IMG/VR virus record: IMGVR_UViG_3300022934_000106
Location: 1 to 29,755 of that record
DNA: 29,755 bases
Strand: one strand, 5' to 3'
DNA from: a virus
This document shows positions 1 to 29,755 of this stretch, piece after piece. The notes under the pieces are model-generated. The model was given only the letters and a program-made list of their open reading frames with translations. It made no database searches and had not been told where the DNA came from. How positions within the stretch are numbered: position 1 is the first letter of the stretch; each line of letters begins with the position of its first letter. Made by a program: the position numbers and the translations under genes.

Positions 1-2
1 AA

Positions 3-1229
3 CGTACTAATCGTTTCCAAGACTTAGAAGCCAACACAGGCACTGATGCGGCTGATCCAACATTGCGTGATGTTGTGTATTACGAGTGCATCATGAAGGT
101 TGACTATGACGGTGACGGCATTGCTGAACGCCGCCGCATTTGTGCTATTGGCGCTGAAGGCACACACATCCTTCATAACGAGCCATTTGATCATGTGCCG
201 TTTGCAGTTGTATCGCCCGTGTTGATGCCACACCGCCTGATTGGTCGCAGTATCTATGACATGACCGAAGACCTACAGGTGATTAAGTCCACACTAATGC
301 GTCAGTACCTCGACAGCGTATACACCAGCACATTGCCACGAATGGTTGCCGTTGAAGGCCAAGTGAATCTTGATGACTTGCTTGAGGGTACTGCTGGCGG
401 CATAATCCGCGCCCGTCAGCCCGGTATGGTGCAAGCCATTACAGGCACCCCTGTAGGCGGCGAAGTAAGGCCTTTGATGGATTATCTCGACAACATCAAA
501 GAACAGCGTACAGGCATGAGCAAAGCCTCACAGGGCTTAGATGCAAATGCGTTGCAATCAACGACAGCCAGCGCTATTAGCGCGACAGTTCGTGGCGCAC
601 AGGTGAAGCTGGAAAGCTATGCGCGTACAATGGCTGAGACAGGCGTTAAATCGCTGTTTAAGGGCATCCTGCACTTGGTCACAAAGTACGACAACAAGCC
701 GCGTATCGTGCGTCTGCGTAATAACTTTGTGCCTATTGATCCGCGTGAATGGACTAGCGAGTTTGATGTCGTTGTACAGGTAGGGCTTGGAACGGCTGAT
801 GATGAGCAGAAGATTGCGTTCCTGACGCAGATTGCTGCAAAGCAAGAGCAAATCCTGATGCAGTTAGGGCCAAACAATCCTGTGGTGAGTATGTCGCAGT
901 ATGTAAACACACTGCGTAGCATTGCAGAGATTGGTGGCTTCAAGGACGCTGACCAGTTCTTTGCAAGTCCACAGCAGATACAGATGCAGCAACAACAGCA
1001 ACAGCAACAGCCGCCACAGCCTAATCCAGAGGTTGCTATGAAGCAGCAGCAGATGGAAGCAGAACTGGCGCTGAAGCGTGAGAAGATGCAAGCAGATATT
1101 CAGCTAGAGCGTGAAAAGATGACGATGGAAATGGAACTACGCCGTCAGGAGTTGCAAGCCGAAGCTGAGTTGCGTATGGCGAAAGCTGTTACAGATTCAC
1201 AAATCTCAACCAACCTACCGCGAGTGTAA
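3..1229 (+). CDS. P22-type portal protein (5' end outside window)
   Basis: This gene encodes the portal, the dodecameric ring at the capsid vertex through which DNA is packaged and ejected. The frame is open from base 3, so the gene continues upstream of the window and 408 residues are visible. The body (IYDMTEDLQVIKSTLMRQYLD, then an RPLMDYLDNIKEQRTGMSKA stretch followed by a helical region) fits the P22 portal family as I recognise it. The tail after about residue 335 is Gln-rich (a run of eight Q) and then a strongly charged KREKMQADIQLEREKM-type coiled coil, matching the C-terminal barrel helix of such portals. It heads the visible late operon, and the next gene starts one base after its stop. 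The family assignment is from memory of the family pattern, without a profile search. Confidence 0.88.
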   Translation, partial: RTNRFQDLEANTGTDAADPTLRDVVYYECIMKVDYDGDGIAERRRICAIGAEGTHILHNEPFDHVPFAVVSPVLMPHRLIGRSIYDMTEDLQVIKSTLMRQYLDSVYTSTLPRMVAVEGQVNLDDLLEGTAGGIIRARQPGMVQAITGTPVGGEVRPLMDYLDNIKEQRTGMSKASQGLDANALQSTTASAISATVRGAQVKLESYARTMAETGVKSLFKGILHLVTKYDNKPRIVRLRNNFVPIDPREWTSEFDVVVQVGLGTADDEQKIAFLTQIAAKQEQILMQLGPNNPVVSMSQYVNTLRSIAEIGGFKDADQFFASPQQIQMQQQQQQQQPPQPNPEVAMKQQQMEAELALKREKMQADIQLEREKMTMEMELRRQELQAEAELRMAKAVTDSQISTNLPRV

Positions 1230-1230
1230 A

Positions 1231-2331
1231 ATGCCGAACAAGATGAAAAGCAATAATCCGCCACGCCGCATAGACATTCGCGGTCAAGATCATTTACTGG
1301 CTTACATCACGCCGGACGAAGCAAAGCTGTTAAAGGCTATGGGCGGATCGGGTGAAAAGGTAAATGGTGTGCCTGCTTTTTTTGATCCCGGTGAAAGGGA
1401 TCAGTTGGGTTCTGGTACAATAGGTCAAGACTTTAGTGGTTCTGATGCAGACGAAGTAGGTGATTATTCAACTGACGATGCCTTCAATGTTACATCAGAT
1501 GAAGACTTAGATCAGGATTACCAGCAAGACCTAGCCGCTGCCGCTGCCGCCGCGCAAGGTTTTGATATGAGCGGGTTTGCTTTTGGTGATGATTTTGACC
1601 CCACATCTCGTCAAACAGCCAGAGACGTTTACGACACGATGATGTCTATTAGAACCGGAACTGGTTTAGGCTCACAGGCGGCAAGAGATCAGATTTTAGG
1701 ATATGCTCAAAACCAAATACAAAACAGAATGGTAAATGCTAACGCGCTTATGAAGGGCTACCCTGTTTCGTTTCTTGGGAAGACATTTAACATACCATCT
1801 ATGCCCGGAATAATGGGTGGGCTTTTGGGTAAGGCCAATTTGTCAAATATCAGTCGTGTTCTTGGTACTCAAGGTGCAATTCCTGCTTTTGATGTTACTG
1901 GCAAGGTGCAGGGTGCATATAACGCTTCGGGAATATATAGCGGGAATGACACAGGGCCAATGTTCGATGACGGCTCAGGCCCAGATACTGTCCCTCCTGT
2001 ATACAATCCAACAACAGGTGAAAGTCAGTGTCCTGATGGATATGTATTTGATGCTGACTTGCAAGCATGTCGTTTGGATACAACATTGCAGAATGTTGGC
2101 GACACAGTAGGCGGTGATGGGTTTACATATCAACCCGGCACATACGCTCGTATGGGCTTGCTTGATGTAGCACCAGAAGGCTTAGAACAATTCGCGTCCA
2201 CTTATGGCACAGGTTTCGGAACAGCGCCTGACTACGAAGCGGCTAATCTTGCGTATCGCAAGCCAGTGGGAACAATGAGCGGTATTTTTCAAGATCCGTA
2301 TAACTTACAAGGAATGACGTTACTTTCATGA
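1231..2331 (+). CDS. Unknown virion-module protein with a CPDGYVFD-type cysteine motif
   Basis: A 366-residue protein I cannot assign to a function. The N-terminus is basic (MPNKMKSNNPPRR) and is followed by a segment with TPDEAKLLKAMGG. Next come a run of seven alanines, an acidic Asp-rich stretch, and a Gly-rich region with IPSMPGIMGGLLGKANL that could touch a membrane. Near residue 265 is a short two-cysteine motif (QCPDGYVFD, then a second Cys ten residues after the first), reminiscent of motifs seen in other marine phage proteins. It lies between portal and scaffold, where minor head or packaged proteins are usual. Its stop overlaps the next start as ATGA, indicating translational coupling. 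Confidence 0.72.
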   Translation: MPNKMKSNNPPRRIDIRGQDHLLAYITPDEAKLLKAMGGSGEKVNGVPAFFDPGERDQLGSGTIGQDFSGSDADEVGDYSTDDAFNVTSDEDLDQDYQQDLAAAAAAAQGFDMSGFAFGDDFDPTSRQTARDVYDTMMSIRTGTGLGSQAARDQILGYAQNQIQNRMVNANALMKGYPVSFLGKTFNIPSMPGIMGGLLGKANLSNISRVLGTQGAIPAFDVTGKVQGAYNASGIYSGNDTGPMFDDGSGPDTVPPVYNPTTGESQCPDGYVFDADLQACRLDTTLQNVGDTVGGDGFTYQPGTYARMGLLDVAPEGLEQFASTYGTGFGTAPDYEAANLAYRKPVGTMSGIFQDPYNLQGMTLLS

Positions 2332-2615
2332 ACGAAGGAAAAGCAAGGGAACAGATGGCTAGAGCCGACAAGGCCGAAGCCGTATTACGCAATGAAATAT
2401 TCATAGAGAGTTTTGAGTATTTAGAGAAAGAATTTACCAATGCGTGGAAGCAAAGCGCGATAGGAGACACAGACGCCAGAGAGCGACTATATATGCTTTG
2501 TCAGAACTTAGACGCATTAAAGTCGTACATTCACAAGGTAGTGGAAGATGGAAAATTGGCAAAAGCAACATTAGAGGAGTTGCATAAACGCCAACAATTT
2601 GAGAAAAGGAAATAA
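2328..2615 (+). CDS. Small helical protein between portal and scaffold
   Basis: A 95-residue, highly charged, almost entirely helical protein. The core pattern (SFEYLEKEFTNAWKQS, then DTDARERLYMLCQNLDALK) resembles a small conserved phage protein commonly encoded next to portal or terminase genes. I recall the pattern but not a biochemical function. The ATG overlaps the preceding stop (ATGA), so it is translationally coupled, and the scaffold gene follows after three bases. A role in head assembly is an inference from position only. Confidence 0.75.
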   Translation: MNEGKAREQMARADKAEAVLRNEIFIESFEYLEKEFTNAWKQSAIGDTDARERLYMLCQNLDALKSYIHKVVEDGKLAKATLEELHKRQQFEKRK

Positions 2616-2618
2616 GTT

Positions 2619-3632
2619 ATGTCCGACAATCCGCAAGGAACCGGGTCTATTTCATTAAATGATGCAGTTAGCCTTCTAAACACCCCCATCCCGGACAAGG
2701 TTGAAGAAGAGCGACCAGAGGAGCAAGAAGCCCCTCAACCGATGGAGGCAGAGGCCGAAGTCACCGAAGAGGATAATCAGCTAGAGGCTGAATCCTACGA
2801 GGATGATGAGGATGATGCTGTTGAAGTCGAAGAGTCTGAAGAAGAAGATGACTATGAGGACGTAGAAGAGGAATCTCAGGAAAACCTTTACACGGTCAAA
2901 GTAGACGGTGAAGAGGTAGAGATCACCCTTGACGAAGCCTTAAATGGTTATCAACGACAACAGACTTTTACAAAGCGTAGTCAGGAAATTGCGGAGCAAC
3001 GCAAAGCTGCTGAGAAAGAAGCAGCCCAAGCAAAGGAAGCAAGAGACTACTACGCACAGCAACTTGATGTGCTGGCACAGCAGATCCAACAGACAATCCC
3101 ACAGGAACCTGATTGGGTTGCATTAGCAAAAGAGGTCACGGCTGAAGAGTACAACGCAATTAGAGCAGAGTACGATAATCGACAAGCAAACCTCGCAAAA
3201 GTGGAGCAAGAGCGGCAAGCAGTCGCTCAACAACAGGCCGCTGAACAGGAAAAGATGCTTCATGAGCATCTTAGAGCGCAACGGTCTGACATGCTAAATC
3301 GCATCCCTCAGTGGAAGGATGACGATGTTAGGAATAAAGAGCGCCTTGAAGTAGTTGAGTACGCTCGTAACATCGGATTTAGCGAACAAGAAGTTTCACA
3401 GGCCACAGACGCTAGGGCCGTGGAACTTTTGTACAAAGCGATGCAGTGGGACAATCTACAGCGTAAGAAACCCACCGCTAAGAAACGCACAAGACAGGCT
3501 CCAAAGATGGCTAAAGCTGGACAGCCACGCACAAAAAAACAAGCTGCTAGTCGTTCACGGCAAACAGCTATGAACCGCCTAAATAAAGAGCGGTCTGTAG
3601 ATGCTGCCGTATCATACTTGATGGGTAACTAG
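2619..3632 (+). CDS. Capsid scaffolding protein
   Basis: A 337-residue scaffold that would guide procapsid assembly and leave before DNA packaging. The sequence shows the typical polarity of such proteins. Residues about 25-90 are extremely acidic (runs of E and D), the middle is a long Gln/Ala/Glu coiled coil containing QRQQTFTKRSQEIAEQRKAA, and the last 60 residues are very basic (KKPTAKKRTRQAPK), the usual capsid-binding end. It lies directly upstream of the major capsid gene, which is the standard position. SD-like AGGAAA precedes the ATG. No protease motif is visible. Confidence 0.85.
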   Translation: MSDNPQGTGSISLNDAVSLLNTPIPDKVEEERPEEQEAPQPMEAEAEVTEEDNQLEAESYEDDEDDAVEVEESEEEDDYEDVEEESQENLYTVKVDGEEVEITLDEALNGYQRQQTFTKRSQEIAEQRKAAEKEAAQAKEARDYYAQQLDVLAQQIQQTIPQEPDWVALAKEVTAEEYNAIRAEYDNRQANLAKVEQERQAVAQQQAAEQEKMLHEHLRAQRSDMLNRIPQWKDDDVRNKERLEVVEYARNIGFSEQEVSQATDARAVELLYKAMQWDNLQRKKPTAKKRTRQAPKMAKAGQPRTKKQAASRSRQTAMNRLNKERSVDAAVSYLMGN

Positions 3633-3651
3633 CTTTAGAAGGAGCGATTAA

Positions 3652-4602
3652 ATGAGTACCTTTACCACATCGTCAGCCATTGGTGAGCGCGAGCAGCTTG
3701 CCGATGTCATCTATCGGATTGACCCCGATGAAACCCCCATCTTCAGCGCACTGAAGAAGGAAACCTCAAACGGTATCTTCACCGAATGGCAAGTTCAGGA
3801 ATTGGCGGCAGCGTCAGCTACTAACTACGTCAACGAAGGTGCAGATGCCAGCATTGCTGCTCCAACGGCTACCAGCCGTCTGGGCAACTACCATCAGATC
3901 TCAGTCAAAGCAGTAGCTGTATCAAAGACCCTTGATGCAGTTGAGAAAGCTGGCCGTGATCGTGAAGTAGCGTACCAGAAGGTACTGAAATCATTGGAAC
4001 TTCGCCGTGACATCGAAAAAGCAATCGGTGACACAAACGTGGCTCGTTCTGGTGCAGACCCTCGCAAATCAGCATCACTTATCACTTGGATAACCAATGG
4101 TGACTCGCCGGGTGATATGGCCTTCGCTACTGGCGATGGCACAGACGTAGCTGATCTGACTGGTACTGCTCGTTCACTGACACTTGCTCAGATTGAAACA
4201 GCAATGCAAGCAGCTTGGACAGACGGTGGATCGCCAAAGATTATGGCGACTTCAGCCGCTAACCGGGCTAACTTCTCAGACCTGTCAGCTTCTGGCAACT
4301 TGGTCAGCAACGATGTCAACATGACAGCAGCCAAGGAAGTGACCTACGTTGGTTCGACTTCAGTCTTTTTGACTGACTTCGGCACATTGGAAGTCGCTCC
4401 TTCACGCTTTATGGGTGATGACAAGGTCTTCTTGATTGACCCAGACTTCGCTGCACTTTGCACCATCAATGGTCGTAACTTCGCTGAAAACGAAATTGCA
4501 CCAACAGGTGACGCAGAGAAGTTCCAGATTGTGACTGAATGGGCCTTGAAGGTGCTTGCACCTAAAGCCCACGCAGCCGTGATCGGTCTGGACGGATCAT
4601 AA
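3652..4602 (+). CDS. Major capsid protein, SU10/DUF5309 family
   Basis: A 316-residue capsid subunit expected to have an HK97 fold. The N-terminus (TSSAIGEREQLADVIYRIDP followed by DETPIFSALKKE), the WQVQELAAA segment and the C-terminal EWALKVLAPKAHAAV pattern match the DUF5309/SU10 capsid family. There is no N-terminal delta domain, and a separate scaffold is encoded just upstream, as expected for this family. A strong SD (AAGGAG) sits 7 bases before the ATG. Codon use is noticeably more C-ending (ttc, atc, aac) than in its neighbours, consistent with high expression. A GC-rich hairpin follows the stop. Confidence 0.93.
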   Translation: MSTFTTSSAIGEREQLADVIYRIDPDETPIFSALKKETSNGIFTEWQVQELAAASATNYVNEGADASIAAPTATSRLGNYHQISVKAVAVSKTLDAVEKAGRDREVAYQKVLKSLELRRDIEKAIGDTNVARSGADPRKSASLITWITNGDSPGDMAFATGDGTDVADLTGTARSLTLAQIETAMQAAWTDGGSPKIMATSAANRANFSDLSASGNLVSNDVNMTAAKEVTYVGSTSVFLTDFGTLEVAPSRFMGDDKVFLIDPDFAALCTINGRNFAENEIAPTGDAEKFQIVTEWALKVLAPKAHAAVIGLDGS

Positions 4603-4607
4603 TACTA

Positions 4608-4632
4608 GAGGGGGCGGTTCTGCCGCCCCTTC
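4608..4632 (+). terminator. Post-capsid GC-rich hairpin (partial terminator or mRNA processing/stability element)
   Basis: The arms GGGGCGG (4611-4617) and CCGCCCC (4623-4629) enclose a 5-base loop and can be extended by three weaker pairs to 4608-4632. It lies 5 bases after the capsid stop. It is followed by TCATCT rather than a clean T tract, so it may be a leaky terminator or a 3' stabiliser that raises capsid mRNA over downstream genes. Confidence 0.6.
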
Positions 4633-4650
4633 ATCTCATTGGGGAATGAT

Positions 4651-4971
4651 ATGAAAAGACCACTAATTAACGATGCCGTTACAGGCAAAAAAGTTGACCT
4701 AGTTACTGACACTGACGGTTCTCAGCGGATCCAGTCTACACAGAACTTTGACACGCTGATGAAACTGAACAGTCAGATGAACAATGATTGGCGTCCGGGC
4801 AGTTTGCGCGGAACCCAGAAGCATATGCAGCATGTGGCAGAAATACCTAATGTCGTGTATGCTCACCTAGTAGAAAAGTTTGGCAAACCAAGCGAAAACC
4901 CAAAAGCGTGGAAGCAGTGGCTGAACGACAGCGAGAACCGTGCTTTTAGAACTGGTGGTGGACACGTTTAA
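4651..4971 (+). CDS. Conserved small protein downstream of capsid
   Basis: A 106-residue protein of unknown function. The ATG at 4651 is preferred over an in-frame TTG at 4639 because GGGGA lies 6 bases upstream. Visible features are an N-terminal beta-like part (VDLVTDTDGSQRIQSTQNFD) and a C-terminal helical part with HVAEIPNVVYAHLVEKFGKP and a WKQWLND motif. No cysteines, membrane segments or signal peptide are seen. It follows the post-capsid hairpin and overlaps the adaptor gene by one base (TAATG). The position suggests a head-completion or connector role, an inference only. Confidence 0.75.
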   Translation: MKRPLINDAVTGKKVDLVTDTDGSQRIQSTQNFDTLMKLNSQMNNDWRPGSLRGTQKHMQHVAEIPNVVYAHLVEKFGKPSENPKAWKQWLNDSENRAFRTGGGHV

Positions 4972-5612
4972 TGGCTATTGCATCTTACGCAGATTTACAG
5001 ACATCTATCGCCAACTTTTTGGCTCGTGATGATCTAACAGCACAGATACCTGACTTTATTAAGTTAGCTGAAGCCCGTATTAATCGTGAGTTGGAAACTC
5101 GTGAGCAGGAAAAGCGAGTACAGGCAACACTTGTTGCTGGTGATGAGTACATTGCTCTACCGACAGATTTGCGTGAGGTAAGAGAAGTTAAGCTGAACAC
5201 TAGCCCACTTACTGTACTGGACTACGCATCACCTACAAGTCTAGACACGCAATACTCAAGCAACGGTCAAGGTAAACCACAAGGATACAGCATAGTCGGC
5301 AAAGAAATGAAGATGCGCCCGATACCTGATAGCGCCTACACAATGGAAATTGTTTACATCGGTGATGTTGATGCGTTGTCTGCTGTAAGCACTCCCACAT
5401 TGTTTACACGTTCACCTGATTTGTATTTGTACGGCGCACTAACAGAAGCCTATGTGTATCTGTTAGATGAGCAAAGAGCGGCGCAGTATGATGAAAAGTT
5501 CACTCGTGCTATAAATGAGGTGCGGATGGACGAAGAGCGTTCACACTATGGCACAGGGCCACTACAAACTAAATCTGTCTACTTACGGCAGAATGTAACA
5601 GCGGAGAGATAA
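4971..5612 (+). CDS. Head-tail adaptor (gp6/SU10-adaptor type)
   Basis: A 213-residue protein expected to form the ring below the portal that joins head and tail. The N-terminus (SYADLQTSIANFLARDDL, IPDFIKLAEARINRELETRE) is the characteristic helical start of this adaptor group. It is followed by a beta segment (YIALPTDLREVREVKL) and a conserved late stretch with TRSPDLYLYGALTEAYVYL. Length and order after the capsid match adaptors of P22- and SU10-like phages. The start overlaps the previous stop (TAATG). Confidence 0.86.
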   Translation: MAIASYADLQTSIANFLARDDLTAQIPDFIKLAEARINRELETREQEKRVQATLVAGDEYIALPTDLREVREVKLNTSPLTVLDYASPTSLDTQYSSNGQGKPQGYSIVGKEMKMRPIPDSAYTMEIVYIGDVDALSAVSTPTLFTRSPDLYLYGALTEAYVYLLDEQRAAQYDEKFTRAINEVRMDEERSHYGTGPLQTKSVYLRQNVTAER

Positions 5613-5615
5613 TAC

Positions 5616-6002
5616 ATGTCTGCAATGAGTGATTACCTAGAGAATGAGATTCTCGACCACATCTTAGGTACTGGCGCGTATACAATGCCAACGACAGTAT
5701 ATGTTGGTTTGTCTACAGGTTCTTTCAATGATGACAACAGCGGCACTGAGTTGACTGGTAACGGATATGCTCGTGTATCAATCAGCTTTGGTGCAGCCTC
5801 ATCTGGCACAGCAAGCAACGATGCGGCAGTTGAGTTTTCAGCAGCTACTGGATCGTGGGGTACGGTAAGCCATTTCGGTTTATTCGATGCTTCATCATCT
5901 GGGAACTTGCTTATTCACGGCGCACTTACTGCCAGCAAGGTTATTGAGAGTGGCGACATTCTCAAAATTGCAATCGGTGATATGGATATTACCGCCGCGT
6001 AG
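5616..6002 (+). CDS. Tail-fibre-like small structural protein (Gp80-type)
   Basis: A 128-residue protein whose pattern I recognise from a widespread phage tail-fibre-like family. It begins MSDYLENEILDHILG-type, then VYVGLSTGSFNDD, TGNGYARVSI, a WGTVSHFGLFDA motif and GDILKIAIGDM at the end. The sequence is Ser/Thr/Gly-rich and predicted all-beta. It follows the adaptor gene by three bases. The exact role in the virion (fibre, tail spike base or capsid decoration) cannot be told from the sequence. Confidence 0.78.
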   Translation: MSAMSDYLENEILDHILGTGAYTMPTTVYVGLSTGSFNDDNSGTELTGNGYARVSISFGAASSGTASNDAAVEFSAATGSWGTVSHFGLFDASSSGNLLIHGALTASKVIESGDILKIAIGDMDITAA

Positions 6003-6011
6003 GTGTAGCCA

Positions 6012-6722
6012 ATGCCGACAACAGCACCACTAGATAGGCTAACTGGAACCCTAGATAGCTATACCTTCACGCTAGACACTCTAGGTGACAAGGTTGCGTG
6101 GACTGCTGTTGCCCTAGATCATATGGATGGCTGGGGTGCGCTGGACAACTGGAACTACGGCACACTAGATGCGCTTGCCCTTGAAGTTAAGATTGCTGAT
6201 GGCTCCGCTGCTACAGCAGCCACAGCTACAGGCACAGCGGTAAAGCTAAAAGGTGTCTCAGCCGCCGTAGACGCCTCTGTAACAGCCTCTAGCACTGCTG
6301 GGCGTACAAGGACAGTATCAGCCAGTGTGACAGCCGTTAATACGGCCTCTAGCGCCTTTGCTCGTGTTCGTCCATTTGAGGCTCTGGTCAACGCAGTTGG
6401 CACTGCCGCACTTGACGGTACTCGTATCAGAACCGTGGCTGGTTCTGTTTCTGTGTCAGCTTCAGCTACATCAAACTCAAACTTTGTTACATTGGCCGCT
6501 GGAACGGCAGACACCACTGTTTCTGTAACAGGCGCGGTCAATGCTGTGTTTAGTGGCCCATCAACGGCAAGTGTTACTGTTTCACAAGAAACATCTGCAA
6601 AGATACTTGGCGAAGATTGGGGCGAGGTTGAAGTAGGCACTGAGGTATGGACAGATGTGCCTATCGGTTCTGAAATATGGTCTACAGTAACAACATCTAG
6701 CGGGACTTGGTTAGGACAATGA
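6012..6722 (+). CDS. Ala/Ser/Thr/Val-rich tail protein with C-terminal W..V repeats
   Basis: A 236-residue protein of low complexity. An N-terminal part with several short LD-containing repeats (LDRLTGTLD, LDTLG, LDHMDGWGALD) is followed by about 140 residues of alternating Ala/Thr/Val/Ser, probably beta structure. The end is a short tandem repeat of the form W-x-x-V-x-x-G-x-E-x-W (EDWGEVEVGTEVWTDVPIGS). I recall similar C-terminal W repeats in marine phage tail genes but cannot name a function. Its stop overlaps the next start (ATGA), so translation is coupled. Confidence 0.72.
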   Translation: MPTTAPLDRLTGTLDSYTFTLDTLGDKVAWTAVALDHMDGWGALDNWNYGTLDALALEVKIADGSAATAATATGTAVKLKGVSAAVDASVTASSTAGRTRTVSASVTAVNTASSAFARVRPFEALVNAVGTAALDGTRIRTVAGSVSVSASATSNSNFVTLAAGTADTTVSVTGAVNAVFSGPSTASVTVSQETSAKILGEDWGEVEVGTEVWTDVPIGSEIWSTVTTSSGTWLGQ

Positions 6723-8179
6723 TACAGTTTGGAGAATGGTTGCCAGATCAGCCTGATTTCATGAACTCTGGTGTAGTTACGGCAGAAAACGTAATACCAG
6801 CGGCTAATGGCTATCGCCCACTAAATCAGTTCATTAGCTTCAGCAATGCCGCTAGTGGAACGATACGAGGTATATATGCCGCAAAAGACAATGACGGGAA
6901 CGTCAAGCTATTCGCTGGCGATGATGCCAAGCTATACAGTTTCAACGCCTCAACTAACAATCTGGACGATGTCAGTAAAGCTGGATCACCAGCCTATGAT
7001 CTTATCAATGCAGAAAAATGGCGGTTCGTACAATTCGGTGAATACGTCATTGCGGCTGGTGGAATTGGAGAAGAACTGCAAAAGTGGCAGTTAGGTACTG
7101 ACACCGCGTTTTCTGATTTAGGTGGTTCTCCTCCAAAGGCTGACTTCATTGCAGTTGTTCGTGACTTTGTGTGGACAGGTAATATTGATGAAGGTTCTGG
7201 CCGTGTGCCTTATAAGGTGCGTTGGTCTGGTTTTAACGATATTGATGGGTGGACAACTGGCACAGATCAGTCTGACTTTCAAGAACTGCCTGATTCCGGC
7301 GCTATCACTGGTATGGTTGGCGGTGAATACTGCACTATTCTATGTGAGAAAGCTATCTTCCGGGCAACATATACTGGCCCACCTCTTATCTTCCAGTTTG
7401 ACAAAGTTGAAAGCCAGCGCGGTTGTTCTATCCCCGGCTCAGTGTGTAATTATGGTTCTATTGTGTTTTACTACTCAGACAATGGCTTTCATATGTTTGA
7501 TGGACAAAGAAGCACACCTATAGGCAATGAAAAAATAGACAAGTTTTTTGCTAAAGACTTCAACGCTCAGTACAAGAATAAAATGACAGCCGCTGTTGAC
7601 CCGCTCAATCAGATTGCTGTTTGGTCATACACTAGTATTGCTAGTACAACTGGCCGTCCTGATAGGCTTCTCATATACAACTATGCACTCAATCGTTGGT
7701 CTATCGGCAATGTTGAGGCTGACTTTGTAGCACCATTTTTTAGTGCTGGTTACACAGTAGAAGATTTAGACAATCTGTCAGCGACACTTGATGGTCTTAC
7801 TACTGTTCTTGATAGCCAGTTATTCCGTGGCGGCGAGTTCTTCTTTGGCGGTGCGGTTGGCGACAAGCTATACACGTTTACTGGAGATCCGTTGCAAGCC
7901 ACGATCACGACAGGTGAAGCCGCTGTAAGTATGGGCAAGCACAGTATCGTTACTAGAGTTTATCCGTATCACGAAGATGGCACAGTTGAATTATTTGTAG
8001 GCATGAGAGGCACACCGTTAGATACAGTAAGTTTTGATGCTGGCGGCACGACAAATGCGGCTGGCTTTGTGCCGTTTAGGGCGGCTGACAGGTATCATCG
8101 TGTCAAAATGTTGCTATCTGGCAACTGGTCATTTGCGCACGGTATAGATGTCGAGGCTAGACAGGTTGGCAGACGATGA
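6719..8179 (+). CDS. Tail nozzle / packaged-DNA stabilisation-like protein
   Basis: A 486-residue protein whose sequence suggests a beta-propeller-like tail tube tip. Features are the start MIQFGEWLPDQPDF, the pattern NVIPAANGYRPLNQF, and many short strands ending in aromatic-Gly turns (KLYSFNAST, FVWTGNID, KVRWSGFND, FYYSDNGFHMFDGQ). This layout matches nozzle or tubular tail proteins of P22- and SU10-like phages that plug and release DNA. The ATG at 6719 overlaps the previous stop and has AGGA before it. An in-frame TTG at 6707 is less likely. The gene ends with ATGA coupling to the next one. Confidence 0.8.
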   Translation: MIQFGEWLPDQPDFMNSGVVTAENVIPAANGYRPLNQFISFSNAASGTIRGIYAAKDNDGNVKLFAGDDAKLYSFNASTNNLDDVSKAGSPAYDLINAEKWRFVQFGEYVIAAGGIGEELQKWQLGTDTAFSDLGGSPPKADFIAVVRDFVWTGNIDEGSGRVPYKVRWSGFNDIDGWTTGTDQSDFQELPDSGAITGMVGGEYCTILCEKAIFRATYTGPPLIFQFDKVESQRGCSIPGSVCNYGSIVFYYSDNGFHMFDGQRSTPIGNEKIDKFFAKDFNAQYKNKMTAAVDPLNQIAVWSYTSIASTTGRPDRLLIYNYALNRWSIGNVEADFVAPFFSAGYTVEDLDNLSATLDGLTTVLDSQLFRGGEFFFGGAVGDKLYTFTGDPLQATITTGEAAVSMGKHSIVTRVYPYHEDGTVELFVGMRGTPLDTVSFDAGGTTNAAGFVPFRAADRYHRVKMLLSGNWSFAHGIDVEARQVGRR

Positions 8180-8499
8180 CGATTGAGCAGCGCAAAGCTA
8201 ATTTTCGTATATTGAATCCAATCACCGCGACAACGCGAGAGATTGCCGAAGTTCTTAATCGCACTATTGATGGTGGATTGAATAGTGTCGGATACGTTAC
8301 ATTAGCCGCAAACTCAACAGAGACAACAGTTTCGGAACCAAGGTATAGCACTGAAAGCCTAGTTTTTTTCTGTGGGGTTGACCACAATCCGTGGCATCAT
8401 AATCCATATGTTAAAGGCACTAGCACAAACGGGACAATGGTTATTGGGCATGACAACCAAGGACACACAGCAGATTTCGCATACCTCATTATTGGATGA
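8176..8499 (+). CDS. Small tail-module protein, unknown
   Basis: A 107-residue protein, coupled by ATGA to the nozzle-like gene. The first 40 residues look helical (EQRKANFRILNPITATTREIAEVLNRT) and the rest beta-rich (LAANSTETTVSEPRY, FFCGVDHNPWHHNPYV, with a GHDNQGHTADFAYLIIG end). The C-terminal half reads like a small beta domain with several His residues. I do not recognise the family. Its position in a coupled tail block suggests a virion component. Confidence 0.7.
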   Translation: MTIEQRKANFRILNPITATTREIAEVLNRTIDGGLNSVGYVTLAANSTETTVSEPRYSTESLVFFCGVDHNPWHHNPYVKGTSTNGTMVIGHDNQGHTADFAYLIIG

Positions 8500-8842
8500 G
8501 TTTGAAAGATTAGCGCATCATATAGATGCTGCTTTAGCATATTCGGGTGGCACACATAGTTCGCTAGATGTGTTAGACGCTATAAAGCAAGGAAAAGCGC
8601 AGTTTTTCCCATTGGAAAATTCTGTTATAGTGACGGAAATAGTTGACTACCCGAAAAGAGCCGTTTGTCGCATTTGGCTGGCTGGCGGTGAGATGGATGA
8701 GTTGATAGAGGCTGAGAAAGAACTGGTGAAGTGGGCTAGAAACCACGGATGCAGCGGAATGGAAATCATCGGGCGCAAAGGCTGGGAACGGCAGTTAAAA
8801 GACTACAGCGCGGCGTCAACTGTACTAATAAAGGAAATATGA
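8492..8842 (+). CDS. GNAT-fold-like small phage protein (internal virion protein A type)
   Basis: A protein of about 116 residues with an acetyltransferase-like layout: DEFERLAHHIDAALAYSGG, then VIVTEIVDYPKRAVCRIWLAG, then a helix and GCSGMEIIGRKGWERQLKDY. The RKGWERxL ending is typical of a phage family with GNAT fold found beside internal virion proteins, as with T7 gp13-type proteins. No activity can be claimed. The start is uncertain. TTG at 8492 gives the family-like N-terminus and an 8-base overlap; ATG at 8450 would overlap the preceding gene by 50 bases. Neither has a good SD. Confidence 0.68.
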   Translation: MDEFERLAHHIDAALAYSGGTHSSLDVLDAIKQGKAQFFPLENSVIVTEIVDYPKRAVCRIWLAGGEMDELIEAEKELVKWARNHGCSGMEIIGRKGWERQLKDYSAASTVLIKEI

Positions 8843-8843
8843 G

Positions 8844-9599
8844 ATGAGTTTAGGCAAAGGCGGTGGCAACACAAGACAGATACAGTCAAGCACTGTAGAA
8901 CCCCCTGCGTTTCAAAAGCCATTTATTGAGTATGGCTTGTCTCAAGCTAAACAGCTTTATGAATCAGAAACACCTCAGTATTACCCCGGTAGTACAGTTG
9001 TAGGTTACTCTCCAGAATCTGAAATGGCTCTGCAAGGTATGCGTCAAAGAGCCATATCTGGTAGCCCATTCATTCAAGGCGTACAAGATGTCGTAATGCA
9101 GAACCTTATGGGTACAAACCCACTGCAATCAGCAGCATTTAAACCAGTTGTTGATCAAGTTGCGGCACAGTTCGCCAGTGCTGGTCGTTACGGATCAGGC
9201 GCACAGCAAGGGGCTTTAGCATCCGCTTTAGCGCCTATGGCATTGGAAGCACAACAGAGGGCTATCGCACAGGCACCAGCGGCGCGCCAGTTTGGGTTTG
9301 CTGATCTTGAGACGCTTGCACAGGTTGGTGCGGCTCGTGAAGCCCAACAGGGAGCGGAACTTGCGGCAGATATTGAACGGTTCCAGTTTGAGCAAGCACG
9401 GCCACAAGAGAAGTTGGCGCAGTATCTTGCCGCTACACGCGGTGGTGATTTGGGTCAGACGACTTACGAAGCACAACAACGTCAGCCACTCACAAGCATC
9501 CTTGGCGCTGGTTTAGCTGGTGCAGAACTAGGCCAGATGGCTGGTATTGGCGGCGGCACAGGCGCTCTTATCGGCGCTGGTTTAGGCTTGCTAGGTTAG
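8844..9599 (+). CDS. Internal/ejection-type virion protein with C-terminal Gly-rich hydrophobic segment
   Basis: A 251-residue protein with an N-terminal Gly stretch (SLGKGGGNTR), a middle rich in Ala and Gln (SAGRYGSGAQQGALASALAP, then long Ala/Gln/Glu helices) and a strongly hydrophobic Gly/Ala-rich C-terminus (GAGLAGAELGQMAGIGGGTG and GALIGAGLGLLG). Such a tail is common in phage proteins delivered with the DNA that insert in the host envelope. The ATG at 8844 follows the previous stop by one base. It is the first of three consecutive ejection-like genes. The function is inferred from composition and position. Confidence 0.75.
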   Translation: MSLGKGGGNTRQIQSSTVEPPAFQKPFIEYGLSQAKQLYESETPQYYPGSTVVGYSPESEMALQGMRQRAISGSPFIQGVQDVVMQNLMGTNPLQSAAFKPVVDQVAAQFASAGRYGSGAQQGALASALAPMALEAQQRAIAQAPAARQFGFADLETLAQVGAAREAQQGAELAADIERFQFEQARPQEKLAQYLAATRGGDLGQTTYEAQQRQPLTSILGAGLAGAELGQMAGIGGGTGALIGAGLGLLG

Positions 9600-9608
9600 G
9601 AGAGTTAG

Positions 9609-11240
9609 ATGGCTGATAATCCGTTTCTGAGAGGTATGACAGGCCAGCAGATGGGTGTTACCCGTAGGCCGCTTACTGACTTCTTTGGTCAGCAGCAACA
9701 GTCCACTATGGCACTGCCCGTCAGACGCCCAGTTGCCCCACAGCGCCTCTCAGCGCAATCTACACAGCCTTTAGACATTGCTGGGCTACGCAGACAGGTG
9801 CTGGCTCAGTCAGCCGCTCCTACAGCGCCACAATCGCGTCAGGCATTGATGGCTAAGTACGGCTTGGCACCGACTGCCCCTGCTCAAAGACCATCACCTA
9901 TGCAACGCTTGTCAGCGGCATTACCAGCGGCTGGTACGCCTCAAATGGCTGGGTTAGGCGCTGCTGGTCGCACTATGCTGGAACTGAGTGGTTATCAGCC
10001 AGCGGCGACTGCACCATCATTGGGTCAGATACTGGCACGGTCAGCAGAGGCTGGCATCGGTGCTATGGAGAAGAAGCAAGCGGCAGAACAAGCTGCGGCA
10101 GAAAAGAAAGCGGCGGCAGAACGTCAGGCGCGTCTTGATGAGTTAGACCGTAGAAACATTGAATCACAAATAGCGGCTAGAGAAAAAGAAGAAAAAACAG
10201 GAAAGCCATTAAACTTTAAATCAACAACGGTTATAGATCCAGAGACTGGTCAAAGAGGAAAAGCTGATGTTGCTTTCTTGCCTCTTGGTAGTCCTTTAAT
10301 AGAGGCTCTGGGTGGAGATCCCACTACTGGAAGGGTTGTTCGTAAAGGTAGTTTTGTGCCTGATAAGCCTTCTTCAGAAAACAATATAAGAACAGTTACT
10401 GGTGTTGGTGTAGTAGATTTTTCAGACCGTGAAAACCCAAAAGTTCTTATGGAATCTGAAGACCCTAGAAGATTTACTAATTTAGGGCCGTATAGAAAAG
10501 GCGGAAAGTCTATCGGAGAAGGCACTCTTGATAGACACACAGGTGAAAGATTTATAGAAAAAGCTGATGGAACTCGTATACCTATACCTGATGACGCTAT
10601 ACCTGTTACTGAGGGTATGGCAGCTATGGGCATACCTAATTTCGGTCAATTCAAAAAGATAAGAGAAGAACTTAACGCAGACGAAGTAAGTATGCGTAAT
10701 TACGCCAGCTATCTTAAAAACATTGAGAACGCAGATTCTGGTATTGGAAGACTGGCAGATGACTTTAGTGCTTACATAAAAACATTCCTTTCAACAAACG
10801 CAAAAGAGTTAAAGTTATCTGAAGAAGAACTCGCATTAAGGATTGCTCAAGGTCAGATGCAGGGTCTTCTTGGATCAGCAAGGATAGAAACTGTGGGTGG
10901 TGGTGTAATGACAGAGCAAGATGCTTTGCGTGTCATTCAAAACATAGGCGGTAATGTAGACGCATTGCAAAGCAAACAAGTAGTGAAAGGGCAAATAACA
11001 AGAATGTTTGCTCAGAAGTACAACAAATACGAAAAGAACATTAATGACTACAATAATGCAGTTGAAAATCTTTACTCTGACAGAGGTTACGACAGAAAGT
11101 CACCAATAGAGGTTGATGCAAGATTGTTTGACCCTAAAATTATGGCTGAAATGGGATTGGAAAGTATGGTTGACACAGAGGATTCTGACACAGAAACCTC
11201 AGACGCTCTTAGCGAAGCATTAGGGCAGTATGGAAACTAA
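9609..11240 (+). CDS. Large internal/ejection-type virion protein
   Basis: A 543-residue protein with SD AGGAG before the ATG. The first 140 residues are Gln/Pro/Ala-rich and likely disordered. Residues about 145-200 form an Ala/Glu/Lys coiled coil (MEKKQAAEQAAAEKKAAAER). The rest alternates predicted beta (TTVIDPETGQRGKADVAFL) with helical segments (NYASYLKNIENADSGIGRLA). Base composition changes near 10150: upstream is richer in G and C codon endings, downstream is A/T-rich, hinting at a chimeric gene. No enzymatic motif was seen. The next gene overlaps or abuts its stop. Confidence 0.75.
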   Translation: MADNPFLRGMTGQQMGVTRRPLTDFFGQQQQSTMALPVRRPVAPQRLSAQSTQPLDIAGLRRQVLAQSAAPTAPQSRQALMAKYGLAPTAPAQRPSPMQRLSAALPAAGTPQMAGLGAAGRTMLELSGYQPAATAPSLGQILARSAEAGIGAMEKKQAAEQAAAEKKAAAERQARLDELDRRNIESQIAAREKEEKTGKPLNFKSTTVIDPETGQRGKADVAFLPLGSPLIEALGGDPTTGRVVRKGSFVPDKPSSENNIRTVTGVGVVDFSDRENPKVLMESEDPRRFTNLGPYRKGGKSIGEGTLDRHTGERFIEKADGTRIPIPDDAIPVTEGMAAMGIPNFGQFKKIREELNADEVSMRNYASYLKNIENADSGIGRLADDFSAYIKTFLSTNAKELKLSEEELALRIAQGQMQGLLGSARIETVGGGVMTEQDALRVIQNIGGNVDALQSKQVVKGQITRMFAQKYNKYEKNINDYNNAVENLYSDRGYDRKSPIEVDARLFDPKIMAEMGLESMVDTEDSDTETSDALSEALGQYGN

Positions 11241-11244
11241 TAAT

Positions 11245-12906
11245 ATGGCTGAACCTACCTTAGAAAGATTAGAATCAGCGTTTATGAACGCTCATAAAGC
11301 TGGCGATAAAAAAGCCGCTGGAGTTCTTGCTGCTGAAATTAAAAGACGTAGAGCCGCTGCTTCCGTAAAAAAAGAACCACCCACACCTCAACAAGAAATG
11401 ATGTCTATGCCAGATGAGTTTACTGGCGAGGCCACACCAGAAGCCAAAAAGTTCATCCCCGGCGTTGCAAGAGAGTTGGCGCAAGGTCTTACATTCGGCG
11501 GTGCTGGTGAACTTGTTGGCGCTGGTAGAGGCGCTATGGCTGCTTTGCGCGGTGAAGAGTTTATGCCAGCGTTTCAAGCTGGTATGGGCGAGTTTGAAGC
11601 AAAGCGTAAACAGTTCAAAGAAGAGTACCCAGCGTCTGCATTAACAGCAGAAATAACTGGCTCACTGCCTACAGCATTAGCTGGTGGTGCGTTACTTTCT
11701 GGCACAAGACTGTTTCAAGCCGCACCAAAAATATCTCAGACAGCATTAGCGGCTGGTGAGGGTGGTTTATACGGACTTCTAAGTGCTGAAGGTGATATAG
11801 AAGAGCGTCTGCCACAAGCTGGCGTTTCTATGGCCGCTGGCGGATTGCTGAGAGGTGCTGGGGAGGTATTGCCAAGAGTTACAGAGCCAGCAAAACGTCT
11901 TATCTCTGAGAAGATTCAGCCGACTGTCGGGCAATCATTTGGGCCTTTAATAAAGGCCACCGAAGAGCGTTTGGCGGCTGTGCCATTGCTAGGCGATGTT
12001 ATAAAAGGCGGTCAAAGAGAGGTTGTTGAATCATTCGATAAGAGAATGATTGAGGGCGCTTTAGCACCGATTAATTTCAAAGTTCCTACTGGTAAAACTG
12101 GTGTTGAGGCAATGGAAGCGGCAGAAGACGCCCTATCAGCCGCATTTAGAGAGGCTACACCAAAAGCTGGTATGCCGGATGCACGACCGCTGCAAAACAA
12201 GATAAATGAGATTGTTCAGAATAACACTGATTTGCCAAGCGATATTTTTAGGCAGATGAGGGAAAAACTGAACAAGACTATTGGGCCATCTCTGTATGAT
12301 AAAAACTATAGAATGAGCGGTGAGGCCATTAAGAAAGCGGATAGCGCACTTGGCAAACAAGCCATTACCTACATAAGAACTGGCGACCCAGATAAACAAC
12401 AAATGGGTAGGGCTTTGTTTGAGATGCAGTCTTATTTGCGCGATGAATTGATTAGACAAAACCCAGAGGCAAAAGCCCTTTCTGCTGCCCGTGAAGCATA
12501 TAAGAACATGAAGCCAGTAAGAAAAGCCGCCACATCAGCCGCTGGGGATGTTGGTCTGTTTACTCCGGCACAAATGCTTCGTGGAATGAAATCTGCTGAT
12601 GTAAGTATTGATAAGACAAGATTTGCTACTGGTAAGATGCCGCAACAAGAGTTAGCTATGACAGCCAGAGATGTTATTGGCAAAACAATACCAGAAGACA
12701 GAAGCCTTTTGGCGGCTATGGCATTAAAACCGTCTTTAGTGCCAATATCTGGGGTTGCTGGAATAGCTGGACAACCTTTCTATCAAACAGAACTAGGCAG
12801 AAGAATAGCCAGAAATATTATACAGACGCCGGGGGCAGCATTGAGAGCATCAACTGTTTCACCAACGGTTCCTGCTGGCATTGGCGGTCTACTAGCAGAA
12901 CAATAG
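11245..12906 (+). CDS. Large internal/ejection-type virion protein with N-terminal AGD helical motif
   Basis: A 553-residue protein. The N-terminus carries LERLESAFMNAHKAGDKKAA followed by GVLAAEIKRRRAA, a short helical motif I recall at the start of many podovirus internal proteins. Hydrophobic Gly/Ala segments follow (ELVGAGRGAMAAL; ITGSLPTALAGGALLSGTRL; AGEGGLYGLLSAEG; AGVSMAAGGLLRGAGE), consistent with membrane interaction, and then a largely helical basic second half. The ATG at 11245 keeps the genes abutting. An ATG at 11230 would overlap the previous gene by 11 bases and cannot be excluded. No lytic transglycosylase or protease motif is recognisable. Confidence 0.75.
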   Translation: MAEPTLERLESAFMNAHKAGDKKAAGVLAAEIKRRRAAASVKKEPPTPQQEMMSMPDEFTGEATPEAKKFIPGVARELAQGLTFGGAGELVGAGRGAMAALRGEEFMPAFQAGMGEFEAKRKQFKEEYPASALTAEITGSLPTALAGGALLSGTRLFQAAPKISQTALAAGEGGLYGLLSAEGDIEERLPQAGVSMAAGGLLRGAGEVLPRVTEPAKRLISEKIQPTVGQSFGPLIKATEERLAAVPLLGDVIKGGQREVVESFDKRMIEGALAPINFKVPTGKTGVEAMEAAEDALSAAFREATPKAGMPDARPLQNKINEIVQNNTDLPSDIFRQMREKLNKTIGPSLYDKNYRMSGEAIKKADSALGKQAITYIRTGDPDKQQMGRALFEMQSYLRDELIRQNPEAKALSAAREAYKNMKPVRKAATSAAGDVGLFTPAQMLRGMKSADVSIDKTRFATGKMPQQELAMTARDVIGKTIPEDRSLLAAMALKPSLVPISGVAGIAGQPFYQTELGRRIARNIIQTPGAALRASTVSPTVPAGIGGLLAEQ

Positions 12907-12948
12907 GAATGATGCTATAAATAAGGCAGTCGCCTTTAGGAGAAAGAA
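12907..12948 (+). promoter_or_regulatory. 42-base gap before fibre genes with small hairpin
   Basis: This is one of the two largest gene-free gaps in the late operon, similar in size to the post-capsid gap. It holds TATAAAT (12915-12921), a 5-bp hairpin AAGGC/GCCTT (12923-12927 and 12932-12936), and the SD AGGAG. No convincing -35 box is placed before TATAAAT, so a fibre-specific promoter is only a weak possibility. Confidence 0.3.
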
Positions 12949-13587
12949 ATGGCAAAGACAAAAATCAGCGAATACGATGCAACTGCATCTAACAACACGG
13001 ACGTAGACAGCATCGACCTTGGCGAAGGCACGATGGTGCCAAGCGATGTAAACAACGCTTTCCGTGAGATTATGGCGCATCTGGCTGATATGAACGCCGG
13101 GACATCTGCCATACAGGATACTTTCACGCTGTCTGATCCGACTGACGATACTAAGCAGGTACGCTTCGATGCGGTAGGCGTTACCACTGGCAACACTCGT
13201 GTGCTAACTGTGCCGGACGCAGACGCCACTATCGCTGGCCTGTCTATCGCGCAAGAATTTACCGCAACGCAGAACTTTAATGCCACCACGCTTACCGATG
13301 CGGCGACCATTAGCTGGGACGCATCAGCCAATCAGGTGACTAGCGTTACCCTTGCTGGCGACCGCACATTCGGCGCACCTACCAATATGGTTGACGGCGG
13401 TGTGTACGTCCTGACGGTCATCCAAGACGCCACTGGCACCCGCGTACCAAGCTGGAACGCCGTGTTTAAGTTTGCGGCGGCAACAGCACCGACACTGACA
13501 ACGACTGCGTCTGCAAAGGACATTCTGGTGTTCCTGTCAGACGGCACAAATATGTATGAAATCGGGCGTAGCCTGAACGTATCGTAA
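12949..13587 (+). CDS. Tail-fibre N-anchor type protein
   Basis: A 212-residue protein. The N-terminus KISEYDATASNNTDVDSIDL followed by SDVNNAFREIMAHLADMN is the recognisable virion-attachment motif of many short-tailed phage fibres. The remainder is beta-rich Ala/Thr repeats, ending in a compact domain (GGVYVLTVIQDATGT, DILVFLSDGTNMYEIGR) often seen at fibre or capsid-fibre C-termini. It is probably the adaptor fibre that carries the receptor-binding protein encoded next. SD AGGAG precedes the ATG. The codon ending style is more GC-rich than in the upstream genes, a possible sign of fibre-module exchange. Confidence 0.82.
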   Translation: MAKTKISEYDATASNNTDVDSIDLGEGTMVPSDVNNAFREIMAHLADMNAGTSAIQDTFTLSDPTDDTKQVRFDAVGVTTGNTRVLTVPDADATIAGLSIAQEFTATQNFNATTLTDAATISWDASANQVTSVTLAGDRTFGAPTNMVDGGVYVLTVIQDATGTRVPSWNAVFKFAAATAPTLTTTASAKDILVFLSDGTNMYEIGRSLNVS

Positions 13588-13596
13588 GGCGGTATT

Positions 13597-16083
13597 ATGA
13601 GCAGTTTATTCGGTATTGGCGGCGGCGGTAATGTAGGTGCCAGCGGGTCGTTTTACGACTACAGCATTGACCAGTCTCTGCGGTTTGATGGTGCTACTTC
13701 ATACCTACAATTTACGCCAAGCAATGCCGCTACGGATAGTAGCAAAATAACCTTTTCAACGTGGGTTAAAACGTGGGGATTTGGCATATCTGATGGGTAC
13801 ATTCTTTCGGCAGGTGCCAGTTATATTGATGGTGTTGGATATAGTCCTAATCATAATTTTACGTTTGTAAGGCAAGGCGTAACAAGAGTGACAGGCAACG
13901 CCGTTAGGCGTGACCCTTCAGCTTGGTATCATCTTTATGTAACTTATGATGCAGATGGCGATGGCTATGCTAGAGTTTATGTCAACGGCGTATTGGATAA
14001 TGAAGCGGCGGAAACTACTGATTTAGCTAAACTAGGTGTCAATGGTCAAACACATAGGATTGTTCGCAAATCTAACGGAAGCACATATCTTGATTTGTAT
14101 CTTGCAGAAACGCATTTTATTGACGGTTCAATCGTACCGATAAGCACTTTTGCAGAGACAAAAAACGGGGTCTGGACGCCTGTACAGACTTCGGGAATTA
14201 GTTATGGTAACAACGGCTGGTATCTCGATTATGCAGATACCAATGATATTGGAAAAGATGTTTCCGGCAGAGGTAATCATTGGACGGCTTATAACCTAGC
14301 CGCAAGCGATGTCGTGCTGGACAGCCCGACTAATAGCTTTGCGAATTGGAACGTGTTACAGCCAGCAGGTGCGGCATCAGGTGTAATGACGCTTTCTGAA
14401 GGCAACTTGAAGGCGACTGGCGGCTCAAGCATTTACCGACAGGTTATGGGCAATATGTCTGTGCTTGGTGGCAAGTGGTACACTGAGTTATATATTACTG
14501 ATGCTGGCTATCCATCTTGGACATTTGGCTGGACAAAGGCAACTCGATATGAGGCCTACACAGGTGCAGGAAACCAATCTACGCACCTCGCAAGCATTGG
14601 ATATTTTACAGGTTCAAATTTATACATAACTGATTTCGGTAGTGCTAGTTCAGCTACTAGAACCCTATCCTATTCAAGCAATGGCTCACCAACAACAGGT
14701 AGCATAATTGGCTGTGCCGCTGATTTTGATAACGGCAAACTCTGGTGGTCTGTAAATGGAACGTGGGTTGATATAGGCTCTGGCGCTGGCGACCCCGCAA
14801 ACGGCACAAACGCCGCGTCTACTTTTACGGTTTCAACATATGCAGATGATTTTAAGACGCCACATTTTTTGAACTACAATGGGTCTGCTGTTCTGAACAC
14901 TGGTCAGGATAGCACGTTTGCCGGAAACACAACCGCTGGCGGCAACAGTGATGAAAACGGCTACGGTGATTTCAAATATTCGGTTCCATCCGGCTTTTTA
15001 GCCCTCTGTTCAGCCAACCTACCAGAGCCAGCCATCGGCCCGAACAGCACCACAACGAGTGACGAATACTTTAATACCGTGCTTTACACGGGTAATGGGT
15101 CAACGCAGAGTATTACTGGCGTTGGTTTTCAGCCTGATTGGACTTGGTTAAAAAGTAGGAGTAATGCACAGGGGCATAATGTATTTGATGTTATTAGAGG
15201 CGCAAACGTAGCATTATTTCCTAACGATTCCAATGCGGAATTTACTGATACAGATAGACTTACATCTTTTGATAGTGACGGATTTAGTCTTGGTGCAGAT
15301 GCTAATGTAAACACAAATAGTGCCACCTATGTCGCTTGGAACTGGAAAGCTGGCGGCACAGCCGTCAGCAACACCGATGGAAGTATTACGTCAAGCGTAT
15401 CGGCTAATCAGGATGCTGGGTTTAGTATTGTGTCCTATACAGGTGTCAACACCGCCTCTGGGCAAACGTCAACAATAGGTCACGGCCTCGCTTCAGCACC
15501 CGAACTAATAATTTGCAAACGCAGAAATGCGTCCGGCTATGGGTGGTCTGTTGGTAGTACGGCTATCGGAAATTTCATTACAAGCAGTGTTTTTGAATTG
15601 AATCAAACAGGTGCGCCATCAATTACATATGCGTATGAATGGGGGGCAAATCCAACTAGCACAGTTTTCACAACTGGCTATTCAAGCAGAACAAACATTA
15701 ACGGCGGCACATTTATAGCCTACTGTTTCCACAGTGTTGAAGGCTTTAGCAAGGTCGGCTCATATGTCGGCAACGGCTCCGCAGATGGCACGTTTGTGGC
15801 GGTAGGTTTCAAACCCGCCTTCGTCCTTACCAAGCGCACAGACAGCACAAGCAACTGGGTGATTTGGGATGCTACTAGAAACGAATACAACGTGACAAAT
15901 AATTACCTTTTGCCTAATTCAACCGACGCTGAAGTGGCTGGGTCAGGCGGGTCTATAGGTATAGACATATTGTCAAATGGTTTCAAATTTAGAAGCAACG
16001 CAACAGCTTGGAACGCATCCGGCGGTAGTTACCTCTACTTATGCTTCGCCGAAGCCCCATTCAAATACGCCAACGCCAGATAG
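13597..16083 (+). CDS. Receptor-binding tail protein: LamG + SPRY + three C-terminal repeats
   Basis: An 828-residue fibre or spike. After a Gly-rich start, residues about 25-190 form a LamG/concanavalin-like domain (SLRFDGATSYLQFTPSN, FSTWVKTW, WYHLYVTYDADGDGYARVYV, LYLAETHFIDGS). Residues about 265-440 are a SPRY domain (GGKWYTELYITDAG, WTFGWTKAT, GCAADFDNGKLWWSVNGTWV). From about 495 there are three diverged copies of one unit of about 110 residues, each opening with Y-T/V-G and a GVGFQPDWTWLKSR / HGLASAPELIICKRR / VGFKPAFVLTKRT line. These near residues 496, 612 and 721 resemble the DUF7483-type region of marine phage fibres. Host receptor (probably glycan) binding is inferred. Confidence 0.85.
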   Translation: MSSLFGIGGGGNVGASGSFYDYSIDQSLRFDGATSYLQFTPSNAATDSSKITFSTWVKTWGFGISDGYILSAGASYIDGVGYSPNHNFTFVRQGVTRVTGNAVRRDPSAWYHLYVTYDADGDGYARVYVNGVLDNEAAETTDLAKLGVNGQTHRIVRKSNGSTYLDLYLAETHFIDGSIVPISTFAETKNGVWTPVQTSGISYGNNGWYLDYADTNDIGKDVSGRGNHWTAYNLAASDVVLDSPTNSFANWNVLQPAGAASGVMTLSEGNLKATGGSSIYRQVMGNMSVLGGKWYTELYITDAGYPSWTFGWTKATRYEAYTGAGNQSTHLASIGYFTGSNLYITDFGSASSATRTLSYSSNGSPTTGSIIGCAADFDNGKLWWSVNGTWVDIGSGAGDPANGTNAASTFTVSTYADDFKTPHFLNYNGSAVLNTGQDSTFAGNTTAGGNSDENGYGDFKYSVPSGFLALCSANLPEPAIGPNSTTTSDEYFNTVLYTGNGSTQSITGVGFQPDWTWLKSRSNAQGHNVFDVIRGANVALFPNDSNAEFTDTDRLTSFDSDGFSLGADANVNTNSATYVAWNWKAGGTAVSNTDGSITSSVSANQDAGFSIVSYTGVNTASGQTSTIGHGLASAPELIICKRRNASGYGWSVGSTAIGNFITSSVFELNQTGAPSITYAYEWGANPTSTVFTTGYSSRTNINGGTFIAYCFHSVEGFSKVGSYVGNGSADGTFVAVGFKPAFVLTKRTDSTSNWVIWDATRNEYNVTNNYLLPNSTDAEVAGSGGSIGIDILSNGFKFRSNATAWNASGGSYLYLCFAEAPFKYANAR

Positions 16084-16093
16084 GAGATAACCA

Positions 16094-16639
16094 ATGGCAT
16101 ACAAATATAATGGTAAAGTCATCCGCGCTGGTCGGGCGTGGGCAGACGATAACGGTACACAGCACCCAGCAAACTGGATGCGTATGTCAGATGAGCGCAA
16201 AGCCGAAATCGGGCTTGTGTATGAGGCTGATCCAGTAGTCGCAAGTTTCGACAATCGCTTCTATTGGTCGGCTGGCGTTGAACGCGCTCTGGATGATGTG
16301 AATGAGGTTGATGAAGATGGCAACCCATTGATGCAAGATGGTGAACAGGTCGTCACAAAGGGCTTGAAGAGCAACGCAATCGCGCAGGTCAAAGAGACTG
16401 CGGCTGGCTTGCTGGCACCTACCGATTGGATGGTTGTGCGGTCTGCCGAAAACGGCACCGACATTCCTGCCGACACACTCGCCTATCGTGCCGCCGTCAG
16501 GAAGGCGTCTAACGACATAGAAGCCGCCATCAGCGGTGCCACTACCCACGCGGCGTTTATGGCGCTGTACGATGCCCCAGTGGACGCTGACGGCAATCCT
16601 ACAGGCAACGCACCCATCAACGACTGGCCGGACGCATAG
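16094..16639 (+). CDS. Fibre-associated protein (possible fibre chaperone/assembly)
   Basis: A 181-residue protein right after the receptor-binding gene with SD AGGAG. The N-terminal half has MAYKYNGKVIRAGRAWADDN, HPANWMRMSDERKAEIG and a short W-containing segment (FYWSAGVERALDDV). The C-terminal half has APTDWMVVRSAENGTDIP followed by AYRAAVRKASNDIEAAI. The W-x-V-x-R-x-x-E plus helix arrangement is typical of the C-terminal domain of DUF4376-like or tail-fibre-assembly proteins. Position and pattern agree, but the exact family is not verified. It is acidic and soluble, without a membrane segment. Confidence 0.7.
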   Translation: MAYKYNGKVIRAGRAWADDNGTQHPANWMRMSDERKAEIGLVYEADPVVASFDNRFYWSAGVERALDDVNEVDEDGNPLMQDGEQVVTKGLKSNAIAQVKETAAGLLAPTDWMVVRSAENGTDIPADTLAYRAAVRKASNDIEAAISGATTHAAFMALYDAPVDADGNPTGNAPINDWPDA

Positions 16640-16641
16640 CT

Positions 16642-16866
16642 ATGGAAATGACCAGCCTCATCGACACGCTTATCGGGCTAGTCGTGGCTGGCCTCGCTTG
16701 GTTCCTGTCAGAGCAAAACAAAGAGCAAAAGCGGCTCAACATTCTGCTGAACAAGACCCGCGAAGAATATGCCACAAAGATGGAACTGCGTGATGATATG
16801 CGTCAGGTGATGGATGCCCTGCATCGTGTCGAGGACAAACTCGACAAGGCGCTTGGCCGTGTCTGA
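16642..16866 (+). CDS. Small single-TM coiled-coil protein (spanin/holin-accessory-like)
   Basis: A 74-residue protein. Residues about 5-24 (SLIDTLIGLVVAGLAWFLSE) form one membrane helix, followed by a charged coiled coil (NKEQKRLNILLNKTREEYAT and DDMRQVMDALHRVEDKLDKAL). The layout resembles XhlA-type or i-spanin-like lysis accessories, but it sits in the structural operon and not with the lysozyme/holin genes. It could instead be a minor virion membrane protein. The start is two bases after the preceding stop, and the next gene starts within its stop (TGATG). Confidence 0.65.
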   Translation: MEMTSLIDTLIGLVVAGLAWFLSEQNKEQKRLNILLNKTREEYATKMELRDDMRQVMDALHRVEDKLDKALGRV

Positions 16867-17072
16867 TGTTCAAGGTAATCGTCCTAGCTTGTAGCGTAGC
16901 CTATCCTGAACACTGCTGGGAATATCACGACACAACTGGCCCGTGGGCCACAAGAGAGCAATGCGTCAGCCGGGCGCATGAAATGGGCAACGACATTGCG
17001 TCTATTCATAAGGGCGCGATCATGCCACAATCATATAAGTGTAGGCTTCTGGCACCGGGGAGACTGACATAA
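16866..17072 (+). CDS. Small cysteine-containing protein, unknown
   Basis: A 68-residue protein with a short hydrophobic start (MFKVIVLACSVAYPEHCWEY) and four cysteines (about positions 9, 17, 33 and 59), suggesting an exported or disulphide-bonded small protein. A lipoprotein box is not clear, although VLAC has the general shape, which leaves an outer-membrane (o-spanin-like) role open. It is coupled to both neighbours by one-base TGATG/TAATG overlaps, so it is almost certainly translated. No family is recognised. Confidence 0.6.
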   Translation: MFKVIVLACSVAYPEHCWEYHDTTGPWATREQCVSRAHEMGNDIASIHKGAIMPQSYKCRLLAPGRLT

Positions 17073-17548
17073 TGGAGCCAGTAACTATCACAGCGGCGGT
17101 TGCAGGGGCTACAGCGGCGTTTAACACCATAAAGAATATGATTGCTGCTGGGCGTGATATTGAATCCTGTATAGGCGATGTATCGCGCTGGATGAAGATG
17201 GCTAGTGACATTGACCAAGCCGAAAAGCAGTCAAAGAACCCACCATTGTTCAAGAAGCTGTTTGCGGCTGGTTCTGTAGAGGAAGAGGCGTTGGCGGCGT
17301 ATTCCGCTAAAAAAAAGTTAGAAGCACAGCGTCAGGAACTGAAGACGTTCTTGAACATGAGTTATGGGCCACAAGCGTGGGCTGATTTGATACAGCTAGA
17401 AGGACGTATTCGTAAGCAACGCAAGGAAGCTATTTACAAGCAACAAGAAATGCGCCGTAAAGTTATAGAGATAATTGTCGCTGGCATCCTAATATTGACA
17501 ATAACCACGTTATTAGTCAGCCTAGTATGGTTAGGAATAACTTACTAG
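17072..17548 (+). CDS. Unknown protein with C-terminal membrane anchor
   Basis: A 158-residue protein. The N-terminal 30 residues are hydrophobic Ala/Thr-rich (TITAAVAGATAAFNTIKNMI). The middle is a charged helix with KKLEAQRQELKTFLNMS and basic QLEGRIRKQRKEAI. The last 25 residues are a clear membrane helix (VIEIIVAGILILTITTLLVSL). A tail-anchored, coiled-coil layout is visible. It might belong to lysis or to superinfection-type membrane functions, but I do not know the family. One-base overlap with the preceding gene. Confidence 0.68.
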   Translation: MEPVTITAAVAGATAAFNTIKNMIAAGRDIESCIGDVSRWMKMASDIDQAEKQSKNPPLFKKLFAAGSVEEEALAAYSAKKKLEAQRQELKTFLNMSYGPQAWADLIQLEGRIRKQRKEAIYKQQEMRRKVIEIIVAGILILTITTLLVSLVWLGITY

Positions 17549-17557
17549 GAGACTGTC

Positions 17558-17725
17558 ATGTGGAAGCCAAAGATTCGGCATGAAATAGAACAGCGCACTC
17601 CGCAAGGTGAGTGCATAGTAAAGGTATTTGACGAAAACGAATTGGTGGAAGTGTTACAGTTTAACGCTTGCAACGCCGCGTTGAGTTGGGTAGAACGGAA
17701 AGAGGAGAGTTATAGCTATTCATAG
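17558..17725 (+). CDS. 55-residue protein at the end of the late operon
   Basis: A short gene with a good SD (AGGAG at 17547-17551, six bases before ATG). The product starts MWKPKIRHEIEQRTPQGECI, continues with VKVFDENELVEVLQF and ends in an acidic-aromatic EESYSYS tail. It has a small mixed alpha/beta look and no membrane segment. It fills the gap between the tail-anchored protein and the operon terminator, 26 bases before the terminator stem. Supported by SD, uninterrupted frame and gene-dense context. Function unknown. Confidence 0.6.
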   Translation: MWKPKIRHEIEQRTPQGECIVKVFDENELVEVLQFNACNAALSWVERKEESYSYS

Positions 17726-17750
17726 CTTTCCTTATTCCTCCCTAACTCCG

Positions 17751-17785
17751 CCCCAGAGGTTCCCCCTTGGCCTCTGGGGTTTTTC
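17751..17785 (+). terminator. Intrinsic terminator of the late operon
   Basis: A perfect 9-bp stem CCCCAGAGG (17751-17759) / CCTCTGGGG (17771-17779) encloses an 11-base loop and is followed at once by TTTTTC (17780-17785). It lies between convergent operons, one base before the stop codon of the - strand holin gene. The T tract is only on the + side, so it chiefly stops late + strand transcription from entering the lysis genes antisense. Confidence 0.9.
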
Positions 17786-17786
17786 T

Positions 17787-18182
17787 TTACTTAGACACAC
17801 CCTTGAACTTTTCAAAGCTACGCATACCGCCTAGACCCAGCATACCCAGTAACACGGTCATCAGGCTCTCCATATCGAAAGCTGGCATCGGTGGTATCTC
17901 GTAGCCCATATAAGCCACAACAAAGTCAGTCGCCGGAAACAGCACAAAATGCGCCATCAACGCAATACCGCATGTCCAGCCGATGAACGGACGCCAACCA
18001 GCCACGAAAATTGACCTGTGAGCGGCCTCTGCCTTGTTCACCTCTAGCTGACCCTTGGCAAGTTCTTGAGCGTGTTTGTCGGCCATTGTAGCCAGTTCGT
18101 GAGCCAGTTTATTCTTCTGGTCTTTGTCTTCGATAAACTTGTCTAGCAACCCTGTAACCGGGCCTATTAGTGCCTGTATCAT
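17787..18182 (-). CDS. GTA-type 3TM holin-like protein
   Basis: A 131-residue membrane protein. The amphipathic start (MIQALIGPVTGLLDKFIEDK), a charged Lys/Glu/Ala helix, a SIFVAGWRPFIGWTCGIALM motif with the conserved WRPFIGW core, and two or three membrane helices ending in VLLGMLGLGGMRSFEKFKG match the holin_3TM family first described in gene transfer agents. It would form inner-membrane pores that release the lysozyme. The ATG at 18182 overlaps the upstream holin-like stop (ATGA). An in-frame ATG 21 bases further upstream is less likely. It is the last gene of the - strand recombination/lysis operon. Confidence 0.84.
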   Translation of the reverse strand: MIQALIGPVTGLLDKFIEDKDQKNKLAHELATMADKHAQELAKGQLEVNKAEAAHRSIFVAGWRPFIGWTCGIALMAHFVLFPATDFVVAYMGYEIPPMPAFDMESLMTVLLGMLGLGGMRSFEKFKGVSK

Positions 18183-18388
18183 TTTGCTTCGTGTCCCATC
18201 CATACAGCAAAAGCACCAGTAGCCGCTCCGACTATGGTGCTTACAAAAGCTGTTTGTTGTGTTGTTGCATCAGCGCCCAGTGACATGAACCAGTCACAGA
18301 CGTTCCAAGCCATTACTGTAAAGGCTATCATCATTAACCGGGGCAGTATCTTCCAGCGAAGAAACCGCTCCATTGTTACTTCACCCAT
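18179..18388 (-). CDS. Small two-TM holin-type protein
   Basis: A 69-residue protein with a basic start (MERFLRWKILPRLMM) and two hydrophobic helices (MIAFTVMAWNVCDWFMSLG and FVSTIVGAATGAFAVWMG). It lies between the lysozyme and the 3TM holin-like gene and overlaps both (8 and 4 bases). Size, topology and position fit a class II-type holin or an antiholin partner. Two starts are possible, the first Met or the Met five residues later (MERF), which has a better-placed GGTGA. Such dual starts are known to set lysis timing in some holins; whether that applies here is unknown. Confidence 0.75.
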   Translation of the reverse strand: MGEVTMERFLRWKILPRLMMIAFTVMAWNVCDWFMSLGADATTQQTAFVSTIVGAATGAFAVWMGHEAK

Positions 18389-18830
18389 TAGCCAGTTCTC
18401 TCATACGTTTCACTAACCGCTCTGCGCGATTCGGAACCTGAGTGTACCACTTGCTGTCTATCATTTCATCTGCCGCTTTTTCGTAGTCTTTTTCGTTTAC
18501 AGCTTGTCGCATGTTACGAAAACGCTCCAGACGCGGATAGCCAAGGTTAAACATCATATTTGCAATGATATGCTGCAACTCATCTTCAAAATCATCCCAG
18601 TCAGGATATAGACGGCGGCAGTCTTCTATTGTAACGAGGATGTCCAGATTGAACGCCTGATGCACACGTTCTTGTGTGATCTTAGTGCCTACAGGCTTGC
18701 CGTACTCAGGATCTTCGACCTTGATGAGATGACCGATACCCATCGTGGGCAGATCTAAATGATCCAAATATATCTCGTATTTACAGCCTTCATCAGCCGT
18801 AATTTCGTCCCTGAGTACGTCTAGTTTCAT
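18381..18830 (-). CDS. Phage lysozyme, GH24 (T4-lysozyme type endolysin)
   Basis: A 149-residue endolysin that would hydrolyse the glycan strand of peptidoglycan. The catalytic triad of T4 lysozyme is visible with correct spacing: Glu14 (in ITADEGCKY), Asp23 (YLDHL) and Thr29 (LPTMGIGH), followed by the conserved GIGH. The mid-protein helical motif (LQHIIANMMFNLGYPRLERF) and the C-terminal ADEMIDSKWYTQVPNRAERL match the family. There is no signal peptide or SAR segment, so export depends on the neighbouring holins. The start overlaps the preceding stop (ATGA). This is the standard family length. Confidence 0.95.
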   Translation of the reverse strand: MKLDVLRDEITADEGCKYEIYLDHLDLPTMGIGHLIKVEDPEYGKPVGTKITQERVHQAFNLDILVTIEDCRRLYPDWDDFEDELQHIIANMMFNLGYPRLERFRNMRQAVNEKDYEKAADEMIDSKWYTQVPNRAERLVKRMRELANG

Positions 18831-19048
18831 GCTACTGCTTCAGCCTCATCATGTTCGCCCTGCATCAGCTTAGAAGCCGTTACGCCTAGCTGGTACAGCG
18901 CCTCAGTAAGTGTGTTGTCGCTGGCCTTGCCACGACCAGTCATGAATACCTCAACTGCCTCGCCTGTCTGGGGGTGGAAACTAACCGTCACCGCTAGTCC
19001 GGCTCCGATGTCTGTGGTCACGCAAGGTCTTCTGTTGGGTAGGTTCAT
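18827..19048 (-). CDS. TSCPD-like small protein
   Basis: A 73-residue protein with the layout of a TSCPD domain: NRRPCVTTDIGAGLAVTVSF, GEAVEVFMTGRGKASDNTL, then a helix LTEALYQLGVTASKLMQGE. TSCPD domains usually sit at the C-terminus of B12-dependent ribonucleotide reductases or NrdJb-like proteins; here it stands alone with no reductase in the window. SD GAGGAA lies nine bases upstream. It overlaps the preceding nuclease gene by 68 bases in another frame and couples to lysozyme by ATGA. The family call is moderate. Confidence 0.7.
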   Translation of the reverse strand: MNLPNRRPCVTTDIGAGLAVTVSFHPQTGEAVEVFMTGRGKASDNTLTEALYQLGVTASKLMQGEHDEAEAVA

Positions 19049-19478
19049 AATAAAGTTCCTCTATTGATTTTAGCCAAGAATCTGCCTCTAACTCAGGGTT
19101 CTCAAAGAACCCGGGCATCTTGTTCATTTTCTTTTGTCTGATGGCTGTTACTGGCAAAAAGTAACAGGCCCGTTGTTCGCTTGAAACGAGTGCTATTATG
19201 TCAAAATCATACCGTGTTGGTAAGCGTTTATTTCCGCCAAGACCTAGCTGAAACTCTAACTTGTCACTATTACCGCGACTTAGCTGTGAAGATTTAACTT
19301 GCACAAGAAGTCTCTGCCCTGTGTCCTTGTTCCAAGCCACAAGGTCAACTGAATCCTGACTAGCCATAGCCACGCCCCAGCCCTGTTGCAAGATTGCGGC
19401 GGCGGCGATGTGTTCTCCAATTAGTCCGGCTACAGTATGACCAATAGACTTGACAGCAACGTGCCTAGTCCTCGACAT
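18981..19478 (-). CDS. PD-(D/E)XK superfamily endonuclease-like protein
   Basis: A 165-residue protein. The nuclease core is visible: helix with Glu22 (GLIGEHIAAAAILQQGW), Asp45 (QDSVDLVAWN) and the Q-V-K motif at 60-62 (LLVQVKSSQ). This order E...D...(E/Q)xK is typical of PD-(D/E)XK folds such as the PDDEXK_5-type proteins. A C-terminal basic tail (KTLRDHRHRSRT) lies over the start of the next gene. The role may be recombination, DNA repair or attack on foreign DNA. It overlaps DUF3310 upstream by 14 bases. Catalytic activity is inferred only. Confidence 0.75.
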   Translation of the reverse strand: MSRTRHVAVKSIGHTVAGLIGEHIAAAAILQQGWGVAMASQDSVDLVAWNKDTGQRLLVQVKSSQLSRGNSDKLEFQLGLGGNKRLPTRYDFDIIALVSSEQRACYFLPVTAIRQKKMNKMPGFFENPELEADSWLKSIEELYYEPTQQKTLRDHRHRSRTSGDG

Positions 19479-19695
19479 CCCTTGTCATCTCCCCGATTAG
19501 CCTGTCTAAGTACCAAGATGATTTCTGTAGGTCTTGCACAGGGTTTTCCTTATGCTCAAACCGCCAGATGTATTTGATGATGCTACCTTGGAGATAGTAT
19601 TTGTAACCATCTCCAAGTGCAGCTTTTATAGCATCAATGCACTCAATGTCACCCTGCTTATAGTGAGGTGGATGATTGACGTAATCGTCAGCCAT
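19465..19695 (-). CDS. DUF3310 protein
   Basis: A 76-residue protein matching the DUF3310 family, very common in phages of many hosts. Markers are VNHPPHYKQGDIECIDAIKA, LQGSIIKYIWRFEHKEN and QDLQKSSWYLDRLIGEM. It is sometimes annotated as a nucleotide kinase-like protein, but the biochemical role is unproven. All family landmarks are present and the length is typical. It starts eight bases inside the DnaA-domain gene (overlapping frames) and lacks a strong SD, so it likely depends on coupling. Confidence 0.88.
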   Translation of the reverse strand: MADDYVNHPPHYKQGDIECIDAIKAALGDGYKYYLQGSIIKYIWRFEHKENPVQDLQKSSWYLDRLIGEMTRDVED

Positions 19696-20074
19696 CTAAG
19701 CCAGCCGCTCTCTTAATAGCGGCAATGTCACGATTCACCTTGGTAGCACCACGACCACGCTTCGCCATCTTGTTAGCCACATAATAGACCGTTGTGTGGT
19801 CTTTGTTCATTGCACGGCCAATCTGCGGAAAGCTGAGTGTCGTGTATTCACGAGCCAGATACATAGCGATATGCCGCGCATGTACAAACTCTCTTGATCT
19901 TCGGCCTGATAGCAGTTCGTTTCTGGTTAGACCAGTCACTGTGCATGTAGCGCGTATAATGCGCTCCATAGGCGGTAAGCAATGATGCTTTGGTGCCTCA
20001 ATCTCAGAGGCTGTCAAAGTCCGCGCCGTAGTCGTGCCGAACCACTTGCTCAATATTTTTCCGAAAACATTCAT
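19688..20074 (-). CDS. Stand-alone DnaA domain IV DNA-binding protein
   Basis: A 128-residue protein whose residues about 35-105 are a DnaA C-terminal domain: GLTRNELLSGRRSREFVHAR followed by HIAMYLAREYTTLSFPQIGR and the signature MNKDHTTVYYVANK (78-102). The AAA+ ATPase part of DnaA is absent, so it could bind DnaA-box-like sites but cannot act as a full initiator. It might recruit or compete with host DnaA at the phage origin. The ATG at 20074 has AAGGAG ten bases before it; an upstream ATG at 20101 would extend it by nine residues. It overlaps the zinc-finger gene by 71 bases. Confidence 0.85.
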   Translation of the reverse strand: MNVFGKILSKWFGTTTARTLTASEIEAPKHHCLPPMERIIRATCTVTGLTRNELLSGRRSREFVHARHIAMYLAREYTTLSFPQIGRAMNKDHTTVYYVANKMAKRGRGATKVNRDIAAIKRAAGLDG

Positions 20075-20228
20075 GTCCACAAAACTCCTTTTTTGCCCCA
20101 TTCACAAGTCCGGGGTCTATGTTCCAATCAAATCCCTTGCCACAAAAGCTGCATGTACCCGGCCTGACCGTGCGTTTTACTTTCACCGTTCTGGTGCGCT
20201 TCTTACCCGGCCACATTCCCCGAACCAT
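20004..20228 (-). CDS. Small zinc-finger protein
   Basis: A 74-residue protein. The N-terminus is strongly basic (GKKRTRTVKVKRTVRP) and is followed by C26-x2-C29 (GTCSFCGKGF) and a second pair C50-x3-C54 (EFCGHECFRKN), a likely zinc-binding module of the FCS/treble-clef kind. It ends in a helical stretch (IEQVVRHDYGADFDSL). A DNA- or RNA-binding adaptor role is plausible. Both ends overlap neighbouring genes (26 bases upstream, 71 bases with the DnaA-domain gene), so coding constraint on the overlap should be strong. Confidence 0.7.
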   Translation of the reverse strand: MVRGMWPGKKRTRTVKVKRTVRPGTCSFCGKGFDWNIDPGLVNGAKKEFCGHECFRKNIEQVVRHDYGADFDSL

Positions 20229-20391
20229 TCATGTTGCTTTTGTCACGCATTTTTTGTGTCAGCATCAACAGTATCTCCGTTGACAGCTTCATCATTTCAT
20301 CCTTGTCCATTGTCACCCGATAGACCTCATCATCCGTTTGGACAATGAGGCCATCAGTTACAACAGTGATCTTAAAAGGGGATGTCGTCAT
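20203..20391 (-). CDS. Small protein downstream of SSB, unknown
   Basis: A 62-residue protein starting at the ATG inside the end of ssb (20-base overlap). Residues 5-30 are beta-like (FKITVVTDGLIVQTDDEVYR) and the rest is a Met/Lys-rich helix (DKDEMMKLSTEILLMLTQKM). It is in the middle of the recombination operon. No family is recognised. An in-frame ATG nine codons upstream would overlap ssb further and is less likely. Confidence 0.6.
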   Translation of the reverse strand: MTTSPFKITVVTDGLIVQTDDEVYRVTMDKDEMMKLSTEILLMLTQKMRDKSNMNGSGNVAG

Positions 20392-20728
20392 TGATGGGTT
20401 CATTAGACTTGCCACCATCAGATTCCCTTGGGTTAGAAAAATCTATCTCTTGAACGCGCACATCAAGAGCGGTTTTATCTTCACCGTCTTTGTTTGTGTA
20501 TGAACGCTGAGACAGATTGCCGATTACTGTAGCTGAAGTTCCTTTCTTCAGATACTCAGCAATCTTTTCACCTCTGACGCCCCATACAGAGCAGTCAACC
20601 CATATGGTGCTTTTATTGTTACCGTAGCCAGTATCTGATGCCAAAGAAAAAGATGTAACCGTTGTCTCGTTTACAGTCTTTGTCTCCGCATCTCTTCCTA
20701 GCCTACCAACGAATGTGCAGACATTCAT
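20372..20728 (-). CDS. ssb: Single-stranded DNA-binding protein
   Basis: A 118-residue SSB. The OB-fold pattern is clear: MNVCTFVGRLGRDAETKTV, TSFSLASDTGYGNNKSTIWV, WGVRGEKIAEYLKKGTSATV and GNLSQRSYTNKDGEDKTALD, ending with the acidic interaction tail DDIPF that docks partner proteins. It coats single strands during phage replication and recombination. It is coupled by ATGA to the annealing protein gene upstream, with an AGGAG SD. Slightly shorter than bacterial SSBs, normal for phage. Confidence 0.93.
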   Translation of the reverse strand: MNVCTFVGRLGRDAETKTVNETTVTSFSLASDTGYGNNKSTIWVDCSVWGVRGEKIAEYLKKGTSATVIGNLSQRSYTNKDGEDKTALDVRVQEIDFSNPRESDGGKSNEPINDDIPF

Positions 20729-21417
20729 CCTGCCAACTCCTTTTTACGATTAGTGAATAGATGATTGTAGTCTTTCGCCTTCGGGCCTAGTCGCGTGTAA
20801 ATTTTCTTCAGCGAATCTAAGTCCGGGGCTATCGCAATCTCCTGATCAACAGTTAATGGAGACGCAATCTTGTTGGGCATTTGTACCCCACCGCCGCTAG
20901 AGGTATTCTCATCACAAGTTTCGGAAGTGTTTGACGATGGGGTACGCCCCGTTGCTGGCTTGCGTGAGAGGCTGCTCCCACCACCAGCGTCAGACGTTGC
21001 TGGCAAATCCTCGCCAGCGTAAATGTAGCAACCAAGACCCAGCAATGCGATTGCCTTGACCATACAGCGTTGCAAGGCGGTGTTCACCTCAAAGCTGTTA
21101 GGGTTCTTGATTGGACGATTAGCGTGGTTCAGTACAGGCATAATCTCTGTAGCTGATTCCAGAGCCGACACACTACTAGCATCACCCTCTGGCATAATCT
21201 TGACCGTGACAGTCACATAAGCAAAGCCATCGGCATCCAGCATGTATGGCATTTGGTTGCCATTGATCTGGAACAGATGCTTAGTCACCTGTGCAGTAGG
21301 ATAGTTCTGCTTGAGAATAGTCCAAGCCCACGCCCACGACAGGTAGGTAAAGCCATTCTTTTTTTCAACATGCTTTGAGCAATCAATCTTGCTCAGTGTT
21401 TCCCATACATTACTCAT
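20725..21417 (-). CDS. DUF1071/Sak-type single-strand annealing protein
   Basis: A 230-residue recombinase of the Rad52-like annealing group. The N-terminal core has FTYLSWAWAWTILKQNYPTA followed by QVTKHLFQ, VTVTVKIMPEG, then EVNTALQRCMVKAIALLGLG and YIYAGEDLP, all hallmarks of DUF1071. After residue 140 comes a Ser/Gly/Thr linker with GGGSSLSRKPATG, then a short helical C-terminal domain (LDSLKKIYTRLGPKAKDY). With the neighbouring exonuclease and SSB it forms a Red-like pair for end-resection and annealing. The ATG at 21417 has GGAG six bases before it; ATGA coupling links it to the gene upstream. Confidence 0.88.
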   Translation of the reverse strand: MSNVWETLSKIDCSKHVEKKNGFTYLSWAWAWTILKQNYPTAQVTKHLFQINGNQMPYMLDADGFAYVTVTVKIMPEGDASSVSALESATEIMPVLNHANRPIKNPNSFEVNTALQRCMVKAIALLGLGCYIYAGEDLPATSDAGGGSSLSRKPATGRTPSSNTSETCDENTSSGGGVQMPNKIASPLTVDQEIAIAPDLDSLKKIYTRLGPKAKDYNHLFTNRKKELAG

Positions 21418-21599
21418 TTGACACTCCAATCTACGCCACGGCGTGTAGTAAAGCAGAAATAGTTATCAGGATTTTGCTTGAACGTAGCCATAGTCATTGC
21501 AACGTGACAGTCAGAGATAGTGTCAAACGTACCAATGACATCCACATTTGCAGTCTCAAAGCCAGTCAGAGTGACCATTATCAATAGATATTTAGACAT
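21414..21599 (-). CDS. Small protein between exonuclease and annealing protein
   Basis: A 61-residue protein. It begins MSKYLLIMVTLTGFETANV and has a compact beta/alpha look (IGTFDTISDCHVAMTMATFK, then YFCFTTRRGVDWSVK). The start lies eight bases before the exonuclease stop with AAAGGAG upstream, and the end is coupled to the annealing gene by ATGA. Coupling on both sides makes translation very likely. Its place suggests a partner of the recombination pair, but no family is recognised. Confidence 0.65.
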   Translation of the reverse strand: MSKYLLIMVTLTGFETANVDVIGTFDTISDCHVAMTMATFKQNPDNYFCFTTRRGVDWSVK

Positions 21600-22422
21600 T
21601 GCTCCACAACTCCTTTGCATCATTTACAAACTGATGCCCCCAATAGAATGGATGATTGAAATCTGGCTCCATCAAACCAGCCAGCACCTTTGGATCGGTG
21701 CTTACTGCCAACAGGTTTTGCCGCGTAATAGCCTTACGCCGGATTTCCTCTATGGCAAAATTAAGAACGTCATCTGACATTTTGTCGCAGTTATCTGGAT
21801 TGTAGATAACGCCATCATCAGAAGACACATATGCAATGTTAGGTGTGGCACCTGTAGCCTTCCAGTACACGGCGGCTTGCAACACATGCTCCCACGCTGG
21901 TTCCTTTGGCAGTGACGCCTTAGTCCAGCCTCTGGTGCCGTCTTTCTTAACCGCACCCTGCCGGGGTGCCTTAGTCTTGATTTCGGCAAGCTGACCGTCC
22001 TTGAACAAATCGACATACCCCATAACAGGCACCAGCACACCGTCCAATGTCAGTTCGATTTTGCGCTCTTCTTGAGCGCCAGCGAACACGGGAGATAGTA
22101 GGTCGATGCCGACAGTGGCGGCGGCTGGTATCAGTTCACGAAACTTGTCACGCTTATCTTGTGAGAAGTTTGCAGGGTGAAAGTCATAACCTGTCATAGC
22201 CTCTTCAACAGCCTCATCAATGTCCTGACCGTGGCATGTAACAGCCTGTATGACTGTATGCACGGCAGTACCGAAAGCTGCGTTCTCGCCAACGACTATC
22301 TCGCGGCGTTTCTCTTTTGACAGGTAAACATATTCAAACATCCAGTTCGCCAATGGGCGATTTAACTGGCTTGGTGAGAAATGGTAGACACCTACCGATT
22401 TCATTTTTTCTAATAAGTCCAT
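21592..22422 (-). CDS. RecB-like PD-(D/E)XK exonuclease
   Basis: A 276-residue nuclease of the Cas4/RecB type. Visible motifs in order are GTAVH (51-55), MGYVDLF (134-140, catalytic Asp138), EIKTK (147-151, catalytic E and K) and Q182-x3-Y186 (LQAAVYW), the RecB-family signature. It probably resects DNA ends so the annealing protein two genes downstream can act. It is the first gene of the - strand operon. The ATG at 22422 with AAGGAG six bases upstream is preferred over TTG at 22428. No Fe-S cluster cysteine set is evident. Confidence 0.9.
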   Translation of the reverse strand: MDLLEKMKSVGVYHFSPSQLNRPLANWMFEYVYLSKEKRREIVVGENAAFGTAVHTVIQAVTCHGQDIDEAVEEAMTGYDFHPANFSQDKRDKFRELIPAAATVGIDLLSPVFAGAQEERKIELTLDGVLVPVMGYVDLFKDGQLAEIKTKAPRQGAVKKDGTRGWTKASLPKEPAWEHVLQAAVYWKATGATPNIAYVSSDDGVIYNPDNCDKMSDDVLNFAIEEIRRKAITRQNLLAVSTDPKVLAGLMEPDFNHPFYWGHQFVNDAKELWSNV

Positions 22423-22457
22423 TCCCAACTCCTTGGCCGTATTGGCTTGATAACCCT

Positions 22458-22486
22458 TGTTACAAAATTTTTATTTGACCTGTCAA
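22458..22486 (-). promoter_or_regulatory. Promoter of the recombination/lysis operon
   Basis: On the - strand, TTGACA (complement of 22481-22486) is followed by a 17-base spacer and TAACAA (complement of 22458-22463). This perfect -35 box with fair -10 sits about 35 bases upstream of the exonuclease start. The -35 box is half of a palindrome shared with the opposing promoter. Confidence 0.65.
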
Positions 22487-22501
22487 CAATAATTTTATAC
22501 A
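22474..22501 (+). promoter_or_regulatory. Promoter of the HTH/methyltransferase/replication operon
   Basis: TTTGAC (22474-22479), a 16-base spacer and TATACA (22496-22501), about 40 bases before the GTG start of the HTH gene. It runs face to face with the - strand promoter, and the two overlap at their -35 boxes. An extra TTGACA at 22504-22509 lacks a good -10. Confidence 0.6.
22475..22486. promoter_or_regulatory. Operator-like palindrome over both -35 boxes
   Basis: TTGAC-CT-GTCAA is a perfect inverted repeat with a two-base centre. A protein bound here would block both divergent promoters. The HTH protein encoded 55 bases away is the natural candidate; this is an inference. Confidence 0.5.
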
Positions 22502-22502
22502 G

Positions 22503-22519
22503 ATTGACATATTGTTAAT
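22503..22519. promoter_or_regulatory. Second, imperfect operator-like palindrome
   Basis: ATTGACA-TAT-TGTTAAT, where six of seven bases per arm pair. It lies just downstream of the + promoter -10 box, sharing the TTGAC half-site with the first palindrome, so the two may be cooperative sites for one regulator. Confidence 0.42.
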
Positions 22520-22540
22520 TTGTACTTGCAGGAGAACTAA

Positions 22541-22738
22541 GTGAAACTGGCAGAATATATGATGAAACGGGGAATGACACAAAGTGAACTAGCACGTCAC
22601 TTGAATGTAACCCGTGCAACTATAAACAACTGGATATATCGCCGGACGCCACCGTCAGGTAGGCAGATGATGGCTGTATATAAATGGTCAGGCGGCAAGG
22701 TCGGTCTGAAAGATTGGTGCGGAGAGTTTGATGTTTAA
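22541..22738 (+). CDS. Cro/CI-like helix-turn-helix regulator
   Basis: A 65-residue DNA-binding protein with a single HTH: MTQSELARHLNVTRATINNW, where the recognition helix is VTRATINNWI. It ends with a short C-terminal part (GRQMMAVYKWSGGKVGLKDW). Length and composition are Cro-like with no dimerisation or cleavage domain. The start is GTG with AGGAG six bases upstream. It is the first gene after the divergent control region and likely represses one or both promoters there. There is no second repressor in the window, so a lysogeny switch is not indicated. Confidence 0.82.
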   Translation: MKLAEYMMKRGMTQSELARHLNVTRATINNWIYRRTPPSGRQMMAVYKWSGGKVGLKDWCGEFDV

Positions 22739-22961
22739 GAAGCCACCATTCATTCACAAGAATCAGTACATGAAGACTATTGACCACGCGACTGAGTTTG
22801 AAAAGTTGCGGTTGCTGAATATGGGTTGCCCGGACTTTGAAGATGACCCGGCGGCATCAGGTGATGCTGACAAGCACGGCAAGTATCAAAGGCGTTCACT
22901 AGCTGATGGTCAGCTATTGGGCGGCGTTGATATGGGTAACTACCGGGGGAATGGTGAGTGA
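22731..22961 (+). CDS. Small hydrophilic protein, unknown
   Basis: A 76-residue protein starting at ATG 22731 with GGAG nearby, overlapping the HTH gene end by eight bases. The sequence is polar, with FKKPPFIHKNQYMKTIDHAT, then CPDFEDDPAASGDADKHGKY and GGVDMGNYRGNGE. One cysteine and no membrane segment. No family is recognised. It is coupled to the methyltransferase through a GTGA overlap. It probably belongs to the DNA-metabolism operon. Confidence 0.6.
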   Translation: MFKKPPFIHKNQYMKTIDHATEFEKLRLLNMGCPDFEDDPAASGDADKHGKYQRRSLADGQLLGGVDMGNYRGNGE

Positions 22962-23467
22962 GGCAGAAAGACGATTTTTATCCTACGCCGCCAGAAGCTG
23001 TTGAAGCGTTGTTGCAACTTGAGACATTTGACGGTGGTATATGGGAGCCAGCTTGCGGTGATGGTGCTATCAGTAAAATCCTTGCAACGGAGTATGATGT
23101 TGTGAGCAGTGACCTAAATGATTATGGATTTGGTCAGACTGGCATTGATTTTTTAATGGAACAAAAACTACAAGCACCCAATATTGTCACGAACCCACCG
23201 TATAAGAACGCAACTGATTTTGTGCGACATGCAATCATGCTTGGCGCAAAGAAACATTGTTGGTTTTTACGTCTGGCTTTTTTAGAGGGTCAGGCTCGTT
23301 ACGAAAATCTTTACAGTAAACTAAGGCCAGCTAGGGTGTGGGTGTTCAGTAAACGTCTGACATTGTGGCGCGGTGATGAGGAGCGGTCAGGTAATGGCAC
23401 AACCGCTTATGCTTGGTTTGTCTGGGATGGTGTGCCGGATGAAACAAAACTGGGGTGGGTACTATGA
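22958..23467 (+). CDS. DNA N6-adenine methyltransferase-like protein
   Basis: A 169-residue SAM-dependent methyltransferase. An N-terminal DDFYPTPPEAVEALL line is followed by the SAM site WEPACGDGAISK (29-40) and the catalytic NPPY (79-82, in VTNPPYKNA). The C-terminus has the conserved RVWVFSKRLTLWRGDEE and AYAWFVWD strands. The DPPY-class motif implies N6-adenine (or N4-cytosine) methylation. The protein is short with no separate target-recognition domain, as in several phage enzymes with relaxed specificity. GTG start overlapping the preceding stop. The next gene is coupled by ATGA. Confidence 0.85.
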   Translation: MRQKDDFYPTPPEAVEALLQLETFDGGIWEPACGDGAISKILATEYDVVSSDLNDYGFGQTGIDFLMEQKLQAPNIVTNPPYKNATDFVRHAIMLGAKKHCWFLRLAFLEGQARYENLYSKLRPARVWVFSKRLTLWRGDEERSGNGTTAYAWFVWDGVPDETKLGWVL

Positions 23468-23850
23468 CAAACGGACGCCGAAAGGGAGCCAATTTTGAAC
23501 GCGAACTGGCTCGTATGTGTATGGACGAACTTGGTATTGACGGTGTGAAAAGAGACATTGAGCAATACAGGGCGGCAGAACACGGTGACTTGGTAGGCAT
23601 TGACGGCTGGACTGTCGAGGCCAAGCGTTACGCTCACGGCATCATTCACAAGCCGGAATGGTGGCAACAGGTGGAAACCGCTGCTGACGCATCCGGCACT
23701 GAGCCTGTGTTGATCTACAAATATGACCGCCAGCCGATTCGCTGTGTCGTGCGTCTTTCCAGCATCAACGCTGATTTTGCTGGCAAGGATGACCTTGCAA
23801 CGATTAGCTTTGAAACGTGGTGCATGTTGGTCAGGGAAAGCTGGGCATGA
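23464..23850 (+). CDS. Hjc-like PD-(D/E)XK Holliday-junction resolvase/endonuclease
   Basis: A 128-residue nuclease. It shows RRKGANFERELARM (Glu12), AAEHGDLVGIDGWTVEAKRY (Asp42, Glu52-x-Lys54) and a helix with HKPEWWQQVETAADASG, followed by VLIYKYDRQP. This matches Hjc/phage resolvase-type PD-(D/E)XK enzymes that cut branched DNA. In the phage it would resolve recombination intermediates before packaging. The ATG overlaps the methyltransferase stop and the gene couples to the next nuclease-like gene (ATGA both sides). Specific resolvase activity is an inference. Confidence 0.8.
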   Translation: MTNGRRKGANFERELARMCMDELGIDGVKRDIEQYRAAEHGDLVGIDGWTVEAKRYAHGIIHKPEWWQQVETAADASGTEPVLIYKYDRQPIRCVVRLSSINADFAGKDDLATISFETWCMLVRESWA

Positions 23851-24275
23851 ACAGACCGCTATATGAGAGCGCACAAGATTTGCGTAATGAGCATGAGGTC
23901 ATCGAAAAGGTGTCACTGCATCTGAACGCCGACTACAAGAAACTGCCGATGAGCTACAAGCTGGACTTTGCTATGCACAAAATGGCTAGTGGATTTGTCT
24001 GGTTTTTCTGCGAGGTAAAGGTCAGGACGTTCAAGATGAACAGGTATCCGACTATGATGCTCAATCTGGACAAAGTTATGGCGGCGCGTGACCTGTCAAA
24101 GCATACAGGGTTGGACAGTTATCTGATCGTGCAATGGACTGACAGGCTTGCAACGATCAATTTTGCAGAGGATTTTGACGTTGGCTTTGGTGGCAGACGC
24201 GACCGGGGCGACAGTCAGGATGTGGGGCTGGTGGCTCATTTTGAGATCAGCAAATTTAAGGAGTTAGGATGTTAA
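23847..24275 (+). CDS. Second PD-(D/E)XK nuclease-like protein
   Basis: A 142-residue protein with a D...ExK core: MSYKLDFAMHKMASGFVWFF (Asp40), CEVKVRTF (Glu56-x-Lys58), then YPTMMLNLDKVMAARDLSKH and a DSYLIVQWTDRLATINF strand pair. The arrangement is that of small PD-(D/E)XK proteins found in phages, with unknown substrate. It is coupled by ATGA to the Hjc-like gene and overlaps the next gene by seven bases. It may act with the resolvase, or be a separate DNA-degrading function. Confidence 0.72.
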   Translation: MNRPLYESAQDLRNEHEVIEKVSLHLNADYKKLPMSYKLDFAMHKMASGFVWFFCEVKVRTFKMNRYPTMMLNLDKVMAARDLSKHTGLDSYLIVQWTDRLATINFAEDFDVGFGGRRDRGDSQDVGLVAHFEISKFKELGC

Positions 24276-24538
24276 ATTATAGGAACCCAGTTAGGCAAAT
24301 AGAGTTTATGCGTGAGGTGGTAAGCAGACTTCGTGAAGGTCTAAAAAACTATGTAGAGACAGGAGAGGATGTTTTCCCGATACACGTTTCATCTTATTTT
24401 TATTGGCGTCAAAAAGTTAATGTTCATGAAGTGGATTATGATGAACTGCTGGCAGACGTTGTACGCACGTTTGACAAATCTCTGGCAGAGATCGACCAAA
24501 TGAGAAGCTGCATAGAAAATTTAAGACTAAGGGGTTAG
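24269..24538 (+). CDS. Small protein, unknown
   Basis: An 89-residue protein with SD AAGGAG before its ATG, starting inside the end of the nuclease gene. Helical start (QIEFMREVVSRLREGLKNYV), a central aromatic segment (FPIHVSSYFYWRQKVNVHEV) and a C-terminal helix (DVVRTFDKSLAEIDQMRS). No family is recognised and no catalytic or membrane features are seen. Two bases separate it from the replication-type gene. Confidence 0.65.
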   Translation: MLNYRNPVRQIEFMREVVSRLREGLKNYVETGEDVFPIHVSSYFYWRQKVNVHEVDYDELLADVVRTFDKSLAEIDQMRSCIENLRLRG

Positions 24539-24540
24539 TT

Positions 24541-25368
24541 ATGACGGACACACTGATAATTCGCAGTAACCTGCAAGAGAACTTTGCAGTGCTGCCCAAT
24601 GAAATGATTAACGATGAAAAGCTGACAAGTGATGCACTAGCCGTGCTGGTGTATCTACTGTCAAAGCCGAATGACTGGCAGGTAAGGCCGACTAACCTGC
24701 GTAACCGATTCGGCTGGGGCAAGGACAAGGTGTACCGAATTTTGGCAAACTTGGAACAGCTAGGGTACATGCGCCGCGAATCTGCTCGTAATGAGGGTCA
24801 ATTCGCTGAAACCCGCTATTTCGTTATGGATTCACCGTGTCCGCATTTCCCGGATACGGGAAAACCGGATCCGGTTTTTAAGGACACTTACAAAGAACAG
24901 AAAGAACAAAAGACAGATATAACTAAATCAAATAAATTACAGCGGCAGAGAAGACAGCTTTTAGTGGGTTGGGTGCCAGACACTGAGGACAAGGTGTATG
25001 CCACTGATCGCGGTCTTGACTGGCAAGAGGTTCTAGAGGATATCCGCATCTGGAATGAGCAAGGCGGAAATAAAGCCGCCTATGCGTCCTTAAAGGCATT
25101 TTGGCAGGGTTGGGTGCGGAGAGACGCTAAACGCCGTCCACGGGCTTCTAATCGCCAGCAATCGGCATGTGAGAGCAAGAAGGTAGCTACGCTGACACCA
25201 AAGCAGGAAGAATATGCCAAGAACGCGGCATATAAGATGGCGATGCAGTATAAGGATGAGTTTTTCAAATATGATGATATTTTGAAGGCAGTTAATGCGT
25301 TTATGCTGACCGATCAATCGGATGAATCTTGGAAGGCGATTGGTCTGGGTCTGCCGAAACCGTTTTAA
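24541..25368 (+). CDS. Winged-helix replication-initiator-like protein
   Basis: A 275-residue protein. Residues about 15-95 form a winged helix-turn-helix of the HTH_36 type: NFAVLPNEMINDEKLTSDAL, then LSKPNDWQVRPTNLRNRFGW and KDKVYRILANLEQLGYMRRE with the wing after it. A Lys/Gln-rich linker leads to a C-terminal helical part with WQEVLEDIRIWNEQGGNKAA and WQGWVRRDAKRRPR, similar to primosomal DnaD-like regions. It is the last gene of the operon and likely loads the replication machinery at the phage origin. No helicase or polymerase motif. The stop is one base before a strong hairpin. Confidence 0.75.
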   Translation: MTDTLIIRSNLQENFAVLPNEMINDEKLTSDALAVLVYLLSKPNDWQVRPTNLRNRFGWGKDKVYRILANLEQLGYMRRESARNEGQFAETRYFVMDSPCPHFPDTGKPDPVFKDTYKEQKEQKTDITKSNKLQRQRRQLLVGWVPDTEDKVYATDRGLDWQEVLEDIRIWNEQGGNKAAYASLKAFWQGWVRRDAKRRPRASNRQQSACESKKVATLTPKQEEYAKNAAYKMAMQYKDEFFKYDDILKAVNAFMLTDQSDESWKAIGLGLPKPF

Positions 25369-25396
25369 GGAAGGGGTGGCTTATGCCACCCCTTCC
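25369..25396. terminator. Bidirectional hairpin between convergent operons
   Basis: A perfect 12-bp stem GGAAGGGGTGGC (25369-25380) / GCCACCCCTTCC (25385-25396) with loop TTAT. It begins one base after the + strand stop. The - strand cytosine methyltransferase stop codon (25381-25383) lies in the loop, so its last four codons are in the stem. Neither side has a long T tract, so termination may be incomplete. Confidence 0.75.
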
Positions 25397-26415
25397 ATAT
25401 GCTTTAAGATGTGGCAGATGACATCGACCGTCCAGCCGTTACCAAGCATTTTATAGCGTTGTGTCTTGCTAACGTGGTTGGTGTAGTTATCCGGCACGGT
25501 TTGCAGTCTCTCGCACTCAACAGGCGTCAGTGACCGCCAAGTGGCACCATTATCAAATGTTAGATGGTTATTGTTTTGCCAAGATGATGAGGTCATCGAT
25601 GGTGTTTTACCGTCACTTGCTTTTAATCCGCCAGAATTAAAACCGTGTGCAGTCTGCAATATCTTTGGCTCAAGATTGCCACCACTCGCCGCGCATAGGC
25701 TGGGTGCCTTGCCGTCTGGGTGATAAACGCAGCGCACATAGCTATGACCTTTGAGATCAGCGTCACCGACATGACACAGACCATCATCACTGAACACTAG
25801 CTGGCGTTTGTTCTTTTCAAAATAATCTTTGAGCCGACCGCCTTTGTAGTAGGTTGATGTCACGCATAGCGATTTGTCGCGGTCAACAAAGCCATCCTCT
25901 AAGATATCTTTCAGCTTGATGCCTTTATCGGCTGGCATCATCAAGAACGGTATATTCGTCCAATACAGGCGATAACGGTTCTGAGCCGATACAAGATTAC
26001 TATTGATGGCGATTGGCTGAACGCCTAGCGCCTCACTGATAACGTCTTGGCTTTGCTTTTTCATGCGTACATTCTCAAGCAGGAAATAGCGCGGCTTGGC
26101 CTCTTTTAAGATTCGCACAAATTCCCAGAACAAGCGCGACCGGGGGTCATCGAAGTTTAACTGATTGCCAGCAAAGCTGAATCCTTGGCAGGGTGAGCCG
26201 CCAAGCAATAGGTCAATCTTCTCACCCTCGAATGTCTCAGGCCAGATAACGTCACGCACATCACCCAGATGGATAGTGTCAGGGTAATTTGCTGCGGCAA
26301 CTTTGATTGCGTATTTGTCTATTTCAGACGCGAAATAACGGTCAATCTTATAGCCGCACCGCTCAAGAGCGATGCGACCACAAGACATGCCATCGAATAA
26401 TGACAATACATTCAT
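25381..26415 (-). CDS. DNA C5-cytosine methyltransferase
   Basis: A 344-residue enzyme with the full motif set: SAM site LSLFDGMSCGRIAL (motif I), catalytic Pro-Cys at GGSPCQGFSFAG (72-83, Cys76), LLENV (motif VI), QNRYRLYW (145-152, motif VIII), RSLTPVECERLQ (294-305, motif IX) and GNGWTVDV (325-332, motif X). It transfers a methyl to cytosine C5. The target sequence is set by the stretch between VIII and IX and cannot be read here. No partner restriction enzyme is adjacent, so protection of phage DNA is likely. It starts two bases after the upstream small gene stop. Its 3' end lies in the convergent hairpin. Confidence 0.94.
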   Translation of the reverse strand: MNVLSLFDGMSCGRIALERCGYKIDRYFASEIDKYAIKVAAANYPDTIHLGDVRDVIWPETFEGEKIDLLLGGSPCQGFSFAGNQLNFDDPRSRLFWEFVRILKEAKPRYFLLENVRMKKQSQDVISEALGVQPIAINSNLVSAQNRYRLYWTNIPFLMMPADKGIKLKDILEDGFVDRDKSLCVTSTYYKGGRLKDYFEKNKRQLVFSDDGLCHVGDADLKGHSYVRCVYHPDGKAPSLCAASGGNLEPKILQTAHGFNSGGLKASDGKTPSMTSSSWQNNNHLTFDNGATWRSLTPVECERLQTVPDNYTNHVSKTQRYKMLGNGWTVDVICHILKHMEGVA

Positions 26416-26417
26416 GA

Positions 26418-26657
26418 TTAACTCTCATCATCTAGATGAAAATGATGGTGCATTTGCCAGAAAGCCGTGCTTATGTTGCGCGGCGTGTCGCAGTTATAGA
26501 GGTCAAAGCCGTCTGACCATTCAGCGACAAAATCACGCAAAGCATTATGCGCTTTTTTGATTGCTTCGCGCTGTTGTGGTGTTAGCGCGTCCATTCCAGC
26601 TTTTTCAGCTTTTACACGCTTATCGTGGTCAATTTGCCATTGTTCTTTTTTAGCCAT
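26418..26657 (-). CDS. Small charged protein upstream of cytosine methyltransferase
   Basis: A 79-residue protein. The N-terminal half is a Lys/Glu/Ala helix (EQWQIDHDKRVKAEKAGMDA, then LTPQQREAIKKAHNAL). The C-terminal half has WSDGFDLYNCDTPRN and a His-rich end (FWQMHHHFHLDDES). No family is recognised; metal binding by the His cluster is possible but unproven. It carries the shared ACAAGGG element ten bases before its ATG and overlaps the gene upstream by eight bases. It probably shares a transcript with the methyltransferase. Confidence 0.62.
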   Translation of the reverse strand: MAKKEQWQIDHDKRVKAEKAGMDALTPQQREAIKKAHNALRDFVAEWSDGFDLYNCDTPRNISTAFWQMHHHFHLDDES

Positions 26658-26871
26658 TGCTTTTTTTCCCTTGTTTCAGTGATTTAACGCGCTTTGTTGC
26701 GTTTTTGAGCCGTTGTTGCTCAGTGTCAGGCAGTGACTGAAACACCGCCGACATTTCGTCCTGTGTTGGATTAAAATGTTCAACATACAGGACAAACTCT
26801 AATGCTGACCGAATGTCGGACTGATCGCCGCCAAACTGGTCATAAAATGCTTTTTCGTAATTATCCATCAT
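26650..26871 (-). CDS. Small acidic/basic helical protein, unknown
   Basis: A 73-residue protein. It begins MMDNYEKAFYDQFGGDQSDI, has helical segments (SALEFVLYVEHFNPTQDEMS) and ends in a basic KRVKSLKQGKKSNG tail whose codons also contain the CAAGGG element of the next gene. Two adjacent ATGs are possible starts; the first gives ATGA coupling to the gene upstream. No family recognised. Confidence 0.6.
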   Translation of the reverse strand: MMDNYEKAFYDQFGGDQSDIRSALEFVLYVEHFNPTQDEMSAVFQSLPDTEQQRLKNATKRVKSLKQGKKSNG

Positions 26872-27035
26872 TCCGCCTCGTAACTGTCATAGATGTCTAG
26901 ATCGCTAACCGAATGTGGCTGTAGCTTGTCTTTCAATTCATCCATAGCCACCTGTTCGGCTGTTTCAATGCTATCAGCATCAATGACAACGATCTGCGTC
27001 ACCAACGCGGTAGCTTCAATGTGAAATTTAGGCAT
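26868..27035 (-). CDS. Small beta-alpha protein, unknown
   Basis: A 55-residue protein starting at the ATG that overlaps the preceding stop by eight bases, with GGGGTGA before it. MPKFHIEATALVTQIVVIDA, then a helix (SIETAEQVAMDELKDKL) and a short acidic end (DLDIYDSYEAE), giving a beta-beta-alpha-beta look like small DUF-type phage proteins. ATGA coupling to the next gene supports translation. Function unknown. Confidence 0.55.
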   Translation of the reverse strand: MPKFHIEATALVTQIVVIDADSIETAEQVAMDELKDKLQPHSVSDLDIYDSYEAE

Positions 27036-27273
27036 CGGCTTCACCCCATAGCTTGTTTTCAGCTTCAGCAATTAGGAAATCGCCATAGCGGTCTGACAGA
27101 CCGAAAGCCTTTAGCGTTTCGATTGCTTCGATATATTCATTCATATTACAGCTAGTCGGTATCAACCCGGCGGCAATCTTGACCGGGACGCCAATGGCAT
27201 CACGCCTGACAGTAACAAATTGAACGTCTGACCGATTTTTCAACCGATTTGCGGCTTGTTTTAGATTTGACAT
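27028..27273 (-). CDS. Small protein with CCAAGGG leader, unknown
   Basis: An 81-residue protein starting at ATG 27273, chosen because CCAAGGGGG lies just upstream; an ORF extension to 27297 lacks such a site. Basic start (SNLKQAANRLKNRSDVQFVT), then VRRDAIGVPVKIAAGLIPTS and a helical acidic end (AIETLKAFGLSDRYGDFLIA). The family is not recognised. It is the first gene after a putative promoter (27302-27329) and starts a coupled run of small genes that leads to the cytosine methyltransferase. Confidence 0.62.
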   Translation of the reverse strand: MSNLKQAANRLKNRSDVQFVTVRRDAIGVPVKIAAGLIPTSCNMNEYIEAIETLKAFGLSDRYGDFLIAEAENKLWGEADA

Positions 27274-27301
27274 TGTAACCCCCTTGGTTGTTGTCAATTA
27301 C

Positions 27302-27329
27302 AGATTAACAGCATGAAATGCCATTGCAA
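27302..27329 (-). promoter_or_regulatory. Putative - strand promoter in the small-gene block
   Basis: On the - strand, TTGCAA (complement of 27324-27329), a 16-base spacer and TAATCT (complement of 27302-27307). The same -35 sequence and spacer length occur in the promoter at 29453-29480. A small dyad GCAT/ATGC (27311-27321) lies in the spacer. Confidence 0.42.
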
Positions 27330-27344
27330 GATATTTTTTTAGAA

Positions 27345-27503
27345 TCATTGTTTCAAAATGAAGCTGGCAACCACACTGGCCGCAAACGCACCAAACAAGG
27401 CCAGCAATCCGGTGGTGCTAGTGTTATGTGTTGCGGCTAGGATAAAGGCCAGCACAACCGAAAGTGTCCCGGTTGCGCTAGCTAGTTTTTCGCGGCGATT
27501 CAT
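27345..27503 (-). CDS. 52-residue two-TM membrane protein
   Basis: A short gene coupled by ATGA to the gene upstream. The product has a charged start (MNRREKLAS) followed by two hydrophobic helices (TGTLSVVLAFILAATHNTS and GLLALFGAFAASVVASFIL) and a Lys-Gln end. It has a hairpin topology and is small enough to be a holin-like, toxin-like or superinfection-type membrane peptide. The codon style matches the neighbours and the frame fills an otherwise empty gap of 200 bases. No family recognised. Confidence 0.65.
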   Translation of the reverse strand: MNRREKLASATGTLSVVLAFILAATHNTSTTGLLALFGAFAASVVASFILKQ

Positions 27504-27931
27504 GATGCCATTTCCCGATCATTTATTGCGTTGATCAATTCAGATAACGCTTCATTGACAAATTGCCCGGAAACTTCCCAACGATCAACGCCGCCATCTA
27601 AATTGATGCCGGGACATTCACCGATCATTTTTCCGCCATTATCTAAATTTACCGCATCGATGTTGCGGTCTTTCAGCAATGTTGAGAGATAGTAGCGGCT
27701 AACAAATTGGCCGTATTCTTCTGCAAGATATGATTCGGTTTTGTTATCAGATTGCCGCATCTGCTTTGCGGCCATTGAATCCATATCGTAAAACTCAATC
27801 AATGGATCAGTTTTATTTTCATCATATGTGAGGCAATGGTTTAGACCATATAAACCGCCGGGCATTACTGCCCGGACGCACCACTTGATGCCAGATTCAC
27901 GATCAATCGCTTTATATGTAATACTGCTCAT
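27500..27931 (-). CDS. Unknown protein of the cassette block
   Basis: A 143-residue soluble protein with mixed structure. It starts SSITYKAIDRESGIKWCVRA, continues VMPGGLYGLNHCLTYDENKT, has a middle helix (YLAEEYGQFVSRYYLSTLL) and ends in a segment with DRWEVSGQFVNEALSELINA. Start codon ATG with ACAAGGG seven bases upstream. Its leader is the most diverged of three related intergenic modules. No catalytic motif is seen. A membrane peptide gene is coupled to its stop. Confidence 0.65.
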   Translation of the reverse strand: MSSITYKAIDRESGIKWCVRAVMPGGLYGLNHCLTYDENKTDPLIEFYDMDSMAAKQMRQSDNKTESYLAEEYGQFVSRYYLSTLLKDRNIDAVNLDNGGKMIGECPGINLDGGVDRWEVSGQFVNEALSELINAINDREMAS

Positions 27932-28044
27932 AATTTCACCCTTGTTTTGTTTACGCTATCGGCTTTCACCGTGTAACTGCTAAATAATCGCCTAGCATTT
28001 ACAAGGTGGCACCCTTGCCGGGTGCCGCCAATGTTATGCGGTTT
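27932..28044 (-). repeat. Intergenic cassette module, copy 3 (diverged)
   Basis: 113 bases between two - strand genes. It has the same plan as the modules at 28564-28667 and 29055-29156: GGCAC-type hairpin after the upstream stop, a spacer, an AAAGCCGATAGCG stretch, then AACAAAACAAGGG before the next ATG. It is less similar than the other two copies, with the clearest identity in the hairpin and the last 30 bases. Confidence 0.6.
28005..28029 (-). terminator. Hairpin after small gene (cassette hairpin A)
   Basis: A 10-bp stem GGTGGCACCC (28005-28014) / GGGTGCCGCC (28020-28029) with one G-T pair and a 5-base loop, 15 bases after the upstream gene stop on the - strand. TTGTAAAT follows, so it is a weak terminator or an mRNA 3' stabiliser. 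Confidence 0.55.
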
Positions 28045-28320
28045 TTAATAGTCCAACCCTTTACGCTTGCATTCTTCGACAACCGCCAAGCAATCATTGC
28101 CAATGGCTATCAATTCGGCATTGTTGAAGCTATCAAACGCCGGGTTTAAGTTATCGGCATCTATTGCACCAATGCCCGGTTGATATTCCCATTTTAGCGG
28201 TATATCAGCGCCACGCGCCGTCAATGCCTCGCATATGTCAAAAGCTAGGTTAATAGCCGCGCCGAATGGATCATGTTGGCCGTCATTTTCAATGATAAGG
28301 TTTTTTGCGTTTTCATTCAT
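28045..28320 (-). CDS. Unknown acidic protein of the cassette block
   Basis: A 91-residue acidic protein. Start at ATG 28320 with AAAGGG eight bases before it; an upstream GTG is ignored. Sequence marks are MNENAKNLIIENDGQHDPFG, a helix AAINLAFDICEALTARGADI and a C-terminal helix with NNAELIAIGNDCLAVVEECK. It contains three cysteines. I recognise the general look of small accessory proteins of alphaproteobacterial mobile elements but no function. It starts only 15 bases after the preceding stop, so the two form a pair within the array. Confidence 0.62.
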   Translation of the reverse strand: MNENAKNLIIENDGQHDPFGAAINLAFDICEALTARGADIPLKWEYQPGIGAIDADNLNPAFDSFNNAELIAIGNDCLAVVEECKRKGLDY

Positions 28321-28335
28321 TTTTTGCACCCTTTC

Positions 28336-28563
28336 CTATATGTTGAGCGTAGCGGCAAAATCTGGCGCGGTTGTCATGTCTATTTCAGCAATTCGCCAGT
28401 CTGTTATGTCGAACAATTCGCCGCGCTCTATGCGGTTTTTGAATGTTTCTATGACCGTTTCGGCTTGCTGGCGGCTAGTGATATATTCACCGTTTACCGT
28501 TTCACAAATAAGAGATTCGCCGCTATCGCCGCCATAAATGCCCCATATGATATAGTTTTTCAT
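28336..28563 (-). CDS. Small protein of the cassette block, unknown
   Basis: A 75-residue protein starting MKNYIIWGIYGGDSGESLIC; the ATG at 28563 has ACAAGGG ten bases upstream and the longer frame upstream of it is leader sequence. A segment ICETVNGEYITSRQQAETVI and a helix ETFKNRIERG suggest a small mixed fold. No family function known. It follows intergenic module copy 2. Confidence 0.63.
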   Translation of the reverse strand: MKNYIIWGIYGGDSGESLICETVNGEYITSRQQAETVIETFKNRIERGELFDITDWRIAEIDMTTAPDFAATLNI

Positions 28564-28667
28564 TGGTTTATTTCCCTTGTGTTGTTGCGTTGTTGGCTTG
28601 CGCCATATAGACGCCAGCCGGATTGACTGGCGGCTATAAAGCGGCACGGTTGCCCGTGCCAGCCGGT
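28564..28667 (-). repeat. Intergenic cassette module, copy 2
   Basis: 104 bases, clearly related to 29055-29156 read on the - strand. Shared blocks in order are ACCGGCTGGCAC, GTGCCGC, TATAG, CAA-CC-GGC, TAT-GGCG-A-AGCC, AACG-AACAAC, CAAGGGAA and AAAC-AATG. It contains two hairpins (28643-28660 and 28612-28632). Confidence 0.72.
28643..28660 (-). terminator. Hairpin after small gene (cassette hairpin B)
   Basis: A 7-bp stem GGCACGG (28643-28649) / CCGTGCC (28654-28660). On the - strand the loop is GCAA, a GNRA-type tetraloop. It lies seven bases after the upstream gene stop and is followed by GCTTTATAG, a short T run only. Confidence 0.55.
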
Positions 28668-29054
28668 TTATGCGTGTGATTCGTGAATGTAAAACTTGCG
28701 GCACCCGGTCAACATTTTACCGATTGCAAGCGCCGCCTCTCTCATAGCGGTATCACCAACGCCAGCTATAGATTGCGACAGTTTGATGCCAGCGTGGTCT
28801 ATAGCATCTGCCATAGCCGCGCTTGCTTTGTCGTAGCCATAGCCGCCAGCCTTGCCGTAGCCGCTACCGTATAGGTCACGACTGCCAAGCCACGAAATAC
28901 AATGTATAGTCTGCCCGGTGCAGTAAAAGCGGAAACGCGCAACCGCGCCGCGCTCTGAATGAATGACCGCAATTTCTTTATAAAACTTGTCTGCGATTTT
29001 ATCGCGCTTGGTACCAATGTTCCGGTGTCCTAGGTTTTTGTTTGTAGCTTTCAT
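28668..29054 (-). CDS. Conserved-looking accessory protein, Gly/Tyr-rich, unknown
   Basis: A 128-residue protein starting at ATG 29054 with CCAAGGG ten bases upstream; the longer frame upstream is leader. A basic start (ATNKNLGHRNIGTKRDKIAD) is followed by EIAVIHSERGAVARFRFYCT, HCISWLGSRDLYGSGYGKAG with a GYGYD turn, and a helical region (SAAMADAIDHAGIKLSQSIA). I recall similar proteins on alphaproteobacterial plasmids and prophages, without a known role. Three cysteines. Module copies flank it on both sides, so it looks like a movable cassette. Confidence 0.68.
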   Translation of the reverse strand: MKATNKNLGHRNIGTKRDKIADKFYKEIAVIHSERGAVARFRFYCTGQTIHCISWLGSRDLYGSGYGKAGGYGYDKASAAMADAIDHAGIKLSQSIAGVGDTAMREAALAIGKMLTGCRKFYIHESHA

Positions 29055-29156
29055 TGTTTCGATTCCCTTGGTTGTTACGTTTTCGGCTATTCGCCGCATA
29101 GGTTGCCGGGGTTGCCAGCAATCTATGAGGCGGCACCCCGAAAGGTGCCAGCCGTT
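29055..29156 (-). repeat. Intergenic cassette module, copy 1
   Basis: 102 bases related to copies 2 and 3. Two hairpins: GGCACC/GGTGCC (29132-29137 and 29144-29149) and TTGCCGG/CCAGCAA (29103-29109 and 29115-29121, one G-T pair). It ends in AACAACCAAGGGAA before the ATG at 29054. Confidence 0.72.
29132..29149 (-). terminator. Hairpin after small gene (cassette hairpin C)
   Basis: A 6-bp stem with a six-base loop that contains TTCG on the - strand, seven bases after the upstream gene stop. There is no T tract, so a 3' stabiliser or leaky terminator is as likely as a true terminator. Confidence 0.5.
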
Positions 29157-29393
29157 TTATTGCGCCCGGTTTAATACAAAATCCGGGACTAAATCCTGAT
29201 GTAATCCGATTCTGTTAGCGGCTAAAATCGCCTCTTTTGCCGCCCATTTTGCATTTGTTATACAATGTTTTCTTGCATATTCATTCTTAGCCCGGATTGC
29301 CTCATAAAGCGAGGTCTCATATTCTGCGGCGCGTTGGATGTAATAGGCGTATTCAGCGATAGGCCGTGATTTTTCTTTTGATAGTTTTGCCAT
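29157..29393 (-). CDS. Small helical protein, first gene of the cassette array
   Basis: A 78-residue, mostly helical protein: MAKLSKEKSRPIAEYAYYIQ, then a charged-aromatic helix (RAAEYETSLYEAIRAKNEYA), HCITNAKWAAKEAILAANRI and a short end (QDLVPDFVLNRAQ). The ATG at 29393 has ACAAGGG eight bases upstream; an upstream in-frame extension crosses the promoter and is rejected. It is the first gene transcribed from the promoter at 29453-29480. No family recognised. Confidence 0.65.
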   Translation of the reverse strand: MAKLSKEKSRPIAEYAYYIQRAAEYETSLYEAIRAKNEYARKHCITNAKWAAKEAILAANRIGLHQDLVPDFVLNRAQ

Positions 29394-29452
29394 TGTTTTT
29401 ACCCTTGTGAAGTTAGTTTCATCTATATTTGTAAAGCATAGATTGACATATG

Positions 29453-29480
29453 TATATAAAAAAATCGCTAATCCTTGCAA
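29453..29480 (-). promoter_or_regulatory. Putative promoter of the - strand small-gene array
   Basis: On the - strand, TTGCAA (complement of 29475-29480), a 16-base AT-rich spacer with a T7 run and TATATA (29453-29458; a shifted TATACA is also present). It lies 60 bases upstream of the first array gene. Confidence 0.55.
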
Positions 29481-29499
29481 CTAATCGCGTTTTTTTGGT

Positions 29500-29523
29500 G
29501 GGGGTGGGGTATAGGGGGTAGGG
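29500..29523 (+). other. G-quadruplex-type G tract
   Basis: Four G runs (5, 4, 5 and 3 G at 29500-29504, 29506-29509, 29514-29518 and 29521-29523) are separated by loops of 1, 4 and 2 bases, fitting the standard quadruplex pattern. It lies about 20 bases upstream of the array promoter, in the template strand for that promoter. Confidence 0.65.
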
Positions 29524-29629
29524 CATCATGCGGTAACAAAATACCACAACGCGCACGCGAAGCCACACAAGGCCACTGGCTGGCTTTGGGTGCCGCCGGG
29601 TAGGTAGGCAAGGCCGCTAGTCGTTGCAA

Positions 29630-29652
29630 GCCGTCACGGGACAACGTGCGGC
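29630..29652. repeat. Stem-loop in the non-coding region
   Basis: GCCG-T-CACG (29630-29638) pairs with CGTG-CGGC (29645-29652), giving eight pairs with a one-base bulge and a six-base loop. There is no T tract, so it is not a terminator on this evidence. Confidence 0.45.
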
Positions 29653-29659
29653 GATTTAC

Positions 29660-29696
29660 TTTGTCGCATAATATAAATTATTTTTTGTCGCATAAT
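29660..29696. repeat. Two 13-base direct repeats
   Basis: TTTGTCGCATAAT occurs at 29660-29672 and 29684-29696, 24 bases apart from start to start, with ATAAATTATTT-type AT-rich DNA between. A partial third copy (TTTGTCG) begins at 29698. Iteron-like in form. Confidence 0.65.
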
Positions 29697-29706
29697 GTTT
29701 GTCGTG

Positions 29707-29734
29707 GTCATGTGTTAGCACGTTAAAACATGAC
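29707..29734. repeat. 28-base imperfect dyad
   Basis: The outer arms GTCATGT (29707-29713) and ACATGAC (29728-29734) match perfectly, and the inner TTAGC/GTTAA pair continues the symmetry with one G-T pair. It may bind a dimeric protein or form a cruciform next to the direct repeats. Confidence 0.55.
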
Positions 29735-29755
29735 GGTGATGTGGTGCTATGCTAC

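Follow-up and report, generated by a model that had tools for sequence, protein, structure and literature searches.

The + strand of the window (the whole stretch of DNA analysed, a virus record of 29,755 bases) has genes for portal, scaffold, major head and tail proteins. At the right end, small genes form a leftward operon, which contains the three gaps that bear the module described here. The gene content and layout suggest that this operon is early. The first gene of the array (29157..29393, - strand, about 78 aa, family c66) is located upstream of module copy 1, and its open reading frame extends to 29480 with a TTG start. The first array slot is held by 79-100 aa relatives of the c66 gene in four other contigs (L010, L022, L062 and L070). 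Next to it is a 128-aa gene of unknown function (28668..29054, - strand, phrog_7028), which is flanked by a module on either side. Downstream of copy 2 lies a 75-aa gene, also of unknown function (28336..28563, - strand), followed by a 94-aa acidic gene of family c96 (28045..28329, - strand) upstream of copy 3 and a 143-aa gene of family c65 (27500..27931, - strand) downstream of it. No similarity links the genes between the modules, as the original prediction had held.

Elsewhere in the window, a Sak-like single-strand annealing protein (20725-21429, - strand) is encoded next to SSB (20372-20728, - strand), and a RusA-like resolvase is encoded at 23455-23850 (+ strand). The protein encoded at 21592-22428 (- strand) matches phrog_1706, annotated as 'CRISPR/Cas system associated' (E 1e-8), and is possibly a phage Cas4-like nuclease. 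Two DNA methyltransferases of different families (22958-23467, + strand; 25381-26415, - strand) are present in this small phage. A G-run tract (ggtgggggtggggtatagggggtaggg, 29497-29525) and two copies of a direct repeat, TTTGTCGCATAAT (29658-29705), separate the array from the divergent side; TTTGTCGCATAAT also occurs in contig L005. These two segments are a candidate promoter/operator region.

In the order of the mRNA, a three-way junction of about 70 nt (70-75 nt) comes first, then a linker rich in A, then the ribosome-binding site and start codon of the next gene. The closing helix P1 pairs GGCU with AGCC. P2 is a 7-bp arm with a short loop, and P3 is a long arm in which two 1x1 mismatches separate successive stretches of 3, 5 and about 7 bp. 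P1 and P2 abut, as do P2 and P3, with 0 nt between them, and the joint from P3 to P1 (J31) has 3-4 nt (GAA, GAAU or GCA). Copy 1 (29082..29155, - strand) starts 2 nt past the stop codon of gene 29157-29393; it has P1, a 7-bp P2 with a UUCG loop and a P3 of 3 bp/1x1/5 bp/1x1/7 bp, and its linker (29055..29081, - strand) is AACGTAACAACCAAGGGAATCGAAACA, with the ribosome-binding site AAGGGA inside. Copy 2 (28592..28666, - strand) starts 2 nt past the stop of gene 28668-29054 and forms the same junction with GCAA as the P2 loop; its linker (28564..28591, - strand), AACGCAACAACACAAGGGAAATAAACCA, also contains AAGGGA. Copy 3 (27958..28031, - strand) is of a divergent subtype and lies 14 nt past the stop of gene 28045-28329, with a linker (27932..27957, - strand) of AGCGTAAACAAAACAAGGGTGAAATT that contains AAGGG. 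The fold z-scores of copies 1, 2 and 3, computed against dinucleotide shuffles, are -3.8, -5.2 and -3.5.

The original prediction aligned the gaps 29055-29156 and 28564-28667 over their full length, and our alignment bears this out. It credited the gap 27932-28044 with only a hairpin and the last 30 bases, which understates the likeness, since copy 3 is a three-way junction with the complete architecture of the other two. Its two hairpins are real and correspond to the arms P2 and P3, but the third helix that closes them, P1, went unrecognised: the block it called the CGGCTGGCAC hairpin is the 5' strand of P1 together with P2, and its AGCC block is the 3' strand of P1.

A DNA pattern made from the copies led to 54 IMG/VR contigs, and relatives of the window's rep protein, picked independently of module presence, led to others. 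The matches were sorted first with a custom structure scanner and then with R1, a covariance model made from 35 distinct copies. The separation by R1 is clean, with real matches at 45-87 bits and the best of the remainder at 27 bits. Beyond the three in the window, 49 further copies are present in 43 IMG/VR viral contigs, each contig counted once, and, as anticipated, they mostly lie between differing small genes. Sequence counts are not event counts here because many contigs are close relatives, and the copies come from metagenome contigs chosen in part by sequence pattern. The contigs of 28-36 kb that were scanned whole hold 1-2 copies each, compared with three in the window, and no module was found in them beyond the first part of the operon. 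A looser pattern for the 3' half added two contigs that the model did not recognise, evidently by chance.

The copies fall into two groups of uncultured phages with distinct terminase large subunits, which match PHROGs 5902 and 2472 best and share 22% identity (E 2e-4). A second covariance model, R2, was built from 15 modules of group 2 only, the group other than that of the window, which avoids circularity. Its top three matches in the 29.8 kb of the window are copies 1, 2 and 3 (59.7, 59.6 and 31.4 bits; E 2.4e-15, 2.7e-15 and 4.4e-7), and the next, at 12.1 bits, is the antisense of a module. R2 recovers the remaining group-1 copies as well. Since a model from the other phage group finds the window copies, and since the copies covary, a chance likeness of the gaps is ruled out. 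The two checks by which the original prediction was to stand or fall thus came out in its favour: the likeness exceeds that of shuffled gaps, and other genomes carry copies.

Rfam 15 gave 0 matches at the gathering threshold in the window, where the best sub-threshold match to the region (17.9 bits) is on the opposite strand, and none of its families matched the module in 13 further loci. Named phages and plasmids gave no blastn match to the module; the plasmid search that had been proposed for it matched nothing in the plasmid collection. Phage C72C1 (OQ984150), the nearest named phage by capsid, has no module. In C72C1 (positions 8530-9731), the annotation splits the major head gene into two halves, and the three small opposite-strand ORFs that lie in the middle give the impression of an insert of about 470 bp. 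Among the loci listed by a pattern scan of cellular genome contigs, the model scored the 80 that were tested at 27 bits or less. In 385 genomes of one bacterial class, three matches reached 29-31 bits and none folds as a junction. No credible copy came from the cellular genomes that were sampled.

At about 70 nt, the module is a structured RNA and is conserved as such. In a model-fitted alignment of 39 distinct copies, the fold has 27 pairs and 96.7% of the paired cells are standard. Two-sided changes occupy 173 cells, compared with 57.7 in shuffles, and are seen at 16 of the 27 pairs. The covariation score of this alignment is 0.477, compared with 0.164 when shuffled and at most 0.118 with slid partners, and an unfitted MAFFT alignment gives 0.458. 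G-T cells outnumber A-C cells by 61 to 8, and therefore the folded strand is the mRNA strand. The junction is the minimum-energy fold in 36 of 38 unique copies, every one with z < -3, and 22 of 35 P2 loops are tetraloops of the GNRA (17) or UUCG (5) kind. The covariation is carried by P2 and P3. P1 rests mainly on folding and invariant G-C pairs; two of its five pairs never vary and the outer pair fails in 11 of 38 copies, which makes P1 the weakest part of the structural claim. Because the covariation is strong and includes G-U pairs, selection acts on an RNA. The module therefore works in the transcript, and homology for recombination cannot be the whole story. Primary sequence is also conserved in P1, P2 and P3a (GGCU-GGCA ... 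UGCCGC ... GGCGAA.AGCC), and P3 holds a nearly constant U-C/U-U mismatch. The conservation of sequence in P1, P2 and P3a exceeds what a plain stability hairpin would need and hints at a specific binding partner.

The placement of the module is as regular as its fold. It sits on the strand of its flanking genes in every copy. In both groups it lies near the beginning of the operon that runs away from the terminase genes, 0.5-2.2 kb from the divergent terminase-side gene. Nearly all copies start 1-6 nt past a stop codon (13-14 nt in three), and the next ATG follows the module by 19-35 nt. The linker is A-rich (AACGCAACAA...) and ends in the Shine-Dalgarno (SD) sequence. Group 1 has AAGGGA here, and most of group 2 has GGAGGGTT. 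The neighbours belong to 16 upstream and 14 downstream families, four of which occur on both sides, and are mostly without any known domain. The original prediction proposed a 3' stabiliser combined with a translation leader. The anatomy is consistent with this proposal, as the module abuts the upstream stop and is followed by a CAA/A-rich linker and the SD; the module leaves the predicted accessibility of the SD unchanged, with values of 0.62 in the native sequence, 0.61 without the module and 0.56 with a shuffled module. A riboswitch that sequesters the SD was rejected on the same figures. An intrinsic terminator was also rejected, as a scan found no terminator-like site at the modules and the sequence that follows them is an A-rich linker, not a T tract. 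A relation to phi29 pRNA, which would be suggested by a junction near packaging genes, was dropped as well, because the module occurs in several copies among unrelated genes and is not tied to packaging.

Genes are gained, lost and replaced at the edges of the module, as related contigs show. The window and L029 share the c96-c65 gene pair, with proteins 86% and 97% identical. The two genes have a module between them in the window, but are nearly contiguous without one in L029. Hence, the module is not essential for a given gene. Contig L022 has the order 79-aa gene, module, 98-aa gene; at the same place, L070 and L062 have the 79-aa gene, a module, a 253-aa or 255-aa gene, respectively, a second module and the 98-aa gene. 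The 79-aa proteins of L070 and L022 are 96% identical, and the 253-aa and 255-aa proteins, which both touch phrog_2554, are at best remote homologues. A GP88-like protein (PF17338) alternates with a 253-256 aa phrog_2554 protein in the same part of the array (L062, L019, L050 and L009 compared with L070, L014, L029 and L010). Cassettes also cross the phage groups. In L045, a terminase 99% identical to those of group 1 precedes a gene, a module and a second gene that as a segment are about 95% identical to group 2. In L002, a group-2 terminase and a group-2 first gene are followed by a module and then by a relative of the window's 128-aa gene (91% identical), which here adjoins a terminase of the other group.

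Cassette exchange at modules is thus observed. The original prediction further held that the modules supply the homology for swapping, and as stated this is not supported: copies in the same genome are only 47-57% identical and share exact runs of 5-14 nt. Because of this divergence, the module is poor homology for shuffling inside one genome, and any help from it as homology would be limited to corresponding slots in different phages. Recent tandem duplication is an unlikely origin, as same-genome copies are no more alike than copies across phages. The subtype of a module tracks its upstream gene just slightly more closely than its downstream gene (0.726 vs 0.697 in group 1; 0.887 vs 0.855 in group 2). 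Some modules are 95-99% identical although both flanking gene families differ (L060/L067, L061/L067, L035/L069 and L027/L006). Between phages, the Sak-like annealing protein and the RusA-like resolvase would be a plausible route for exchange by analogy, since Rad52-like phage recombinases act on short, diverged homology, and such relaxed recombination produces phage mosaics (PMC3945230).

We tentatively favour, at somewhat less than even odds, the explanation that the module is an intercistronic element for mRNA processing, stability and expression that insulates one gene from the next. A polycistronic RNA would be made, and the module would fold into a compact three-way junction right behind the stop codon. 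Cleavage in or beside the module would then separate the cistrons; RNase III could cut the long P3 arm, or an enzyme of the RNase E type could cut the CAA/A-rich linker, which is unpaired. This would leave the upstream message with a stable 3' end and start the downstream message with an A-rich leader free of structure, together with a strong SD. Ribosomes coming off the upstream gene would also be kept by the module from reinitiating. Because each gene would be insulated from its neighbour in this way, a new gene could be inserted or replaced at the edge of a module and still be expressed, which would explain the persistence of modules where genes swap. The Sak-like annealing protein could use the matching modules of co-infecting phages as short homology. 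The fit of the module between stop and SD is a weak argument for a processing element because the tight spacing may simply reflect genome compactness.

Two other functions in the transcript come next after processing and insulation, and we consider each of them unlikely. The module could be a cis-acting RNA antiterminator like HK022 put, such that the nascent RNA binds host RNA polymerase and allows read-through of downstream terminators or pauses. Like putRNA, it is structured, phage-encoded, about 70 nt long and close to the start of an operon (PMC9378689). The distance between the divergent terminase-side gene and the first module is 0.5-1.7 kb in every case (measured from the gene, not from a transcript start), the contigs scanned whole have none elsewhere, the module is indifferent to its flanking genes, and the conserved sequence at the junction would suit such a role. 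However, put consists of two adjacent stem-loops without a third closing helix, several phages carry 2-3 consecutive copies, which antitermination does not need, and the copies reach about 2 kb into the operon. With about the same low probability, the junction could be a regulatory leader that, on binding a small molecule or a protein of the phage or host, switches the translation or decay of the next gene; the unrelated small genes would then form one post-transcriptional regulon. The strong conservation of P1, P2, P3a, the 3-4 nt of J31 and the mismatch in P3 would be expected of a binding site, the module precedes 14 different downstream families, and marine cyanophages are known to have structured leaders, the manA and wcaG motifs (PMC2864571). 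Against a leader, no pairing with the SD or start is predicted, the downstream genes have no recognisable common function, the module is missing at the otherwise matching junction of L029, and Rfam has no match.

We regard the two remaining explanations as improbable. The module might be kept mainly as a recombination boundary, that is, as short homology for the exchange of small genes, with a structure that is incidental or acts in single-stranded DNA. Near-identical modules between different families, the cassettes of L045 and L002, the annealing protein and resolvase in the window, and the mosaics attributed to relaxed Rad52-like recombination (PMC3945230) all agree with it, but the compensatory changes, the G-T excess on the mRNA strand and the RNA tetraloops indicate selection on RNA, and the short runs shared by same-genome copies offer little homology. 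Slightly less probable still is that the module, once excised from the mRNA, acts in trans, either as a small RNA or as a decoy for a host factor. The fold is compact, stable and self-contained and is independent of the flanking genes, yet the loop sequences are not conserved, so that no conserved seed region is visible, and copies in the same genome are only about 50% identical.

An mRNA processing and insulation element remains our first choice. A bolder reading, which we hold to be possible though doubtful, is that the module represents a new class of portable three-way-junction RNA that works with a specific partner and both marks and controls fast-exchanging accessory genes at the start of the operon. 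The partner might be a ligand, host RNA polymerase, or a protein of the ribosome or the phage, and the module would be gained and lost between genes and would cross phage groups together with the genes that it separates. Archaeal viruses offer a precedent, as genes for early host takeover or anti-defence were found there through a shared regulatory sequence (PMC11065993). Since the module sits at the seams of a fast-exchanging array of small genes next to the terminase, the covariance model could likewise be used as bait, with the neighbours of modules as candidates for such genes. The module gives a handle on the expression and swapping of small early phage genes, and it makes a general question testable, namely whether the borders of phage mosaics carry parts that keep inserted genes expressible. 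Phage biology also gains a strongly covarying structured RNA, one that Rfam 15 lacks and that the search of named phages did not find.

Several known systems share features with the module. In phage T7, the sister sites of R1.1 are structured RNAs of about 60-70 nt between small early genes. R1.1 itself, an RNase III site, is 60 nt of structured RNA located between early genes 1.0 and 1.1 (PMC6121014), and it is the precedent for the processing element that we favour. Like the module, the T7 sites are intercistronic and near the start of an operon of small genes. They are single irregular hairpins with an internal loop, whereas the module is a three-way junction (36 of 38 copies) with conserved sequence. 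Cleavage by RNase III belongs to the T7 sites; for the module it is proposed by analogy, with no sequence relation shown.

The SAS and ESAS repeats of Cluster K mycobacteriophages precede many unrelated non-structural genes, half of them with inverted repeats, and their function is unknown (PMC3203893). The module is likewise a repeated element ahead of many unrelated phage genes. However, SAS consists of 13 bp at translation starts and ESAS of two 17-bp repeats, whereas the module is a covarying RNA junction that ends 19-35 nt before the start. The SAS-like 13-mer GGGATAGGAGCCC was not found in the linkers of the module, which contain AAGGGA or GGAGGGTT. HK022 putRNA is encoded in cis in the early transcript of the phage, has about 70 nt and forms two stem-loops (PMC9378689). 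It is similar in length to the module (70-75 nt), but its adjacent stem-loops have no closing helix, whereas P1 closes P2 and P3. Put also occurs as one site per early operon in a lambdoid phage, compared with up to three copies of the module. PutRNA binds the zinc-binding domain of the RNA polymerase beta' subunit and suppresses termination, an activity that is only putative for the module.

The manA and wcaG motifs are, like the module, structured RNAs mostly from marine metagenomes and phages (PMC2864571). Unlike the module, they precede metabolic genes, and no Rfam model matches the module. Integron cassettes are small genes that each have a folded attC element directly past the stop codon. 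The module resembles attC in this placement after the stop codon. A cassette integrase did not come to notice. It differs from attC in having no GTTRRRY core evident by inspection and in that its folded strand is the mRNA strand, with G-U pairs.
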